Shown here in pieces: positions 1 to 64,000 of a stretch of 64,000 nucleotides of DNA. The notes under the pieces are model-generated. The model did not search any database and was not told the origin of the DNA. It saw nothing but the letters and a program-made list of their open reading frames with translations. The DNA comes from an uncultured SAR86 cluster bacterium (lineage in GTDB: Bacteria > Pseudomonadota > Gammaproteobacteria > Magnimaribacterales > D2472). Location: NCBI GenBank assembly GCA_902622845.1, contig CACNRI010000001.1, positions 62,001-126,000 of the forward strand, in the 5' to 3' direction. The first letter of the stretch is position 1, and every line of letters starts with the position of its first letter. Position numbers and translations under genes: made by a program.

Positions 1-1
1 C

Positions 2-880
2 TTTTTGACAAAAGATTTTGCTAACCAAGGCTATGGTGAAACAATAATCTTTGAGGCTAATGAATCAGATGATCTTTTGTCAGCAATTCAAAACAATCTT
101 GGAGGTGGTTTATTTGGGTCACAGATAATAATTAAGATAGTTCATAGTGAAGGAAGGTTTCCAAAGGCTCTTTCCGAAACATTAGAAAAGATTGATTTAG
201 ATAACATGAATAATATTAAGATTATTATTGATAGTGTTTCTGAATCTATAAGCCCGAACACAAAATGGATCAAAGATAATAAAGAATTTATACAAATTGT
301 TGAATGCACAAAATTAAAACCACTCGATGAAAAAAAATGGTTAAGAGATAAGCTCAACTTTCTTGATAAAAAAGATGCAGATAGGGTTGCAAGGCATTTA
401 TTTGAATTGAACTCTAGTAACTTAGTTGCACATAGAAATGATATTGAAACCCTAAAGATATTATATTCAGCTGAAAAAGATTCGGTTTCACTTGAAAACT
501 CCATAAGTAGTTCAATCCATACTGCTTATGAGCTAGAAGATTGTTTATTGAATTTAGATGAAAAGAGATCAATTAAAATCCTTAGGCAAATTAAACAAAA
601 TGATCCAAACTCTCTTGCGCTAGTGATATGGGTTTTAGATAAGTTAATAAGTACGTCTCTTATGGCAAAGAAAAGCGCTTCGCCAAAAGGATATCTTGAA
701 AATACAAAAATGTGGAACTCAAAGATTGGTTCCTACTTATCTTTTATAAAAAAAATGGAATCTAATCTATTAAATCTAAGTAAAGATATTTTTGAGATTG
801 AGAAAACTTTTAAGGGCATTAAAAGGCTTGATACATGGAAGGAAGTTGAGAGACTAATAATTAGAATTTGTACTAGCTAA
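2..880 (+). CDS. holA: DNA polymerase III subunit delta, 5'-truncated by window edge
   Basis: This is the clamp-loader delta subunit, which opens the beta sliding clamp in the gamma/delta/delta' complex. About 291 residues are visible. The first ones (GYGETIIFEA, then SLFG-like GGGLFGSQIIIK) match the part of the family that follows the N-terminal ~40 residues, so the true start lies before the window and the TTG at position 5 is only an in-frame codon. The later part has the helical look of the family, including a segment reading QNDPNSLALVIWVLDKLI, and ends in the collar-domain region. The stop overlaps the 3' end of the convergent aminotransferase by 8 bp. Its usual partner lptE would lie upstream, out of view, and nadD is not next to it here. 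Confidence 0.85.
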   Translation, partial: FLTKDFANQGYGETIIFEANESDDLLSAIQNNLGGGLFGSQIIIKIVHSEGRFPKALSETLEKIDLDNMNNIKIIIDSVSESISPNTKWIKDNKEFIQIVECTKLKPLDEKKWLRDKLNFLDKKDADRVARHLFELNSSNLVAHRNDIETLKILYSAEKDSVSLENSISSSIHTAYELEDCLLNLDEKRSIKILRQIKQNDPNSLALVIWVLDKLISTSLMAKKSASPKGYLENTKMWNSKIGSYLSFIKKMESNLLNLSKDIFEIEKTFKGIKRLDTWKEVERLIIRICTS

Positions 881-1697
881 AATACCTTTTTACAAATGCA
901 TTTTTACAAATCTCAAGTAATTCACATTCGGGATTAATTTTAGTTTCAAGATTAACTATTTCTTCAACGCCTACAATTCCCTTTGTGGTGCTGGTAAACC
1001 AAATTGATGAAGCCTCCTTTAAATCATCTATGCCATAAGATCCTTCTTCAAAATTTAGCTTCTTGTCTTTAATTATTTTAATAACCTGATATCGCGTTAT
1101 ACCTGGCAAAATGTTAGTAGAAAGTTCAGGTGTAAAAATAGTCTTATCTTTAACAAAAAATATGTTGCTTGCACCACCCTCAGTGAGCTCACCATTCTTA
1201 TGCATTAATATTTCATTACAACCAATACTTTTGGCATCATTCATTTGAAGCACATTACCAAGCAATGAGGTTGATTTAATATCGCATCTCTGCCAACGAA
1301 TATCATCAACCAACATGACCTTTAAGGGTGATTGATTAAAAAAAGAAAATTCTTCAATAAAGCCAAATCTTTCACAATCACTCTCCTCGAAGAAGTGAGA
1401 TCTTATAGAATCAACCCCCCTTGAAACTTGGTAATAAATATATCCATCTTCAAATCTGGATTCATTTAAAAGTTTTACTATTTCAGTTTTACAGTCCTCA
1501 ATAGAACAAGATATTTTAGTTTCATTGAGGCTGTGTTTGAGACGATCAAGATGAGTTTCAAAATCAATAAACTTTTTCTTATAAAAAGAAATAACTTCGT
1601 AAACGCTATCTGAAAAAAGGAACGCTCTCGACATCGGAGAGACTTTAATATTTTCTATTGAATCAACTTTGCCGTTGTAAGATGCTAATTTAGGCAT
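873..1697 (-). CDS. dat: D-amino acid aminotransferase (class IV PLP)
   Basis: This is a class IV PLP-dependent aminotransferase, probably interconverting D-alanine and D-glutamate and so supplying D-amino acids for peptidoglycan. Numbering from the upstream GTG, the expected Schiff-base lysine is K142 in CDIKSTSLLGN, and the cofactor-contacting glutamate is E174 in LTEGGASN. Length (about 274 aa) fits the family. A GTG at 1700 directly precedes an ATG at 1697, and I chose the ATG. The start overlaps the end of dacC, so the gene is the last member of the cell-wall operon, which supports the D-amino acid role. A branched-chain or 4-amino-4-deoxychorismate activity cannot be excluded, because the class IV subfamilies are close. 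Confidence 0.75.
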   Translation of the reverse strand: MPKLASYNGKVDSIENIKVSPMSRAFLFSDSVYEVISFYKKKFIDFETHLDRLKHSLNETKISCSIEDCKTEIVKLLNESRFEDGYIYYQVSRGVDSIRSHFFEESDCERFGFIEEFSFFNQSPLKVMLVDDIRWQRCDIKSTSLLGNVLQMNDAKSIGCNEILMHKNGELTEGGASNIFFVKDKTIFTPELSTNILPGITRYQVIKIIKDKKLNFEEGSYGIDDLKEASSIWFTSTTKGIVGVEEIVNLETKINPECELLEICKNAFVKRYFS

Positions 1698-2841
1698 CAC
1701 CTAGGCCAAATAAACCTCTGAACCACAATACTAAGCTTGCCCACAATCTGCCAAAGAATCCTTTTGCTTCAACGTCATTTAAAGCAACCAAATTTTCGGT
1801 ATGTAAAGTTTTTTCTCCTTCTTTAATTATCAATGTCCCAAGAGTTTGTCCTTCTTTAATTGGAGCTCTTAAATTGTTCTGAAAGTCATAGCTAATAGTG
1901 ATGTTTTTAAAAGAAGTTCTAGGAAGAGTTAACTTAATATTATTTTCTGCACCAAGCGAAACCAGATTCTTTTTACCACCCCATACATCAACATCTTTGA
2001 GAGCATTATCCTTTTTAATTACTTCTTGAGTTGAATAAAATCTAAACCCATATTCAAGCAATCTTTGAGTATCATTGAAGCGCTCTTTATCAGATTTAGC
2101 ACCTGCCACAACAGCTATTAGCCTCATGTCATTTCTCTTTGCAGAGCTTATTAGGCAATATCCAGCAGATTCAGTATGCCCTGTCTTTACCCCGTCAGAA
2201 GAATTGTCTTTCCAAAGAAGTCGGTTTCTATTTGGCTGCCTTATGTTGTTGAAGGTGTAGTATTTTTCTTTATATAAACTATATGTTTCGGGAAAATTAT
2301 TTATTAACAAACTTGTCATTGTTGCTAAATCCTTAGCACTAGAAAAGTGATTCCCGTCCGGCAGTCCGGTAGAGTTTTGAAACAAAGTGTTTGATAAGCC
2401 CATTGATGCAGCATATGAATTCATCAAATCTACAAATCCATCCTCAGTACCCCCAACATATTCAGCTAATGCCACTGTCGCATCATTACCTGACTGAATA
2501 ATAATTCCTTTGAGCAGGTCAAGAACACTTACTCTTTTACCCTGCTCAATAAACATTTTTGAACCTTCCATTCTCCATGCTTTTTCACTAATGAGCACAC
2601 TGTCATCCAAGCTTAAAAAGTCATTTGCAATTTGGTCAGCTACGACATAGCTGGACATTACTTTAGTCATGCTTGCTGGCTCGATTGGAGCATCTTCATT
2701 AAAGCTCGCAATAACTGTATTTGTATTAGGCTCTATTAAAATATAGCTTTTAAGGTCAAGAGTTGGAGTATTTGGAATGAAAGACTGGGCGAAAGACTCA
2801 ATAGAAATAAAACCAAATAATAATAACAATAATTTTTTCAT
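1690..2841 (-). CDS. dacC: D-alanyl-D-alanine carboxypeptidase (PBP5/6 type)
   Basis: This is a periplasmic low-molecular-weight penicillin-binding protein that trims the terminal D-alanine from pentapeptide stems. A signal peptide covers residues 1-19 (ending ESFAQS). All three active-site motifs are visible: SMTK at 57-60 with the nucleophile S57, SGN at 117-119 and KTG at 219-221. The C-terminal PBP5_C domain is followed by an amphipathic tail (FFGRLWASLVLWFRGLFG) typical of the helix that anchors these enzymes to the inner membrane. Its ATG overlaps the mltB stop as ATGA, and its 3' end overlaps dat, so it is translationally coupled. Gene order matches the mrdA-mrdB-mltB/rlpA-dacA cluster. 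The choice of dacC rather than dacA is arbitrary. Confidence 0.93.
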   Translation of the reverse strand: MKKLLLLLFGFISIESFAQSFIPNTPTLDLKSYILIEPNTNTVIASFNEDAPIEPASMTKVMSSYVVADQIANDFLSLDDSVLISEKAWRMEGSKMFIEQGKRVSVLDLLKGIIIQSGNDATVALAEYVGGTEDGFVDLMNSYAASMGLSNTLFQNSTGLPDGNHFSSAKDLATMTSLLINNFPETYSLYKEKYYTFNNIRQPNRNRLLWKDNSSDGVKTGHTESAGYCLISSAKRNDMRLIAVVAGAKSDKERFNDTQRLLEYGFRFYSTQEVIKKDNALKDVDVWGGKKNLVSLGAENNIKLTLPRTSFKNITISYDFQNNLRAPIKEGQTLGTLIIKEGEKTLHTENLVALNDVEAKGFFGRLWASLVLWFRGLFGLGDA

Positions 2842-3866
2842 AATCCTAACTCCCTTGCTAGATTGTAAACCACCATTGCATAAAAGTGACTGTAATTATA
2901 TTTTGTAATTGCAACAAAATTTTCAGTGCCGATAAAATATGTATTACTTTTTTTATTAATTTTGATCTTATTTCCTGCCATTAATATATCTTTATCTTTT
3001 ATGTCATTCAATTTCATCAACTCTGAAAGTCTCACATCGTTATCTAAAGCTATTTGAGATAAAGTATCTCCATTTTGAATCTCATAGAAAATATCCTCTC
3101 CTTGCTCTAGTTTTACTGGAATGAACTTACCATCGAGATTATAGGGCTTTCTGACATTGTTATGATCTATTTTTAGAACTATGTCAGCCTCTGCATTCCA
3201 TCCATGGATGCTCAAATAATTTGCAATACTTCCAATAGCATCTTCTTTTGAACCAAAAAGGTCTGCATAACTATCTCCATCATAATCAATAGCATATGCC
3301 AAGTATGAGGATGAAATAAATTGCCCATACCCCATAGCTCCAGCATAAGAACCTTTCACACTATAAATATCAAGATTATTTTCTCTAGTAAGAATGAAAA
3401 ATTTAATTAGCTCATTCCTAAAGAATTCTGCTCTTCTAGGATAATCAAAACCCAGTGTTGTAAGGGAGTCTAATACTCTATCCTTGCCCTGAATATTTCC
3501 ATATCTTGTTTCAACTCCCAATATTGCAGTAATGATTTCTTTTGGAACTCCAAACTCTTTTTCAGCCCTTTCAAGAGTTGGCAAATTATCCTCAATAAAT
3601 TTTTTACCATTTTTTATTCTTTTTTCTTCAATAAATATATTCTTGTATGCATCCCATGTAATAGTAAATTCAGCTGGAGTTGAAATCCTATCAATAATCG
3701 TTTGTTGTTTTTTGGCATTTCTTAAAACATCTAAGACTTGTTCTTCTTCAAAACCATGAGAATTGACTAATTCATTGATAACAAAATCCGCTCTTTGGTG
3801 AAGAGAATAATCAGATTGAATGAAATTAAATTGAATTAATAATGTAACAAAAAAAAGTTTTTTCAC
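2838..3866 (-). CDS. mltB: Lytic murein transglycosylase B with internal LysM segment
   Basis: This protein cleaves the MurNAc-GlcNAc bond of peptidoglycan to give 1,6-anhydroMurNAc ends. A signal peptide covers residues 1-18 and there is no lipobox cysteine, unlike E. coli MltB. The catalytic glutamate is E119 in the motif GVETRYG, followed by the family signature GAMGYGQFI at about 176-184. Residues about 258-304 (FYEIQNGDTLSQIA... to KIKIN) look like a complete LysM carbohydrate-binding motif. It sits before the conserved C-terminal block NFVAITKYNYSHFYAMVVYNL, so it is nested inside the usual MltB fold rather than appended. The start is GTG, overlapping the rodA stop. 342 aa. Confidence 0.88.
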   Translation of the reverse strand: MKKLFFVTLLIQFNFIQSDYSLHQRADFVINELVNSHGFEEEQVLDVLRNAKKQQTIIDRISTPAEFTITWDAYKNIFIEEKRIKNGKKFIEDNLPTLERAEKEFGVPKEIITAILGVETRYGNIQGKDRVLDSLTTLGFDYPRRAEFFRNELIKFFILTRENNLDIYSVKGSYAGAMGYGQFISSSYLAYAIDYDGDSYADLFGSKEDAIGSIANYLSIHGWNAEADIVLKIDHNNVRKPYNLDGKFIPVKLEQGEDIFYEIQNGDTLSQIALDNDVRLSELMKLNDIKDKDILMAGNKIKINKKSNTYFIGTENFVAITKYNYSHFYAMVVYNLARELGL

Positions 3867-4960
3867 CTTGGTACCAATTTTTTATGAGACGCCATAGATA
3901 TTATTATGCCAAATGCTATATAAAAAGAAATTAAAGAGGAGCCTCCTTGGCTGATTAGAGGCAAAGGCATCCCAACAACAGGTAAAAGTCCTATAACCAT
4001 TCCAATATTAATGAATAGTGTTGAAATAAAAACTAGAGATAATCCTCCGATAACAAGTCTACAGAATCTATCTCTTGCATTTATTGATAAATAGAAGCAC
4101 CTTATAAAAATAAAAAAATATAAACCTATTAATATTGTTAATCCAACCAAGCCAAATTCTTCAGCAATAACAGCGAATATAAAATCTGTCTCTGTTTCAG
4201 GAAGAAAATTCAGATGAGATTGAGTACCTTCTCCAAAGCCTTTCCCAAAAATACCCCCTGATCCGATAGCAATTTTTGATTGTGTGATATTCCATGCAGA
4301 TCCAAAAGGGTCAAGATCTGGATTAAACAATGTCGCAATTCTTTGCCTTTGGAAAGGCTCTAAAAAGTTATTCCACAAAAACGGAAGTGAAATGACAAAA
4401 ATTGCAAGTGCAGAACCAATGAATGTCCAACTTAGGCCAGCTAAAAATAATACATACAATCCAGAAAGCAGTATTACAATTGCAGTACCCAAATCAGGCT
4501 GGGATGAGACGATAAGAAAAACTATTAAAATTAAAGAGATTGTTAAAAATGTATTCCTCAAGTTAATGGGTAACTTTACTCCATAAAGGTAGGATGCAAT
4601 AAATATTGGTAGAAAAATCTTACATAATTCTGAGGGTTGAAGTGTTATAAATCCAAAGCTTATCCATCTGTTTGCACCATTAACCTCCGGTCCAAAAAAG
4701 ATTGCGACAAATACTAAGATAACGCTAATAAGTAAAAAAAATCCTGAATATGAATAATAAATTTGGGGATCTGGCTGACTAAGTATGATCATTAAAATTA
4801 AGCCAAAAAAAACAAAGATTGATTGTTTTATTAGAACAGATGTATTCCCATCTGATGCGCTATAAAGAAAGAAAAGTCCTATTATGGACAGCAGGGTAAT
4901 GGATATTATTAGATAGGGATCATAGTAAATAGAAAATTTTTTAAAGTCTAAATATCTCAT
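3863..4960 (-). CDS. mrdB: Rod-shape determining SEDS glycosyltransferase RodA
   Basis: RodA is the inner-membrane peptidoglycan polymerase of the elongasome and works as a complex with PBP2. The 365 residues form about ten hydrophobic segments. SEDS hallmarks include the QPSE motif at 108-111, SQPDLGTA with the important aspartate D156, and the extracytoplasmic loop GKGFGEGTQSHLNFLPETETDFIF. The gene starts with ATG and overlaps the mrdA stop by 4 bp, and its own stop overlaps the mltB GTG start. The pairing with its cognate transpeptidase directly upstream (mrdA) separates it from the paralogue FtsW. Confidence 0.95.
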   Translation of the reverse strand: MRYLDFKKFSIYYDPYLIISITLLSIIGLFFLYSASDGNTSVLIKQSIFVFFGLILMIILSQPDPQIYYSYSGFFLLISVILVFVAIFFGPEVNGANRWISFGFITLQPSELCKIFLPIFIASYLYGVKLPINLRNTFLTISLILIVFLIVSSQPDLGTAIVILLSGLYVLFLAGLSWTFIGSALAIFVISLPFLWNNFLEPFQRQRIATLFNPDLDPFGSAWNITQSKIAIGSGGIFGKGFGEGTQSHLNFLPETETDFIFAVIAEEFGLVGLTILIGLYFFIFIRCFYLSINARDRFCRLVIGGLSLVFISTLFINIGMVIGLLPVVGMPLPLISQGGSSLISFYIAFGIIISMASHKKLVPR

Positions 4961-6789
4961 TCTTGAATCAAAGAATTTAAAACTGAAATTGCAACTGGTC
5001 CGGCAACAGATCCACCGCTTTCTCCATTTTCAACTACAACACTAACAGCATATCTTGGATTTGGCATTGGTCCAAAAGCAATAATAAGTGCATGATCTCT
5101 AAGACTGTCGTCAAGTCTTGTCTCAGAATATTGCTCTCTGTTATCTCCTGATACTAATTCAGCAGTCCCTGTTTTGGCTGCAACAATATAGTTCTTTTTT
5201 TCCCTCAATCTTCTTGCTGTACCAGTATTTCCCTCTATTACATTAACCATAGACTCATGAAGTTTAAACCAGTCATCATTTGAGAATTTATTAAATTCAA
5301 TGCTTTTTTCATTCTTAACTAAATCTTTTTTAAGAGACAAATCAAAAAATTTTCCCTTATTGGCGATTATGTATGCATATTTGGCTAATTGAATTGGAGT
5401 TGATACTAAATAACCCTGCCCCACTCCCATATTTACAGTATCACCTTTAAACCAGCCAAAGTTATGTTTATTCATTTTCCATGACGGCTCAGGGACAAAA
5501 ACTTGATCTTCTTCAAAACAATCAATACATGCTTTATCACCAAAACCCAAAGAAGATAAGTGTTTTTTGAGTTGATTGATATCAGATCTATATGCTAAAT
5601 CAAAAAAATAGGTATTTGAGCTTTGAGTTATGGCTTTGAATAAATTTGTATTGCCATGCCCTCCTTCTTTCCAATCTCTATAAATCCTTCCATCCTCTGG
5701 TAATGTAAAAAACCCCTCATCGAAGATTGAGAAATTCCAATCAATCAATCCCTCTTCAATACCATACATTGCAATAGCCGGTTTTATTGATGAAGCAGGT
5801 GGATATCTACCTCTTAATGCTCTGTTAAAAAATGGTTTTTCCTCACTTAATAAGAGCTCATCAAACTCTTTCTGCAAGATGCCATTTGCTAATTGATTTG
5901 TTGAAAAGGTTGGTGAACTAAAAAGTGTAACTATCGAACCATCATTAATATCTATTGCTACCACTGCTCCCTTTCTGTTATTAAAAGCTTTTTGAGCTGC
6001 CTGGTGAGACTTTAAATCAAGGCTAGTATATAAATTATTGCCTACTTTTGGCTCAGAAGAAATCTTCTCATCCAATGTTTTTCCTCTGGCATCGACCTCT
6101 CTAAGGTTATTACCAAATTCACCTCTTAAAATATCCTCATAAATAAATTCCAAGCCTGTTTTACCAACAATTAATTGATTTGTATAAGTAAAGTTAATCT
6201 TCGTATTTAGACTTCTTAATCCATAAATCTCATCTAGCTCATCTTCATTAGGTCTTCCAACGTAACCAATTGAATGCGAGAAGATCTCAGGATATAAATA
6301 ATTACGTAAATACCTTTCCCCAATATAGGCATTTTCAAACATATGACTCCTGACTAAAAATCTTGCCTTGTCTTCATTTGAAATAGATTGCTTCAAGGTT
6401 AATTCTTTATTTAATATCTTTGCTTTTTCAAATTGTGATAAAAATGCTTTCTTATCATCTTCATCAATTTCTAAAAAAGAGGAGATTTTAAAGAGAAAAT
6501 CATCGGGATCATCAATAAAAAATGGTTTAGTAATCAAATCAAAAGTTGGTACGTTATTTACTAATATTTCTCCATTTCTATCAAAAATAATTCCTCTTAG
6601 GGGTTGAACTGATATTTCCTCATTTTTATTGTTTTTAGCTGCAATTTCGTATTCCGAATAATTTGAGATTTGTAAACTAAATATTTGATAGTAAAAAACT
6701 AGGCCAAGAATGCCAAAAGTGACATAGAGAAAAATTAGTCTTTTATTAAAACTTATTTTTTCCTTGTAGGTTTCATTTATTTCTGTCAT
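4957..6789 (-). CDS. mrdA: Peptidoglycan transpeptidase PBP2
   Basis: PBP2 is the class B penicillin-binding protein that cross-links lateral-wall peptidoglycan during elongation. An N-terminal transmembrane anchor lies at about residues 17-40, followed by the PBP dimerisation domain (RGIIFDRNG at 65-72) and the transpeptidase domain. Catalytic motifs are SSIK at 333-336 (nucleophile S333), SSN at 390-392 and KTG at 539-541. Length 610 aa is close to the E. coli protein (633). It overlaps rlmH upstream (ATGA) and rodA downstream, giving the classical rsfS-rlmH-mrdA-mrdB order. Confidence 0.96.
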   Translation of the reverse strand: MTEINETYKEKISFNKRLIFLYVTFGILGLVFYYQIFSLQISNYSEYEIAAKNNKNEEISVQPLRGIIFDRNGEILVNNVPTFDLITKPFFIDDPDDFLFKISSFLEIDEDDKKAFLSQFEKAKILNKELTLKQSISNEDKARFLVRSHMFENAYIGERYLRNYLYPEIFSHSIGYVGRPNEDELDEIYGLRSLNTKINFTYTNQLIVGKTGLEFIYEDILRGEFGNNLREVDARGKTLDEKISSEPKVGNNLYTSLDLKSHQAAQKAFNNRKGAVVAIDINDGSIVTLFSSPTFSTNQLANGILQKEFDELLLSEEKPFFNRALRGRYPPASSIKPAIAMYGIEEGLIDWNFSIFDEGFFTLPEDGRIYRDWKEGGHGNTNLFKAITQSSNTYFFDLAYRSDINQLKKHLSSLGFGDKACIDCFEEDQVFVPEPSWKMNKHNFGWFKGDTVNMGVGQGYLVSTPIQLAKYAYIIANKGKFFDLSLKKDLVKNEKSIEFNKFSNDDWFKLHESMVNVIEGNTGTARRLREKKNYIVAAKTGTAELVSGDNREQYSETRLDDSLRDHALIIAFGPMPNPRYAVSVVVENGESGGSVAGPVAISVLNSLIQE

Positions 6790-7250
6790 TTGTGGTAAGA
6801 CTTATTTTGTATAATTGTTATAGACCTATAGATCTGCTCAATAAGTAAAATCTTAAATAATTTATGAGGAAAAGTTAATGCAGAAAATGAAATTACATGA
6901 TCCGATTTTGCAAGAAATGATTCACTCAACCCATAAGATCCTCCTATAACAAGACTGTAGCTCTTTCCTGAACTTAAGAAGTTTTGGGTAAGATCTGCAA
7001 ATTGCAAACTATCAAGCTGTCTACCTTTTCTATCAAAGGAAATTACTAATGAATCGGGCTTAATTCTTTTTGAGATATTTTTTTCTTCATTAGTTTGAAT
7101 TTCTCTTATGCTTAAGTTTCTTCCTTGAGCAGGTTTAATATTTTGAATAGTTATGTTGGCAAATGACGAAATCTGTTTTAAATAAAATTTTAAAGTCTCG
7201 TCCTCCCATTTGGTTAGCTTGTTAGATATTGATATAACTTCTAATCTCAT
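6786..7250 (-). CDS. rlmH: 23S rRNA pseudouridine-1915 N3-methyltransferase
   Basis: RlmH methylates the pseudouridine at position 1915 of 23S rRNA in assembled 70S ribosomes, using S-adenosylmethionine. It is a compact SPOUT-fold protein of 154 aa. The knot region includes LVIGGSYGLSESF, and the C-terminus ends in the family hallmark with EQIYRS and the closing YHK. It overlaps rsfS and mrdA by 4 bp on either side. Confidence 0.95.
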   Translation of the reverse strand: MRLEVISISNKLTKWEDETLKFYLKQISSFANITIQNIKPAQGRNLSIREIQTNEEKNISKRIKPDSLVISFDRKGRQLDSLQFADLTQNFLSSGKSYSLVIGGSYGLSESFLAKSDHVISFSALTFPHKLFKILLIEQIYRSITIIQNKSYHK

Positions 7251-7594
7251 AAATTAGAATTTAAAGTGGCGTCCTCATACCCCCATAGTGTTTCTAAATC
7301 ATAGTAAACTCGAGTTTCATTATTCATTATATTTATTACTAGGTCTTCGCAATCAATTAAGATCCAATCTGAGGTATCCTGTCCCTCAACTCCTAAAACT
7401 AAAATATTATTACTTTTAAGGTCTTCAACAACTCTATCTGATAGTGCTTTTGCATGCCTTGATGAAGTTGCTGATGCAATAATCATTTCATCTGCAAACG
7501 AAGAAATCTTCTTCAAATCAATGCATACAATGTCTTTAGCTTTTAATTCCTCAAGGGAGTTTATACAGAGTTTTTTTAATGAAGTCTTTGCCAA
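7247..7594 (-). CDS. rsfS: Ribosomal silencing factor RsfS
   Basis: RsfS binds ribosomal protein L14 and blocks subunit joining in starvation. The 115 residues carry the family signature SSRHAKALSDRVVED and LGVEGQDTSDWILIDCEDLVINIM. The start is TTG, chosen because the N-terminus then aligns with E. coli RsfS and no in-frame ATG lies nearby. No clear Shine-Dalgarno sequence precedes it. It heads the minus-strand cell-wall operon. The nadD gene that usually precedes it is not present here. Confidence 0.93.
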   Translation of the reverse strand: MAKTSLKKLCINSLEELKAKDIVCIDLKKISSFADEMIIASATSSRHAKALSDRVVEDLKSNNILVLGVEGQDTSDWILIDCEDLVINIMNNETRVYYDLETLWGYEDATLNSNL

Positions 7595-7653
7595 GTTGTT
7601 TTGCTTTTAATTCATTAAGTATATGATAAAAAAGATATTATTATTAATTAATT

Positions 7654-8067
7654 ATGCAAAAATATTTGTCAGAAAATATTGTTGATATATTCTTCATTCT
7701 TGGGATAAGCTCAATTGCAATTTTAGTAATAAGCGCTCTTTCAATCGGCTACTTTATAAAAAAAATACCATATGACTATTTTTTAAATGACAAAAGAGGA
7801 ATATCTGAGTACAAGAATAAGAATCCTATTTTTTGGATAATTACATTAGTATTAAAGAATATCATTGGTTATTGCTTGATTATGGGTGGTATTTTGATGC
7901 TTGTTCTTCCTGGTCAGGGTTTGCTGACGATCTTGGTTGGACTTATGTTAAGTGACTATCCAGGAAAATTTAAGTTGGAAAAAAGAATTATTAAAACGAA
8001 CCTAATCCTGAAAACGATAAATTGGTACAGAAAAAAATCAAGTATACCGCCAATAATCTTTAAATAA
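7654..8067 (+). CDS. PGPGW-type membrane protein
   Basis: A 137-residue integral membrane protein with two or three hydrophobic segments (about 10-35 and 62-100). The second contains LPGQG at 85-89 followed by LLTILVGLML, which resembles the PGPGW family of putative transmembrane proteins, where a Pro-Gly-Pro-Gly turn joins two helices. The positively charged C-terminal tail is probably cytoplasmic. The biochemical role is unknown. It stands alone between the divergent rsfS operon and the MDR reductase. Confidence 0.6.
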   Translation: MQKYLSENIVDIFFILGISSIAILVISALSIGYFIKKIPYDYFLNDKRGISEYKNKNPIFWIITLVLKNIIGYCLIMGGILMLVLPGQGLLTILVGLMLSDYPGKFKLEKRIIKTNLILKTINWYRKKSSIPPIIFK

Positions 8068-8143
8068 TTCTTTTGTATGAGTTGTCTCAAGGTGTATTAT
8101 TCGACTTATTAATTTATAAAGCTTTATTTGTGGAGGAATAAAA

Positions 8144-9148
8144 ATGTCAATGACAAATACAAAATGGGTTTTAAAAGAAAGGCCTGAGGGTCTTGTTAAA
8201 AATGAAAATTTTGAGCTTATAAAAGAAGAAGTAAGGGACATTCAAGATGGAGAAGTTCTTATAGAAAATCAATACTTATCTTTTGATCCAACTCAGAGAA
8301 TGTGGTTAACGGATTTACCTGGATATTTGCCTCCGGTTCAAATTGATGAAGTTGTTAGATCAGGTGGGATTGGAAAAATTATTGAATCAAAAAATGAGAA
8401 TTTTTCTGAAGGCGATTTAGTAAGCGGCATGATTGGATGGCAAACTCATCACATTCCCTCAGAAAATGATTTAAAGACAATGCGCAAAGTACCCGATGTT
8501 CTGCCCATACCTACTATGTTAAATATCTTTGGGTCAACAGGAATTACTGCCTACTTTGGCCTACTGGATGTAGGCAATCCTCAACCTGGTGAGACTGTTG
8601 TCGTCTCTGGAGCAGCTGGAGCCACGGGGGCTATGGTTTGTCAGATTGCAAAAATTAAAGGATGTCATGTAATTGGAATAGCTGGTGGAGATGAAAAATG
8701 TTCATGGTTAAAAGAGTGCGGAGTAGATGCTGTAATTGATTATAAAAATTCCAATGTTGCAGAAGAATTAGCCAAGCTAGCTAAAGATGGGATAGATATT
8801 TATTTTGATAATGTGGGCGGACCTATTTTGGAGTCAGTGCTTTTTTTAATTAATATAAATGCAAGAATTATTTGTTGTGGAAGTATCTCAAATTACACTG
8901 GAGAGCAAATACCTGTAGGACCAAGAAATCTTACTATGCTTATAGTAAGAAGAGCTAAGATGCAGGGTTTTTTGGTTTTGGATTATTATGGCCGAGCTAG
9001 TGAGGCAATTGATGATATCTCTAAATGGGCAATGGAAGGAAAAATAAAGCATCGAGAGGATATCCAAGAAGGAATTGAGAACTGTCCTGAAACATTAAAT
9101 AGATTATTTACAGGGCAAAATCAAGGAAAACAAATGCTGAAGATCTAA
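8144..9148 (+). CDS. Zinc-independent MDR-family NADPH oxidoreductase
   Basis: A medium-chain reductase of the leukotriene B4 dehydrogenase / curcumin reductase (CurA) group, which reduces the C=C bond of alpha,beta-unsaturated carbonyls with NADPH. It is 334 aa. The cofactor-binding loop is GAAGATG at 156-162, and there are no cysteine/histidine zinc ligands at the usual ADH positions. The start is supported by GGAGG at 8132-8136, seven bases before the ATG. It ends with TAA directly abutting the TAA of the convergent LON-domain gene. The physiological substrate is not predictable. Confidence 0.82.
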   Translation: MSMTNTKWVLKERPEGLVKNENFELIKEEVRDIQDGEVLIENQYLSFDPTQRMWLTDLPGYLPPVQIDEVVRSGGIGKIIESKNENFSEGDLVSGMIGWQTHHIPSENDLKTMRKVPDVLPIPTMLNIFGSTGITAYFGLLDVGNPQPGETVVVSGAAGATGAMVCQIAKIKGCHVIGIAGGDEKCSWLKECGVDAVIDYKNSNVAEELAKLAKDGIDIYFDNVGGPILESVLFLININARIICCGSISNYTGEQIPVGPRNLTMLIVRRAKMQGFLVLDYYGRASEAIDDISKWAMEGKIKHREDIQEGIENCPETLNRLFTGQNQGKQMLKI

Positions 9149-9739
9149 TTAGGTCTTTCTTATTGATTCAAGAATCTTTGATAGTATTTTAAATCTTTGA
9201 TCTGCATCAAATGCTGTTAGTAGCGTTTGCTTTTCATCTGCTGTTAGTGGAATTAAATTTCCTAGGTGATATGAGACTGAGTCAGCAGAGTCTAAATCAA
9301 TTTCAAGTTGCAGTGTTTTAATTTCTGGATGCTCTTTAAGCTTAACTAAAACCTCAATAAGATCTGGATACTTTGCTAAGAGAGATTGGTCGTCAACTTC
9401 AGGCTCGGTCAAGGGTAGAACCTCGCCTAGATAGGATTTATCTTCGAGCTGAATTATATTATTTAAAGAGACTTTTGATTCAGCCTTAACTGTTATTCCT
9501 AATAATCCATTTGGTAAATTATTAAAGTCTACGATCTTTACTGATGTTCCAACTTTCTCAATACCAAAATCAAAATCATCGAATCTATCTGATTTGTAGG
9601 AAATAACAAAATTTGAAGCACCAGACATACATTGCTTGACCATATTTAGATAGCGAGGTTCAAAGATTTGCAAACCCTGGATTGTTCCTGGGAGAACAAC
9701 TAATTTTAAAGGAAAGATTGGTAAGTTAATTGACTTCAA
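9149..9739 (-). CDS. LON substrate-binding domain protein
   Basis: A stand-alone LON N-terminal (substrate-binding) domain of 196 aa without the AAA+ or protease parts. The family opening is clear: LPIFPLKLVVLPGT followed by LQIFEPRYLNMVKQC. Such single-domain proteins are common in proteobacteria and their function is not established. The start is TTG and lies inside the 3' end of mpl, so it is translated downstream of mpl in one transcript. Confidence 0.85.
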   Translation of the reverse strand: MKSINLPIFPLKLVVLPGTIQGLQIFEPRYLNMVKQCMSGASNFVISYKSDRFDDFDFGIEKVGTSVKIVDFNNLPNGLLGITVKAESKVSLNNIIQLEDKSYLGEVLPLTEPEVDDQSLLAKYPDLIEVLVKLKEHPEIKTLQLEIDLDSADSVSYHLGNLIPLTADEKQTLLTAFDADQRFKILSKILESIRKT

Positions 9740-11036
9740 TGATGTCTCTTAAAGGTTCATATATATTTCTACTATTTTTATTGGTCATTATTAAAATGAT
9801 ATCAAAATGTAAATAATTTTTTGAGATCGATTTAATTAAATCATCATGGGAATTAAAAACATTCCCCTTTTTATTTTTAAGAATTGATTTATGATCCAAC
9901 CACAGAATATCACTGTCTAAACTATCAATAGAAAATAGCTCTTCTACATGAAAACCTCCTGACATTGTGTTAGACCCAAGTTCTATAATATTCAGTATAT
10001 TTTTTCCATTATATTTTTCTTGAACTGCTTGAATAGTAGATTTTATAGCTGTTGGATGATGCGCAAAGTCGTCTAGTATTGTTATTCCATTAAAAGTTCC
10101 CTTCTCTTCTAGTCTACGAAGTACGCCACTAAAATCTTTTAGCCCGTCATAAGCAACATTAAGATTTATTCCATAAGATGCAGCAGAAATGATTGCTGCA
10201 GCTGCATTTAGGTTGTTATGAGAGCCATAAAAAGGTAAATCATTTATATAGACTGAATTTTCATCAAATTTAATCTTTGAAGAAGATGAATCAAAGCTAG
10301 CCCTGCTAGCATCACCATTAATTTCTATAATATCTGCCCAGCATCCATTATTGATAACATCTAATGCATTTTTATCATCGTTAAATAAAATAATTTTTCC
10401 GCTGCTCGGAATAATCTTTAACAGGTGATGGAATTGTTTTTTTATCTCATCTAAATCATTAAATATGTCTGCGTGATCAAACTCAATATTATTTATCAAA
10501 AGAATATTTGGAGAGTAATGTATAAATTTTGATCTCTTATCAAAAAATGCAGAATCATATTCATCTGCCTCAATCACGAAGATTTCATCACTACCTATTT
10601 TTGCAGAGAATGAAAAATCAGGTGATATACCTCCTATGAGATAACCTATATCCATACCCAAAGACTGAAATATTTTTGCAATCATAAAGGATGTTGTCGT
10701 TTTTCCGTGAGTCCCTGAGACAGCTATAACAAATCTATCTTTGATAATGTCGCCAAGCATCTCGGGTCCAGATTTATAGGGGAAGTTTTTATTTAAAATT
10801 TCCTCCACGCATTTATTTCCCCTAGAAAGTGCATTTCCAATTACATATAGATCAGCTTCAGGCATTGAGGATGGCTCAAACCCTTTTGTTAATTCAATAT
10901 CTAATTCTCTTAGTTGATCTGACATTGGAGGATAAAAATTGTTATCTGATCCACTAACCTTATGACCGGACTCAATTAAAATTCGAGCCAATCCTCCCAT
11001 AAACGTTCCGCAGATTCCTAGGATATGAATTTTCAT
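9726..11036 (-). CDS. mpl: UDP-MurNAc:L-Ala-gamma-D-Glu-meso-DAP ligase
   Basis: Mpl recycles cell-wall peptide by ligating the released tripeptide to UDP-MurNAc in the cytoplasm. It is a Mur-ligase homologue of 436 aa with an N-terminal Rossmann-like start (HILGICGTFMGG), the ATP-binding P-loop SGTHGKTT at 107-114, and the C-terminal ligase domain (DDFAHHPTAI). The HILGICGTFMGGLA opening distinguishes Mpl from MurC. It implies meso-DAP peptidoglycan. With murU and amgK at 37.8-39.5 kb it points to active wall recycling. Confidence 0.93.
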   Translation of the reverse strand: MKIHILGICGTFMGGLARILIESGHKVSGSDNNFYPPMSDQLRELDIELTKGFEPSSMPEADLYVIGNALSRGNKCVEEILNKNFPYKSGPEMLGDIIKDRFVIAVSGTHGKTTTSFMIAKIFQSLGMDIGYLIGGISPDFSFSAKIGSDEIFVIEADEYDSAFFDKRSKFIHYSPNILLINNIEFDHADIFNDLDEIKKQFHHLLKIIPSSGKIILFNDDKNALDVINNGCWADIIEINGDASRASFDSSSSKIKFDENSVYINDLPFYGSHNNLNAAAAIISAASYGINLNVAYDGLKDFSGVLRRLEEKGTFNGITILDDFAHHPTAIKSTIQAVQEKYNGKNILNIIELGSNTMSGGFHVEELFSIDSLDSDILWLDHKSILKNKKGNVFNSHDDLIKSISKNYLHFDIILIMTNKNSRNIYEPLRDIIEVN

Positions 11037-11093
11037 AAATACTTTTAATAATTAGAACATTTTTGCTAGCATAGTTAAATCTTTACTTAAGCT

Positions 11094-12347
11094 ATGAAAA
11101 AAAATGCTTTTTATGCTCAATCTGGTGGTGTAACTTCTGTTATTAATGCAACTGCTGCAGCAGTTATTCAGGAAGCAAAGAAATTCCCAAATCAAATAAA
11201 TAAGGTTTATGCAGGGCAAAATGGAATACTTGGAGCACTCCGCGAGAATCTAATAGATACCTCTAAAGAATCAAAAAAACTTATTGAATCATTATATTAC
11301 AGGCCAGGTGGCATATTTGGATCATGCAGATACAAACTTAAAAGCTTGGATGAAAATGCAAAAGAATATAAAAGGCTTATAGAGGTTTTTAAAGCTCATG
11401 ATATTGGTTACTTTTTTTATAATGGTGGTAATGATTCTGCAGATACTGCATATAAAGTATCTCAGATAAGTGAAAGTCTTGGCTATGACTTAACCTGTAT
11501 TGCAATACCTAAAACAGTTGATAATGATTTAGCTGTTACGGATACATGTCCGGGATTTGGGTCAGTTGCAAAATATGTTGCGATATCGACTCAAGAAGCA
11601 AGTCTTGATGTTCAATCAATGATGGAGAGTTCTACAAAAGTCTTTATCCTAGAAGTAATGGGAAGACATGCAGGATGGATTGCTGGATCTTCAGCTCTTG
11701 CAAAACAAGATAACTCTGATGCTCCTCACATAATTCTTCTTCCGGAGATTACTTTTAATCAAACTGCTTTTTTAAAAAAAGTAAAAGAGACTGTAAACAA
11801 ATTAGGTTACTGTGTTGTTGTAGCTTCAGAGGGAATAAAAAATAATAAAAATAAGTTTCTTGCTGAAGCTGATACAAAAGATGCTTTTGGCCATGCTCAA
11901 CTTGGTGGAGTTGCTCCTTTTTTAGCAAATCTTATCTCTCAAAAACTAAAACTTAAAAATCATTGGGCGGTGGCTGATTATCTTCAAAGAAGTGCTAGAC
12001 ATATTTCTTCAAAAGTTGATTTAGAACATGCTGAGGCGGTTGGAAGACATGCCGTTAAATATGCAGTTAAAGGTATGAATGGTGTCATGCCAGTAATAAA
12101 AAGAAAAAAGACTTCGAAATATTCTTGGGAAATAGTTCCTGCGAAACTCTCTAAAATAGCAAATGTAGAAAAAAAACTACCAAAAAGCTTTATTACAAAA
12201 GATGGCTTTGGCATAACTAAGAAAGGTATAGATTATTTTAGTCCTTTGATTCAAGGTGAAGGGCCTGTAGATTATAAGAATGGTCTTCCAAAGCTAGAAA
12301 AACCAAAATTAATTCTTGCTAAGAAAAAATTACCTAATTGGAAGTAG
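11094..12347 (+). CDS. pfp: Pyrophosphate-dependent 6-phosphofructokinase
   Basis: This enzyme phosphorylates fructose 6-phosphate using inorganic pyrophosphate, reversibly, in glycolysis or gluconeogenesis. The PPi type is read from GGNDSADTA at 111-119, where ATP enzymes usually have GGDGT, and PKTVDND at 139-145, where ATP enzymes have GTIDND. It is 417 aa. No good Shine-Dalgarno sequence precedes the ATG. The 3' end overlaps the convergent parC by 14 bp. Substrate specificity rests on motifs only. Confidence 0.88.
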
Positions 12348-14586
12348 ATTCAGGTCTTTCAACCGTTATTGATAAAACCCTTTTATAACCTTGAGGTAAA
12401 GATCGTCCTCTTTTTGCTCGTTCAAGTTTAAATCCTTCCAGTTCTTTTGGAGAAAACGCCCTAATATTTCCATTGTCTCTTTGAATATTTAATTTAGATC
12501 CTTCGCTAAACGGTTTTACAATAATTAATCTTTCCTTCTTTTCAACAAACTGTTTTTTAGGAATATTTATTATTTTAGTTCCTTTGCCTTTTGCTAAGAC
12601 CGTCAGCTCATCTAAATTAAAAATTAATAACTTCCCAAAATTGGTTACGGCAGCTATATATTTATCATCTTGCATAATTTTCTCACAAGGAAGAATCTCA
12701 GCACCGTCTGGAACCTTCATAAACGCTTTACCTGTTTTCTTATTGGAAATCATATCTTCAAAGTTTGTGAGGAATCCATATCCAGATGTATTGGCAATAA
12801 GAAACTTATCCTCGCCTTTTCCAATTGCAACACTCATAAATTCAACTCCTGAGCTAGAAGTAACTCTTCCTGTTAAAGGCTCACCCAGGCCTCTTGCAGA
12901 AGGGAGTGTATGAGCAGGCAATGTATAAGCTTTGCCTAGTGCATCAATAAATACGCAGGGTTGATTATTTCTTCCTCGACTAAAGTCTTTTAATTTATCC
13001 TCTCCTCTATAGGAAAGAGTTGAAGGATCTATTTCGTGACCTTTGGCACTTCTAATCCAACCTGCATTTGAAAGGACAATTGTTACAGGATCAGATGTAA
13101 TGGTATCTTCCTCAGAGAACATCTTTGCGCTTGAAGATTCAATAATCGGAGAGTTTCTTTCATCTCCAACATTATCCTTTATTTCTTTTAATTCATTTTT
13201 AATAAAAGTTTTCAATCTTGCCTTTGAATTAAGAATCGTCTCAAGTTCTTTTTTTTCTTTTTTAAGGGTATCTCTTTCTTCTTCTAATTTAATTTGTTCA
13301 AGTTTTGCAAGCTGTCTAAGTTTTATCTCTAATATTGCATTAGCCTGAATATCAGATATTTTGAATTTTTTAGTGAGTTCTTTTTTGGGATCATCTGATT
13401 GCCTGATGATCTTAATTACTTTATCTAGATCGAGATAAACAATTAATAAGCCTTCTAAAATATGCAATCTATCATCTACTTGATCGAGCCTGTGTGCAAG
13501 CTTTCTGGTAACTGTTGTTTTCCTAAATGCTATCCAGTCGCTAAGAAGATCTTTTATTGAGTAAACCTTAGGTGATCCTTTTAGAGAAATTAAATTAAAG
13601 TTACCCCTGTAGTTTTTCTGCAAGTCTGTTGATGCATATAAATGATTCATGAGATCCTCTGCATTAACTCGATTAGATTTTAAGCTTATTACTAATCTTG
13701 TTGGCTCCTCATGATCGCCCTCGTCTCTGAGGTCAACAATCATCGGGAGTTTTTTATTTATCATTTGATTTGAAATTTGCTCTAAAACTTTTGAGCCAGA
13801 TGTTTGATGAGGAAGGTCAGTTACAATGATGTCATTGCCTTCTTTTTTCCAAGCACACTTCATTTTAAAAGCGCCTCTTCCAGTACTATACATTTCATTT
13901 AACTCTTCTGGAGATGCAACAATTGGAGCCTTATTAGAAAAATCTGGTCCCTTTATATATTTGAGAATTTCATCAACAGAAGTCTTTGGATTTTCTAAAA
14001 CATGGATAGTTGCATCAATTACCTCTGTCATGTTGTGTGATGGGATATCTGTAGCCATACCAACTGCTATGCCTGTAGTTCCATTAAGTAAAATGGATGG
14101 AACTTTTGCCGGAAAGATTACTGGCTCAAGAAGTGATCCATCAAAATTTGGCTGCCAATCCACTGTTCCTTGCTTTAACTCATCTATTAGAAGATCTGAA
14201 AATTTTGTTAGTTTGGATTCTGTATATCTCATTGCCGCAAAAGATTTAGGATCATCTTGCGATCCCCAATTTCCTTGACCATCTACAAATGGGTACCTGA
14301 ATGAAAAATCTTGTGCCATTAAAACCATCGCTTCATAAGCAGCACTATCACCATGTGGATGGAATTTACCTATTACATCTCCAACGGTTCTAGCAGATTT
14401 CTTGTACTTTGATGATGCATTTAGTCCAAGTTCTGACATTGCATATAAAATCCTTCTTTGCACCGGCTTCAGCCCATCTCCAATATTAGGTAAAGCTCTA
14501 TCCAAAATGACATACATCGAATAATTGAGATATGCATTTTCTGCATATTTTTTAATACTTTGTTTATCCAAATTTTCTTTAGTCAT
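12334..14586 (-). CDS. parC: DNA topoisomerase IV subunit A
   Basis: ParC is the DNA-cleaving subunit of topoisomerase IV, which decatenates daughter chromosomes. The catalytic tyrosine is Y121 in AAMRYTES, preceded by the conserved [13 protein letters not shown] segment at about 76-88. The C-terminal half carries a beta-propeller-like domain ([12 protein letters not shown] and later repeats). Length 750 aa matches E. coli ParC (752). The start overlaps the parE stop as TAATG. The adjacent ParE-type partner separates it from GyrA. Confidence 0.94.
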
Positions 14587-16478
14587 TAAATCTCCGCTAA
14601 GTTACCTTTCTTTTCAAGCCATTCTTTTCTATCTGGAGCTCTCTTTTTAGAAAGCAGTAGATCAAATACTGAGTTTGCATTATCAGAACTACTTAAAGTT
14701 AGTTGAACTAATCTTCTTGATTCAGGCTTCATAACCGTCTCTCTTAATTGAGATGGATTCATTTCCCCAAGCCCTTTAAATCTTTGAATATCTATCTTAA
14801 TTTTCGAGTTCTGTTTTTTAATTTTCTTAACAATAGATTCTTTTTCATTTTCATCGAGGGCATAAAAAACTTCTTTTGCAGCATCAATCCTATATAACGG
14901 AGGCATGGAGACAAAGATTTTTCCAGAGGTTACTAAATTCTTATAGTGTCTTAGGAATAATGCACATAGTAAAGTTGCTATGTGCAGTCCATCTGAGTCA
15001 GCATCAGCGAGTATACAAATCTTTCCATATCTTAGGTTGGAAATATCTGTATCTCCTGGCAAAGATCCAATAGCAGTCGCAAGATCTTTAATTTCTTGAG
15101 ATTTTATTATGTCTGCACTTTCTAAATCCCAGGTATTAAGAATTTTTCCTCTTAAAGGCATTATTGCCTGAAACCTTCTATCTCGGGCTTGCTTTGCAGA
15201 CCCTCCTGCTGAGTCTCCCTCAACTAAAAATAGCTCGCTTTCTTCGATATTATCGCAGTTACAGTCTGAAAGCTTTCCAGGAAGAGCTGGGCCTTTAAAT
15301 GTTTTCTTTCTATCAACTTTTGTTGAGCTTTTAATCCTCTTTTGAGCAGCGGCAATTGCAAGATCTGCAATCTTTTCACCCTCTTCGGTATGTTGGTTAA
15401 GCCAAATACTTAGAGAATCTTTTGTTGAAGATGAAACAAAGCTCATATGATCTTTAGAATCAAGCCTCTCTTTAGTTTGACCAGCAAACTGAGGATTTTT
15501 TAACTTTGAGGAAATAACAAAGATGCAGTTAGCAAGAATATCATCCGAGTTAATTTTTATTCCTTTTGGAATCAAATTTCTGTAGTCACAGAATTCTTTT
15601 ATTGCCTCAAGAAGACCAGATTTAAACCCATTTAAATGAGAGCCACCTAATGCGGTAGGAATTAAGTTTACATAGGTTTCTTTGAGTAAATTATTTGAAG
15701 CCTCTTCAGTCCAATTCACTGCTACATCTAATGCTTGATCATCGGAAGTTTTGGAAAGAATAATAGTTTCATCAAGAAGTTTCTCGTTACAACCTGAAAA
15801 CTCATCGAGATAGTCGCTCAGTCCCTCATCAAAAATCCATTTAATTCTCTCATTCTTTTTTTCATCAAAGTAATCTATTTGAAGACCTGGGCAAAGAACT
15901 GCCTTAGCCTTTAGTAAATGTTTTAAGCTCTTTTTGTTTATCTCTAATGTTTCGAAGTATTGTTTGTCTGGATAAAATCTAATTGTTGTTCCTGAATTCG
16001 TTGCTCCAACATCACCAATTGATTTCAAATCATTGTCTTTGTCTCCTGCAGAGAAATTTATTTCATACTCTTTTGAATCACGCTTAATTTTTACATTAAG
16101 TTTGGTGGATAAAGCATTTACTACAGAAACCCCGACTCCATGAAGCCCTCCAGAGAAACCATAATCTTCTCCAGAGAACTTTGCTCCAGCATGAAGCTTA
16201 CACATAATTAATTCAACGCCTGTTAGCTTATGCTCAGGATGGACATCAACAGGCATGCCTCGTCCATTGTCTGAGACTTCAACGCTATTATCCTTATAAA
16301 TATTTACTTTAATGCGCTTACAATAACCTGATAAAGCTTCATCTACAGAGTTATCCAGAACTTCTTGAATAAGGTGATTTGGACAAGAGGTATCAGTATA
16401 CATACCTGGTCTTTTTTTGACGGGATCGAGACCCGACAAAACCTCAATTGCTTTTGAATCGTAAGCCTTTTTTGACAA
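14586..16478 (-). CDS. parE: DNA topoisomerase IV subunit B
   Basis: ParE is the ATPase subunit of topoisomerase IV. The GHKL ATP-binding domain is at the N-terminus ([11 protein letters not shown] at 39-49, DNGRGMPVD). The TOPRIM domain has [17 protein letters not shown] and [10 protein letters not shown], and the C-terminus has [17 protein letters not shown]. It is 630 aa, the same as E. coli ParE, with no GyrB-type insertion. The start is TTG: the resulting N-terminus aligns with E. coli ParE and no closer ATG exists. It is divergent from tolC. Confidence 0.95.
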
Positions 16479-16563
16479 TGTTAGATACCTTTATAAGCGT
16501 TGCAACTATTTTACTCTAAGCTTAAGTAATATAAAGAAAATAATTCCTTAATGTAAAGTTTAC

Positions 16564-16606
16564 TTGACACTTTATATTGACACAGATAGCATAAAGGTTG
16601 TTTAAT
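16564..16606 (+). promoter_or_regulatory. Candidate overlapping sigma-70 promoters for tolC
   Basis: Two perfect TTGACA hexamers lie 13 bp apart upstream of tolC. The first (16564-16569) has TAGCAT 17 bp downstream (16587-16592), and the second (16577-16582) has TTTAAT 18 bp downstream (16601-16606). Only the -35 boxes are strong. The repeated TTGACAC could alternatively be a protein-binding direct repeat. Confidence 0.45.
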
Positions 16607-16626
16607 GCAACCCAATTATTATAGTT

Positions 16627-17943
16627 ATGTTTAAAAATCTGGTCTTAATATCATTCATTTCTTTGCCTTTAGCATCTGAAAACCTCTTAGATATTTATAA
16701 CGAAGCTCTTGATAATGATCCTCAATATAAGTCTTCAGAATATTCTCTTTTAGCTGGTAAAGAATTTGTTGTTCAAGGGAGAGCAGGACTCCTTCCAAAT
16801 GTTACTTTGAGTGGATCAACAAATTGGAATGAATATTATCAATTTGATGAGTTGCAAAGTGCTTATAACAACAACTCAGTGACCGCTAGATTAACACAAC
16901 CTCTTTTTAGGCTTGATACTTGGTTTAACTTTAGAAGATCAAAGAAACTTACGGATGCTTCCGAAGCTGACTTCGCTTATGCGCAACAAAATTTAATTAT
17001 TAGAACAGTGGAAAAATATTTTGGAGTTTTGAGAGCCATTGATAATCTTAATGCTGCTGTTTCAGAAGAAAAAGCAATTAAAAAGCAGCTTGACCAGATC
17101 CAACAAAGGTTTGAAGTTGGGCTTTCTGCTATTACTGAAGTACAAGAGGCGCAATTAGCATATGATTTAAGTGTGGCAGCAAAGATTCGTTCTGAAGGCG
17201 CGCTTTTTAATGCAAGAGAAGAACTTAATTCTTTAATAGGTAGAGAAATATTCTCGATAGATTCTCTCAAGGCAGATATTGTTCCAGAAAATCCTAACCC
17301 TACAACTAAACAAGAGTGGGTTGATATTGCTCTTAAAAATAACTATAGACTTCAAGCATCAGTTCTTCGAAGAGATGCATCACAAGATTCAGCTAGAAGC
17401 TCAGCCTCTGAGCACTTACCAAAAATTAATATTGTCGGAACAGAGTCAGAATCAAATACCAATCAATATTCATATGAAGGTTTTGAAGATTTAGGTTTTC
17501 AAGCTCCCAGTGAGACACAAAGAAAGAACTATAGCCTCAGCCTTTCAATACCGATCTCTCAAGGTGGTGCTGTTAGTTCAAGAAGAAGACAGGCCTATGC
17601 CGAATACAATAGAGCTGTTGAAGAAACACTTTTTGCTCAAAGAACAGTGATTCAAGAAGTTAGATCTGGGTTCTCAAATGTAATTACACTTGGTGCCAAT
17701 TTAAAGGCTCAAAAACAAGCTGTTGTTTCAGCTAACAGTGCACTTGAAGCAACAAGAGTTGGATATGAGGTTGGGACAAGAAACATTGTGGATCTTCTCC
17801 AAGCTGAAAAGAATCTTTATACTGCTGAAAAGAATCTAGCAAATGCAAAATATGACTATTTGCTCTCTCAATTAAATCTTGAATTAGCGGCAGGGACTTT
17901 AAGCCCTCAAAGTATTAATGAGATCAACGGCTATCTCAATTAA
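16627..17943 (+). CDS. tolC: TolC-family outer-membrane channel
   Basis: This is an outer-membrane efflux duct that joins inner-membrane pumps to the exterior. A signal peptide covers about residues 1-17 (ending PLASE). The two OEP repeats are visible, each with a coiled-coil hairpin. The N-terminal repeat includes EEKAIKKQLDQIQQRFEVGL and EVQEAQLAYDLS. The second includes RVGYEVGTRNIVDLLQAEKNLY, the diagnostic TolC block. Length 438 aa is typical. The stop overlaps the mutM start as TAATG. No pump genes are nearby, which suits a shared TolC. Confidence 0.93.
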   Translation: MFKNLVLISFISLPLASENLLDIYNEALDNDPQYKSSEYSLLAGKEFVVQGRAGLLPNVTLSGSTNWNEYYQFDELQSAYNNNSVTARLTQPLFRLDTWFNFRRSKKLTDASEADFAYAQQNLIIRTVEKYFGVLRAIDNLNAAVSEEKAIKKQLDQIQQRFEVGLSAITEVQEAQLAYDLSVAAKIRSEGALFNAREELNSLIGREIFSIDSLKADIVPENPNPTTKQEWVDIALKNNYRLQASVLRRDASQDSARSSASEHLPKINIVGTESESNTNQYSYEGFEDLGFQAPSETQRKNYSLSLSIPISQGGAVSSRRRQAYAEYNRAVEETLFAQRTVIQEVRSGFSNVITLGANLKAQKQAVVSANSALEATRVGYEVGTRNIVDLLQAEKNLYTAEKNLANAKYDYLLSQLNLELAAGTLSPQSINEINGYLN

Positions 17944-18752
17944 TGCCAGAACTCCCTGAAGTAGAAACCACTAAGAATGCCATCCTCCCTTTCAAGGGCA
18001 AGACTCTTAAACGAATAATTGTTAATAATCCATCTTTACGTTGGCCAATAGATGAAAAAGCAATTAATAAAATAAAAGAAAAAAAAATATTATCAATTAC
18101 CAGGAGAGCAAAATATATTTTTTTACATCTGGATGAAGTAACAATAATAATTCATCTAGGTATGACAGGAACTTTTCGAATACAGACGCTTGGAAGCAAC
18201 GAAACAAGAAAGCATGATCATGTTGTGTTTGAGTTCAGTAATGAAGTCCTAATTTTTAATGACCCTAGAAGATTTGGATCTCTCCATGTATCAAGTGATC
18301 TGCAAAATCATTTCTTAATAAAGAATCTGGGTCCGGAACCACTTGAAGATAATTTCAATTCAGAATATCTCTATAAAAAAATAAAGAAAGCTGGAGTATC
18401 CACAAAGAGCTTTTTAATGAATCAAAAGAACGTAGTAGGTATAGGAAATATCTACGCTTGCGAGATTTTATTTAGCTCAGGTATTTCTCCCAAGAGAAAA
18501 ATTAAATACTTAAATAAAAGTCAGTGCGAAGAAGTGGTCAAAAATACAAAGAGGATTATCAAAGAAGCAATAACCAAAGGTGGAACTACTTTAAAAGACT
18601 TTTACTCCGCAGATGGTAATAAAGGTTATTTCAAGATTAAATTAAATGTCTATGATAGAGAGACTGAAGAATGTAGAGCATGCAAAGAAAAGATTATTAG
18701 GTTTGTTCAGAATCAGAGATCAACTTTTTATTGTAAGAACTGCCAGAACTAA
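17943..18752 (+). CDS. mutM: Formamidopyrimidine-DNA glycosylase
   Basis: MutM excises 8-oxoguanine and Fapy lesions with AP-lyase activity. The processed N-terminus gives catalytic P2 and E3 in PELPEVET. The helix-two-turn-helix segment reads VVGIGNIYACEILF. The C-terminal zinc finger has C244, C247, C264 and C267 and the conserved R259. It is 269 aa and coupled to tolC by a one-base overlap. The convergent coaD overlaps its last 4 bases. Confidence 0.95.
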   Translation: MPELPEVETTKNAILPFKGKTLKRIIVNNPSLRWPIDEKAINKIKEKKILSITRRAKYIFLHLDEVTIIIHLGMTGTFRIQTLGSNETRKHDHVVFEFSNEVLIFNDPRRFGSLHVSSDLQNHFLIKNLGPEPLEDNFNSEYLYKKIKKAGVSTKSFLMNQKNVVGIGNIYACEILFSSGISPKRKIKYLNKSQCEEVVKNTKRIIKEAITKGGTTLKDFYSADGNKGYFKIKLNVYDRETEECRACKEKIIRFVQNQRSTFYCKNCQN

Positions 18753-19231
18753 TGATTTAGTTTCGCTTTAAGAGCCATTTCTACATTTTCATGAACAAAA
18801 TTTGAAATATCTCCTCCTAAGCTAGCAATTTCTTTGACTAGACTTGATGATACATAAATGAGTGTATCCTTAGGAGTCAAGAAAATGCTTTCTATATCTG
18901 GAGCAAGTGCCCTATTCATGGTCGCTAGTTGAAACTCATGCTCAAAATCAGATACTGCTCTCAAGCCTCTGATGATGGCGCATGCATTATTTTCCCTTGC
19001 AAGATCAACTGTAAGTTTCTTTTTAAATGCAACGACTTCAATCTTTTCATTATCAGCATAGATTGAGCTCACTAGGTCTAATCTTTCTTCAGAAGAAAAA
19101 AGTGGATTTTTCATATCTGTCTCGGCAACACTAATAATAACCTTATCGAAAAGCACAGTTGCTCTTTCAACAATATCCATGTGTCCAACCGTAATTGGGT
19201 CAAATGAACCTGGGTAGATTGCTACTTTCAT
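18749..19231 (-). CDS. coaD: Phosphopantetheine adenylyltransferase
   Basis: CoaD makes dephospho-CoA from 4'-phosphopantetheine and ATP, the penultimate step of CoA synthesis. The nucleotidylyltransferase motif is TVGH at 14-17 after YPGSFDP, and the C-terminal signature is YVSSSLVKEIASLGGD. Its 160 aa are full length. The pairing with mutM is common in gammaproteobacteria. Confidence 0.96.
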   Translation of the reverse strand: MKVAIYPGSFDPITVGHMDIVERATVLFDKVIISVAETDMKNPLFSSEERLDLVSSIYADNEKIEVVAFKKKLTVDLARENNACAIIRGLRAVSDFEHEFQLATMNRALAPDIESIFLTPKDTLIYVSSSLVKEIASLGGDISNFVHENVEMALKAKLNH

Positions 19232-19269
19232 AGCAAAATAATACCTAAATTATTGTCTATTTGGAAATT

Positions 19270-19365
19270 CTAAAAAACTAGAAATCCAAATGTGCCAACT
19301 GCCTTAAAAACTATATAGAAATAGCAAATGCATAATAAGCCATAAGTCAAAGTTGGTAATGTCAT
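19270..19365 (-). CDS. Possible 31-residue single-span membrane peptide
   Basis: The reading frame starts MTLPTLTYGLLC and ends VGTFGFLVF before TAG. Almost the whole chain is hydrophobic, with one lysine (K21). The ATG has a strong Shine-Dalgarno sequence: GGAGG (plus-strand positions 19371-19375) five bases upstream, rare in such AT-rich intergenic DNA. It lies between the saccharopine-dehydrogenase-like gene and coaD on the same strand, in the largest unannotated gap of the region. I do not recognise the sequence. An imperfect hairpin (19259-19291) overlaps its end. Conservation has not been tested. Confidence 0.5.
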   Translation of the reverse strand: MTLPTLTYGLLCICYFYIVFKAVGTFGFLVF

Positions 19366-19452
19366 CTTTACCTCCGAATTTTGCTTATTAGAAGATGCTT
19401 GGGAAAACTTCTAGTTAAGAAATTACAACAATTCTGTAAAGAATATCTAGTT

Positions 19453-20640
19453 TTAGTTCAAAGATTTAAATATGATTCCAGCGTTTGACAATCTTTTTAT
19501 TAATACTTCTCCAAGCCCAGAAGCACTTGTAAGGACACCTCCATATTCGCTTCCTCCCGGAAGCGTTTCAGGATCTTCAAGGAGTGATAATGCGCATTCA
19601 GCAGCAAACTTAGACGTAACTTTATAACCAGGATCGCCTTTGCCAAACATTCTATAAAGAGACTTTTGACCATCCTCATTTTCAACTAAGTATTTACAAT
19701 CAAACCAACCATTTTCTTGAACCTCTAAAGAAGGTCCCTCTCCTGGTTTTCTTAAGAATGATCTAACAATTTTTCTTAGAGGTGATACGAGAGTTAAGCC
19801 TAGCAGCCCTAGTCCAAGCGTTGAAAAAAGAGCTTTACTCAAGCTTTTATGAAAGGCATATTCCTGATATATGAAATTATTTCCGTAAGACTCCTGACGT
19901 TCGGTCAATAGAGCCTCACTTCTCCTTACTACTCTAGTATTAGCTCCTGCCATCACAAATGGGCCTGACCATGCATTTAAATCTTTCTGTTTAGAAATCT
20001 TAAATACATCAGAGCTTAATTTCTTTTGCTCATTTGTATATGATCCCTCTGGATTAAGTAGAAAAGGGTCACGGAATTCTTTTCCAAGATCTAGGTCTCC
20101 CATTGCAAACATTGTCTCTATAGTTCCACCAGAGGCTTCTCCTTTCCAAGAGTGAAATGAGTCAACTCTTTTTGCTGGCTTGTTTGAAGATCTTACGGCA
20201 AAGAAAGTTCCGATATCTGAAGGTATTGAATCAAATCCACAAGACGGAATTATTCTTATCCCCTTTCGTGATGCTTCCTCGTGATGTTTTTCAATTAATC
20301 CTTTAACCCAAAAGTTCTCGCCTGTGATATCAACATAATGCGTTCCATTTTCAACACATGCTGCAACAAGTTTTGATCCATATCTATGAAATGGTCCAGC
20401 GGTTGATAAAACAACTTTCGATCTTGAGCAAATTTTTCTTAATCCTTCTTCATCATTGGAATCAGCAATTAAAATTTCAACATTTGTAGCAAGTCTATTA
20501 GCTACATCCTGCAATTTCTCTGGATTTCTTCCTGCTATCGCCCAATTAATTTCAAGACCTAATGATTGAAAGTACTTAACGCAAAGTTGGCCAGTAAAAC
20601 CAGTTGCTCCATATAAAACTATGTCAATATCTTTTTGCAT
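19453..20640 (-). CDS. Saccharopine-dehydrogenase-like NAD(P) reductase
   Basis: A 395-residue protein with an N-terminal Rossmann fold (LYGATGFTGQLC, GATGFTG at 11-17) and further family blocks STAGPFHRYGSKLVAACVENG and IIPSCGFDSIPSD. These match the saccharopine dehydrogenase NADP-binding group that includes the mycobacterial trans-acting enoyl reductases, which act on lipid substrates. A hydrophobic stretch near residues 272-286 (LFSTLGLGLLGLTLV) suggests membrane association. True saccharopine dehydrogenase activity is unlikely. The start lies only 15 bp after a tRNA gene. Confidence 0.75.
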   Translation of the reverse strand: MQKDIDIVLYGATGFTGQLCVKYFQSLGLEINWAIAGRNPEKLQDVANRLATNVEILIADSNDEEGLRKICSRSKVVLSTAGPFHRYGSKLVAACVENGTHYVDITGENFWVKGLIEKHHEEASRKGIRIIPSCGFDSIPSDIGTFFAVRSSNKPAKRVDSFHSWKGEASGGTIETMFAMGDLDLGKEFRDPFLLNPEGSYTNEQKKLSSDVFKISKQKDLNAWSGPFVMAGANTRVVRRSEALLTERQESYGNNFIYQEYAFHKSLSKALFSTLGLGLLGLTLVSPLRKIVRSFLRKPGEGPSLEVQENGWFDCKYLVENEDGQKSLYRMFGKGDPGYKVTSKFAAECALSLLEDPETLPGGSEYGGVLTSASGLGEVLIKRLSNAGIIFKSLN

Positions 20641-20655
20641 TACAGGATTTTAGCA

Positions 20656-20732
20656 TGGTGGGCCCGGGAGGACTCGAACCTCCGACCAATGGATTATGAG
20701 TCCACTGCTCTAACCAACTGAGCTACAGGCCC
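20656..20732 (-). tRNA. tRNA with CAU anticodon, probably tRNA-Ile2 (or elongator Met)
   Basis: A complete cloverleaf of 77 nt including an encoded CCA. The acceptor stem is GGGCCTG pairing with CGGGCCC (one U-G pair), the D arm is AGCTCAGTTGGTTAGAGC, and the anticodon loop CTCATAA gives CAU. The T arm is GGAGG-TTCGAGT-CCTCC. The GC-rich acceptor stem and the TTGGTC variable region resemble gammaproteobacterial tRNA-Ile2, whose C34 becomes lysidine and reads AUA. Elongator tRNA-Met is the alternative. An initiator tRNA is unlikely because positions 1-72 are paired. Confidence 0.93.
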
Positions 20733-20785
20733 TATAGAATTGGCTGACAATTATAAAACTAAAATAAAGTAAATGCCTTAATTAA

Positions 20786-21151
20786 TTATCTTTTACAGTA
20801 TGCATCATAGTTAACAGCATAGTTTGCTGCTAACTCAGCTAAAGCAAGGGCATCTAAATATAATTTATCAGCCATTTCTTGATGGCCCATTTTTTCATGA
20901 CCTTCACCTTCTTTCATAGCTTCACCAGCTGCATAAAGAAAAAATCCTGATGCTTCACTGATTTTTTTGCAATCTTCAGGCTTCCACCTTCCCCATCTTT
21001 CCATCTCTTTCTTCATTTGTGCTTCTTTTTTCTTAATCATTTCCATTTTTTTCATCTCTTTAGGAGACTTGCCTTCTTTTTTGACATGATCATCTGCAAG
21101 AATCATCAGTGGAATTGATAAAAAAACTAATAGTGATATTTTTTTAAACAT
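20786..21151 (-). CDS. Small secreted Lys/Met/Glu-rich protein
   Basis: A 121-residue protein with a clear signal peptide (residues 1-19, cleavage near ILA-DD). A charged, helical Lys/Glu/Met-rich segment covers about 22-55 (KKMEMIKKKEAQMKKEM), followed by an alpha-helical, alanine-rich C-terminal part. Two cysteines remain after processing (C61 and C119) and could form one disulphide in the periplasm. I do not recognise the family. It lies between rpoD and the CAU tRNA with its own Shine-Dalgarno sequence (GGAGAG). A binding or chaperone-like role is conceivable but unsupported. Confidence 0.75.
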   Translation of the reverse strand: MFKKISLLVFLSIPLMILADDHVKKEGKSPKEMKKMEMIKKKEAQMKKEMERWGRWKPEDCKKISEASGFFLYAAGEAMKEGEGHEKMGHQEMADKLYLDALALAELAANYAVNYDAYCKR

Positions 21152-21218
21152 ATATCTCTCCGTAAAAATACTAGATATAGTTTAGACTAAAAATAATAGA
21201 GGTAGTTCAAAAACTTTT

Positions 21219-23030
21219 TTAATCGTCCAAAAAGCTTCTTAAGTGACTAGACCTTGCTGGATGCCTTAACTTTCTCAATGCTTTTGCTTCAATCTGCCTA
21301 ATTCTTTCCCTGGTGACATCAAACTGCTTACCAACTTCCTCAAGAGTGTGATCAGTATTCATGCCTATACCAAATCTCATTCTAAGAACTTTAGCTTCTC
21401 TTGCAGTTAAAGATGATAGAACATCATCAGTAGCAAAATGCAGACTTTCGTCCGTTGCATTTTCAAGCGGAGACTCGATGACAGTATCTTCAATAAAATC
21501 GCCTAGGTTTGAATCCTCGTCATCTCCAATTGGTGTTTCCATTGAAATAGGTTCTTTTGCAATTTTAAGTACTTTTCTTACTTTATCCTCAGGCATATCA
21601 AGCTCTTTACTTAGCTCTTCGGGAGTTGGTTCTCTTCCCATATCTTGCATCATCTGTCTTGAAACTCTATTTAATTTATTAATAGTTTCTATCATATGGA
21701 CAGGAATTCTTATGGTTCTTGCTTGGTCAGCAATAGATCTTGTAATCGCCTGTCTAATCCACCAGGTTGCATAAGTACTAAACTTATAACCTCTTCTATA
21801 TTCAAATTTATCAACGGCTTTCATCAGACCGATATTTCCTTCTTGGATTAGATCTAAGAACTGTAACCCTCTATTGGTATATTTTTTAGCAATAGATATT
21901 ACAAGTCTTAGGTTAGCTTCAACCATATCTTTTTTTGCACGTCTCATCTTGGTTTCACCCATAGACATGCTTCTATTAATTTCTTTGACTTCTTTTGAAG
22001 TAAGTCCAACCTTTTCTTCGAGAGCTTTTATCTCTTTCTGAGAAATCATCACATCTTTTTTAACTTTTTCGAGTAAGTCTTTTTTATATTTCTTGTTTTT
22101 AATAAATGACGGCATGATTGTCATTTTTGTAAAGTTATCTTTAAAAGCTTCTAGGAAGTCCTTTCTTGGAACTCTTGCACTCTTCACGCATAAAGTCTGA
22201 ATGATTCTTTCATGACTTCTTATTGTTTCAAGGTCATGTCTTGCAATAATACAAATTTCTTCAAACATTCTTGGACTGAATTTTAAGAACTTAAAAATAT
22301 TTCCGAGTTTTTCGAACTCTTCTTGTGTTTTCTTATGACTTCGGCCATTTTTATCCAGTACCTTCATTGTTTTGTTGTACTGTCTTTTTAGAGAAGTCAT
22401 TCTTCTTTGGACTTCTTTAAAATCTAACTCGCCGTCATTTTCGTCATCATCTTTTTTATCTGCAAGCTGTTTTGCTTTTTCACTTCCAGGTCCAGCTGAG
22501 GGAACTTCCTCCATTTCTTCCAAGAATCCAGTTAAGAGGTCAGTGAGTTTTTTTTCTTCATCCTTGACAAGCTGAAAGTAGGACAAAACATATTCAACAG
22601 TTCTTGGATATTGTGCGCTTGCAAGAAGAAGATCTCTCATCCCCTCTTCTATTCTTTTAGCAATCTCTATCTCACCTTCTCGAGTAAGTAAATCTACAGT
22701 ACCCATTTCTCTCATGTACATTCTTACTGGATCGGTTGTTCTTCCTGTTTCGTTTTCAACAGCTGCCAGAGCTTCTGCGGCTTGCTCAAGAGCTATATCA
22801 TCTGTATTTTCTGACTCTCTAAGCATGAGAGTATCTAAATCAGGAGCTTTTTCGTGAACTTGGAGACCAAGATCATTAATCATTCCAATAATTTCTTCTA
22901 CTTGATCTGGATCCGAAATATCATCAGGGAGATGATCATTCACATCATCATAAGTAAGGAACCCTTGCTCTCTTCCCTTCTCTATAAGTTCGGCTATTTT
23001 TGAGCCTTCTTGTTTTGAAAATTTATCCAC
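21219..23030 (-). CDS. rpoD: RNA polymerase primary sigma factor (sigma-70)
   Basis: RpoD directs RNA polymerase to housekeeping promoters. It is 603 aa. Region 1.1 is at the N-terminus, region 1.2 ([21 protein letters not shown]) follows, then a long acidic non-conserved region. Region 2 spans about 369-440 with the -10-reading segment [17 protein letters not shown], region 3 comes after that, and region 4 ends with [20 protein letters not shown] at about 573-592. The start is GTG, placed after an AGAGGA ribosome-binding site. It follows dnaG as in the macromolecular synthesis operon, but rpsU is 31 kb away. Confidence 0.97.
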
Positions 23031-23087
23031 TTATCCTCTTTTTAAATCTGAAAAACTCTTCTATATCTAGTGACTAATTACTTATTT

Positions 23088-24848
23088 TCAATCCTTTTTT
23101 AAAGACAGATTTTTTAACAGCATTTTGTCTTCATTATCAATTTCTGATTTCTTAAGAATAAGTTGTTGAAGCTCTCTTCTTTCGGTTTCAGAAATTGACC
23201 CGGTATTATACTTGGTTTTTAAAGATTCCTCTCTATCTTCCTCGTCTTTTAGTAATGAGTTCATACAATCGAAGAACATTTTTCTTGCATCTTCTTGTTC
23301 AATTTTAATTTCAGAAACCATTGCCTGACTAAAAAGTTCTTTTAATGTTTTTGATTTGATGCGTTCAATGAGCTTTGAAACAAGGGTGTCAGATTCAACT
23401 CCTATAACCTCTCTTAACTCTTTCAAAAAGCTTATCGATGAATCTTCTCTAATCTCATCAAAAATTGGATCTTGTGCAAGTGATCTATCGGTAAGAACGG
23501 AATGAATTATTAAATAAATTGAAGCAATCTGTTTTGTATTGCTGCTTTGGTCTACCTTTACTTTCGATGACGATGGTTTTGGTTTTGGCTGATTAGGTTT
23601 TGATATTAGTTTTTCAACTGGTATTTCACATATTTTGCTTGTTTCAGAAATAAATGCCTCTCTTAGGGGGACATTATTAATGGTTCTTATAAATTCAGAT
23701 GCATAGCTAGCTATTTTTGATCTTCCCTCAAGAGAGTCTATGTCATCTACTTTTTTAACCTTTGAAAAGAAAAATTCTGAAAGTGTTTGGCCATTATTTA
23801 TAAGCTCAATAAAACCTTTTTCTCCATGCTTGTTAACATAACTATCTGGGTCATCACCTGCTTCAAAAAAAACAAACTTTATTCTTGTATCTTCTCGGAT
23901 AATTGGAAGTACATTCTGTAGCGCTTTCCATGCAGCTTTTTCTCCAGCTAGATCTCCATCAAAAGCAAAGAAAATATTATTTGAGTAACGCATTAGCTTT
24001 GACAGGTGGTTAGATGTAACTGCAGTCCCTAAAGTTGCAACTGCATTCTTGATTCCCTTTTCATGAAGTGCAATAACATCCATATAGCCCTCAACGACTA
24101 TTATTGAATCCATTTTTTTTGTTTCTTTACGAGCTTCATAAAGGCCATAAAGCTCATTTGATTTATTAAAGAGTTTTGTTTCTGGAGAGTTCAAGTATTT
24201 TGGTTCGTCATCGGGATCTATCACTCTTCCACCAAATGCAATATTCTGCCCTTTTATGTTCCTAATAGGAAAGATAACTCTATTTCTAAACCTGTCATAA
24301 TTCTTTTTATTTTTCTCAAGGAAAAGTCCTGACGAGGCCATAACCTTTTGCTCAAATCTCTTTTCAAATGAGGAATAGAGGCTATCCCATGAATCGTCAG
24401 AAAAACCAAGTTGGAACTTTTTGGCTGTTATCCCAGATATATTTCGAGACTTTAAATAATTAATTGCTTTTTTACTTTCTTTTAACTTCGCTTCAAATAC
24501 TTTTACTGCTTCATCTAATATGGAGTAATCGTTCTCATCTTGAATCTCAGTTTTTTCATACGGAATCTCTAAACCTAAAGAAGATGCTAATGTTTCTACT
24601 GCATCTGTGAAATCAAGATTTTCATAATCTCTTAAAAAGTTAATAGAGTTCCCCGATGCCTGACAAACAAAACAATAATAAAACTGTTTATCCTGATTAA
24701 CAGCCATTGATGGTTTATGGTCATCATGAAATGGACAAACGCCCCAGTAGTTAGAGCCTTTTTTGTTCAATTGAACCCTTCTGCCAACCACATCAACTAT
24801 ATCTGTTTGATCTAAGACTTGATCAATAAAGCTTTTAGGAATGCTCAT
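23088..24848 (-). CDS. dnaG: DNA primase
   Basis: DnaG synthesises RNA primers at the replication fork. The CHC2 zinc-binding domain has C38, H41, C59 and C62. The TOPRIM catalytic core has VVEGYMDVIAL with E253, and a later FAFDGDLAG acidic motif. The C-terminal helicase-binding domain is helical. It is 586 aa, close to E. coli (581). The ATG lies within the end of ruvX (14-bp overlap), coupling it to the upstream gshB-tonB-ruvX genes. Confidence 0.96.
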   Translation of the reverse strand: MSIPKSFIDQVLDQTDIVDVVGRRVQLNKKGSNYWGVCPFHDDHKPSMAVNQDKQFYYCFVCQASGNSINFLRDYENLDFTDAVETLASSLGLEIPYEKTEIQDENDYSILDEAVKVFEAKLKESKKAINYLKSRNISGITAKKFQLGFSDDSWDSLYSSFEKRFEQKVMASSGLFLEKNKKNYDRFRNRVIFPIRNIKGQNIAFGGRVIDPDDEPKYLNSPETKLFNKSNELYGLYEARKETKKMDSIIVVEGYMDVIALHEKGIKNAVATLGTAVTSNHLSKLMRYSNNIFFAFDGDLAGEKAAWKALQNVLPIIREDTRIKFVFFEAGDDPDSYVNKHGEKGFIELINNGQTLSEFFFSKVKKVDDIDSLEGRSKIASYASEFIRTINNVPLREAFISETSKICEIPVEKLISKPNQPKPKPSSSKVKVDQSSNTKQIASIYLIIHSVLTDRSLAQDPIFDEIREDSSISFLKELREVIGVESDTLVSKLIERIKSKTLKELFSQAMVSEIKIEQEDARKMFFDCMNSLLKDEEDREESLKTKYNTGSISETERRELQQLILKKSEIDNEDKMLLKNLSLKKD

Positions 24849-25224
24849 TATTTAACCAACTATCTAAAATTATCTTTGCGGCAACATCATCTATCATTTC
24901 AGAATCTTCATCTAATTGACGAGCTTCAAAAGACGTTAATCTTTCATCGAAAAATTCAATCTCAATATCTATTATAGATCTAAGCTTTTTAGCAAACCTC
25001 TCTACTTTTTCCATAAAATCGCTTCTAGTGCCATCCATATTAAGTGGTTTACCAATGATAATTCTATTAGGTTCCCACTCCATAATCTTTTCTTTTAACT
25101 CATCCCAATTAAATCCGGTCTTTGCTTTTTTAATAATTGAAATTGGTGACGAAGTCATTGTTTCGGTGTTACCTACAGCAAGACCTATCTTCTTTTCTCC
25201 GTAATCAATGGCAATAACTACCAT
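24835..25224 (-). CDS. ruvX: RuvX/YqgF family RNase H-fold nuclease
   Basis: A 129-residue RNase H-like protein implicated in pre-16S rRNA 5' end processing and possibly Holliday-junction resolution. The first acidic residue is D7 in AIDYGEKKIGLAVG. DERLTSFEA and DDVAAKIILDSWL supply the other conserved acids. It follows tonB by 3 bp. The usual neighbour yqgE is absent between gshB and ruvX. Confidence 0.94.
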   Translation of the reverse strand: MVVIAIDYGEKKIGLAVGNTETMTSSPISIIKKAKTGFNWDELKEKIMEWEPNRIIIGKPLNMDGTRSDFMEKVERFAKKLRSIIDIEIEFFDERLTSFEARQLDEDSEMIDDVAAKIILDSWLNNEHS

Positions 25225-25227
25225 TAC

Positions 25228-25845
25228 TTATGACCCAAATTTCCAAATTCTATCTACTTGCAAAACTTCATACTCACTTAACATTTCATCTGAAAAAGGC
25301 TCGAATGGTGATGCCAGTCTTACAATTTCTTTAGCTATTTTATCAATTTCTGAATTTCCTGATGAGTCGATTATTTTAGTTTCAATTAAATTACCTAATG
25401 AATCTATGCTAACAACTAATCTAAGTTGGGTTAAGTCTAATTGAGAATACTCTTTCTTAAGAACATTATGTCCCACTCTCTCAATTTTTCTTTGCCAAGC
25501 ATTTAAGTACTTTGACTCAATAGTATTTTGATCTGAGTTGGCATCTAACATTTTTACTTTTAGGGTCTTTTGTTTAATCTGATCATCAATCAATTCAGAT
25601 GATTCTGCACCATTACCATTTACTAGGTTATTAACTTGCGGTAAAAAATCTGGGTCTTGATCCACATCCGCATTCGCTAACTTTATGTTCACTACTGGAG
25701 AAGAATCAAAAAGCGGTTGCTTATAAATAAAAATAAAGGAAACACCGAATATTAAAAAAACGTGGATTAATGTCGATAGAAGAAATGATTTTTTAAGGTT
25801 AACCCTGTTCTTAATGTTTTTGTTATAAAGAATAGGATGGCTCAT
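25228..25845 (-). CDS. tonB: TonB-family energy-transducing protein
   Basis: A 205-residue protein with a single N-terminal membrane anchor (about 20-41), a periplasmic linker and a C-terminal TonB domain (about 115-205: NAWQRKIERVGHNVL, then LVVSIDSLGNLIETKIIDSSGN). It would couple the proton-motive force through ExbBD to outer-membrane receptors. The linker is short and not proline-rich, unlike classical TonB. The location after gshB is seen in pseudomonads, where this copy is a secondary TonB. No receptor genes are nearby. Confidence 0.8.
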   Translation of the reverse strand: MSHPILYNKNIKNRVNLKKSFLLSTLIHVFLIFGVSFIFIYKQPLFDSSPVVNIKLANADVDQDPDFLPQVNNLVNGNGAESSELIDDQIKQKTLKVKMLDANSDQNTIESKYLNAWQRKIERVGHNVLKKEYSQLDLTQLRLVVSIDSLGNLIETKIIDSSGNSEIDKIAKEIVRLASPFEPFSDEMLSEYEVLQVDRIWKFGS

Positions 25846-26762
25846 AGGGAATCAAAGATCTTTGTTATTGGGTTTTCGCCAGTTTGGTCAAAAATTTCAA
25901 CTGCACAGGTAGGACTAGTTATATTTATTTCAGTTAGTTTGTCATCAATTATGTCAATACCAGCAAAAAGTATATTTTCTCTCTTGAGTCTCGTCCCAAC
26001 TTTTTTCCCAATTTCTCTTTGATTAGAAGTGATTTTCTTTGCGACTCCCATACCTCCTTGTGCTAAATTTCCTAGAAATGATCCATCCTTTGGTATTCTA
26101 GCTAAGCAATACTCAAAAGGCTCTCCATCTATCACTAGAACTCTAAAATCTCCTTCATTAATCTTTGGAAGAAATTTTTGACCAATAATCTGTGTTTTAG
26201 AGTTTTCCGTTAGATCTATTATTTTTCCCAAACTTTTTGGGTCATTAGTTGAAACCTTATGAATATTGTCACCGCCCATCCCATTAAGAGGTTTTATGAC
26301 AATCTCTTCATGAATTCTTAAGAATTCTTCTATTTTTGTTGAGTCTGCTGAAATAATTGTGGGAGGCATAAGGTCTCTAAATTCCGTAGCAAATATCTTT
26401 TCATTAAAGATTTTTATGGCATTTGGATTATTGATTATATTAGCTCCATCCTGCGATGCTATATTTAATAGATGCAAACAATTCATGAAATCCTGATCAA
26501 CAGGCGGATCTTTTCTCATAAAGCAAAATGAAAAACTTGCTAAATCAATTTCATTCTTTTTTGCTGTCTCAAGAATGTCATTATTATTAATAATTTGTGA
26601 GCATTGTGATGATAGTCTTTGCTTAAGCGTAAGATCCCTCATCTCACACTGAAAAACCTCAAAATCTCTTCCTAATGCCTCTTTCATAATAAATATAGAA
26701 GTATCTTTTTCTTGTTTAAGAGAATCAAAGGGGTCTGTTATAAATAAAATTGAATTTCCCAT
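25842..26762 (-). CDS. gshB: Glutathione synthetase
   Basis: GshB joins gamma-glutamylcysteine and glycine to make glutathione with ATP. It has the prokaryotic GSH synthetase N-domain (SILFITDPFDSL) and an ATP-grasp domain (IVIKPLNGMGGDNI, GDFRVLVIDGEP, NLAQGGMGVAKK, ITSPTCAVEI). I chose the ATG at 26762 over a TTG six codons upstream. It gives the standard N-terminus and avoids overlap with rsmE. About 306 aa. Confidence 0.94.
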   Translation of the reverse strand: MGNSILFITDPFDSLKQEKDTSIFIMKEALGRDFEVFQCEMRDLTLKQRLSSQCSQIINNNDILETAKKNEIDLASFSFCFMRKDPPVDQDFMNCLHLLNIASQDGANIINNPNAIKIFNEKIFATEFRDLMPPTIISADSTKIEEFLRIHEEIVIKPLNGMGGDNIHKVSTNDPKSLGKIIDLTENSKTQIIGQKFLPKINEGDFRVLVIDGEPFEYCLARIPKDGSFLGNLAQGGMGVAKKITSNQREIGKKVGTRLKRENILFAGIDIIDDKLTEINITSPTCAVEIFDQTGENPITKIFDSL

Positions 26763-26766
26763 CAAT

Positions 26767-27489
26767 CTATAATAAACCAAGATTACTTTTTATAACTGAT
26801 AACGCTGTTATAGGAGCAGTTTCTGCTCTTAAAATATTTTTACCAAGAGAAATATTGTGACTAGCTTCAGCATTGAGAAATTCTCTCTCTTTTTTGCTAA
26901 ATCCAGATTCAGGTCCTGTGATTAAGGTAATGCTATCTTCAATGTTCTTGATTGACTGGAAATCATTAGTAGCATCCAAATCAAAAAAAATACTGAAGCT
27001 ATCATGATCAATTGCTGATGATAGGTTTTCATATATTTGAAAATCAGGAACTATATTAGATCCATTTTGTTCACATGCCTGAGTAATAATTGAATAAGCT
27101 TTTTCATTAATTTTTGATAGGTCTTTCTTTTTAATGCTTTGATCAACATTGTCCGGTCTGAACAATGAGATATTGCTAACGCCGATTTCTGTTACTTTTT
27201 GGATGGCAAAAAAAAGGTTTTCTTTTTTTATATAAGGTATTAAAACCTTTAAATTTATTCTCTCTGGTTGCTGAAATTTAATACCACCAATTTGTTCCAA
27301 TACTATCTTTTTTTTCTCAAGCGATACTATCTTACAAATGGATGAATTACCCTCTCCATCAAATACATCCAACTTAGATCCCTCTTTAAGCCTAAGGACA
27401 TTCCTCAAATGATTAATCTTAGATTTATTATCAATTGAAATTTTATCTGTTCGACTAAATTCTTTGTAATATACTCTATAGAGCTTCAT
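26767..27489 (-). CDS. rsmE: 16S rRNA (uracil-1498-N3)-methyltransferase
   Basis: RsmE is a SPOUT-class enzyme methylating U1498 of 16S rRNA. The family blocks LITGPESGFSKKE and LGKNILRAETAPITAL at the C-terminus form the knotted SAM site. The ATG at 27489 gives the typical start MKLYRVYYKE. A TTG eight codons upstream is less likely. It is divergent from the histidine phosphatase gene with only 30 bp between starts. Confidence 0.93.
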   Translation of the reverse strand: MKLYRVYYKEFSRTDKISIDNKSKINHLRNVLRLKEGSKLDVFDGEGNSSICKIVSLEKKKIVLEQIGGIKFQQPERINLKVLIPYIKKENLFFAIQKVTEIGVSNISLFRPDNVDQSIKKKDLSKINEKAYSIITQACEQNGSNIVPDFQIYENLSSAIDHDSFSIFFDLDATNDFQSIKNIEDSITLITGPESGFSKKEREFLNAEASHNISLGKNILRAETAPITALSVIKSNLGLL

Positions 27490-27519
27490 TAAATAATTAT
27501 AAATTGTTCTCAAACATTA

Positions 27520-28086
27520 ATGCATAAGAAAAAAATAATCCTCATCCGTCACGGGGAAGCTGCTTCAACTTGGGATGGAGATGACAGGGATCCTGGCTTA
27601 AGCAAAAAAGGTGTTGATCAAGCTAAATCAATTAATGATTTTACAAAAAGTATTTTTTCAAAAGGATTTGATTTCATCTCAAGTCCAAAAAAAAGAGCTA
27701 TAGAAACTCTTAATTATGCCTCTGAAGGTGTTGATGTTGATTTTGATATAAATGAAAATTTTGTTGAGATACCCGCAGAGGATATTGATTCGGATATAAG
27801 ATTTGAATGGCTTAAGGATATTAGTACAAGGAAAATAGAAACGCTTCCTGATGATATTAAAAACTGGAGGGAGCGAATTATTACAGAGACTCTTGGACTT
27901 AAAAATAATTCCATAATTTTTTGTCACTTCATGGTGATAAATGTTCTTGTTGGCTATGCAATCAAAAAAGATAGGTTGTTACATTTTTATCCAGATAACG
28001 CATCAATAACTGAGATTGAAATAGAAAATGAAAAAATCTCTGTGATCTCAATGAAGGATGTTGAAAAAACTATCATAAATGTATGA
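27520..28086 (+). CDS. Histidine phosphatase (SixA-like)
   Basis: A 188-residue histidine phosphatase superfamily protein. The catalytic RHGE motif is at R10-H11-G12, followed by GLSKKGVDQAKSI and SSPKKRAIETL. The second catalytic histidine is in IIFCHFMVINVL. The size and single domain resemble SixA or small phosphoglycerate-mutase-like phosphatases. The substrate is unknown. It precedes fis with a 57-bp gap. Confidence 0.8.
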   Translation: MHKKKIILIRHGEAASTWDGDDRDPGLSKKGVDQAKSINDFTKSIFSKGFDFISSPKKRAIETLNYASEGVDVDFDINENFVEIPAEDIDSDIRFEWLKDISTRKIETLPDDIKNWRERIITETLGLKNNSIIFCHFMVINVLVGYAIKKDRLLHFYPDNASITEIEIENEKISVISMKDVEKTIINV

Positions 28087-28143
28087 AGTGGTATTGATCA
28101 TTTTTTAATCAATTGTAAACTACAAGATCAATTAATAATCTTT

Positions 28144-28413
28144 TTGCATTTGAAAGAAAATAAGAAAGTTTTAGTAAGCAAAAACAAAAGTCTTAACGAG
28201 GATGTAAAAAAGGCCCTAAAACTATATTTTAAAAGTTTAGACTCACAGGAGCCTAGAGATGTATATGACTTAGTTATGCGTGAGGTTGAAACCCCTTTAT
28301 TTAATTTTATTCTGCAGCATACAAATAATAATCAATCCAAAGCAGCAAAGATTCTTGGCGTTAATAGAGGCACTTTTAGAACAAAACTAAAAAAATACGG
28401 GATTATAAAGTGA
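28144..28413 (+). CDS. fis: Fis-family DNA-binding regulator
   Basis: A nucleoid-associated protein that bends DNA and regulates growth-related promoters. The C-terminal helix-turn-helix is diagnostic (NQSKAAKILGVNRGTFRTKLKKY), preceded by the dimer helices including PLFNFILQHTNNN. It is 89 aa against 98 in E. coli, slightly short at the N-terminus. No ATG is available in frame: the start is TTG at 28144 or possibly TTG at 28150. It is not linked to dusB but leads fis-purH-purD, the pseudomonad arrangement. The purH GTG overlaps its stop. Confidence 0.88.
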   Translation: MHLKENKKVLVSKNKSLNEDVKKALKLYFKSLDSQEPRDVYDLVMREVETPLFNFILQHTNNNQSKAAKILGVNRGTFRTKLKKYGIIK

Positions 28414-29945
28414 AGAATATCTCGCCTAAGTCAGCCTTGGTAAGCCTCTCTGATAAAACTAATTTAGATCTTCTAATTTCATTTCTTTTAGAGAGAAATG
28501 TGGAGATAATTTCTACAGGCGGGACATATAAGGCAATAAAAAAAATTACTGATAATGTAATTGAGGTCTCAGAATATACCGGCCATAAAGAAATGATGGA
28601 TGGAAGAGTAAAAACACTTCATCCAAAAATACATGCTGGCATATTGGCTCGTCGTGGAGAAGATACAGACATATTGAAGTCAATGGATTATAAAGAGATT
28701 GATATCGTTGTCGTTAACTTATATCCCTTCGAGGAAACGATAAAATCTGGATGTTCATTTGAAGAAGCAATTGAGCAAATTGATATCGGCGGTCCAACAA
28801 TGATCAGGGCAGCAGCAAAAAACTTCAAAGACGTCTTGGTTTTGTCAGATCCAAATGACTATGAAGAAATGATAAGTGAGTGGAACTCAAAGAATGGTAT
28901 TAGTTACGAGTTCAGAAAAAAACAGGCTACAAAAGTTTTTAAAAAAATGAGCCAATACAATAGAGCAATTCATCAATACATAGATTCAGAAAATGATGAA
29001 AATGTAATTATGGATTTATCTAATCCAAAAGTTTTAAGATATGGAGAGAATCCGCATCAAAAAGCAAAACTATATTTAAAAGATTCTTCTCAAAAAAAGA
29101 ATATAGCAAATGCGGACATACTTCAGGGAAAAGAACTCTCATATAATAATATTGCGGATTCAGATGCTGCTTGGGAATGTCTAAAGCAGTTCGAAAAGCC
29201 TGCATGCGTCATAGTAAAGCATGCTAATCCATGTGGAGTTAGTGAGTGTGAAGATATTGAAACAGCCTATAGAAAAGCTTTTCAAACTGATCCAACTTCA
29301 GCTTTTGGTGGAATAATTGCAATCAATAGGACAATTGAATCAAGTTTGGCAGAAGAAATACTGGTAAATCAGTTCGTTGAAGTAATAATTGCTCCTAAGT
29401 TTGATATAGATGCTCTAAATGTCTTAAAGAAAAAAGAGAATATAAGAGTTCTAAGATGTGATCTTGATGGAGATGCAGTTGGTAATCAGTTTAAGGTTGT
29501 TTCAGGTGGTGTACTTGTGCAAGATGAAGACACAAAAATTATTTCTATAGATGATCTAAAAGTAGTTTCTGATCTTAAACCTTCACAGGAGCAATTAGAT
29601 GATTTTATGTTTGCTTGGAAGGTAGCTAAATTTGTAAAGTCAAACGCTATTGTATTTGCGAAAAATGGGCAAACGATTGGTATTGGCGCAGGTCAAATGA
29701 GCAGAGTTGTGAGTGCTGAAATTGCAAGCTTAAAAGCCAAAGAAGAAGGCTTGAATGTTAAAGGATCGTGCATGGCATCAGATGCATTCTTTCCTTTTAG
29801 GGACGGCATTGATAAAGCGGCTAGTAGTGGAATCAAATCAATAATACAACCCGGTGGATCTGTCAGAGATCAAGAAGTTATAGATGCTGCAAACGAACAT
29901 AAAATGGTCATGGTTTTTACTGGTGTAAGACATTTTAGGCATTAA
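28410..29945 (+). CDS. purH: Bifunctional AICAR transformylase/IMP cyclohydrolase
   Basis: PurH catalyses the last two steps of IMP synthesis. The N-terminal methylglyoxal-synthase-like IMP cyclohydrolase domain (KSALVSLSDKTNLD, STGGTYKAI) is followed by the AICAR transformylase domain with KHANPCGVSE and FFPFRDGID. It is 511 aa. The GTG start overlaps the fis stop (GTGA), so it is translationally coupled. Confidence 0.97.
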   Translation: MKNISPKSALVSLSDKTNLDLLISFLLERNVEIISTGGTYKAIKKITDNVIEVSEYTGHKEMMDGRVKTLHPKIHAGILARRGEDTDILKSMDYKEIDIVVVNLYPFEETIKSGCSFEEAIEQIDIGGPTMIRAAAKNFKDVLVLSDPNDYEEMISEWNSKNGISYEFRKKQATKVFKKMSQYNRAIHQYIDSENDENVIMDLSNPKVLRYGENPHQKAKLYLKDSSQKKNIANADILQGKELSYNNIADSDAAWECLKQFEKPACVIVKHANPCGVSECEDIETAYRKAFQTDPTSAFGGIIAINRTIESSLAEEILVNQFVEVIIAPKFDIDALNVLKKKENIRVLRCDLDGDAVGNQFKVVSGGVLVQDEDTKIISIDDLKVVSDLKPSQEQLDDFMFAWKVAKFVKSNAIVFAKNGQTIGIGAGQMSRVVSAEIASLKAKEEGLNVKGSCMASDAFFPFRDGIDKAASSGIKSIIQPGGSVRDQEVIDAANEHKMVMVFTGVRHFRH

Positions 29946-29948
29946 CAA

Positions 29949-31223
29949 ATGAAAATCTTAATAATTGGTTCAGGAGGAAGAGAGCATGCTTTGGCATGGA
30001 AGTGCTCTACTGATAAATTTGTTGAAAAGGTTTATGTTGCTCCAGGCAATGCAGGAACATTACTTGAAGAAAAAATAGAAAATATTTCCTTGGATATAAA
30101 TAACAATGAGGATGTCTCTAGCTTTTGTATTTCAAATAATATTGAACTTGTAATTGTCGGTCCTGAAGATCCTCTAGTTAATGGTTTGGTTGACTTTCTT
30201 GAGTCTAAAAATATAAAAGTGTTTGGGCCCAGAAAGGGAGCTGCTCAGCTAGAGGGATCAAAAACCTTTGCGAAGGACTTTTTTATAAAATATGGCATAC
30301 CTACAGCAAATTATAAGTCTTTTGATAATTATCATGATGCCCTGAAGTACCTCGATAAGATTGATTTCCCTTCGGTTGTAAAAGCTGATGGCCTTGCTGC
30401 TGGAAAGGGAGTTATTATTTGTAATGATCGAGAGGCTGCAGAAAAAGCCCTTGAAGATATATTTGAATCAAATGCCTTTGGGGATGCTGGAAATAGAGTA
30501 GTAATTGAAGATTTTTTGAATGGAGAGGAAGCAAGCTTTATTGCTGTTGTGAGTGATGATCAAATTATTCCTCTTGCAACAAGCCAAGATCATAAAGCTG
30601 TTGGAGATGGAGATGTTGGATTAAATACTGGGGGCATGGGTGCATACTCCCCTGCTCCAATTGTCACAGCTGAGATTCATAAAAGAGTGATAGATGAGGT
30701 TATGCTTCCAACAATGAATGGATTAAAGGCTGAAGGATTTCCCTATCTTGGTTTTTTATATGCTGGCTTAATGATTGAAGGAGATGAGATAAAAGTCTTA
30801 GAATTTAATTGTAGGTTTGGCGATCCAGAAACGCAGCCAATTATGCTCAGATTAGAATCTAGTCTTACGAATTTATGTCTTGATGCAATTAATAAAAGAC
30901 TTGATGAACATCAAATTGAATGGTCATCAATGCACTCTTGTGGAGTAGTTTTAGCATCATCAGGTTATCCAGAAGATTATGAAACAGATATGGAAATAGA
31001 CATAAAAAACCATTTCAGTGAAAATGAGAAACTATTTCATGCAGGTACAAAGTTTGTAGATAATAAGATTCTCACATCAGGTGGTAGAGTTTTTTGCATG
31101 ACGGCTTTAGGTGAAACCTTAGAAATTGCTATAGATAATGCGTATAATGCACTCCCTAAAATTAACTTTGAGGGCATGTTCTTCAGAAGTGATATTGGTA
31201 AAAAAGGATTGAAGAATGATTAA
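29949..31223 (+). CDS. purD: Phosphoribosylamine-glycine ligase
   Basis: PurD makes glycinamide ribonucleotide, the second step of purine synthesis. The ATP-grasp enzyme has the N-terminal IIGSGGREHALAWK, the FGPRKGAAQLEGSKTFAK block, the ATP loop VVKADGLAAGKGV, and GVVLASSGYP near the C-terminus. It is 424 aa, starting 4 bp after purH. Confidence 0.97.
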   Translation: MKILIIGSGGREHALAWKCSTDKFVEKVYVAPGNAGTLLEEKIENISLDINNNEDVSSFCISNNIELVIVGPEDPLVNGLVDFLESKNIKVFGPRKGAAQLEGSKTFAKDFFIKYGIPTANYKSFDNYHDALKYLDKIDFPSVVKADGLAAGKGVIICNDREAAEKALEDIFESNAFGDAGNRVVIEDFLNGEEASFIAVVSDDQIIPLATSQDHKAVGDGDVGLNTGGMGAYSPAPIVTAEIHKRVIDEVMLPTMNGLKAEGFPYLGFLYAGLMIEGDEIKVLEFNCRFGDPETQPIMLRLESSLTNLCLDAINKRLDEHQIEWSSMHSCGVVLASSGYPEDYETDMEIDIKNHFSENEKLFHAGTKFVDNKILTSGGRVFCMTALGETLEIAIDNAYNALPKINFEGMFFRSDIGKKGLKND

Positions 31224-31842
31224 TAAATTTGTAAATGAATTAGACATAGCCTTGAAGACTCTTTCTTATAAGAAAAGTGGAACTGATAGGGATTATCCTG
31301 CAGATAGAGAATCCAATGATGTAAATCTATCAGAATCTGAAAGAAAACTTTCAGAAGCTCTTATGAGAGTAAATTTAGCAGGTGAAGTTGCTGCGCAAGC
31401 TCTTTATAGAGGACAGGCAATGGTCTGCAAAGATCCTGAAATAAAAGAGCACCTAATACATGCTGGCGATGAAGAGACTGATCATTTAATTTGGTGTAAA
31501 AAAAGATTGGATGAGCTTGATGGAAAACCCTCAGTTCTAAATCCTATTTGGTATGCAGGCTCATTTGCAATTGGAGCAATTTTTGGATCTTTAGGAGAAA
31601 AAACTAGTTTAGGTTTTGTTGAAGAGACTGAGAAACAGGTGGTGAAACACCTCCAAAGACATTTAGATAAAATCTCTGAGAATGATAAAGAGACAATTGA
31701 AATATTAAAAACTATGCAAGAAGACGAAGATTTGCATGCTGGTCAAGCAAATGAATCTGGAGCTGAAGAGTTACAAACTCCTACTAAGAAAGTAATGGAG
31801 TTCACAGCTAAAGTAATGACTTCTACAAGTCATTATATTTAA
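31216..31842 (+). CDS. coq7: 3-demethoxyubiquinol hydroxylase (Coq7 type)
   Basis: Coq7 is a diiron monooxygenase for the C6 hydroxylation in ubiquinone synthesis, doing the job of UbiF in E. coli. Iron ligands are supplied by LAGEVAAQALY, AGDEETDHLIW and MQEDEDLHAGQA, giving the E...ExxH...E...ExxH pattern. It is 208 aa and overlaps purD by 8 bp. Its TAA directly abuts the stop of the convergent helicase gene. It implies aerobic ubiquinone-based respiration. Confidence 0.92.
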   Translation: MINKFVNELDIALKTLSYKKSGTDRDYPADRESNDVNLSESERKLSEALMRVNLAGEVAAQALYRGQAMVCKDPEIKEHLIHAGDEETDHLIWCKKRLDELDGKPSVLNPIWYAGSFAIGAIFGSLGEKTSLGFVEETEKQVVKHLQRHLDKISENDKETIEILKTMQEDEDLHAGQANESGAEELQTPTKKVMEFTAKVMTSTSHYI

Positions 31843-33012
31843 CTATCTGTCTTGTCTTTTCCAAGAAACTGGCACTCCCTCTTTATGATATCTCTTTGCT
31901 TCTTCCATGAGTTTATCAAATTCGGTCTTTGATGAATAAACTGTAACAATCAGAGCATTTGGTTTGTTCTCAGTGATTCTTAAAACTCTTCCCATTCTTT
32001 GAACTCTTTGCCTTTTACTTGATGAGGCACTTAATATAAGTGCTCCATCTGCCTCTGGCATATCAAAACCTTCATCTAGAGCTGTACAAGTAACCAATAC
32101 ATTAAGATCAGATTTTTTAAACTTATTTAAGTTTTCTAATCTTTCTCCGCTATCCAAGTCGGTATTGTAGAGAGCAGACTTAAAACCCTTTGTGTTAATA
32201 ATTTTGTTAAATTCCTTGGCCTGTTTTTTATTTTCAGTAAAAACAATCCAACTCTCTCTTCTATATTTTTGTATTAAATCCACGCCATATGGAATTCTGT
32301 TTTTTGAATTTTTAATTAGGCGCGCCCTATTAAAGACATGCATTTTAAGTGGATAATCATCCATATTGTGGCCGCCAATTGTGGCCGCCCTTCTCCTAAT
32401 AGATTTACTAAAGTTTTCATATTTCTTTTCTTCTTCTTTTAATAAAGGTGCATAAGCGTAAAGAAGACTAAAATTTACAATTACTTCATCATCTCTTGCA
32501 TCAATGTAATCGTATTCAAATATTATATCTCCAAGGATTTTTTTAATAATTACATAGAAATTATCATCGTAATCTCTTTCTGGCGTTGCAGATAATCCAA
32601 GAGTTGCTGACCAGTTATTGTTGAGCATATCACCTCTTTTTTCTGTTCCTATCTTATGGCATTCATCAACAATAAGCAGGGAGTTTTCCGCATTAACTAT
32701 GCCAAGAATATTTTTAAGGGAATCGATAGTGGTTACTATAATTTTTGCAGACTTATCAACTTTTTCTCCGCCACCATTGAGGACAATTTCTTGATTTATA
32801 TTATTTTCTAAAAGAGCCTCGTTCCATTGATCAAGGAGAGCAATTGATGGAACAACGATCAATATATCTTTTTTGGGAGAAGTCTTAAGATATTCTTTAA
32901 TGCAGTGAATGGCAAAAAATGTTTTTCCTCCTCCGGTAACAACTTTAATGATGCCTTGTTGTTTATCCCACCAAAGAGGAAATGCTTCGGCTTGCCATGA
33001 TCTTAACTTCAA
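31843..33012 (-). CDS. Stand-alone XPB/ERCC3-like SF2 helicase
   Basis: A 389-residue superfamily 2 ATPase close to the XPB/UvsW group. Visible motifs are RSWQ near the N-terminus (Q-motif position), Walker A TGGGKT at 26-31, the DECH box at 116-119, SATPER at 141-146, a region reading VTCTALDEGFDMPEADG, and motif VI QRMGRVLR at 338-345. No nuclease, restriction or damage-recognition domain is attached. The start is TTG, overlapping the trpC stop as TTGA, so it is read from the trp transcript. Function unknown; DNA repair or defence roles are possible. Confidence 0.8.
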   Translation of the reverse strand: MKLRSWQAEAFPLWWDKQQGIIKVVTGGGKTFFAIHCIKEYLKTSPKKDILIVVPSIALLDQWNEALLENNINQEIVLNGGGEKVDKSAKIIVTTIDSLKNILGIVNAENSLLIVDECHKIGTEKRGDMLNNNWSATLGLSATPERDYDDNFYVIIKKILGDIIFEYDYIDARDDEVIVNFSLLYAYAPLLKEEEKKYENFSKSIRRRAATIGGHNMDDYPLKMHVFNRARLIKNSKNRIPYGVDLIQKYRRESWIVFTENKKQAKEFNKIINTKGFKSALYNTDLDSGERLENLNKFKKSDLNVLVTCTALDEGFDMPEADGALILSASSSKRQRVQRMGRVLRITENKPNALIVTVYSSKTEFDKLMEEAKRYHKEGVPVSWKRQDR

Positions 33013-33758
33013 AAAAGATTACCCCTCATCAAGCTCTCACCAATTAAAAAAACATTTATATTATTGGATGCTAAATACTCTATATCTGTTCTAGATTTTA
33101 TTCCTGATTCTGCAATAAAAATCTGATTTCCATCATAATTTTTCCTTAACCTAACAGCATTCATAAGATCTACATCAAAGGTTTTAAGATTCCTATTATT
33201 TACACCTATCAGCACATTATGGAATTTTGAGATCCTTGCGAGCTCTTCTTCATCATGCACTTCAATAAGAACATCTAAATTTATGGCTTCTGCTTTGGAT
33301 ACATACTCTTCAATTTGAGAGTCTGAGAGTATGCTTGTAATCAATAAAATACAATCGGCGCCTATTAACTTAGATTCATATATTTGGTAATCATCAATGA
33401 TAAAATCTTTTCTAAGGATGGGGAGATTAGTGACTTTCTTAACATCTTGAAGAACCTTATTACTTCCTTGAAAAAAGTCTTCCTCAGTTAATATAGATAA
33501 TGCTCTTGCACCCATTTTTTCATATTCTTGCGCTTTTAAAATTGGATTAAAATCTTCAGCAATAATTCCAGCACTTGGTGATGCCTTCTTAATCTCAGCA
33601 ATTATCGCTTGTGTTTGGTTTTCTAAGTTATTTTTAAAATTACTCTTTAGTGAAGATAATTTTTCCAATTGATTTTGAATATCTTCAATGGATACAATTG
33701 ATTTTGCTTCATTAACTCTTGTTCTTTTTTTTGAAACTATTTCATCAAGGATATTCAT
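33009..33758 (-). CDS. trpC: Indole-3-glycerol phosphate synthase
   Basis: TrpC closes the indole ring in tryptophan synthesis. The TIM barrel has the signatures IIAEIKKASPSAG, LSILTEEDFFQG, LPILRKDFIIDDYQI, LIGVNNRNLKTF and FIAESGIKSR. It is 249 aa with no fused TrpF domain. The ATG overlaps the trpD stop. Confidence 0.97.
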   Translation of the reverse strand: MNILDEIVSKKRTRVNEAKSIVSIEDIQNQLEKLSSLKSNFKNNLENQTQAIIAEIKKASPSAGIIAEDFNPILKAQEYEKMGARALSILTEEDFFQGSNKVLQDVKKVTNLPILRKDFIIDDYQIYESKLIGADCILLITSILSDSQIEEYVSKAEAINLDVLIEVHDEEELARISKFHNVLIGVNNRNLKTFDVDLMNAVRLRKNYDGNQIFIAESGIKSRTDIEYLASNNINVFLIGESLMRGNLF

Positions 33759-34768
33759 AAGTTATTAGACATTTTTACATAGCTTTCGAGTTTTGATTGA
33801 GCTAGACCTTCATTCATGGCTGATTTAGAGAGCTCAACACCATCTTTAAGGGAATTAACAATGCCTGAAAGTTTTAATGCGGCTGCTGAATTGATAGCTA
33901 TCATATCTTGAACAGAACCTTCTTTGCCTGCAAATGCTAGAGATACTTTTTCAAAGCTTTCTTGAGGAGATAAAGCCTTAATGGATTCAAAATTTCCATA
34001 ACTTAGGCCAAAATCTTTAGGTGATACCTGGTAGTTTTTTATTTTTCCATCCTTGAGTTCGCTTATAAAAGAATCATCAGTAATTGAGATCTCATCTAAT
34101 CCGTCATTCCCATGGACCACAATTACATGCTCCATTTCAAGTTCCTTAGCTACGCTTGAGAAAGTTTCAACCAGTGATCTCTTGTAAACTCCGATTAGCT
34201 GTTTCCGAGCAGAGCAAGGATTGGTATGTGGCCCTAAAAGATTAAATATAGTTTTCTTTCCGATTTTCTGTCTCGCTGGCATTACATATCGCATTGAAGA
34301 ATGATGCAAAGGAGCAAAAAGGAATATAAAGCCAGTTTTTCTAAAAATACTCTCTAATAAACTTCTATCATGAGAAATATCTGCTCCTGCTTCTAGAAGA
34401 AAGTCGGCGCTCCCGGTTTTACTTGAAATACTTTTATTGCCATGTTTTGTGACCTTTGCCCCACATGCAGCAGCAACAAAAGCTGATGCTGTTGAGCAGT
34501 TGAAAATATGAAGTCCGGTTCCTCCTGTCCCACATGTATCGATATGAGTCCCATCCCCAATATTAAATTTAAGTGACTTATCTCTCATCACTGAAGCTGC
34601 AGAAGATATTTCACTAATGGATGCACCTTTTTCATTCATCGCTATAAGAAATTCTTCTATTTCATTATCTTGTAAGCTACCAGACATAATTAAATCCATC
34701 ACATCGAGCATTTCTTGCCTGCTTAAATCAATTTTTCCTTTTAGTTTTTGTAATTCGTTATCAATCAT
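33755..34768 (-). CDS. trpD: Anthranilate phosphoribosyltransferase
   Basis: TrpD transfers phosphoribose from PRPP to anthranilate. PRPP and anthranilate site motifs are HIDTCGTGGTG and KHGNKSISSKTGSADFLLEAG, with NLLGPHTNP further on. It is 337 aa, stand-alone (not fused to TrpG), and overlaps both neighbours by 4 bp. Confidence 0.97.
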   Translation of the reverse strand: MIDNELQKLKGKIDLSRQEMLDVMDLIMSGSLQDNEIEEFLIAMNEKGASISEISSAASVMRDKSLKFNIGDGTHIDTCGTGGTGLHIFNCSTASAFVAAACGAKVTKHGNKSISSKTGSADFLLEAGADISHDRSLLESIFRKTGFIFLFAPLHHSSMRYVMPARQKIGKKTIFNLLGPHTNPCSARKQLIGVYKRSLVETFSSVAKELEMEHVIVVHGNDGLDEISITDDSFISELKDGKIKNYQVSPKDFGLSYGNFESIKALSPQESFEKVSLAFAGKEGSVQDMIAINSAAALKLSGIVNSLKDGVELSKSAMNEGLAQSKLESYVKMSNNL

Positions 34769-35328
34769 GATTTAAGAAAGTTATTAATAAGTTTCTTACC
34801 AAACTTTGTATCTATAGATTCTGGATGAAATTGCACGCCAACTATAGGTTTTGTTTTATGAGATAGTCCCATGATCATATTTTCATCTTCAGCTAAAGTC
34901 GCTGTTATCTCAAGCTCATCAGGAAAATTTTCTGGGTTAACAATGAGGCTATGATATCTAACAACACTGTAGGGATTATCAATATCTTTGAAAACTCCTT
35001 TTTCAATATGATTAATTAATGAGAGCTTGCCATGAATTGGTTCATTAGCCTTAATTATTTCTCCACCAAAAGCTACTCCAATTGCCTGATGGCCTAAACA
35101 AACTCCCAAAATAGGTTTTTCAATTGTTTTAATAATTTCTACTGATATGCCTGCTTCTAAAGGCGTACACGGTCCAGGCGAAATAACTATTTTTTCTGGA
35201 TTTAGTGCGCTTACTTCTTCACAAGTTATTTCATCATTCCTTTTAACTATTACTTCATATCCAAGCTCTCCAATATACTGGACTAAGTTATAAGTAAAGC
35301 TGTCATAGTTATCTATTACTAAAATCAT
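34765..35328 (-). CDS. trpG: Anthranilate/aminodeoxychorismate synthase glutaminase
   Basis: A class I glutamine amidotransferase delivering ammonia to TrpE, and often also to PabB. The opening IDNYDSFTYNLVQY, the nucleophile C77 in GVCLGHQAIG, and the His-Glu pair in VQFHPESI are present. It is 187 aa. The ATG overlaps the trpE stop. If no other pabA exists in the genome it probably serves folate synthesis too. Confidence 0.95.
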   Translation of the reverse strand: MILVIDNYDSFTYNLVQYIGELGYEVIVKRNDEITCEEVSALNPEKIVISPGPCTPLEAGISVEIIKTIEKPILGVCLGHQAIGVAFGGEIIKANEPIHGKLSLINHIEKGVFKDIDNPYSVVRYHSLIVNPENFPDELEITATLAEDENMIMGLSHKTKPIVGVQFHPESIDTKFGKKLINNFLKS

Positions 35329-36791
35329 TTAATCATCTCAATGGCATCTAAGAAAACATGAGCTTTTTGAAGACACTCATTCCATTCATTCTCGGGTATT
35401 GAGTCAGCCACAACCCCTGCCCCAGCTCCAACATGAATTTTATTATTGTTAATGACCGCAGTTCTGATAGCTATTGCTGTATCAATGTCTCCATCCCAAG
35501 ATATGTGACCAATTGCTCCTCCATATATGCCTCTTGAGCTTGGTTCTAATTCATTAATAATTTCCATAGCTCTTATTTTTGGCGCTCCAGATAAGGTTCC
35601 TGCAGGAAGAGCAGATTTTAAGACATCAATAAAGCTTAAATTTTCTTTTTTAGCACCTTCTACGTTAGAAACAATGTGCATAACATGAGAATATTTTTCT
35701 ATTACCATCTTTTCAGAAACTTTCACTGTTCCGGTTTTAGAAATCTTTCCAACATCATTTCTTCCTAAGTCAATTAACATCAAATGTTCTGCCAATTCCT
35801 TGGGATCTGAAAGAAGATCTTTGGCATTTTCTTCATCTTGAATTTCGTTTGCGCCTCTTCTTCTTGTTCCTGCTATTGGTCTTAGAGTTATTTGACCCCC
35901 TTGGAGCCTTACTAAAATCTCTGGAGATGCTCCTACTACCTGACAAACTCTAAAGTTTAGAAAATACATGTAAGGTGATGGATTTAAAAATCTTAGCGCC
36001 TGATATAAATCAAAAGGCTCATGAGTGAACTCCTTTGAAAAGTCTTGAGCAAGAACGACTTGCATTACATCACCATCAACAATGTAATCTTTAGCTACAG
36101 ATACAGCTTTTAAGAAATCTGCTTTAGAGAAATTTGAATCAAAAGCCTGCTCTGATGCCTTTAATGAGAAATCTTTCGGCTCAAAGTTGTTTTCTTTTTT
36201 AAGTTCATTTTCAATGTGGATAATTTCTTCAATTGATTGATCATATGATTCAGTATCTAAAAAAGTATTAATTATTATTTTTATTTTGTTGCTAAAGTTA
36301 TCGAAAACAACTAATTTTTTTGCCTTCACAAGGAAAATATCTGGCATATTCTCTTCAAATTTCGATGGCTTTTCTTTCAAGTTTTCAATCCTTTTCTCTG
36401 CATATTTTGAGCTTTCATATGCAAAGAAGCCTACATAACCACCAAAAAATCTAGGCAAATCATCAAATTTTGCACAGTTATATTTTTCTATCTTCTCTTT
36501 TATAAGATCTAATGGACTTTCAGAATGAAAAGAAGTTTGTTGATTATTTTCAAAGCTAATAACTTCATTTCCAGAAATCTGGAAATAATCATGACAGTCA
36601 AGACCAATAATTGAGTATTGAGCCCACTTATTTCCTCCTTCAACTGACTCTAAGAGAAAAGAGTTCTTTGTTCTTAGAAAAGTATTAAAAACAGATAATG
36701 GTGAAGCATTTGTGAGAGATATTTCCTTCACAATTGGTATTACGTTAAAACCTCTATCTTGTAGAGTGTTGAATTCTTCCTTTGTAATCAT
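35325..36791 (-). CDS. trpE: Anthranilate synthase component I
   Basis: TrpE converts chorismate to anthranilate. The N-terminal domain has the feedback-site motif SFLLES, so tryptophan inhibition is likely. The chorismate-binding domain includes [32 protein letters not shown] and [13 protein letters not shown]. It is 488 aa. The start overlaps the stop of the DUF192 gene, so no attenuator or leader peptide fits in front of it. Confidence 0.96.
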
Positions 36792-37225
36792 TTTATTTGT
36801 GAGCTTATTACAGTATCACCACGAGTTATTTCGTTTTCTTTAAACCAACCCCTATTCACCTCCAGAGCATATTTAACTTTATCGGTTGAGCATACGGATA
36901 ATGTCGAAAATGGGTAAAGATTATAAATGTCTGAGATTATCCCTTCTTCTTTGATAAAAGCAATGCTTAAAGGAATAGAAGTATTTTTCATCCACATACA
37001 TTGTATTTCTTCTTTGTCCCAGATAAATAACATTCCAAAATCTTTATCAATATTATCTCTATACATTAAGCCTTTCTTACGTTTTGAATAGTTGTCGGCA
37101 ATCTCCATATTGGATAAAAGCTTTTCTATATTTACTTCTCTTGAAGCTGCTACTTCAGTATTGAAAAAAAACAGTATTGCAAAGCTAAGAAGCCAGTTTT
37201 CTAAATAAGGAGATTGTTTCTTCAT
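36788..37225 (-). CDS. DUF192-family exported protein
   Basis: A 145-residue protein with a probable signal peptide (hydrophobic core [10 protein letters not shown], cleavage near VAA) and a DUF192 domain: [42 protein letters not shown] and [10 protein letters not shown]. The family function is not established. The start lies 41 bp inside the 3' end of rpe, an unusually long overlap, but the resulting signal peptide supports it. Confidence 0.85.
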
Positions 37226-37847
37226 AATTATTGCTGTTAAAAATAGCTGAGCCAGCTACAAATGTATCTGCTCCTGCGCTATATGCTGATGCAATAGTAT
37301 CCTTATTAATGCCGCCATCAATTTCTAATTTAATGTCTTTACCGGACGAATCAATCATTTTCCTTACTTTTTCGACCTTTTTAAGCGATGACTCAATAAA
37401 AGACTGCCCACCAAATCCAGGATTGACACTCATTATTAAGACTAGATCTAAATCTTCTAATACATCTTCTAATACATTTACTTGAGTTGCAGGATTAAGC
37501 ACTAATCCAGCTTTGCAACCCCTATCTTTGATTGCTGATACTGACCTATGAACATGTTTTGAAGCCTCAGGATGAAAACTTACAAGTGAAGCGCCTGCAT
37601 CAATAAAATCTTGTGCAAGCCTATCTACAGGATCAATCATCAGATGAACATCTATAAAAGAATCAATGCCATAGTCGCGCAAACTTTTGCAAACCATTGG
37701 GCCAATGGTTAAGTTTGGCACGTAATGATTATCCATAACATCAAAATGCACCCAGTCAGCACCTGCATTTAGTACTTCTTCAACCTCTTCACCAAGCCTT
37801 GCAAAATCTGCAGACAAGATTGATGGAGCAATAATTATTTCACTCAT
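37185..37847 (-). CDS. rpe: Ribulose-phosphate 3-epimerase
   Basis: Rpe interconverts ribulose 5-phosphate and xylulose 5-phosphate in the pentose phosphate pathway. The TIM barrel carries [44 protein letters not shown] and LEIDGGI. It is 220 aa. Neighbouring rpe and trpE, as also seen in other proteobacteria, may link phosphoribosyl supply with Trp synthesis. Confidence 0.97.
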
Positions 37848-37850
37848 TTA

Positions 37851-38522
37851 TTAATTTTCTTCCCTTAATATTTTATTAGCAAGCTCTAGTCTATCTTTTG
37901 TTCCAACATCTAACCAGATATCTGAGTAAATTTCTCCAGTTACTTTTTCCTCCTTAATTTGAGGTAAAACAATGCTTGACCAGCTATCAAATGGAAAATT
38001 GTTATTATCAATCTTTGACAAGATTTCTGCATTCAATAAAGAAATGCCTGACCACGTCAGTTGATTTATGTCGTCACAAAATACTTTCCCATCTGGTCCA
38101 ATATTAAAGTCACCGTCTGTATTATGATCAGGATTATCTACACCCACCAAATGAATACATTCAGTTTCTCTATTAAGTTTTGATAAATTAAAATCATGAA
38201 AAATATCTGCATTGATAATTAATATAGTTTCATCTCCTAAATGATCTTTAGCATTTATAAGGGCTCCTCCGGTTCCATATGGATGTGGTTCTTCAACTAA
38301 AGTTATTTTATGGTCTTTATAATTTTCAATTAGATGTTCCTTTATCTTATCTCCGTGATGCGAGACATTGATTATGATTTCATCAAAGCCATTTGAAAGA
38401 ACATGTTTAATATTTCTATCAAGCAGAGTTTCATTTCCTATCTTTAAAAGTGGTTTAGGAGTTTCTTTGGTTAATGGCATCATCCTCTTGCCATAACCTG
38501 CTGCAAGAATCATGCATTTCAT
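37851..38522 (-). CDS. murU: N-acetylmuramate alpha-1-phosphate uridylyltransferase
   Basis: A nucleotidyltransferase of 223 aa with the sugar-nucleotide signature ILAAGYGKRMMPLTKETPKP and the acidic metal motif INADIFHDF. The pair with amgK directly upstream identifies it as MurU, which makes UDP-MurNAc from MurNAc 1-phosphate in the fosfomycin-bypassing recycling route of Pseudomonas. The ATG overlaps the amgK stop. Confidence 0.85.
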   Translation of the reverse strand: MKCMILAAGYGKRMMPLTKETPKPLLKIGNETLLDRNIKHVLSNGFDEIIINVSHHGDKIKEHLIENYKDHKITLVEEPHPYGTGGALINAKDHLGDETILIINADIFHDFNLSKLNRETECIHLVGVDNPDHNTDGDFNIGPDGKVFCDDINQLTWSGISLLNAEILSKIDNNNFPFDSWSSIVLPQIKEEKVTGEIYSDIWLDVGTKDRLELANKILREEN

Positions 38523-39472
38523 AATGCCGCCAACCTATCGTTTAATTTATTTTTAACTATGTCTTCAAAGAAAGTTTTTGAGTTATGTTTATCTGGTATG
38601 AGGTATGTTAGATTTGAGAGAATATTTGGTAAATCCTTTAATCTGAAATCTCGTCCTTCATCACAATATAGATTCGTTAATGTACCTAAAATTCTCATAT
38701 TTCTTTGAATTCCAGACCATCTAAAAAACTCAAAGAGATCATCTTCAGATAGGGAAATATCTGAGTGATCAAGAAAATACTTAAGATCTTTTTTAATAAT
38801 TGTCTTATCAAAACTCATATAGTGATCTAATAAAATACCAGCAATATCAATTCCAATTGGCGCAATGCACATATCTTGAAAATCTATGACATTTACCTCA
38901 TTGCGATCATCTAGAATAAGATTTCTTCGCTCAAAATCGAAATGGCAATTATTTTTCGGGCATTCATGTAAATTATCTAACGCGTTCATTATTAAATCAT
39001 TCACAAGTTCATCAGCAGAAATATCTAAAAATTTTTCACAGAATATATATTTGAATTTATTCATTTGATCTTTAAGGTCGCTCGAACTCAGATGCACAAG
39101 TCCTTCAATATCTACCTTATGAATATCTACTAAGAGATCGATACTTTTATTTATAAGAAACTCCCTATTTTGATCATTCATTAATGAAATTAGGTCATCG
39201 TCTCCGAGATCATTTTGTATTGTCACGCCTACTGTCGGATGATGAGAAATTATTTCAGGGACGTTGATATCATGATCTTTTAATTGTTCAGCCACTGAAA
39301 TGAAACTGTCATGATCACCCAGATCTGGGTTTAAATAGCATAAAACAAAGGAATCTTTGCCTCGTGAAACTCTCCAGTAAGATCTTCCACTTGCTTCGTC
39401 TTTAAGGGGAGCTATGGCATCAAAACTTAAATCACACTTTTTGGCAATTTCTCGTATTTGTGATTCTTTCAA
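38519..39472 (-). CDS. amgK: Anomeric MurNAc/GlcNAc kinase
   Basis: An APH-fold phosphotransferase of 317 aa that phosphorylates MurNAc at C1 to feed MurU. The catalytic loop is H177-F-D179 with N184 (NCHFDFERRNL), and the metal-binding motif is D197 in VIDFQDM. The identification relies on coupling to murU. The start is TTG, immediately after the TAA of the upstream SDR gene, with no ATG nearby. Confidence 0.83.
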   Translation of the reverse strand: MKESQIREIAKKCDLSFDAIAPLKDEASGRSYWRVSRGKDSFVLCYLNPDLGDHDSFISVAEQLKDHDINVPEIISHHPTVGVTIQNDLGDDDLISLMNDQNREFLINKSIDLLVDIHKVDIEGLVHLSSSDLKDQMNKFKYIFCEKFLDISADELVNDLIMNALDNLHECPKNNCHFDFERRNLILDDRNEVNVIDFQDMCIAPIGIDIAGILLDHYMSFDKTIIKKDLKYFLDHSDISLSEDDLFEFFRWSGIQRNMRILGTLTNLYCDEGRDFRLKDLPNILSNLTYLIPDKHNSKTFFEDIVKNKLNDRLAAL

Positions 39473-40330
39473 TTAACTATTCTTTACGTCTTCCGGAAGT
39501 GGGGTATCGTCAGGTACAAAGAAATCTGGCATGAGCTCATTAAATGGAACAGATGCATATTTAGAGAAATCTTTTACTCCCGCTTCATGCAGAACAACAT
39601 CATCAATACAGAAGTTTCCAGTAAACTCTTTTGAATCTTTAGTTAAGATCTCATATGCTGCATCAGCCATAATTTCAGGCGTTCTTGAAAGACGCATTAT
39701 TTCATCGCCTCCGAGATGGTTTTGAACCGCTGCTGTTGCGATAGCTGTTCTTGGCCATATAGCATTAACTGCAACTCCTCTATCTTTAAATTCTTCAGCC
39801 ATACCAAGAACACACATACTCATATTATATTTCGCCATAGTATATGCAGTGTGGCCAGCAAACCATTTTGCTGACATATCAAGTGGTGGTGATAAATTCA
39901 ATATATGAGGATTTTCTGCTTTAAGAAGATGAGGAAGACAATATCGACTAACCATGTAGGTTCCCCTTCCGTTAATTTGATGCATTAAGTCATATCGCTT
40001 CATTTCTGTATCCATAGTATTGGTAAGTTGGATTGCAGATGCATTATTGATACATATATCAATGCCCCCAAAATGCTCAACTGTTTGATTTACAACCTCT
40101 CTGACGTTGTCTTCATCTCTAATATCACAAATTAGGGGTAAAGCTTCTCCCCCAGCTTTAGCAATTTCTTCTGCAGCAGTATAAATAGTTCCTGGAAGTT
40201 TTGGATGCGGGTCAGCAGTTTTTGCTGCAAGAGCGAGTTTTGCTCCATCTTGAGCTGCTCTTTTTGCTATCGCCAGCCCAATTCCTCGACTCCCACCGGA
40301 TACAAATATTACTTTATCTTTAAGGCTCAT
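39473..40330 (-). CDS. SDR oxidoreductase, HSDL2-like
   Basis: A short-chain dehydrogenase with the NAD(P) loop SGGSRGIG at 11-18, INNASAI, and a standard catalytic set: Y163 and K167 in YTMAK, with S147 upstream. The block LNLSPPLDMSAKWFAGHTAYTMAKYNMS is typical of the hydroxysteroid-dehydrogenase-like 2 group. I placed the start at the ATG at 40330, which has AGGAG six bases upstream (40336-40340). An open frame continues 29 codons further but runs into the next gene. Substrate unknown; lipid or steroid-like compounds are plausible. Confidence 0.85.
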   Translation of the reverse strand: MSLKDKVIFVSGGSRGIGLAIAKRAAQDGAKLALAAKTADPHPKLPGTIYTAAEEIAKAGGEALPLICDIRDEDNVREVVNQTVEHFGGIDICINNASAIQLTNTMDTEMKRYDLMHQINGRGTYMVSRYCLPHLLKAENPHILNLSPPLDMSAKWFAGHTAYTMAKYNMSMCVLGMAEEFKDRGVAVNAIWPRTAIATAAVQNHLGGDEIMRLSRTPEIMADAAYEILTKDSKEFTGNFCIDDVVLHEAGVKDFSKYASVPFNELMPDFFVPDDTPLPEDVKNS

Positions 40331-40335
40331 AATTT

Positions 40336-40340
40336 CTCCT
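40336..40340 (-). promoter_or_regulatory. Ribosome-binding site setting the HSDL2-like start
   Basis: AGGAG on the minus strand sits five bases before the ATG at 40330. It supports the internal start over a longer open frame extending into the neighbouring gene. Confidence 0.65.
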
Positions 40341-40341
40341 A

Positions 40342-41082
40342 TTAAAATTTTTCCATATATGGTCTTAGATCCATCTCTTGAGTCCAAGCTGAAGGATGCT
40401 GTACATGAATATTCCAATATGCTTCAGCAATTTCCTTAGGTTGTAAGATACCATCTTTTTCTTTCAAGGCGTATGTATCTGGGAAATTTTCCTTTATGAA
40501 TGGAGTATCTATAGCACCATCAATAATAAAATGGGCAACATGAATACCTTGCGGACCAAGTTCTCTTGCCATGCTTTGAGAAAGAGATCTTAAAGCAAAC
40601 TTTGCTCCTGAAAATGCAGAAAATCCTGCACCTCCTCTTACAGATGCAGTTGCACCAGTGAAAAATATAGATCCATGCCCTCTTTTCTTCATATATTTTG
40701 CTGCCTCTCTCCCAGTTAAGAATCCTGCAAATGCTGCCATCTCCCAAACTTTTTTATAAACTCTCGCAGTAGTATCTTCAATTGGGAAAAAAACATTTGC
40801 ACCAGGATTAAATACTACGACATCAATTGGAGCAATATTCTCTTCAACCTCTTTAAATAATTTTGCTATTGCATCCTCATCTCTTGCATCAACACCAAAG
40901 GGGGTTGCTGAATAACCAGCTTCTTTAATGCCATTTGCTAATTTTTCTAGTTCAGAAAAGTTTCTTTCTCTTCTAACAGGACATACGTGATATCCCATTT
41001 CAGCAAACTTTCGTGTAATGGCTGAACCAGTAGATACCCCTGCACCAATTATGATGGCAGAAAATTTTGAATAATCTCTCAT
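40342..41082 (-). CDS. Atypical SDR-family protein lacking the catalytic tyrosine
   Basis: A 246-residue SDR-fold protein. The Rossmann loop is divergent (IIGAGVSTGSA). In the catalytic block AFSGAKFALRSL the usual Tyr of YxxxK is F157, with K161 retained. The neighbouring IHVAHFIIDGAIDTPF block is typical of a distinct SDR subgroup. Either it uses another acid/base or it is a non-enzymatic partner of the HSDL2-like gene that follows 11 bp downstream. It heads the long operon towards trp, with 64 bp separating it from the divergent isomerase gene. Confidence 0.82.
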   Translation of the reverse strand: MRDYSKFSAIIIGAGVSTGSAITRKFAEMGYHVCPVRRERNFSELEKLANGIKEAGYSATPFGVDARDEDAIAKLFKEVEENIAPIDVVVFNPGANVFFPIEDTTARVYKKVWEMAAFAGFLTGREAAKYMKKRGHGSIFFTGATASVRGGAGFSAFSGAKFALRSLSQSMARELGPQGIHVAHFIIDGAIDTPFIKENFPDTYALKEKDGILQPKEIAEAYWNIHVQHPSAWTQEMDLRPYMEKF

Positions 41083-41146
41083 TTAAAACTAATATTTACT
41101 ATGTAAAGTATATAACTAAGTAACTTTACCAAATATATATAGTGTT

Positions 41147-41749
41147 ATGAAAGTAGATTTTATTTTTGATTTTGCAAGTCCAAATGCTTACTGTTGTCAT
41201 AAGGTTATTCCTGAAATACAGGATAGAACTGGTATTAAATTTAATTATATTCATTGTCTTCTTGGTGGGATTTTTAAACTAACTAATAATCAAGCACCGA
41301 TGATTCAATTCTCTGAGATTAAAAATAAGCTTGATTATGAAGGAATTGAGATGGAAAGGTTTATGAAAAAACATAATCTGGATAAGTTCAAAATGAACTC
41401 AAATTTCCCAATTACTACTGTTAGCCTTCAAAGAGGTGCTTTAGTTGCTGAAGAAATGGGTTTTGTCGAAGAATATAGAGATAAAGTTTTGCAGGCAATG
41501 TGGGAAGATGACATCAACTTGGGTGATCAAGAAATTCTAATGAACTTTGTAAAAGAGTTTGATATTGATCATGATCATTTTTTTAATGAGATTACTTCTG
41601 AAGATATAAAGCAACAATTATTTGATAATACCAACATGGCTGTTGAAAGAGGTTCTTTTGGAGTACCAACTTTTTTTGTTAATGATCAAATCTTCTTTGG
41701 AAAAGATAAGCTTGTTGAGATTGAGGAAAATTTATTAACTTTAAAATAA
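41147..41749 (+). CDS. DsbA-fold isomerase (HCCA isomerase/GST-kappa type)
   Basis: A 200-residue thioredoxin-fold protein of the 2-hydroxychromene-2-carboxylate isomerase group. It begins VDFIFDFASPNAYCCHKV, where HCCA isomerases carry an F-D-xx-SP-Y/N pattern, and ends with the family block VERGSFGVPTFFVNDQIFFGKD. There is no CxxC pair at the thioredoxin site, as expected for a glutathione-dependent isomerase. The natural substrate is unknown. It diverges from the SDR pair, which may mean related metabolism. Confidence 0.8.
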   Translation: MKVDFIFDFASPNAYCCHKVIPEIQDRTGIKFNYIHCLLGGIFKLTNNQAPMIQFSEIKNKLDYEGIEMERFMKKHNLDKFKMNSNFPITTVSLQRGALVAEEMGFVEEYRDKVLQAMWEDDINLGDQEILMNFVKEFDIDHDHFFNEITSEDIKQQLFDNTNMAVERGSFGVPTFFVNDQIFFGKDKLVEIEENLLTLK

Positions 41750-41780
41750 ACTTTTTTATCAAAATCTTTTCAATATAAGT

Positions 41781-44099
41781 ATGCCTCTTAAAAGATTAGT
41801 TCTTGTTTCATTTATCCTTTCAAGTTTTTTACAAGCTAATGAAGAAATTCAAAAAAGTTTTTTTAAAGAAAGTGAATCTCTTTCTCAATGTACTTTTTAC
41901 TATCCAATCCTTTCAGAGCAAGAAAAAATGGATATTCAATCAGAAAGGATTTCTATTTCAGAAGAATCAATATTTTTAGAAGAGGATGTTGTACTTAAGT
42001 TTGATGGAGGCCTCTTCACTTCATCTTCAGCCGACCTAAAAGAAAATAGCAACTTAATTAATTTCAATAATAATGCGGACATTTTTCTAAATGATCTTTA
42101 CCTGCAAGCTCAAAGAGGTAAATTTGATAGAAGTAATAATACTTTTGAGCTTTATTCTGGAAACTCTTTCTGGAAAAAACCTAATATATTTATTAACTTT
42201 GATTCTGCGCAAGGAGCTAGTGATTCTGTAACTTTCACGAATGCGTCTTTATCGTCATGTGTTGATACCTCCTCAGGATGGACATTAAAGGCTGAACAAA
42301 TAGAAATCAATGATGAGCTTGGAAAGGGTTCTGCAAAAAAAATAAGGTTAGAAATCTTCAATAAAGCCGTTTTCAGATTTCCATATCTACCTATTTATTT
42401 ATCAGAAGATTTAAAAAATAATCCTATAAGGCACTCAAGATTCCTCGATCCATCTATATCGTATTCCTCTGATGGCTTTGATTTTACATTGCCATATAGA
42501 AAAATATTATCCGATAACTCTGATCTCATTTTTGGTCCTAGAGCAATTGCAAAACGCGGAAATGGATTTGAATTACAGCTTAACTCAAAAAAAGATAAGA
42601 ATAATTTAAGGGCTAATCTTATTTATTTAAGCAGTGACAAAGAGTTTGATAAAAGATATCCAAGCCATAAAAATATTGGAGACCAAAGGTGGGGATATGA
42701 AATTAAAAGTTCTTCAGATCTTCAATTAGGTATATTAAATGTTAACTGGGCGGATTTTTCAGATTTTCATTTTTTTAGAGATATTCCAGGTGAATCAGTT
42801 GATTTAAATTTCCAAAGGGAAGAATATTTTGAACAATCTATCTCTTTTCAAGGAAACTTTAAAAAACTATCTTATGAGTTAGGGTCGATGGGTTTTGAAT
42901 CATCAAATCCAATACTCACAAATGGCTATGTCAAAAAACCTTTTATTGATCTTGAATATAAAAATGATCTCGGGAGTCTTAAATTCAAATCATCTCTTAA
43001 ATTTGCAGAGTTTTCTGCTGGGACTCTTCATGACTTTATTGGATATCAAGTTCATGAAGGAAAATATTTGCTGCTTGTTGAGAGTCCGCCTGAAGGCTCA
43101 AGAATTTTTATGAATAACATATTAAAAACTGAAAGCAGATACAAAAACTTTGATCTGGAGGCCTCGTTTGGAATAAAGTCAATTAGCTATGATCTAAAAA
43201 ATAACGAAAATACCGCTAACGATATAAATGTTCCGAATATTCATATAAGAATCTCCAAAGATCTCTTCAAAACTTCTGGTGATGGAGTTTCATTCTTAAC
43301 TCCAATATATACATTTGGATATGCTAAGACAGAGGATCAGTCTGATAATCCTATTTTTGATTCAGCTTTGATACCTCAGGGTGTTAATACTTATATGAAT
43401 AAGCAATTCTCTGGCTATGATCGAATCGCAGATGAGAAGTTTCATGCCATCGGGTTAAATTTCTCAAGGTTTGAGGATAGTCTTGAGAAAATAAACTTTA
43501 CAATTAAAAAGAAGTTTTACTTCAAAGATAGAGAGGTTTACTTAAACAATCCTTTTGAAATTAAAGATGATGCTGGACCAATTGCCTCGTCTTTTTCTTG
43601 GAATCCTTTAAAAGAAATAAAATTTAATTCATATGTGAACTATTCAGATGAACACTCAAAAATAAACAATATTGGACTAGAGGTGCTTTATACAAACCAG
43701 AAAATTAATATTGGAATTGGCCAGAAATATAGGAGAATAAACGCATCCCTACAAGATAATCTAGACTTAACCGAATTCTTCTTAGATGTTCCTTTAGAAA
43801 GTGGCTATTCAATATTTGCATTGGGTCAACGAGATAATGAAACTGATAAGTTTATAGAAGCAAGGCTAGGTCTGGGCTATGAAAACTGCTGTTTTGCTGC
43901 ATCCTTAACTGCTTCAAAAAGAACCTTAATTCGCTTCAATGAAATTAATATTTCAAATAATATGTTTTTAAATGATTTATGGGACAATATAATAGAGACT
44001 GAAAATAAAAGTCGTATTAATATTTCCTTTCAGTTGAAGGGATTTAATAATACTAAGAGAGGTTTTAAGAGATATATACAAAACTCGATTCTGAACTAA
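41781..44099 (+). CDS. lptD: LPS-assembly protein LptD
   Basis: LptD forms the outer-membrane barrel that inserts lipopolysaccharide at the cell surface with LptE. A signal peptide covers residues 1-19, an OstA-like N-domain follows, then a large beta-barrel. It is 772 aa (E. coli 784). Four cysteines match the E. coli disulphide pattern: C37, C160 and the adjacent pair C703-C704. It leads the lptD-surA-pdxA-rsmA-apaH string, and surA starts on the next base after its stop. Confidence 0.94.
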   Translation: MPLKRLVLVSFILSSFLQANEEIQKSFFKESESLSQCTFYYPILSEQEKMDIQSERISISEESIFLEEDVVLKFDGGLFTSSSADLKENSNLINFNNNADIFLNDLYLQAQRGKFDRSNNTFELYSGNSFWKKPNIFINFDSAQGASDSVTFTNASLSSCVDTSSGWTLKAEQIEINDELGKGSAKKIRLEIFNKAVFRFPYLPIYLSEDLKNNPIRHSRFLDPSISYSSDGFDFTLPYRKILSDNSDLIFGPRAIAKRGNGFELQLNSKKDKNNLRANLIYLSSDKEFDKRYPSHKNIGDQRWGYEIKSSSDLQLGILNVNWADFSDFHFFRDIPGESVDLNFQREEYFEQSISFQGNFKKLSYELGSMGFESSNPILTNGYVKKPFIDLEYKNDLGSLKFKSSLKFAEFSAGTLHDFIGYQVHEGKYLLLVESPPEGSRIFMNNILKTESRYKNFDLEASFGIKSISYDLKNNENTANDINVPNIHIRISKDLFKTSGDGVSFLTPIYTFGYAKTEDQSDNPIFDSALIPQGVNTYMNKQFSGYDRIADEKFHAIGLNFSRFEDSLEKINFTIKKKFYFKDREVYLNNPFEIKDDAGPIASSFSWNPLKEIKFNSYVNYSDEHSKINNIGLEVLYTNQKINIGIGQKYRRINASLQDNLDLTEFFLDVPLESGYSIFALGQRDNETDKFIEARLGLGYENCCFAASLTASKRTLIRFNEINISNNMFLNDLWDNIIETENKSRINISFQLKGFNNTKRGFKRYIQNSILN

Positions 44100-45344
44100 A
44101 TGAAAAAGATACTACTTATACAAATTACTTTTTTAATGTCTATGTTTTCGTTTGCGAAAATTGAGGTTCTTGACCGAATTGCAATAATTGTTGACGAAGG
44201 AGTTGTAATGGAATCCCAAGTGAAGGATCTTATCGAGGCTACAAAACTAAGATCTATTGAACAAGGAATAAATCTTCCCTCCTCCGAGGAGCTCATTGAG
44301 CAAATTCAAGAACAATTAATCATTCAGGAACTTCAACTCCAAAGAGGTGAAGATTTTGGAATAAGAATTAGTGATGGAGAATTAAATCAGACCTTTCTTC
44401 AAATAGCTGCAAATAATGGAGTTACTCTGGAACAATTTATTCAAGACTATGAAGCATCTGGTCAAAACTATGAAAAGCTAAGAGAAGAAATTAGAAAAGA
44501 TATGATTATTCAGAGAGTTCAAAGAGGAATAGTGAGTAACTCGATAAATATAACTACTCAAGAAATTCAAGGTTTTTTAGCCACAGATGAGGCTATATCT
44601 CAACTAAGTCCTGAATTGCTTGTAAGACAAATACAAGTTGGTTCCCTTGAGGTTGCTGAAAATTTACTTTCGCAAATCAATAATGGGATAGACTTTGCTA
44701 GCCTGGTTGAAAACAATTCTATTAATCAGAATAAGTCGCAAGGTGGTTTAATGCCTTGGAGGAAGATTAATGAAATGCCATCTGTGTTTGCTGATGCTAT
44801 CCGCAATCAGCCGCTTGGCTATATATCTAATCCAATTAGAACTGGATCTGGTTATCATCTATTGAAACTTGAAGAAAAGAGAGGCCCTCTTGTTAAATTT
44901 GAGGAGCAATGGGAAGCTAGGCATGTTCTGCTTGTTCCTTCTGCTATAAGAGATGTTGATGCTACAAAAGCTGAAGCCGAAGTTTTAAGGGAAAGAGTGC
45001 TTGCTGGTGAAGATTTTGCTTCAATAGCCAAGGAATTTTCTGAAGATCCGGGATCCGGTTCAAATGGTGGGAACCTTGATTGGCTTCCAGAGGGGTCAAC
45101 AGTTCCTGAATTTGAAAATGTAATGATAAATTCTGAATTAAATGTTGTTTCAGAAGTGTTTGAATCACAGTTTGGTTTTCATTTTCTTGAAGTCACTGGT
45201 AAGAGGGTTCAAGATGTTACAGATTTTCAAATAGAAGAGAGAGCTTATTCATTCCTTTTTTCTAGGAAATATGATGAAGAGCTTGAAAATACGCTGAGAT
45301 CAATGAGAGCAGAGGCTTTTGTTGAATTTAAAGATCTAGATTGA
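44100..45344 (+). CDS. surA: Periplasmic chaperone and PPIase SurA
   Basis: SurA escorts unfolded outer-membrane proteins, LptD among them. A signal peptide (ending SMFSFAK) is followed by the chaperone N-domain (LDRIAIIVDEGVVMESQV). Two parvulin domains come next, the first with QGGLMPWRKINEMP and the second with ARHVLLVPS and NGGNLDWLPEGSTVPEFE. It is 414 aa. The pdxA start overlaps its stop. Confidence 0.96.
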   Translation: MKKILLIQITFLMSMFSFAKIEVLDRIAIIVDEGVVMESQVKDLIEATKLRSIEQGINLPSSEELIEQIQEQLIIQELQLQRGEDFGIRISDGELNQTFLQIAANNGVTLEQFIQDYEASGQNYEKLREEIRKDMIIQRVQRGIVSNSINITTQEIQGFLATDEAISQLSPELLVRQIQVGSLEVAENLLSQINNGIDFASLVENNSINQNKSQGGLMPWRKINEMPSVFADAIRNQPLGYISNPIRTGSGYHLLKLEEKRGPLVKFEEQWEARHVLLVPSAIRDVDATKAEAEVLRERVLAGEDFASIAKEFSEDPGSGSNGGNLDWLPEGSTVPEFENVMINSELNVVSEVFESQFGFHFLEVTGKRVQDVTDFQIEERAYSFLFSRKYDEELENTLRSMRAEAFVEFKDLD

Positions 45345-46312
45345 AAACTATCATTTATTCTCCTGGTGATCCTGCAGGCATTGGGCCTGATATATTCCTT
45401 AGCCTAATGCATGAAGGCTTTTTCGAATATATAAAAGCAAATGTTGTCTGTATGGGTGATAAAGAATTGTTTCACTCGAGGTCAAAAGAATTAGGATACA
45501 GTTTAGAAATCAATTCATTTTCAAATATCAATGATATAAATGAAAAAGTTGGATTTCTTGAAATTATTAAATGTCATGATATTTCGAGTGGTATTCTGAA
45601 TTCCACCAACTCAGAATATGTTATAGAGAACCTTGATTTTGCAATTGATACTTGTATTAAGAAAATGGGTTTTGGTTTAGTAACAGGGCCAATAAGTAAA
45701 GAGAATATTATTGAAGGAGGATATTCGTTCTCTGGCCATACTGAAAGAATTATGCAGAAAACCAATAGTGATAATGTATTAATGTTGCTTGCTTCTGAAA
45801 GATTAAAGGTAGCTTTAGCGACAACGCATATGCCAATAAGCAAAGTCCCCGAATCTATTACAAAAGAACTTATTTTCAATAAAGTAAAAATCTTAAATCA
45901 AGAACTAAAAGAAAAGTTTAATATTGAGAATCCTAAGATTTCTCTTCTTGGACTGAACCCGCATGCAGGTGAAGGAGGTAAATTAGGAAAAGAGGAAATT
46001 GAAGAAATTATTCCTGCAGTAAAAGAGTTAAAGGCATCTAATATCGATGTATCAATGCCACTATCTGCAGATACAGCATTTAATAAAAACTTTCTTGACG
46101 AAACTGATGCATATTTTGCTATGTATCATGATCAAGGATTGCCAGTTTTAAAAGCTCTAAGTTTTGGAGACTCAATAAATATAACCTTAGGTGTCCCAAT
46201 TATTAGAACTTCAGTTGATCATGGTGTTGCCTTGGATATTGCAGGAAAAGGCATTGCAAATAACTCTTCACTTAAAAATGCCTTCATTGCAGCTGATAAT
46301 CTTATCCTATGA
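45341..46312 (+). CDS. pdxA: 4-hydroxythreonine-4-phosphate dehydrogenase
   Basis: PdxA takes part in pyridoxal phosphate synthesis by the DXP-dependent route. Family blocks are SPGDPAGIGPDIFL, GLVTGPISKE, FSGHTERI, LLGLNPHAGEGGK, and MYHDQGLPVLKAL with its metal-binding histidine. It is 323 aa. The start is TTG, overlapping the surA stop as TTGA. Confidence 0.95.
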   Translation: MKTIIYSPGDPAGIGPDIFLSLMHEGFFEYIKANVVCMGDKELFHSRSKELGYSLEINSFSNINDINEKVGFLEIIKCHDISSGILNSTNSEYVIENLDFAIDTCIKKMGFGLVTGPISKENIIEGGYSFSGHTERIMQKTNSDNVLMLLASERLKVALATTHMPISKVPESITKELIFNKVKILNQELKEKFNIENPKISLLGLNPHAGEGGKLGKEEIEEIIPAVKELKASNIDVSMPLSADTAFNKNFLDETDAYFAMYHDQGLPVLKALSFGDSINITLGVPIIRTSVDHGVALDIAGKGIANNSSLKNAFIAADNLIL

Positions 46313-47055
46313 TTGATAGGATAGTCCGAAGACGTTTTGGACAAAACTATTTAATTGATAAGTCTGTAATTTTTCAGATTGTAGAGAAAATTAATCCCAG
46401 TAAGGAGGATAATTTTATTGAAATTGGTCCTGGCCGAGGAGCAATTACAAAAAATATTCAAAAAAATTCTAAAAATCTCACGCTCATAGAAATTAATAAA
46501 GATAATGTGGATTATTTGAGAGCAGTTCTTGGCAACAAGGTTAAGATATTTGAAGAAGACGTTTTAAAAGTTAATCTTGGTTTTATAAATAATGATGATA
46601 GAGTTATTGGAAACTTGCCCTACAATATTGCTTCTCAAATAATACTAAGATTTCTAGAATCTAATAGAAAAATCTTTGATATGCATTTCATGGTCCAAAA
46701 AGAAATGGCTGAAGTAATTACTTCAAGTCCTGGAAATAAGAATTGGAATAAATTTGCTGTTAAGGTAGCTTTTTTTTTCGACACTGAAATACTGATGGAC
46801 ATATCTCCTGATGCATTTGATATCAAGCCGAAAGTTAATTCTTCTCTTGTGCGATTTAAACCAAAAGATACTAAGCCATTTGAGAAAAAGAAATTATTTA
46901 AGATTATTGATTTATCTTTTCAATCTAAAAGAAAAACCATATTTAATAATTTAAAAAAATTTGATGTAAATTGGGAAAAGTTAAAGCTTGATAGAAATTT
47001 ACGAGCAGAACAACTTTCACTTGAAGATTTCTTAGAGATTTATAAAAATGCCTAG
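46309..47055 (+). CDS. rsmA: 16S rRNA A1518/A1519 dimethyltransferase
   Basis: RsmA (KsgA) dimethylates the two adjacent adenines near the 3' end of 16S rRNA. It has RRRFGQNYLIDKSV, the SAM loop IEIGPGRGAIT and the catalytic GNLPYNIAS. It is 248 aa. It overlaps pdxA (ATGA) and apaH (8 bp). The apaG gene usually found next is missing. Confidence 0.96.
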   Translation: MIDRIVRRRFGQNYLIDKSVIFQIVEKINPSKEDNFIEIGPGRGAITKNIQKNSKNLTLIEINKDNVDYLRAVLGNKVKIFEEDVLKVNLGFINNDDRVIGNLPYNIASQIILRFLESNRKIFDMHFMVQKEMAEVITSSPGNKNWNKFAVKVAFFFDTEILMDISPDAFDIKPKVNSSLVRFKPKDTKPFEKKKLFKIIDLSFQSKRKTIFNNLKKFDVNWEKLKLDRNLRAEQLSLEDFLEIYKNA

Positions 47056-47845
47056 CTATGTAATTGGTGATGTCCAAGGATGTTTCGATGAGCTAATGCT
47101 CCTTTTAGAAAAAATAAATTTTAATTCAAAAAACGATGAATTGATTTTTGCAGGTGATCTCATAAATAGAGGTCCTAAATCCCTAGAAGTTCTTGAATTC
47201 TGCCTTAAAAATAAGAAATCTATCGAAGTTGTGCTTGGGAATCATGACATTTATCTTCTTTATCTTATTCATCAAAATAAAAAAAATTTTCAGCTAGCTC
47301 CAATACTTGAATCCAAAAACAAAAAGAAGTTCTTTAATTGGCTCATTGAGAAACCTTTAATGATTGAAAGAAAAAATAATAAAAATGAAAAATTTGTTAT
47401 TTCTCATGCTGGGATTCCACATATTTGGGATATCGAAGATGCTCGGAGGCTTAATAAAGAATACCTGAATGCAATAAAAAATAATCCTGGTGGTGTTTTT
47501 AGAAATATGTGGGGAGATCACCCTGATTTATGGTCAGAAAATCTAAAAGGATTTAGCAGAATAAGGGTAATAATTAATTACTTCACAAGAATGAGATTAA
47601 TAACTCAAAAAGGTAAGGTCGATCTTAAAACAAAAATCTCCTCAAGAAGTAGTAAATATAAACCTTGGTTTGAATTTGTAAAAAATGAGAAAGATAAATA
47701 TCAGCTATTTGGTCATTGGGCAGCACTCAAAGGCAAGACAAAGAAAAGAAATATAATTGGTCTTGATGCTGGTTGTGTTTGGGGAGGACACTTGAAAGCG
47801 ATAAGGATTAATGACCGAAAAATCTTTAAAATAAAGTCATTATGA
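47048..47845 (+). CDS. apaH: Bis(5'-nucleosyl)-tetraphosphatase, symmetrical
   Basis: ApaH hydrolyses Ap4A to two ADP and decaps NpnN-capped RNA. Metallophosphatase motifs are GDVQGCFDEL, GDLINRGPKS, LGNHDIYLL and the later GHWAAL. It is 265 aa and overlaps both neighbours, consistent with one transcript from lptD. Confidence 0.94.
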   Translation: MPSYVIGDVQGCFDELMLLLEKINFNSKNDELIFAGDLINRGPKSLEVLEFCLKNKKSIEVVLGNHDIYLLYLIHQNKKNFQLAPILESKNKKKFFNWLIEKPLMIERKNNKNEKFVISHAGIPHIWDIEDARRLNKEYLNAIKNNPGGVFRNMWGDHPDLWSENLKGFSRIRVIINYFTRMRLITQKGKVDLKTKISSRSSKYKPWFEFVKNEKDKYQLFGHWAALKGKTKKRNIIGLDAGCVWGGHLKAIRINDRKIFKIKSL

Positions 47846-48861
47846 AGATATTTCAGGTTGGTGGATCCGTTAGAGATGCAGTTATGGGAGTTGAGGCCAA
47901 TGACAAAGATTGGGTTGTGGTTGGGTCATCTCCAGAAGAGATGATTGCTGAGGGTTTCAAGCCAATTGGAAAAGATTTCCCCGTCTTTCTGCATCCTGAG
48001 TCTAATGAAGAATATGCTCTTGCAAGAACTGAAAAAAAATCAGGAAAAGGTTATAAAGGTTTTACATTTTACTTCGATGAATCAGTAACTCTTGAAGAAG
48101 ATCTTAAGAGAAGAGACTTCACTATTAATTCCATAGCAAAAGATATGAATGGTAGTCTGATAGATCCTTACGGAGGTCTTGAAGACATAAAAAATAAGAT
48201 TTTTAGACAAACTTCTCAATCTTTTTCTGAAGACCCGTTGCGATCTATTAGATATGCAAAGTTTAAAACATACCCTCACTTAGCTGACTTTTCTCTAGAA
48301 AAGACTACTGAGGAAAGTATTAAAAATATTGGTAAATCAGATGAGTTACGTCAATTATCAGCTGATAGAATTTGGATGGAATTAAAAACTGCATTGACAT
48401 CATCAAAATCTTCTAACTTTTTTTCAACTATTATCTCGCTGGGCATAGCTGACCCCTGGTTTTCGAAGATCCGCTCATTTGATATTGATGAAGACAATTC
48501 ACCGGAATTAAAGTGGATAGAACTTGAGATTCAGAACAATTTTTTACTTAATGAATATCTTGAGCTTCCTAAAGAATTTTTAGAACTAACAAATTTATCT
48601 TTTCAACTTACTAATTTTGATATTGAGGAAGACGAGGAAGGTCTCATCGAAAAGTTAGAAAAAATAAATTTTCATAGGAATCATAAAAAAGTTGATGAAA
48701 TAATTAAACTCAAATTTTTTAAGAACAAAAGAGATTATTTAATAAAATTGAAAGATAATATCCTATCTAAAGATTTTTCTGTTTTAGGTGAGGCTCCTAA
48801 AAAAGATATGATGAAAATGAAAAAAAATCTTTACATAGAATCAATAAAGGAATCAAAATGA
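47842..48861 (+). CDS. cca: CCA-adding tRNA nucleotidyltransferase
   Basis: Cca adds or repairs the tRNA 3' CCA. The class II nucleotidyltransferase core is clear: QVGGSVRDAVMG, the acidic NDKDWVVVG, RRDFTINSIA and EDPLRSIRYAKF. At 339 aa it lacks the C-terminal HD phosphohydrolase region of E. coli Cca (412 aa). The visible tRNA encodes its own CCA, so the role may be mainly repair. Confidence 0.92.
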   Translation: MKIFQVGGSVRDAVMGVEANDKDWVVVGSSPEEMIAEGFKPIGKDFPVFLHPESNEEYALARTEKKSGKGYKGFTFYFDESVTLEEDLKRRDFTINSIAKDMNGSLIDPYGGLEDIKNKIFRQTSQSFSEDPLRSIRYAKFKTYPHLADFSLEKTTEESIKNIGKSDELRQLSADRIWMELKTALTSSKSSNFFSTIISLGIADPWFSKIRSFDIDEDNSPELKWIELEIQNNFLLNEYLELPKEFLELTNLSFQLTNFDIEEDEEGLIEKLEKINFHRNHKKVDEIIKLKFFKNKRDYLIKLKDNILSKDFSVLGEAPKKDMMKMKKNLYIESIKESK

Positions 48862-49586
48862 AAAAAACAATCTTAGTAACAGGTGCAGCTGTAAGAATTG
48901 GAAGAGAAATTGCATTAACTTTTGCTAAAGATGGTTGGAATATAATAATTCATTGCAATAGTTCTACCGAAAAAGCTGAAGCTTTAGCGAAAGAAATTGA
49001 GGAAAACTTTGATTCATCCACAAGAGTGGTTCAGGCTAATCTTGATAAAGACGATCATGTAGAGAAAATGATCGATGAGGTTAAGGGTTGTTTTGGATCG
49101 CTGGATGCAATCGTAAACAATGCTTCTTCTTTTTATCCAACTCCTATTGGAGATTTAACCCTTAAAGACTGGGATCAGCTTATTGGCAGCAACCTAAAAG
49201 GTCCCCTCTTTCTAGTTAACGGCTTAATTGATCTTCTGAAAGAATCAAAAGGCGTAATTATAAATATGACTGATATGAATGTAGGAAGAGGTTTAGCAAA
49301 GTTTTCTATTTATACCGCAGCAAAAGGTGGTCTTTTAGCTGCAACAAAGGTTTTAGCAAGAGAGCTAGCTCCTGATATAAGAGTAAATGCTGTTGCTCCA
49401 GGAGCTATCTTGGAACCTCCCGGATCCTCATGGAGTGAAGAAGTAAGAAATAAAATACTTTCTGCTATCCCTCTTGGAAGATTGGGAACAGAGAAAGACA
49501 TCGCTGGGACTGTAAAGTTTTTAGTTGATTCTGAGTATATTACTGGTCAAGCTATTAATGTAGATGGTGGCAGATCTTTATCATGA
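48858..49586 (+). CDS. Pteridine reductase (FolM-like SDR)
   Basis: A 242-residue short-chain dehydrogenase with TGAAVRIGREIA, the arginine-containing loop typical of pteridine reductases, NNASSFYPTPIGD, and the catalytic YTAAK. It probably reduces dihydrobiopterin or dihydrofolate. Its position after cca and near folK/folB supports a pterin role. A thyX/folM type of folate reduction is possible if folA is missing. Confidence 0.8.
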   Translation: MKKTILVTGAAVRIGREIALTFAKDGWNIIIHCNSSTEKAEALAKEIEENFDSSTRVVQANLDKDDHVEKMIDEVKGCFGSLDAIVNNASSFYPTPIGDLTLKDWDQLIGSNLKGPLFLVNGLIDLLKESKGVIINMTDMNVGRGLAKFSIYTAAKGGLLAATKVLARELAPDIRVNAVAPGAILEPPGSSWSEEVRNKILSAIPLGRLGTEKDIAGTVKFLVDSEYITGQAINVDGGRSLS

Positions 49587-50641
49587 CAGAAGAGTTTCAG
49601 CTCAATGATGATACTTACACTGGTACAAAAGAAGTTTCTGAAAATCTGAAATTTGATTCTAATCTATTGCAAGAGTGGATTAACGATAATGTAAAAAACT
49701 CAGGTAAGATTGAAAAAATTGAGCAATTTAAGGGTGGTCAATCAAATCCAACATACAAGATTTTGACTAACAACAATGCTTATGTTTTGAGAAGAAAACC
49801 ACCTGGTAAGCTTTTACCAAAAGCACATGCAGTTGATAGAGAATATAAGGTTATAACTGCACTCTATGAAACTGATGTTCCTGTTCCAAGAACCTATGGT
49901 CTATGTGAGGACGATTCGGTTGTAGGAACCCCATTCTTTTTAATGGAATATGTTGATGGAACTGTTTATTGGGATCATATGCTTCCAAAATGCTCCCCTG
50001 AGGAAAGAGCGCTAATTTATAGAAATAAAAATAGAGTTATAGCCAGTCTTCATAGCGTTGATTTTAAAGAAGTTGGTCTTGAAGATTATGGAAAATCTGG
50101 TAACTATGTCGCAAGACAAGTTAATACTTGGACAAGACAGTATCTTGCTTCTGAAACCGAGAATATTGATGAGATGAATAAACTTATAGAGTGGCTTCCA
50201 AAAAACATTCCAGAAGATGACGAAACATCAATTGTTCATGGTGACTTTAGATTAGATAATATGATTTACTCTAATTTTGATGTTGTTGGTGTGCTGGATT
50301 GGGAGCTCTCAACACTTGGACACCCAATTGCTGATTTTTGTTATCATTGTTTGACATGGAGGACTCTTCCTAATTTTCATGATCATAGGAAATTAAAAGA
50401 TTTAGGTATACCAAATGAAATGGAGTACAGAGATATGTATTCAGAACGAACCGGCAAAGATTTATCTCGGGACTGGGAGTTTTATATGGTTTATAGCCTT
50501 TTTAAAGTTGCAGCCATTTGCCAAGGTATTCTTGGGAGAGTTAGAGATGGTACAGCTGCCAGCAAACATGCCGAGGAGAGAGGAATGAATGTTTTTCCTC
50601 TTTCTAAAGGTGCTTGGTCAATTGTTGAATCAAACTTTTAA
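49583..50641 (+). CDS. APH-fold phosphotransferase (ACAD10/11 N-domain type)
   Basis: A 352-residue aminoglycoside-phosphotransferase-fold kinase. The catalytic loop is H219-G-D221-F-R-L-D-N226, and the metal site D239 is in LDWELSTLGHP. FKGGQSNPTYKI and EYKVITALYETDVPVPRTYGLCED match the group fused to acyl-CoA dehydrogenases in ACAD10/11, which phosphorylates 4-hydroxyacyl-CoAs. No dehydrogenase is fused or adjacent here. Its stop overlaps the convergent DUF6356-like gene by 4 bp. Confidence 0.82.
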   Translation: MTEEFQLNDDTYTGTKEVSENLKFDSNLLQEWINDNVKNSGKIEKIEQFKGGQSNPTYKILTNNNAYVLRRKPPGKLLPKAHAVDREYKVITALYETDVPVPRTYGLCEDDSVVGTPFFLMEYVDGTVYWDHMLPKCSPEERALIYRNKNRVIASLHSVDFKEVGLEDYGKSGNYVARQVNTWTRQYLASETENIDEMNKLIEWLPKNIPEDDETSIVHGDFRLDNMIYSNFDVVGVLDWELSTLGHPIADFCYHCLTWRTLPNFHDHRKLKDLGIPNEMEYRDMYSERTGKDLSRDWEFYMVYSLFKVAAICQGILGRVRDGTAASKHAEERGMNVFPLSKGAWSIVESNF

Positions 50642-50856
50642 TTGTCTTTATTCAATCTTTTTGTATTCATTTTGTGAAGATCCTTTACGGTATCACTTGC
50701 TACAGATGTAAGTATAAATGGAAATATTGCATGAATAATTGCCGCTAAACCTCCAATTAAAAGTCTTAATCCGTAGTAAAAAGCATCTTTAAAATGAACA
50801 AAATATGACTTATTAATTGAACGAAGGTGCTCAGTTAGAAAACTCCCCTTTTTCAT
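50638..50856 (-). CDS. DUF6356-like small membrane protein
   Basis: About 72 residues from the ATG at 50856. An upstream TTG would add six residues and seems unlikely. The pattern LTEHLRSINKSYFVHFKDAFYYG followed by a hydrophobic GGLAAIIHAIFPFI and a TVKDLHKMN tail resembles a small uncharacterised family (DUF6356) of alphaproteobacteria and gammaproteobacteria. It has one or two membrane-embedded stretches. Function unknown. It marks the left edge of the accessory-looking stretch. Confidence 0.6.
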   Translation of the reverse strand: MKKGSFLTEHLRSINKSYFVHFKDAFYYGLRLLIGGLAAIIHAIFPFILTSVASDTVKDLHKMNTKRLNKDN

Positions 50857-50876
50857 ATGATACAAGTATAACAAGA

Positions 50877-52313
50877 CTATGGACTGACAGCTAAGCGCGA
50901 ATCGTAATATTCTTCAAGCTCTTTAAGACGCAGTTCTTGATCAGGAAATCGCTCACGAAGCTCCTGCAGTTCTGAAAGGACTTTTGAAAAATTTACCCAT
51001 CTTTGATCTCTACCAGACTGAAAATCAAATAATCTTTGATTACAAAAACCTCGATAGGCATCTAGCAGTGAGTTAGGAACAGAATCTGGACAGTTTTCTA
51101 TGATCACCCGTCTGGCAAGTCTAGCAATTCTGTTTGTTGGTTCAATCAAATCGGTGCTTCTTAAAAGATCCCAGCGATTCTGCCAATCTACTGCATTGAA
51201 GTCTTGTATGAATTGAGATTCATTTGGTTGTACGAAGTCATCAAAAATTGTAAGCTCCAAGGAGCTATCTGTTCTTGATCGATTAGTAATTTCAAATAAT
51301 TTAAAAGCCTCTGATACAACTTCTTTTAGGGCTTTATTATCTCTAGCAACATTGGCACGCTCACGAAGTTCAGTTAAGGAAACTTCAGAATGACTATAAC
51401 AGACTCTATAGTGATCTTCCCCAAAAATAACTTTTTGTTTATTTAATGGTAATAAAACAAAAATGTCGTCAATCTTCCCTCTAGCAAGCTGCCTACTTAT
51501 CTCCCAGCTATGGATATTCTTTATTTGGGAAGGATTAATTTGGGCAATATCAAGACAAAGAACATCTGAGCCATTGTTGCAAAACAATATTGGTGCTAAA
51601 GCTCGACCATGAAGATTTTCTCCAAACCCAATAGAGGCGCAGACAAAACTATTTTGATTGATAAGATTTTTAACAGATTTCTTTTGTGAATATTGCATTG
51701 CGTGCTGAACTATTTCTGGAGAATCAGCCTTCATCATTTCAAAGACCGCAAGTGTTGCATCAACATCTTCTGAAGCATTATGAGCTTTATAGAGGATTCC
51801 ATTTTCGTGACAAACACGCTCCAATGAAAAGCTTGGTGAGTTTAGTAAATCTAAAGGAAACTGTATTTTAGAATCAAGATTAAATCCATAAATCGCTTTT
51901 AAAATTTCTAGTCCACATAAAACAGAGTGCTCAGTCTTCCATGAATACCAATTTGAGTTTGTAAGTTGCTGAAAAGCTCCTGAATAAGAGAAACCAAAAT
52001 CAAATCTGGCGTTGTATGCAAGAATAAAGTCACGTGGGTACATGGCATTAAATTTGTTATCAAGGTCCATTAGAGTATTCAGGGGGATGCCGCTCTCAAG
52101 CGAACAACTTGATAGTCCATTGACAAACAAAGCAATTGGAGATGGAAGTCGATGACTCTCGCATTTAGCCGATAAATAAATCTGATCAACCACTTCACCA
52201 CCAACATATCTTTTTGCACAAGATGTTAAGGGTTGGTCAAAAAATTGGTTCAAGCCACTTGTTTCATAATCTCTACATATAATTGGTGAGTCTAGTATTT
52301 CTTTTTTATTCAT
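50877..52313 (-). CDS. sbcB: Exodeoxyribonuclease I homologue
   Basis: ExoI degrades single-stranded DNA 3' to 5'. The DEDDh exonuclease residues are all present: D15 and E17 in RDYETSG, D105 in AYNARFDFGF, and H178 and D183 in AHNASEDVDATLAVF. FGENLHGRALAPILF matches the ExoI SH3-like part, and the C-terminal helical domain ends ELQELRERFPDQELRLKELEEYYDSRL. It is 478 aa (E. coli 475) but divergent. Arginine is mostly CGN here, unlike most neighbours that use AGA, a hint of transfer. It overlaps the upstream nuclease gene by 8 bp. Confidence 0.86.
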   Translation of the reverse strand: MNKKEILDSPIICRDYETSGLNQFFDQPLTSCAKRYVGGEVVDQIYLSAKCESHRLPSPIALFVNGLSSCSLESGIPLNTLMDLDNKFNAMYPRDFILAYNARFDFGFSYSGAFQQLTNSNWYSWKTEHSVLCGLEILKAIYGFNLDSKIQFPLDLLNSPSFSLERVCHENGILYKAHNASEDVDATLAVFEMMKADSPEIVQHAMQYSQKKSVKNLINQNSFVCASIGFGENLHGRALAPILFCNNGSDVLCLDIAQINPSQIKNIHSWEISRQLARGKIDDIFVLLPLNKQKVIFGEDHYRVCYSHSEVSLTELRERANVARDNKALKEVVSEAFKLFEITNRSRTDSSLELTIFDDFVQPNESQFIQDFNAVDWQNRWDLLRSTDLIEPTNRIARLARRVIIENCPDSVPNSLLDAYRGFCNQRLFDFQSGRDQRWVNFSKVLSELQELRERFPDQELRLKELEEYYDSRLAVSP

Positions 52314-52950
52314 CTAGTTTAATAACTCCTTTTTTCTTAAGGTATTTAAAAATTTTACTTATTGCTTTATCAGCCCAGTTCTCTTCTTCAGACTTAAATC
52401 TGAATACCTTGATGTCATTCATTTTCATGCAATCTAATCGGTTTTCTTCATCAAAGTGTAATTTGCCTATATGTGATGGGCCATCAACTTCGATTCCAAT
52501 AGGTGTTCCATTTATTACTATGAGGAAATCAAGCTCTACACGCTTATCACCGCATATAGCTACAGGAAGAACCCAAAATGGGAACTGATATTCTTTTCCA
52601 TATTTTTTAGCTAATTGATGATTAGTTTTTTGGAATGCTTTATGCAGCTTCACTTCATGCTCGCTTCGGTGAGGAAAGAAGTTATGCCAATAGTCATAGT
52701 AGTGAGCAGGATTCTTGCTATGACCAATTCCATTGCAACCTCCTGGACTGTCAGGGTGTAAAAGATGAAGCAGGTCCCCTGATTCTTTTAGAAGTCTTTT
52801 CATTTCTTTTTCATGTCGGAGCATCTCACGATACATAGGTGAGTTCATTGCATAGCTTGGTGCCTGATTACTATCTATCTCATACTCTTCAATATTGCTT
52901 TCCTTGTCAGCAATTTTTGAGTGATTGGTGATGATCTTTATATCAGACAT
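52306..52950 (-). CDS. DUF559/Vsr-like PD-(D/E)XK nuclease
   Basis: A 214-residue protein whose C-terminal half looks like a DUF559/very-short-patch-repair-type endonuclease. The elements are SEHEVKLHKAF at about 96-106, D141 in VELDFLIV, E154-V-D156 in IGIEVDGPSH, then RLDCMKMNDIKVFRFK. The EVDG form replaces the canonical ExK, as in DUF559. The N-terminal 90 residues are not recognised and include CNGIGH and histidines. Coupling to an ExoI homologue suggests they act together on DNA. Confidence 0.6.
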   Translation of the reverse strand: MSDIKIITNHSKIADKESNIEEYEIDSNQAPSYAMNSPMYREMLRHEKEMKRLLKESGDLLHLLHPDSPGGCNGIGHSKNPAHYYDYWHNFFPHRSEHEVKLHKAFQKTNHQLAKKYGKEYQFPFWVLPVAICGDKRVELDFLIVINGTPIGIEVDGPSHIGKLHFDEENRLDCMKMNDIKVFRFKSEEENWADKAISKIFKYLKKKGVIKLDE

Positions 52951-52952
52951 TT

Positions 52953-53492
52953 TTAATGCTCTAGAATTATTGGTTTTCTTAATATCACATCAATGTAAGT
53001 CTCTATGGAGTACTTCCAGGGAAAAGAATCCCATGAGTCAGGACATGAGTTATCAAATGTAATACCAAAGATGGCTAATGCCTCCGATGGACATATTTGT
53101 TTTGTCTCACATATGAGTTGGATTTGTGCACAAATTAAAAATGGCCAATCATATAACTTGTAGGGTTTTATTAATGGAAGTCCATAAGAAGCAGAAGAAA
53201 ATAAATCAAGAATTAAATCCGCTGTTGTTGATTCAGTGGAAATAAGACTATTTGATTTTTTAACCTCAACATCATTAAACAGGTGATCGCCTTTTATTAT
53301 CGTTTCTACTTCGCTCGAACTTAACAATATCCTTGATGCTGAAAATAAATCATTTAGATTTTTTTTCTCTCTTTCAAAAACCTCAATAATGTTTTTACCA
53401 ATGTAAATTGGGATAAATTGATCTATTAGTGATAAGTCATATTTCCCATCAGTTGTTATTAAGTTCTTTACTGTATCTTTATCATTAAACAT
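52953..53492 (-). CDS. Unknown 179-residue protein of the nuclease operon
   Basis: I do not recognise a family. The protein is mostly predicted helical, has no signal peptide or membrane segment, and ends with a Trp-rich stretch (SWDSFPWKYSIETYIDVI). It is the first gene of the operon that continues into the DUF559-like nuclease (2-bp gap) and sbcB. A candidate promoter and an inverted repeat lie upstream. Confidence 0.7.
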   Translation of the reverse strand: MFNDKDTVKNLITTDGKYDLSLIDQFIPIYIGKNIIEVFEREKKNLNDLFSASRILLSSSEVETIIKGDHLFNDVEVKKSNSLISTESTTADLILDLFSSASYGLPLIKPYKLYDWPFLICAQIQLICETKQICPSEALAIFGITFDNSCPDSWDSFPWKYSIETYIDVILRKPIILEH

Positions 53493-53506
53493 ATATACGT
53501 ACCTCG

Positions 53507-53523
53507 AAATCGTCCCTCGATTT
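53507..53523. promoter_or_regulatory. Operator-like inverted repeat in the island control region
   Basis: AAATCG and CGATTT form perfect 6-bp arms around the spacer TCCCT, 15-31 bp upstream of the 179-residue protein's start. It would fall just after the predicted transcription start of the minus-strand promoter, a typical repressor position. A CCTCGA element also recurs with a 13-bp period (53502 and 53515). Confidence 0.4.
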
Positions 53524-53538
53524 ATTGAAGGAATGCCT

Positions 53539-53566
53539 ATAATACAGAAAAAGAATACATTTACAA
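53539..53566 (-). promoter_or_regulatory. Candidate sigma-70 promoter of the nuclease operon
   Basis: On the minus strand, TTGTAA (plus positions 53561-53566) and TATTAT (53539-53544) are separated by 16 bp. The -10 matches consensus in five of six positions and the -35 in four of six. The start codon is about 45 bp downstream. Confidence 0.4.
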
Positions 53567-53623
53567 GAGTTTTTATGTTAGATTGTACGGACGTTTAATT
53601 ATTTAAATGAGGGACATATATAT

Positions 53624-54568
53624 ATGAAGCAAATTACACGAGTAGAGTTTGAGGGTCTTAACTATGATTTCAAAGATACCACCCCACTTACAAAAGACGA
53701 TGAAACTTATCTGTATGCCCTACAAATAAATAACAATGAATCTACAAACACAAGCAAGACATCAATGAGAATTAAAAAATCTGTGCTTTGGGAATTAGAG
53801 CTGATATCTCGTATTTCTACAATAAGAGGGATTCATGATAACAAAACATTTGGAGACATCATCAACAATCTTCTGCAATTGGTATACCACTCTGATGATC
53901 TGCAGAGACCATATGTTGCTTTTAAGGACCTTCTTATGACGAAGAACTTCTTACAAAAGCTTTTTCATTTGGAAAATGGCAATCGAAAGATTTTTACTCT
54001 AACAGAGCTTACCTTCTCAACCGATCTAATCATTAGAACATTAAAACTAGCAATTTTTGAGAAGCACCTTCTTAGCCTCTTTGAAAAGAGGCTCCTCAAA
54101 GCTATTCTGACAAATGAAAACTTTGTTACAAAGCCTTTTGACACAGCAAAAATGGAATTTATGTACGATCCAGATGATTTTACTGACTGGCTTATAGCAT
54201 TTTTAAAAAATGAAGCGGAGTTGAAATGGTATGAGATTTATGATTTTTTTGGAATTGGTTCTTCTGAAAACTTTATTCAAGGTCGTGTTAATTTAATTGA
54301 GCTTCACGATCATGATGGTTCGCCTCTTGAAGCTAAGGGTTGGGAGTATATGAAATATGAAAGAAAAAATCTGGTACCTCCTGATCAAGAAGAATATGAT
54401 CAATTAAATGAGAAAGAACAAAAAGAATATTTAATTGAAAAAACTAAATATGATCATTACAGCGAGTTAGATTGGTTAGTTAAAGAAGGGAATGGGCGTT
54501 TTGATTATAGATTCAAAAAAGCTATTCAACTAAAAAGAAAGCAAGGAGATTACAGTACCGCTATCTAA
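53624..54568 (+). CDS. Unknown 314-residue protein with possible RHH segment
   Basis: Not assigned to a family. Residues about 44-87 (SKTSMRIKKSVLWELELIS... to ...GDIINNLLQLVY) look like a ribbon-helix-helix DNA-binding element: a short strand with alternating residues, then two helices. The remainder is helical and charged with no catalytic motif that I can see. It diverges from the nuclease operon across a 131-bp control region, so it may be its regulator. A possible Shine-Dalgarno sequence GAGGG is at 53609-53613, rather far from the ATG. Confidence 0.65.
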   Translation: MKQITRVEFEGLNYDFKDTTPLTKDDETYLYALQINNNESTNTSKTSMRIKKSVLWELELISRISTIRGIHDNKTFGDIINNLLQLVYHSDDLQRPYVAFKDLLMTKNFLQKLFHLENGNRKIFTLTELTFSTDLIIRTLKLAIFEKHLLSLFEKRLLKAILTNENFVTKPFDTAKMEFMYDPDDFTDWLIAFLKNEAELKWYEIYDFFGIGSSENFIQGRVNLIELHDHDGSPLEAKGWEYMKYERKNLVPPDQEEYDQLNEKEQKEYLIEKTKYDHYSELDWLVKEGNGRFDYRFKKAIQLKRKQGDYSTAI

Positions 54569-54588
54569 TCTTTTAGATTATTTCTTTT
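54566..54588. terminator. Short hairpin with T tract between convergent genes
   Basis: TAATCT and AGATTA pair around TTT, followed by TTTCTTTT. It includes the stop of the 314-residue gene and the last codons of folK. The stem is short and A/T-rich, so termination is only possible. Confidence 0.3.
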
Positions 54589-54947
54589 AGTGGAATAGAA
54601 ACAAAATCATACTTTGCTATTTCATCGCTTTCAAAAACTATCTCATCTCCATCTATTTGCAGAACAATATCTATATCAAGAGTCCTTGCTGAAAACTTCG
54701 GGACATCTCTTTTTCTACCTGAGCTATCTTCGATAGTCTTGAGTTCTTTATTTAGCAAGTCAAAATCAAGATTTGAATCACCAGCTAAAACAAGATTCAG
54801 GAAATCATCCCCTTCAAAACCTTCTGCTTTAGTCTTATGGGTTGATGAAACAACTATATTTGAAAGAATCTTGTTAAGCTCTTCAATGGCAAAAGCTATG
54901 TTATCTTCTGCGTTAATGTTACTTCCAATTGATAGGTAATATTTCAT
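54573..54947 (-). CDS. folK: Hydroxymethyldihydropterin pyrophosphokinase
   Basis: FolK transfers pyrophosphate from ATP to 6-hydroxymethyl-7,8-dihydropterin in folate synthesis. It is short (124 aa against 159 in E. coli), but both ends are intact: YYLSIGSNI at the start, GRKRDVPKFSARTLDIDIVL with the catalytic Arg and Asp residues, and DFVSIPLKEI at the end. The missing length is in loops, so I read it as functional. It overlaps folB by 4 bp. Confidence 0.9.
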   Translation of the reverse strand: MKYYLSIGSNINAEDNIAFAIEELNKILSNIVVSSTHKTKAEGFEGDDFLNLVLAGDSNLDFDLLNKELKTIEDSSGRKRDVPKFSARTLDIDIVLQIDGDEIVFESDEIAKYDFVSIPLKEII

Positions 54948-55291
54948 CTATGGATGACAAGACCAACATCTTTAGCGCCCCGGAGTGCGCCTGGTTTAGA
55001 TACCCTTAGTTTAATTGATTTAACACCAAAGTCTCTTTTGACCAAATCTGCAATATTTTCAGCGAGCGTTTCTTGAAGCTGGAATGATGACTCTTCGACA
55101 AATTTAATAACAGCCTTTGTAATTGCTTTGTAGTCTGTTGTATCTTCAATGGAATCAGTTTTAGCTGCTTTTTTGCAATCAAAGGGAAACTCCATATCAA
55201 TGGAAACTTCTTGTTTAACTTTTCGCTCCCAATCAAAAATGCCAATTATGGTTTTTATCCTTAGATCTTTTATATAAATAATATCTTCCAT
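54944..55291 (-). CDS. folB: Dihydroneopterin aldolase
   Basis: FolB cleaves dihydroneopterin in the folate pathway. DLRIKTIIGIFDWERKVKQEV, TDYKAITKAV, TLAENIAD and VSKPGALRGAKDVG are family blocks. It is 115 aa. It starts directly after the tsaD stop, with no gap, and is coupled to folK. Confidence 0.93.
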   Translation of the reverse strand: MEDIIYIKDLRIKTIIGIFDWERKVKQEVSIDMEFPFDCKKAAKTDSIEDTTDYKAITKAVIKFVEESSFQLQETLAENIADLVKRDFGVKSIKLRVSKPGALRGAKDVGLVIHR

Positions 55292-56281
55292 TTAAATCTC
55301 ACTCACCGGCCATCTGGCTCGAACATTAGAATTATAAATGTTTTTGCTCTCTGTTTTGAGTGAGCCAAGATATGCAATCATTGCTGCGTTATCAGTGCAA
55401 TGCTTAATTGAAGGATAAAAAACTTTAAATCCTTCCTTCTCTTCTAACATATCTAGAGCAGCTCTAATTTTTTTGTTTGCAGCTACGCCACCAGCCATTA
55501 CAAGAGAATTATTGCCTGTTTGTTTCATTGCCTTCTTGATTTTTGTGCAAAGAACATCAATAACTGCTTCTTGGAAAGAAGCTGAAATGTTTGATCTTTC
55601 ATCATTTATGTTAAGGTCTTTAGTTGCGTATAAAACTGCTGTCTTTAGGCCACTAAAACTTAAATTTAGATCATCTGAATGTTTCATAGGGCGCGGAAAA
55701 TCATATTTCATTGGATCGCCATTTTTTGCTGCTTCTTCTATATGGGGTCCTCCTGGATATGGCAACTGGAGTAGCTTTCCAACTTTATCAAATGCTTCTC
55801 CGACTGCATCATCTAGGGACTGACCAATAATTTCATAATCCTCAAAATCTTTTACATCTACAATTAAGGAGTGCCCTCCAGAGACAAGCAAAGAAGTAAA
55901 TGGATACTGAATCTGAGGAAAATCTAAAAAAGGTGACAAAAAGTGTGCCTCCAGATGGTTCACAGGAATTAAAGGTTTATCCAAAGCAAATGCTAGACCT
56001 TGCGCAAAAGATTCTCCAACTATTAGAGCACCTAATAATCCTGGTCCAGCCGTATATGCAATTCTATCTATGTCGTGAAGATCAACTCCACCTATCCCAT
56101 CATTAAAGACATCGATAATTTTTTCACAATGGTCTCTTGAAGCTAGCTCAGGCACCACACCACCATACTTTTTGTGCAAATCTATCTGGCTATAAACAGT
56201 CTCAGCAATAATTCCAGATGCAGAATCATACAGCGCTACTGCTGTCTCATCACATGATGTTTCTATTCCTAATGTTTTCAT
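55292..56281 (-). CDS. tsaD: tRNA N6-threonylcarbamoyladenosine synthesis protein TsaD
   Basis: TsaD transfers the threonylcarbamoyl group to A37 of ANN-decoding tRNAs with TsaB and TsaE. The ATG at 56281 gives the universal start LGIETSCDETAVALYD. An open frame extends 16 codons further but lacks family support. Metal-binding histidines are in NHLEAHFLSPF and LVSGGHS. It is about 329 aa and divergent from rpsU, the common gammaproteobacterial arrangement. Confidence 0.96.
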   Translation of the reverse strand: MKTLGIETSCDETAVALYDSASGIIAETVYSQIDLHKKYGGVVPELASRDHCEKIIDVFNDGIGGVDLHDIDRIAYTAGPGLLGALIVGESFAQGLAFALDKPLIPVNHLEAHFLSPFLDFPQIQYPFTSLLVSGGHSLIVDVKDFEDYEIIGQSLDDAVGEAFDKVGKLLQLPYPGGPHIEEAAKNGDPMKYDFPRPMKHSDDLNLSFSGLKTAVLYATKDLNINDERSNISASFQEAVIDVLCTKIKKAMKQTGNNSLVMAGGVAANKKIRAALDMLEEKEGFKVFYPSIKHCTDNAAMIAYLGSLKTESKNIYNSNVRARWPVSEI

Positions 56282-56332
56282 AAAAATTGTTTTGCAAATA
56301 TCTCCAGAAAAGCATAAACTACGTTCCAAATT

Positions 56333-56551
56333 ATGCCTTCAATAATAATAAAAGACACGGAACATTTCGATATTGGTCTTCGAAAATTTAAACGTGCTTG
56401 CGAAAAAGCAGCGATTATTCCTGATATTAGAAAGAAAGAGTTTTATGAAAAACCTACTGAGATGAGAAAAAGGAAGATGGCAGCTGCGAAGAAAAGAGCA
56501 AGAAAGACCAATAGAATTAATAACTTCGGTAGGCAAAGATCCTACAGATAA
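56333..56551 (+). CDS. rpsU: 30S ribosomal protein bS21
   Basis: A 72-residue basic protein with the conserved [26 protein letters not shown]-like and [12 protein letters not shown] elements. bS21 assists initiation at the 30S platform. In most relatives it leads rpsU-dnaG-rpoD. Here dnaG and rpoD lie 31 kb away and only yqeY follows. Confidence 0.95.
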
Positions 56552-56554
56552 AGC

Positions 56555-56998
56555 TTGTCGACCCTAGATCAAATAAATTCAGACCTTAAAGCTGCAATGC
56601 TTGCTAAAGATAATGCAACGAGGGATACACTTCGCATGCTGATATCTGAAATTAAGAGATATGAAATTGATAATAGAGTTGACGCTGATGATTCAGTGGT
56701 TCTTGCAACCCTAAAAAAAATGATCAAGCAAAGAAAGGATTCAATTGAGCAATTCGATAAAGGTGGTCGAGCTGATTTATCAGAGATTGAAAAAAATGAG
56801 CTTCTTGTTCTTGATAAATACATGCCTGAGATGATGTCAGAAGAAGCTATCAATGAACTTGTTACAAAAACTATTTCTGAGCTTGGCGCTTCAGGCCCTC
56901 AGGATATGGGTAAAGTAATGGGCCATCTAAAGGGTTCAGTTGGTGATTCAGCTGATATGGGCCTAGTAAGTAAGATTGTTAAAGAAAAATTAATTTAA
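56555..56998 (+). CDS. yqeY: GatB/YqeY domain protein
   Basis: A 147-residue YqeY protein, homologous to the tail of the amidotransferase subunit GatB, possibly affecting tRNA charging. DTLRMLISEIKRYEIDNR, KQRKDSIEQFDKGGRADL, LDKYMPEMMSEEAI and MGKVMGHLKG are typical. The start is TTG, 3 bp after rpsU, chosen because it gives the standard length. Confidence 0.9.
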   Translation: MSTLDQINSDLKAAMLAKDNATRDTLRMLISEIKRYEIDNRVDADDSVVLATLKKMIKQRKDSIEQFDKGGRADLSEIEKNELLVLDKYMPEMMSEEAINELVTKTISELGASGPQDMGKVMGHLKGSVGDSADMGLVSKIVKEKLI

Positions 56999-57031
56999 TT
57001 CTTTTTTAATTCATAAAGATATAATTACTAA

Positions 57032-57736
57032 ATGTCTAGAGATAATAGAAAACCAACTCAAGCAAGAGAAATTTCCATTGAGACAAATGTAAATCTTCAT
57101 GCTGAAGGTTCAGTACTGGTCAAGTTTGGTAATACACATGTAATTTGTACTGCAAGTATTGATAACAATGTCCCAAGATGGATGAAGGGATCAGATAAGG
57201 GTTGGGTAACAGCTGAATATGGGATGCTTCCAAGATCAACCAATGAGAGAATGGGCAGAGAAGCAGCAAGAGGTAAACAGTCAGGTAGAACTCAGGAAAT
57301 CCAAAGACTTATTGGAAGATCCCTTAGACAATCTGTAAATCTCAAATATTTAAAAGATAAAACTATTCAAGTTGACTGCGATGTCATTCAAGCAGACGGG
57401 GGTACAAGAACTGCTTCAATTACTGGTGGATGTGTTGCACTTTTCCTTGCAATAAAGAATCACCATGACGATCAAAGAGCAATCGAGCAATATGTGGCTG
57501 CAATCTCTTTAGGTGTTAAAGATGATGAAATCCTAGTTGATCTTGATTATCAAGAAGATAGCACTGCTGATGCAGATATTAATATTGTTATGACCCAGGA
57601 TCTTGATTTAATTGAAATCCAAGGTACCGCTGAAGAGCGTCCTTTTTCGCAAGAACAACTCACTGAAATTGTAAGTAAGGCTAGTTCATCTATTAAGGAT
57701 ATAGTTGCTATCCAAAAACAGGCTGTAGAAGGATAG
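57032..57736 (+). CDS. rph: Ribonuclease PH
   Basis: RNase PH is a phosphorolytic 3' exonuclease maturing tRNA ends. It has GSVLVKFGNTHVICTAS, WVTAEYGMLPRSTNERM, RLIGRSLRQSVNL, DCDVIQADGGTRTASITGG and the end block IEIQGTAEERPFS. It is 234 aa. Its TAG overlaps the pyrE GTG by one base. The rph-pyrE order is as in E. coli. Confidence 0.97.
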   Translation: MSRDNRKPTQAREISIETNVNLHAEGSVLVKFGNTHVICTASIDNNVPRWMKGSDKGWVTAEYGMLPRSTNERMGREAARGKQSGRTQEIQRLIGRSLRQSVNLKYLKDKTIQVDCDVIQADGGTRTASITGGCVALFLAIKNHHDDQRAIEQYVAAISLGVKDDEILVDLDYQEDSTADADINIVMTQDLDLIEIQGTAEERPFSQEQLTEIVSKASSSIKDIVAIQKQAVEG

Positions 57737-58374
57737 TGAAGGATTATCAAGAGAAATTTATTAGACTTGCTTTAAATGCTGAGGCATTAATTTTTGGTGA
57801 TTTCACTCTCAAATCAGGAAGAAATAGCCCCTACTTCTTCAATGCAGCAAAAATGTTAAATACCAAGTTTCTAGCTGACCTTTCGGAATGCTATACAAAA
57901 ACTCTTCAAGATTTAAATGTTTCTTTCGATAGTATTTATGGTCCTGCATACAAAGGTATTTTTTTAGCATCAATTATTGGTGCAAGTATAGGAAAATCTG
58001 ATCTTGATATTCCTGTATCTTTTAATAGAAAAGAAGAGAAGGATCATGGTGAGGGTGGAGATATTATTGGCCAGCTTCCTTCAGGTAACGTTCTCATCAT
58101 AGATGATGTTATTTCTGCTGGAACAGCAGCTAGAGAATCAATTGAGAAAATAAAGTCTATAGGCGCCAATCCAAAAATTATGCTAGTAGGTCTAGACCGA
58201 CAAGAAAAAGGTTCATCAAATATCTCTGCAAAAGCTGAGCTAGAGAATGATTTCGGACTTACTGTTTCATCAATAGTAAACCTAGATCTTTTAATAAGCT
58301 TTGTAAGCGATGATTCAAACTTCAAGGAGTTCAAAACTGATCTTGAAGAATATAGAAATAATTGGGGTGCCTAA
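57736..58374 (+). CDS. pyrE: Orotate phosphoribosyltransferase
   Basis: PyrE makes OMP from orotate and PRPP. It has GDFTLKSGRNSPYFFNA, GPAYKGIFLA, FNRKEEKDHGEGG and the PRPP loop VLIIDDVISAGTA. It is 212 aa. The start is GTG, overlapping the rph stop. Confidence 0.97.
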   Translation: MKDYQEKFIRLALNAEALIFGDFTLKSGRNSPYFFNAAKMLNTKFLADLSECYTKTLQDLNVSFDSIYGPAYKGIFLASIIGASIGKSDLDIPVSFNRKEEKDHGEGGDIIGQLPSGNVLIIDDVISAGTAARESIEKIKSIGANPKIMLVGLDRQEKGSSNISAKAELENDFGLTVSSIVNLDLLISFVSDDSNFKEFKTDLEEYRNNWGA

Positions 58375-58982
58375 TGTTTTCAGGTATTGTCCAAGAAACT
58401 GGAAAAGTAATTGAGTTTGTAAAAGAAAAAGATATCTATAGCCTTTCTATAGATTCTTCATCTGAGTTTATTTCTGGTCTTAAAAAGGGTGCAAGCGTTT
58501 CTGTAAACGGAGTATGTTTAACTGTCAAAGACGCAAATCCAGAAATATTGAGATTTGACCTTGTTGAGGAAACAATAAAAAGAACAAACTTTCAAAAGAT
58601 AAGTGGTGGCGACAACGTAAATCTTGAGAGATCATTGAAGATGGGAGATGAAATAGGTGGCCATCTTGTATCAGGACATATTCATGGGACTTCAAAAGTT
58701 ATTTCTATAGATATGAGAGATGAAAGCTGGGATATTGAATTCTCTGTTGAGCCTTTCATGCAAGATTATATTCTGCATAAGGGTTATGTTGCTATTAATG
58801 GTTGTAGTCTAACTGTGGGAGAAGTTTCTAAAGAATCTTTTATGATTCATTTAATTCCTGAAACTCTTTCAATAACAAATCTTTTTCAGCTTCAACAAAA
58901 TAGCATTGTTAATGTTGAGCTTGATCAAAACACAATAGTGATTGCTGATACAGTAAAAAAATATTTAGATGGTAAAAGTTAA
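58374..58982 (+). CDS. ribE: Riboflavin synthase alpha chain
   Basis: This enzyme dismutates two lumazines to riboflavin. It has two lumazine-binding repeats: MFSGIVQETGKV to GVCLTVKD, and GDEIGGHLVSGHIHG to NGCSLTVGEV. The ATG at 58374 overlaps the pyrE TAA and gives the invariant MFSGI start. A codon four residues upstream is less likely. About 202 aa. No FMN riboswitch is possible in front of it. Confidence 0.95.
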   Translation: MFSGIVQETGKVIEFVKEKDIYSLSIDSSSEFISGLKKGASVSVNGVCLTVKDANPEILRFDLVEETIKRTNFQKISGGDNVNLERSLKMGDEIGGHLVSGHIHGTSKVISIDMRDESWDIEFSVEPFMQDYILHKGYVAINGCSLTVGEVSKESFMIHLIPETLSITNLFQLQQNSIVNVELDQNTIVIADTVKKYLDGKS

Positions 58983-59460
58983 AGAATTAGAAGCAGCAAA
59001 ATTTGAAATCCTTTTAAAACCCAACAGCTCTCTTACAGGGGCAGCTAGGGTTCTCTTTCTTGGAAGTATTTTCTTTATTTGTAGTGTAATTGGTATCGGT
59101 TTCTTTCTTGTTGGCGGGACAATGATTTTACCTTTTGCAGGATTAGAAATTATTTTGGTTTATTTAGCTTTTAGGCTTAGCTTCAATTGGAGCAACCAAA
59201 AACAAATAATTATCTTATCCAAGGAGCATGTGGAAGTAAGAGTTGATGGTTTAAAAGAATTTTTTACATGGAAGGAGTTTAGGTCTTTTGCAACTTTCAA
59301 TGTAACAAAAAATGACTCCAAGGATGATGATTTAAGTTTTCGATCAAAAGGTAAAGAAATAATAGTTGGAAGTTTTTTAAATGAAGAAGATAAATCTATC
59401 TTAAAAGATGAAATCTCTAGGATTATTCAAAAACTTAATGCTATGGGATTTGCAAGTTAA
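58969..59460 (+). CDS. DUF2244 membrane protein
   Basis: A 163-residue protein with an N-terminal FEILLKPNSSLTG block, two transmembrane segments (about 27-47 and 49-69) and a soluble C-terminal part, matching the DUF2244 pattern. The family function is unknown; relatives often sit near cytochrome oxidase genes, but not here. It overlaps ribE by 14 bp, and its stop abuts that of pyrB. Confidence 0.75.
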   Translation: MVKVKELEAAKFEILLKPNSSLTGAARVLFLGSIFFICSVIGIGFFLVGGTMILPFAGLEIILVYLAFRLSFNWSNQKQIIILSKEHVEVRVDGLKEFFTWKEFRSFATFNVTKNDSKDDDLSFRSKGKEIIVGSFLNEEDKSILKDEISRIIQKLNAMGFAS

Positions 59461-60360
59461 CTACTGAGATAGGTACTTTATTAAGATAGCCATTCTCATA
59501 GCTACGCCGTTAGCTACTTGATCTAATATTACAGAGTTAGCTGAATTATAAACATCCTCTGAGATCTCAATACCTTGATTTACAGGTCCAGGATGCATGA
59601 CTATGCAATCATCATTAGCAATCTGTAATTTTTCATTATTAATTTGATAGTTACTAAGATAGCTTTCCTTATCAAGGTTTTTCTTGTCTTCAAATCTTTC
59701 ATGCTGAATCCTAAGAGCCATCACAACATCCTGACCTTTAAGTGCTTTGTTAAGATCTTCTTCATAATCAAGATTAGAGGAATCTATAACGTCTTTGCAA
59801 AGCTCTTTAGGCCCACATAAAGTAATTTTAGAATCAAAGTTAGCCATCCCATCAATGAAAGACTGGAAAACTCTTGAATGATCCAAATCACCAACAATCA
59901 AAATATTTGAATTATCTAAATCCTTCTTATGCCTTACTGTCATAATGTCTAAAAGTCCTTGAGATGGATGAGAAATAGAACCTTCACCTCCGCTTATAAA
60001 AACCATAGAATCTGTTTGATCTATCAATTCATGAATAACTGAGTCTTTATGCCTTAAGACACAAAGATTAATATTCATCTTTGCTAAATTATCAATGGTG
60101 TCTTTGAGAGTCTCACCTTTTTCTAATGAGGAGGAGCTCAAATCAAAATCGATTATTTGGCACCCTAGATTAGATGCAGCTATCTCAAATGATATTTTGG
60201 TACGAGTGCTTGGCTCACAAAATATATTTACAACTTTCTTATCCGGAAAAAGTGGATCTCTTCTAATAAAGCCCTCTGAATCAATAAAATTATCTGCTAA
60301 ATCTAATAATTCAAGAATTTCACTTTTTGATAGCTCCTTAAGTGATGTTAAGTGTCTCAT
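59461..60360 (-). CDS. pyrB: Aspartate carbamoyltransferase catalytic chain
   Basis: PyrB commits carbamoyl phosphate to pyrimidine synthesis. The carbamoyl-phosphate motif is FCEPSTRTKISFEIAA. HPSQGLLDIMTV and MHPGPVNQGIEI supply the aspartate side. It is 299 aa. No pyrI or inactive pyrC' is adjacent. The start overlaps the ridA stop by one base. Confidence 0.95.
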   Translation of the reverse strand: MRHLTSLKELSKSEILELLDLADNFIDSEGFIRRDPLFPDKKVVNIFCEPSTRTKISFEIAASNLGCQIIDFDLSSSSLEKGETLKDTIDNLAKMNINLCVLRHKDSVIHELIDQTDSMVFISGGEGSISHPSQGLLDIMTVRHKKDLDNSNILIVGDLDHSRVFQSFIDGMANFDSKITLCGPKELCKDVIDSSNLDYEEDLNKALKGQDVVMALRIQHERFEDKKNLDKESYLSNYQINNEKLQIANDDCIVMHPGPVNQGIEISEDVYNSANSVILDQVANGVAMRMAILIKYLSQ

Positions 60361-60743
60361 TATTTAAGGCTGACTATAGCATCCATTTCAATCATTACAT
60401 CCTTTGGTAATCCAGCAACCTCTACGGTTGCTCTTGCAGGAAATGGTTGAGAAAATTTTTCTTCCATAATCTTGTTCAAAGATGCAAAGTTTCCTAAATC
60501 TAAAAGATAAATATTTAGCTTAACAATATCATCAAGACTTGCGCCAGCCTCTTTGCATATATTTTCTAAATTGGATATCACCCTTAAGGCAGATTCCTCA
60601 AATGAAGCATCCTCAACTTCCATTGTTTCTGGATTTAGAGGAATCTGGCCAGATATAAATAGTAAGTTTCCTGATTTAATAGCTTGAGAATAAGCTCCAA
60701 TTGCTTGTGGTGCTTTGTTAGTTTGAATAGGTTCTTTTGACAT
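60360..60743 (-). CDS. ridA: RidA-family enamine/imine deaminase
   Basis: RidA hydrolyses reactive 2-aminoacrylate released by PLP enzymes. It has APQAIGAYSQAIKSGNLLFISGQIPLNP and the catalytic-site block PFPARATVEVAGLPKDVMIEMDAI. The ATG at 60743 gives the usual 127 aa and has GGAG (60750-60753) six bases upstream. An in-frame ATG at 60830, inside the end of spoT, would add a hydrophobic leader; see findings. The spoT-ridA order is common. Confidence 0.93.
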   Translation of the reverse strand: MSKEPIQTNKAPQAIGAYSQAIKSGNLLFISGQIPLNPETMEVEDASFEESALRVISNLENICKEAGASLDDIVKLNIYLLDLGNFASLNKIMEEKFSQPFPARATVEVAGLPKDVMIEMDAIVSLK

Positions 60744-60749
60744 AGTCGA

Positions 60750-60753
60750 CTCC
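60750..60753 (-). promoter_or_regulatory. Ribosome-binding site deciding the ridA start
   Basis: GGAG on the minus strand, six bases before ATG 60743, supports the standard-length RidA over the longer form beginning at 60830. Confidence 0.6.
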
Positions 60754-60810
60754 AAAGAATTTAAGCATTGTAAAGGAAGTATAAAACATATAAAAAAATA
60801 AATTTTTAGA

Positions 60811-63000
60811 TTATTTTTTCTTAGCTTCATTAATATCTCGAACGCAGCTTGAAACAATTTTCATTGATCTTACTTTTCGCATTATTTTTTTAAGCTCTTC
60901 TAGGTCAATTATTTCAATATCAAAACTAAATTCTGTAAGCTTGCTTCCTGCCGACTTAGAAACAACTGAGATTATATTTATGTCAGATTTGGTAAAAGTT
61001 GATGCGATATCTGCTAGAACTCCTGGACCACTCTCGCTAAGTACCTTTATATGACATGGTCTTACCTGTTTCTTATTAGTCTTTGACCAAAAAGAAGGGA
61101 TGTACCTTTCTTTGTCTTGTTTATAGGGAGTAACTTCATTACATCTCGAATGATGAATAACAATTCCTCTTTCCGTATCAGAATGAGCAACTATTGAGTC
61201 TCCTTCTATTGGCATACAGCATTTGCCATAAGTTACACTCAGGCCATCGATCTTATTATTTTTTAATTCAAAAGATTTCACTGTTTTAGTTTTATCTTTC
61301 CTAATTTGAAGACCATCAAAGAATCTTTCTGCAACGATAGTACTTGTTTTCTTTCCAAGTCCAATATCTGTTAGCAACTGATTTAATGACTTAACACCTG
61401 TTTTCTGCAAAATACTCTTAAGAATATTACCTCTATACTCTTTTAGTGCTTTACCGGATCTTTTTAACTCACTTTCTAAGAGTAGTTTTCCTGCTTTTCG
61501 TGCTGATGATGTCTTTTGGTGCCTCAGCTGGGCTCTTATTGCTGTCCTGGCTTTGCTCGTAACAACAAAATTTAGCCAGCCTGGGTCTACAGTCGCTTTT
61601 TTATCTGTTTCTATCTCGACAGTTTGCCCACTTTCTAGCTGAATATTTAAAGGCGCATACTTTCTATTTATCTTGCAGCCAACTAGACTATTACCAATAT
61701 CAGTATGGACTTCATAAGCAAAATCTACAGGAGTTGAGCCAGTCTTAAGATTAAAAATCTGTCCTTTTGGAGAGAATACATAAACCTCATCTGAGAAAAG
61801 GTCTGTTTTAATTGACTCAACAAAATCTTCCGTGCTTGGAGATTTGTCATGTAAGTCTTGTAAGCTTTCCATCCAGTTCCTAATGTGAAAGGAGCTATCA
61901 TTTAGGTCCTCATTCTTATAACTTGCATGTGCACATATACCATTTTCTGCAATAAGCTCCATGCTTTTAGTTTGTATTTGTATTTCAATGGGAATTGAAT
62001 CAAGAGCTAGTAATGTTGTATGCAGTGCCTGATATCCATTTGATTTTGGAATAGCTATGTAATCTTTAAATCTTTGTTCGATTGGTTTGTAGTAATTATG
62101 AATCAAGCCAAGAGACCTGTAACAATCCTCAACAGAATTAACAATAATTCTAAATCCATAAACATCTAACACCTCTGAGAATGGTTTATGTTTAGTTTTG
62201 ATCTTTCTATATATGCTAAATAGATTTTTTTCTCTGCCTTTGACTGTTGACATAATTTGATTAGTCTTTAAATGACTTTTTATCTCTTTTCTTATTTTGT
62301 AAACAATTTTTTTTCTTCCGCCACTGGATTTTTTCATTGCTGATCTAAGCATTTCTGCTCTGAGTGGGTGCAGACAATCAAATGCCAGGTCTTCTAGCTC
62401 AGCTCGGACTTTCTGCATCCCAATTCGAAGTGCAATTGGTCCATATATTTCAAGAGTCTCCTTTGCAACTCTTATTTGTTTATTTCTTGGAAGAAAGTCA
62501 ATTGTTCGCATGTTGTGCAATCTATCTGCAAGCTTGACTACAATAACGCGCACATCTTTTGCCATGGCTAGAGCCATTTTCTGGAAACTGTTTATATCTC
62601 TCTCAGCTTTAGACTGAAAATCTAGTTTTCCAATTTTGCTTACACCATCGACTATGTCTGATACATCTTTACCAAAGATTTTATCTATATTTCTTTTTTC
62701 AATATTACAATCCTCTAGGACGTCATGCATGAGACCTGCACAAATTGAGTCAACATCCATATTCATCTCGACTAATATCCTTGCAACCTCTAATGGGTGA
62801 CTGATGTATGGTTTGCCATCCATTCTTTCTTGACCATCATGAGCATTGGAAGCAAAAGTATAAGCTTGCCTCATGAGATTAACTTGATTGCGAGAGAAGT
62901 CTTTTTTTAGTTGAGTATATAAATCATTTGGGAAACGAAGAAGTTCTTTAGATTTAAAATTTGTATCTAAATGATGACCTTGGAGAACTCTTTCACTCAA
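60811..63000 (-). CDS. spoT: (p)ppGpp synthetase/hydrolase SpoT
   Basis: A bifunctional RSH enzyme of 729 aa controlling the stringent response. The HD hydrolase domain is intact (ISHPLEVA, and H92-D93 in MHDVLED). The synthetase domain follows (VYGFRIIVNSVEDCYRSLG, IEIQIQTKSMELIAENGICAHASYK), then TGS (VYVFSPKGQIFNLKTGSTPVDFAYEVH) and a C-terminal ACT domain. The start is TTG with GGAG upstream. It lies downstream of gmk and rpoZ as in E. coli. Confidence 0.96.
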   Translation of the reverse strand: MSERVLQGHHLDTNFKSKELLRFPNDLYTQLKKDFSRNQVNLMRQAYTFASNAHDGQERMDGKPYISHPLEVARILVEMNMDVDSICAGLMHDVLEDCNIEKRNIDKIFGKDVSDIVDGVSKIGKLDFQSKAERDINSFQKMALAMAKDVRVIVVKLADRLHNMRTIDFLPRNKQIRVAKETLEIYGPIALRIGMQKVRAELEDLAFDCLHPLRAEMLRSAMKKSSGGRKKIVYKIRKEIKSHLKTNQIMSTVKGREKNLFSIYRKIKTKHKPFSEVLDVYGFRIIVNSVEDCYRSLGLIHNYYKPIEQRFKDYIAIPKSNGYQALHTTLLALDSIPIEIQIQTKSMELIAENGICAHASYKNEDLNDSSFHIRNWMESLQDLHDKSPSTEDFVESIKTDLFSDEVYVFSPKGQIFNLKTGSTPVDFAYEVHTDIGNSLVGCKINRKYAPLNIQLESGQTVEIETDKKATVDPGWLNFVVTSKARTAIRAQLRHQKTSSARKAGKLLLESELKRSGKALKEYRGNILKSILQKTGVKSLNQLLTDIGLGKKTSTIVAERFFDGLQIRKDKTKTVKSFELKNNKIDGLSVTYGKCCMPIEGDSIVAHSDTERGIVIHHSRCNEVTPYKQDKERYIPSFWSKTNKKQVRPCHIKVLSESGPGVLADIASTFTKSDINIISVVSKSAGSKLTEFSFDIEIIDLEELKKIMRKVRSMKIVSSCVRDINEAKKK

Positions 63001-63018
63001 AATAGTTCTCCAAAAAGT

Positions 63019-63288
63019 TTACCCAATTATGTCTGACTCTTTAGGTTTTGAAGTAGAGAATTGATCTAGGAGCACATCTTCTTCAAGTGTTTTCTCCAGA
63101 GTTTCGGCATCTATTAAGCCCTCTTCAATTTCTCTAAGAGCTATTAATGTATTTTTATCATTATTTGTTTCAACCATTGGCTCTCTACTGGTAGTTGAAA
63201 GCTGTCTAGCTCTTCCAGATGCCAAAAGGATTAAATCAAACCTACTCGGTACGTGCTCTAAGCACTTTTCTACTGTTATTCTTGCCAT
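63019..63288 (-). CDS. rpoZ: RNA polymerase omega subunit
   Basis: An 89-residue omega subunit, which helps assemble RNA polymerase and forms a ppGpp site in proteobacteria. [30 protein letters not shown] and [12 protein letters not shown] are typical. AGGAG precedes the ATG. It sits between gmk and spoT. Confidence 0.95.
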
Positions 63289-63328
63289 ATATTTCTCCTA
63301 GGAGCGTATTTTAATTGCAAATTACCTT

Positions 63329-63958
63329 CTAAGACAACAAATCTTGCAATATCTTTAGTTTTTTATCACGTGAATGATCTTTATAGTCATTATTTATAAC
63401 CATTTCAAGCAATTCTTGAATAGCATGTTCGAAAACATCATTTATAACCAAATAATCATATTCCTCCGCTTCACCTAACTCTTTTAAAGCATTTTTCATC
63501 CTTTTTTCAATAACGCCTTCTGAATCAAGACCTCTTTTTTGGATTCGCTCTCTAAGCTCATTAATTGATGGAGGCAAGATAAACATTGACCTGAATTCAA
63601 CATTTTTACTTCGTAGTTTTTGAAATCCTTGAACATCTATTTCAAGAAAGACATTTATTCCTTGATTAATATTCTTATCAATAAAGTCTTTTGATGTTCC
63701 ATATTTATAGTCATGAACCTCAGCGGTCTCGATAAAGTTTCCAGCTTCATAAAGCTCATCAAATATTTCATTTGATACAAAAAAATAATCGCTACCATCT
63801 ATATCACCATCTCTTGGTAATCTTGTTGTATGAGAAATAGAAAATGTTGATTTTTTGTTCTCATCATTTAGTTTTCTTATAACATTCTTAATAATAGATG
63901 TCTTTCCAGCTCCTGAGGGAGCTGAAATAACTATAAGTTGGCCTTTTTCATTCGACAT
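63329..63958 (-). CDS. gmk: Guanylate kinase
   Basis: Gmk phosphorylates GMP to GDP. The P-loop is SAPSGAGKTS, followed by SISHTTRLPRDGDIDGSDYFFV and LEIDVQGFQKLR. It is 209 aa. Its start codon lies inside the end of yicC. Confidence 0.96.
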   Translation of the reverse strand: MSNEKGQLIVISAPSGAGKTSIIKNVIRKLNDENKKSTFSISHTTRLPRDGDIDGSDYFFVSNEIFDELYEAGNFIETAEVHDYKYGTSKDFIDKNINQGINVFLEIDVQGFQKLRSKNVEFRSMFILPPSINELRERIQKRGLDSEGVIEKRMKNALKELGEAEEYDYLVINDVFEHAIQELLEMVINNDYKDHSRDKKLKILQDLLS

Positions 63959-64000
63959 TACTTACCTGCTCTCTCATTTCTTCGATACATATCTTAATAT
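63948..64000 (-). CDS. yicC: YicC-family protein, C-terminal fragment at window edge
   Basis: The last 16 codons read IKICIEEMREQVSNVE before TGA, matching the conserved YicC ending (VKVLVEQMREQVQNIE in E. coli). The frame overlaps the gmk start by 11 bp. YicC family members are endoribonucleases. The rest of the gene is outside the window. Confidence 0.7.
   Translation of the reverse strand, partial: IKICIEEMREQVSNVE

Follow-up and report, generated by a model that had tools for sequence, protein, structure and literature searches.

A candidate nuclease defence cassette of four genes in the APH–folK interval of an uncultured SAR86 bacterium

Results and discussion

Four genes lie between two blocks of housekeeping genes in the window, i.e. 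the whole stretch of 64,000 nucleotides that was analysed. With a probability of roughly 0.55 we read them as a self-contained, horizontally exchanged nuclease defence cassette against invading DNA, known from two instances and with a putative chemistry. More tentatively, they may constitute an undescribed antiviral system: one clean, exchangeable cassette that combines two new protein families with a DUF559-like endonuclease and a divergent ExoI. Several points speak for defence: the unit is kept in two genera, it is present or absent at one and the same site, the exonuclease residues are intact, and a GmrSD gene occurs at this site. Furthermore, a distinct ExoI is encoded elsewhere in the host, and none of the four genes turned up in the searched genomes apart from the cassette. 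Against this count the number of instances (two), the two orphan families without a recognisable fold, and the fact that only one recognised defence gene is known from the site. The cassette matches no complete known system. The DNA-defence reading, which had already been put forward from the sequence alone, has been strengthened by a full copy in the genome G089 and by the GmrSD gene in the genome G053, and keeps the status of a candidate.

If the cassette does defend its host, it adds a two-nuclease type of defence with two new protein families. It would also mean that small genomes have a fixed position among their housekeeping genes at which defence units are swapped cleanly, and the interval between APH and folK would be a place to seek more undescribed systems in this order.

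Gene organization and a second copy

Three genes form a tightly packed operon on the minus strand in the order U179 – nuclease – ExoI-like. U179 (53492–52953, 179 aa) ends 2 bp before the start of the DUF559-like nuclease gene (52950–52306, 214 aa), which overlaps by 8 bp with the ExoI-like gene (52313–50877, 478 aa). In the opposite direction, on the plus strand, follows U314 (53624–54568, 314 aa), separated from U179 by a divergent control region of 131 bp (53493–53623). The three coupled minus-strand genes and the divergent 314-aa frame are located exactly where the sequence-only reading had placed them. The cassette is flanked by cca, an SDR gene and APH on one side and by folK, folB and tsaD on the other, and its outer genes end tail to tail with their neighbours. 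A small gene of about 72–78 aa (50638–50874, minus strand) separates APH from the cassette.

Among the 99 genomes of the family that were searched, the only further U314 was found in G089, a member of another genus. All four genes are present there (L009 10398–14089) between APH and folK, in the same order and orientation as in the window: ExoI (L009 10398–11849, minus strand), the nuclease (L009 11846–12436, minus strand), U184 as the partner of U179 (L009 12445–12999, minus strand) and U333 as the partner of U314 (L009 13088–14089, plus strand). Since order, orientation and invariant catalytic residues recur in G089, the four reading frames are real genes and not chance ORFs. The two copies are 39% identical for ExoI, 43% for the nuclease, 36% for U314 and 32% for U179, the last value coming from an uncertain alignment because a unit of about 60 aa is repeated in the G089 protein. 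These 32–43% compare with 55–87% for the adjoining core genes (APH 69, folK 74, folB 87, tsaD 62 and the next gene 55%). The two genomes make the cassette a rare element, found in 2 out of 203 genomes of the order.

One may ask whether these genes were brought by a mobile element or prophage, now decayed, as replication or recombination genes, and are located at this site by chance. Indeed, the ExoI-like protein has a match at 1.4e-28 to a phage family without assigned function, PHROG 19080. However, no gene is broken in either copy, neither an integrase nor a transposase is found inside the cassette, and in both genomes the outer stop codons are only a few bases away from the flanking sequence. 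Scans of viral contigs, phage and plasmid records gave nothing except a distant ExoI: there were no cassette relatives in the viral contigs and one distant ExoI in the phage records, the alignment-based viral scans being weak negatives with two short peptide patterns each. An origin from such an element appears quite improbable.

Presence and absence at the APH–folK interval

The region downstream of APH was taken from 74 relatives, and 76 APH–folK intervals were compared across the family. Less than 120 bp separate APH from folK in 35 intervals, a PepSY-TM gene is located there in 30, a gene of about 72 aa in 7 and other sequence of 480–720 bp in one. Cargo was found in the three others, namely the two cassettes in the window genome and G089 and one GmrSD gene in G053. 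The cassette is absent from 74 of the 76 intervals, including all eight of the same-genus genomes with a readable site, so that the absence from close relatives at this locus expected by the sequence-only reading for an accessory cassette was borne out. The cassette genes are not core genes.

The small gene next to APH is kept by seven of the eight same-genus genomes and is lacking in G003; other genera mostly have the PepSY-TM gene or nothing at its place. Compared by eye, the window and the empty same-genus site agree as far as about 50873 to the left of the cassette and again from about 54575 to its right, with approximately 20 bp of spacer replaced by the cassette. The window cassette sits between the small gene and folK, that of G089 between APH and the PepSY gene. 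The two adjoin different resident genes, and from opposite sides, which makes two separate insertions more likely than one ancient cassette that disappeared from most lineages, the resident genes being exchanged afterwards.

In G053, the third interval with cargo, the type IV restriction gene GmrSD is complete and lies between APH and PepSY (L059 10539–12488). Its 649-aa product shows both the GmrSD N domain (4e-31) and the C domain (1.4e-7) and has PADLOC matches to defence families. The gene occupies the very junction which the cassette uses in G089, but codes for a single protein unrelated to the cassette: the site is common to both, the sequence is not. With the cassette in 2 and GmrSD in 1 of 76 intervals, the distribution is sporadic at a site that also takes a defence gene, and the site looks like a defence hotspot, with one recognised defence gene behind it.

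U179, U314 and the control region

Neither U179 nor U314 has a match in Pfam, PHROGs or NCBIfam. U179 contains one unit of about 60 aa (PS..L..F.I...DSWD.F), of which its G089 partner has two tandem copies. PADLOC PDC-M69A matches the U179 family weakly (E=0.0047) and in one copy only; the structure model is poor (pLDDT 38) and has no recognisable fold. For U314 a ribbon-helix-helix protein had been suggested. Residues 44–90, approximately, resemble this fold by eye only, and the suggestion could not be confirmed, as neither the whole protein nor the segment was matched by Pfam. The model has low confidence (pLDDT 44, below 40 in the respective segment) and no recognisable fold, and a fold search with it found nothing at E<=0.001.

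The control region holds 10-bp direct repeats 13 bp apart (53498–53507 and 53511–53520) just upstream of U179. Furthermore, there is a 7-bp inverted pair, GTCCCTC/GAGGGAC (53512–53518 and 53609–53615), with one arm before U314. Similar 13-bp repeats are found at the same place in G089. Hardly any shuffles (1 in 2000) reach the resemblance between the upstream regions of the window cassette and G089, but 16 of 1474 control pairs, from a set that includes true orthologues, do so too. These repeats are at most suggestive of local control. The direct repeats in the window also overlap the likely ribosome-binding site of U179.

The divergent, regulated layout around the control region, with the operon on one side and the single gene on the other, and the sporadic distribution would also suit a selfish module of the addiction or toxin-antitoxin-like kind. 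In this case the nuclease together with U179 would harm the host, ExoI or U314 would restrain it, and the module would persist after transfer without primarily defending the cell. Yet four genes and 3.7 kb are large for such a module, and none of the proteins matched a family of toxins or antitoxins. As many such modules also act in defence, the selfish and the defence readings overlap. We regard the selfish one as unlikely.

For a defence cassette, the following mode of action can be envisaged. The central divergent region would serve the U179-nuclease-ExoI operon in one direction and U314 in the other. The DUF559-like enzyme might nick or cut DNA that is foreign or carries phage modifications, exposing 3' ends that the ExoI-family enzyme would then digest. 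U179 may be a partner or specificity factor of the adjoining nuclease, and U314 a DNA-binding regulator or sensor acting on the shared control region.

The DUF559-like nuclease

The 214-aa protein is a candidate DUF559-like nuclease of the PD-(D/E)xK type, mainly by the agreement of its motifs. The residues D141, E154, D156 and H160 (D/E/D/H motif) are invariant in the window and G089 copies. Both share the motif VELDF-x11-EVDGxSH, and the pattern D...ExDGxxH of the DUF559 active site is invariant in them, with a spacing from DF to E that is two residues longer than in the usual DUF559 pattern. As in DUF559/Vsr-like nucleases, this core is followed by E.R and I.VFR blocks. The cassette enzyme differs from these by an additional N-terminal block, GGCNG..H, which is likewise invariant in both copies, and by its Pfam score, as the DUF559 cut-off of 20.6 is reached neither by the whole protein (13.0 bits) nor by its C-terminal piece (14.4 bits). 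No Vsr model matched it. Thus, the label "DUF559/Vsr-like" from the sequence-only reading agrees with the motifs and must be held more weakly than it was stated. In the open-access literature (subscription papers were outside the scope) no paper pairing DUF559 with phage defence was found.

Search for members elsewhere

Beyond the window and G089, no further convincing member was found with the U314 profile in 99 genomes of the family and 369 of the class, with the nuclease profile in 203 genomes of the order and 398 of the phylum, or with the U179 unit in 202 genomes of the order. The possibility that the genes occur independently of each other elsewhere was thereby followed from family to phylum, and no lone member came up. 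The ExoI profile gave matches of about 35–82 bits over the 369 class genomes; these are presumed to be ordinary ExoI. Weak matches to the nuclease profile were taken as chance: in the order, a 616-aa protein and 337-aa proteins that lie about 4 kb from APH and, given this position, are probably PdxA; in the phylum, proteins of 611–624 aa that probably are GlmS, because the PDB search also gave GlmS. A DNA-pattern scan over all genome contigs yielded 84 stretches, and the 80 of them that were searched contained at best distant DUF559-like nucleases; such distant matches to the pattern, in other phyla, stand without any of the cassette partner genes.

The ExoI-like protein

NCBIfam ExoI matches the ExoI-like protein with 1.4e-25 over model residues 11–471; the score, 89.9 bits, lies below the equivalog cut-off of 260. 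It is therefore a divergent member of the ExoI family and not an ExoI equivalog: the "full-length homologue" noted earlier holds for the extent of the match and not for equivalence. The C-terminal domain PF08411 (Exonuc_X-T_C) is just detected in the window copy (27.8 bits, cut-off 27) and is not matched in the G089 copy. Solved ExoI structures were matched by profile, and the DEDDh residues D15, E17, D105, H178 and D183 are invariant in both copies. The protein shares domain order and catalytic residues with the housekeeping exodeoxyribonuclease I (SbcB), but the cassette proteins are only about 19–26% identical to it. In a tree of twelve rows with long branches, the two form one clade with 100/100 support, apart from the host ExoI and from plasmid ExoI-like proteins.

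The host's own ExoI-like gene is located on another contig (C2 of G000; L004 1483–2871, 462 aa). It can be ruled out that the cassette gene is a duplicate of it, because of this location and because the host protein is very divergent. Its identity with either cassette ExoI stays below 22%, and it scores only 19.5 bits against Pfam RNase_T.

Mismatch repair and recombination involve ExoI, and short-patch repair involves nucleases of the Vsr type. Together with the kept catalytic residues, this would fit an accessory cassette for DNA repair or recombination, in which the endonuclease would open DNA at damage or mismatches for resection by the extra ExoI, giving some strains better repair. But the host already has an ExoI of its own, the nuclease is below the DUF559 cut-off and without a Vsr match, and the rarity within the order fits exchange under variable selection better. 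We consider a repair function rather improbable.

For both cassette ExoI proteins, PADLOC gives RTasSbcB as the best match, near full length (4.9e-28 and 3.1e-15). This is an ExoI-like protein listed under the defence reverse transcriptases (DRT). However, plasmid relatives of RTasSbcB score 310–350 bits, compared with 54–96 for the cassette proteins, which form their own clade. Since no match to a reverse transcriptase (PF00078) was found in the genome, which is about 91% complete, while controls were detected, a DRT system with RTasSbcB was rejected. In DRT9, a different system, degradation of the poly-dA product by the host ExoI and its blocking by a phage protein have been reported (PMC12483538), a precedent for ExoI activity mattering in antiviral immunity.

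Three alphaproteobacterial plasmids share a recurrent module of three genes, coding for an HTH protein, an ImmA/IrrE peptidase and an ExoI-like protein (L176 6071–8392, L177 6124–8407 and L178 6084–8389), with no reverse transcriptase annotated in these stretches. L176 and L177, the two that were scanned, are those with 310–350 bits against RTasSbcB. Two of the modules are located near ThiF-family genes and one near a nucleotidyltransferase–SLATT pair.
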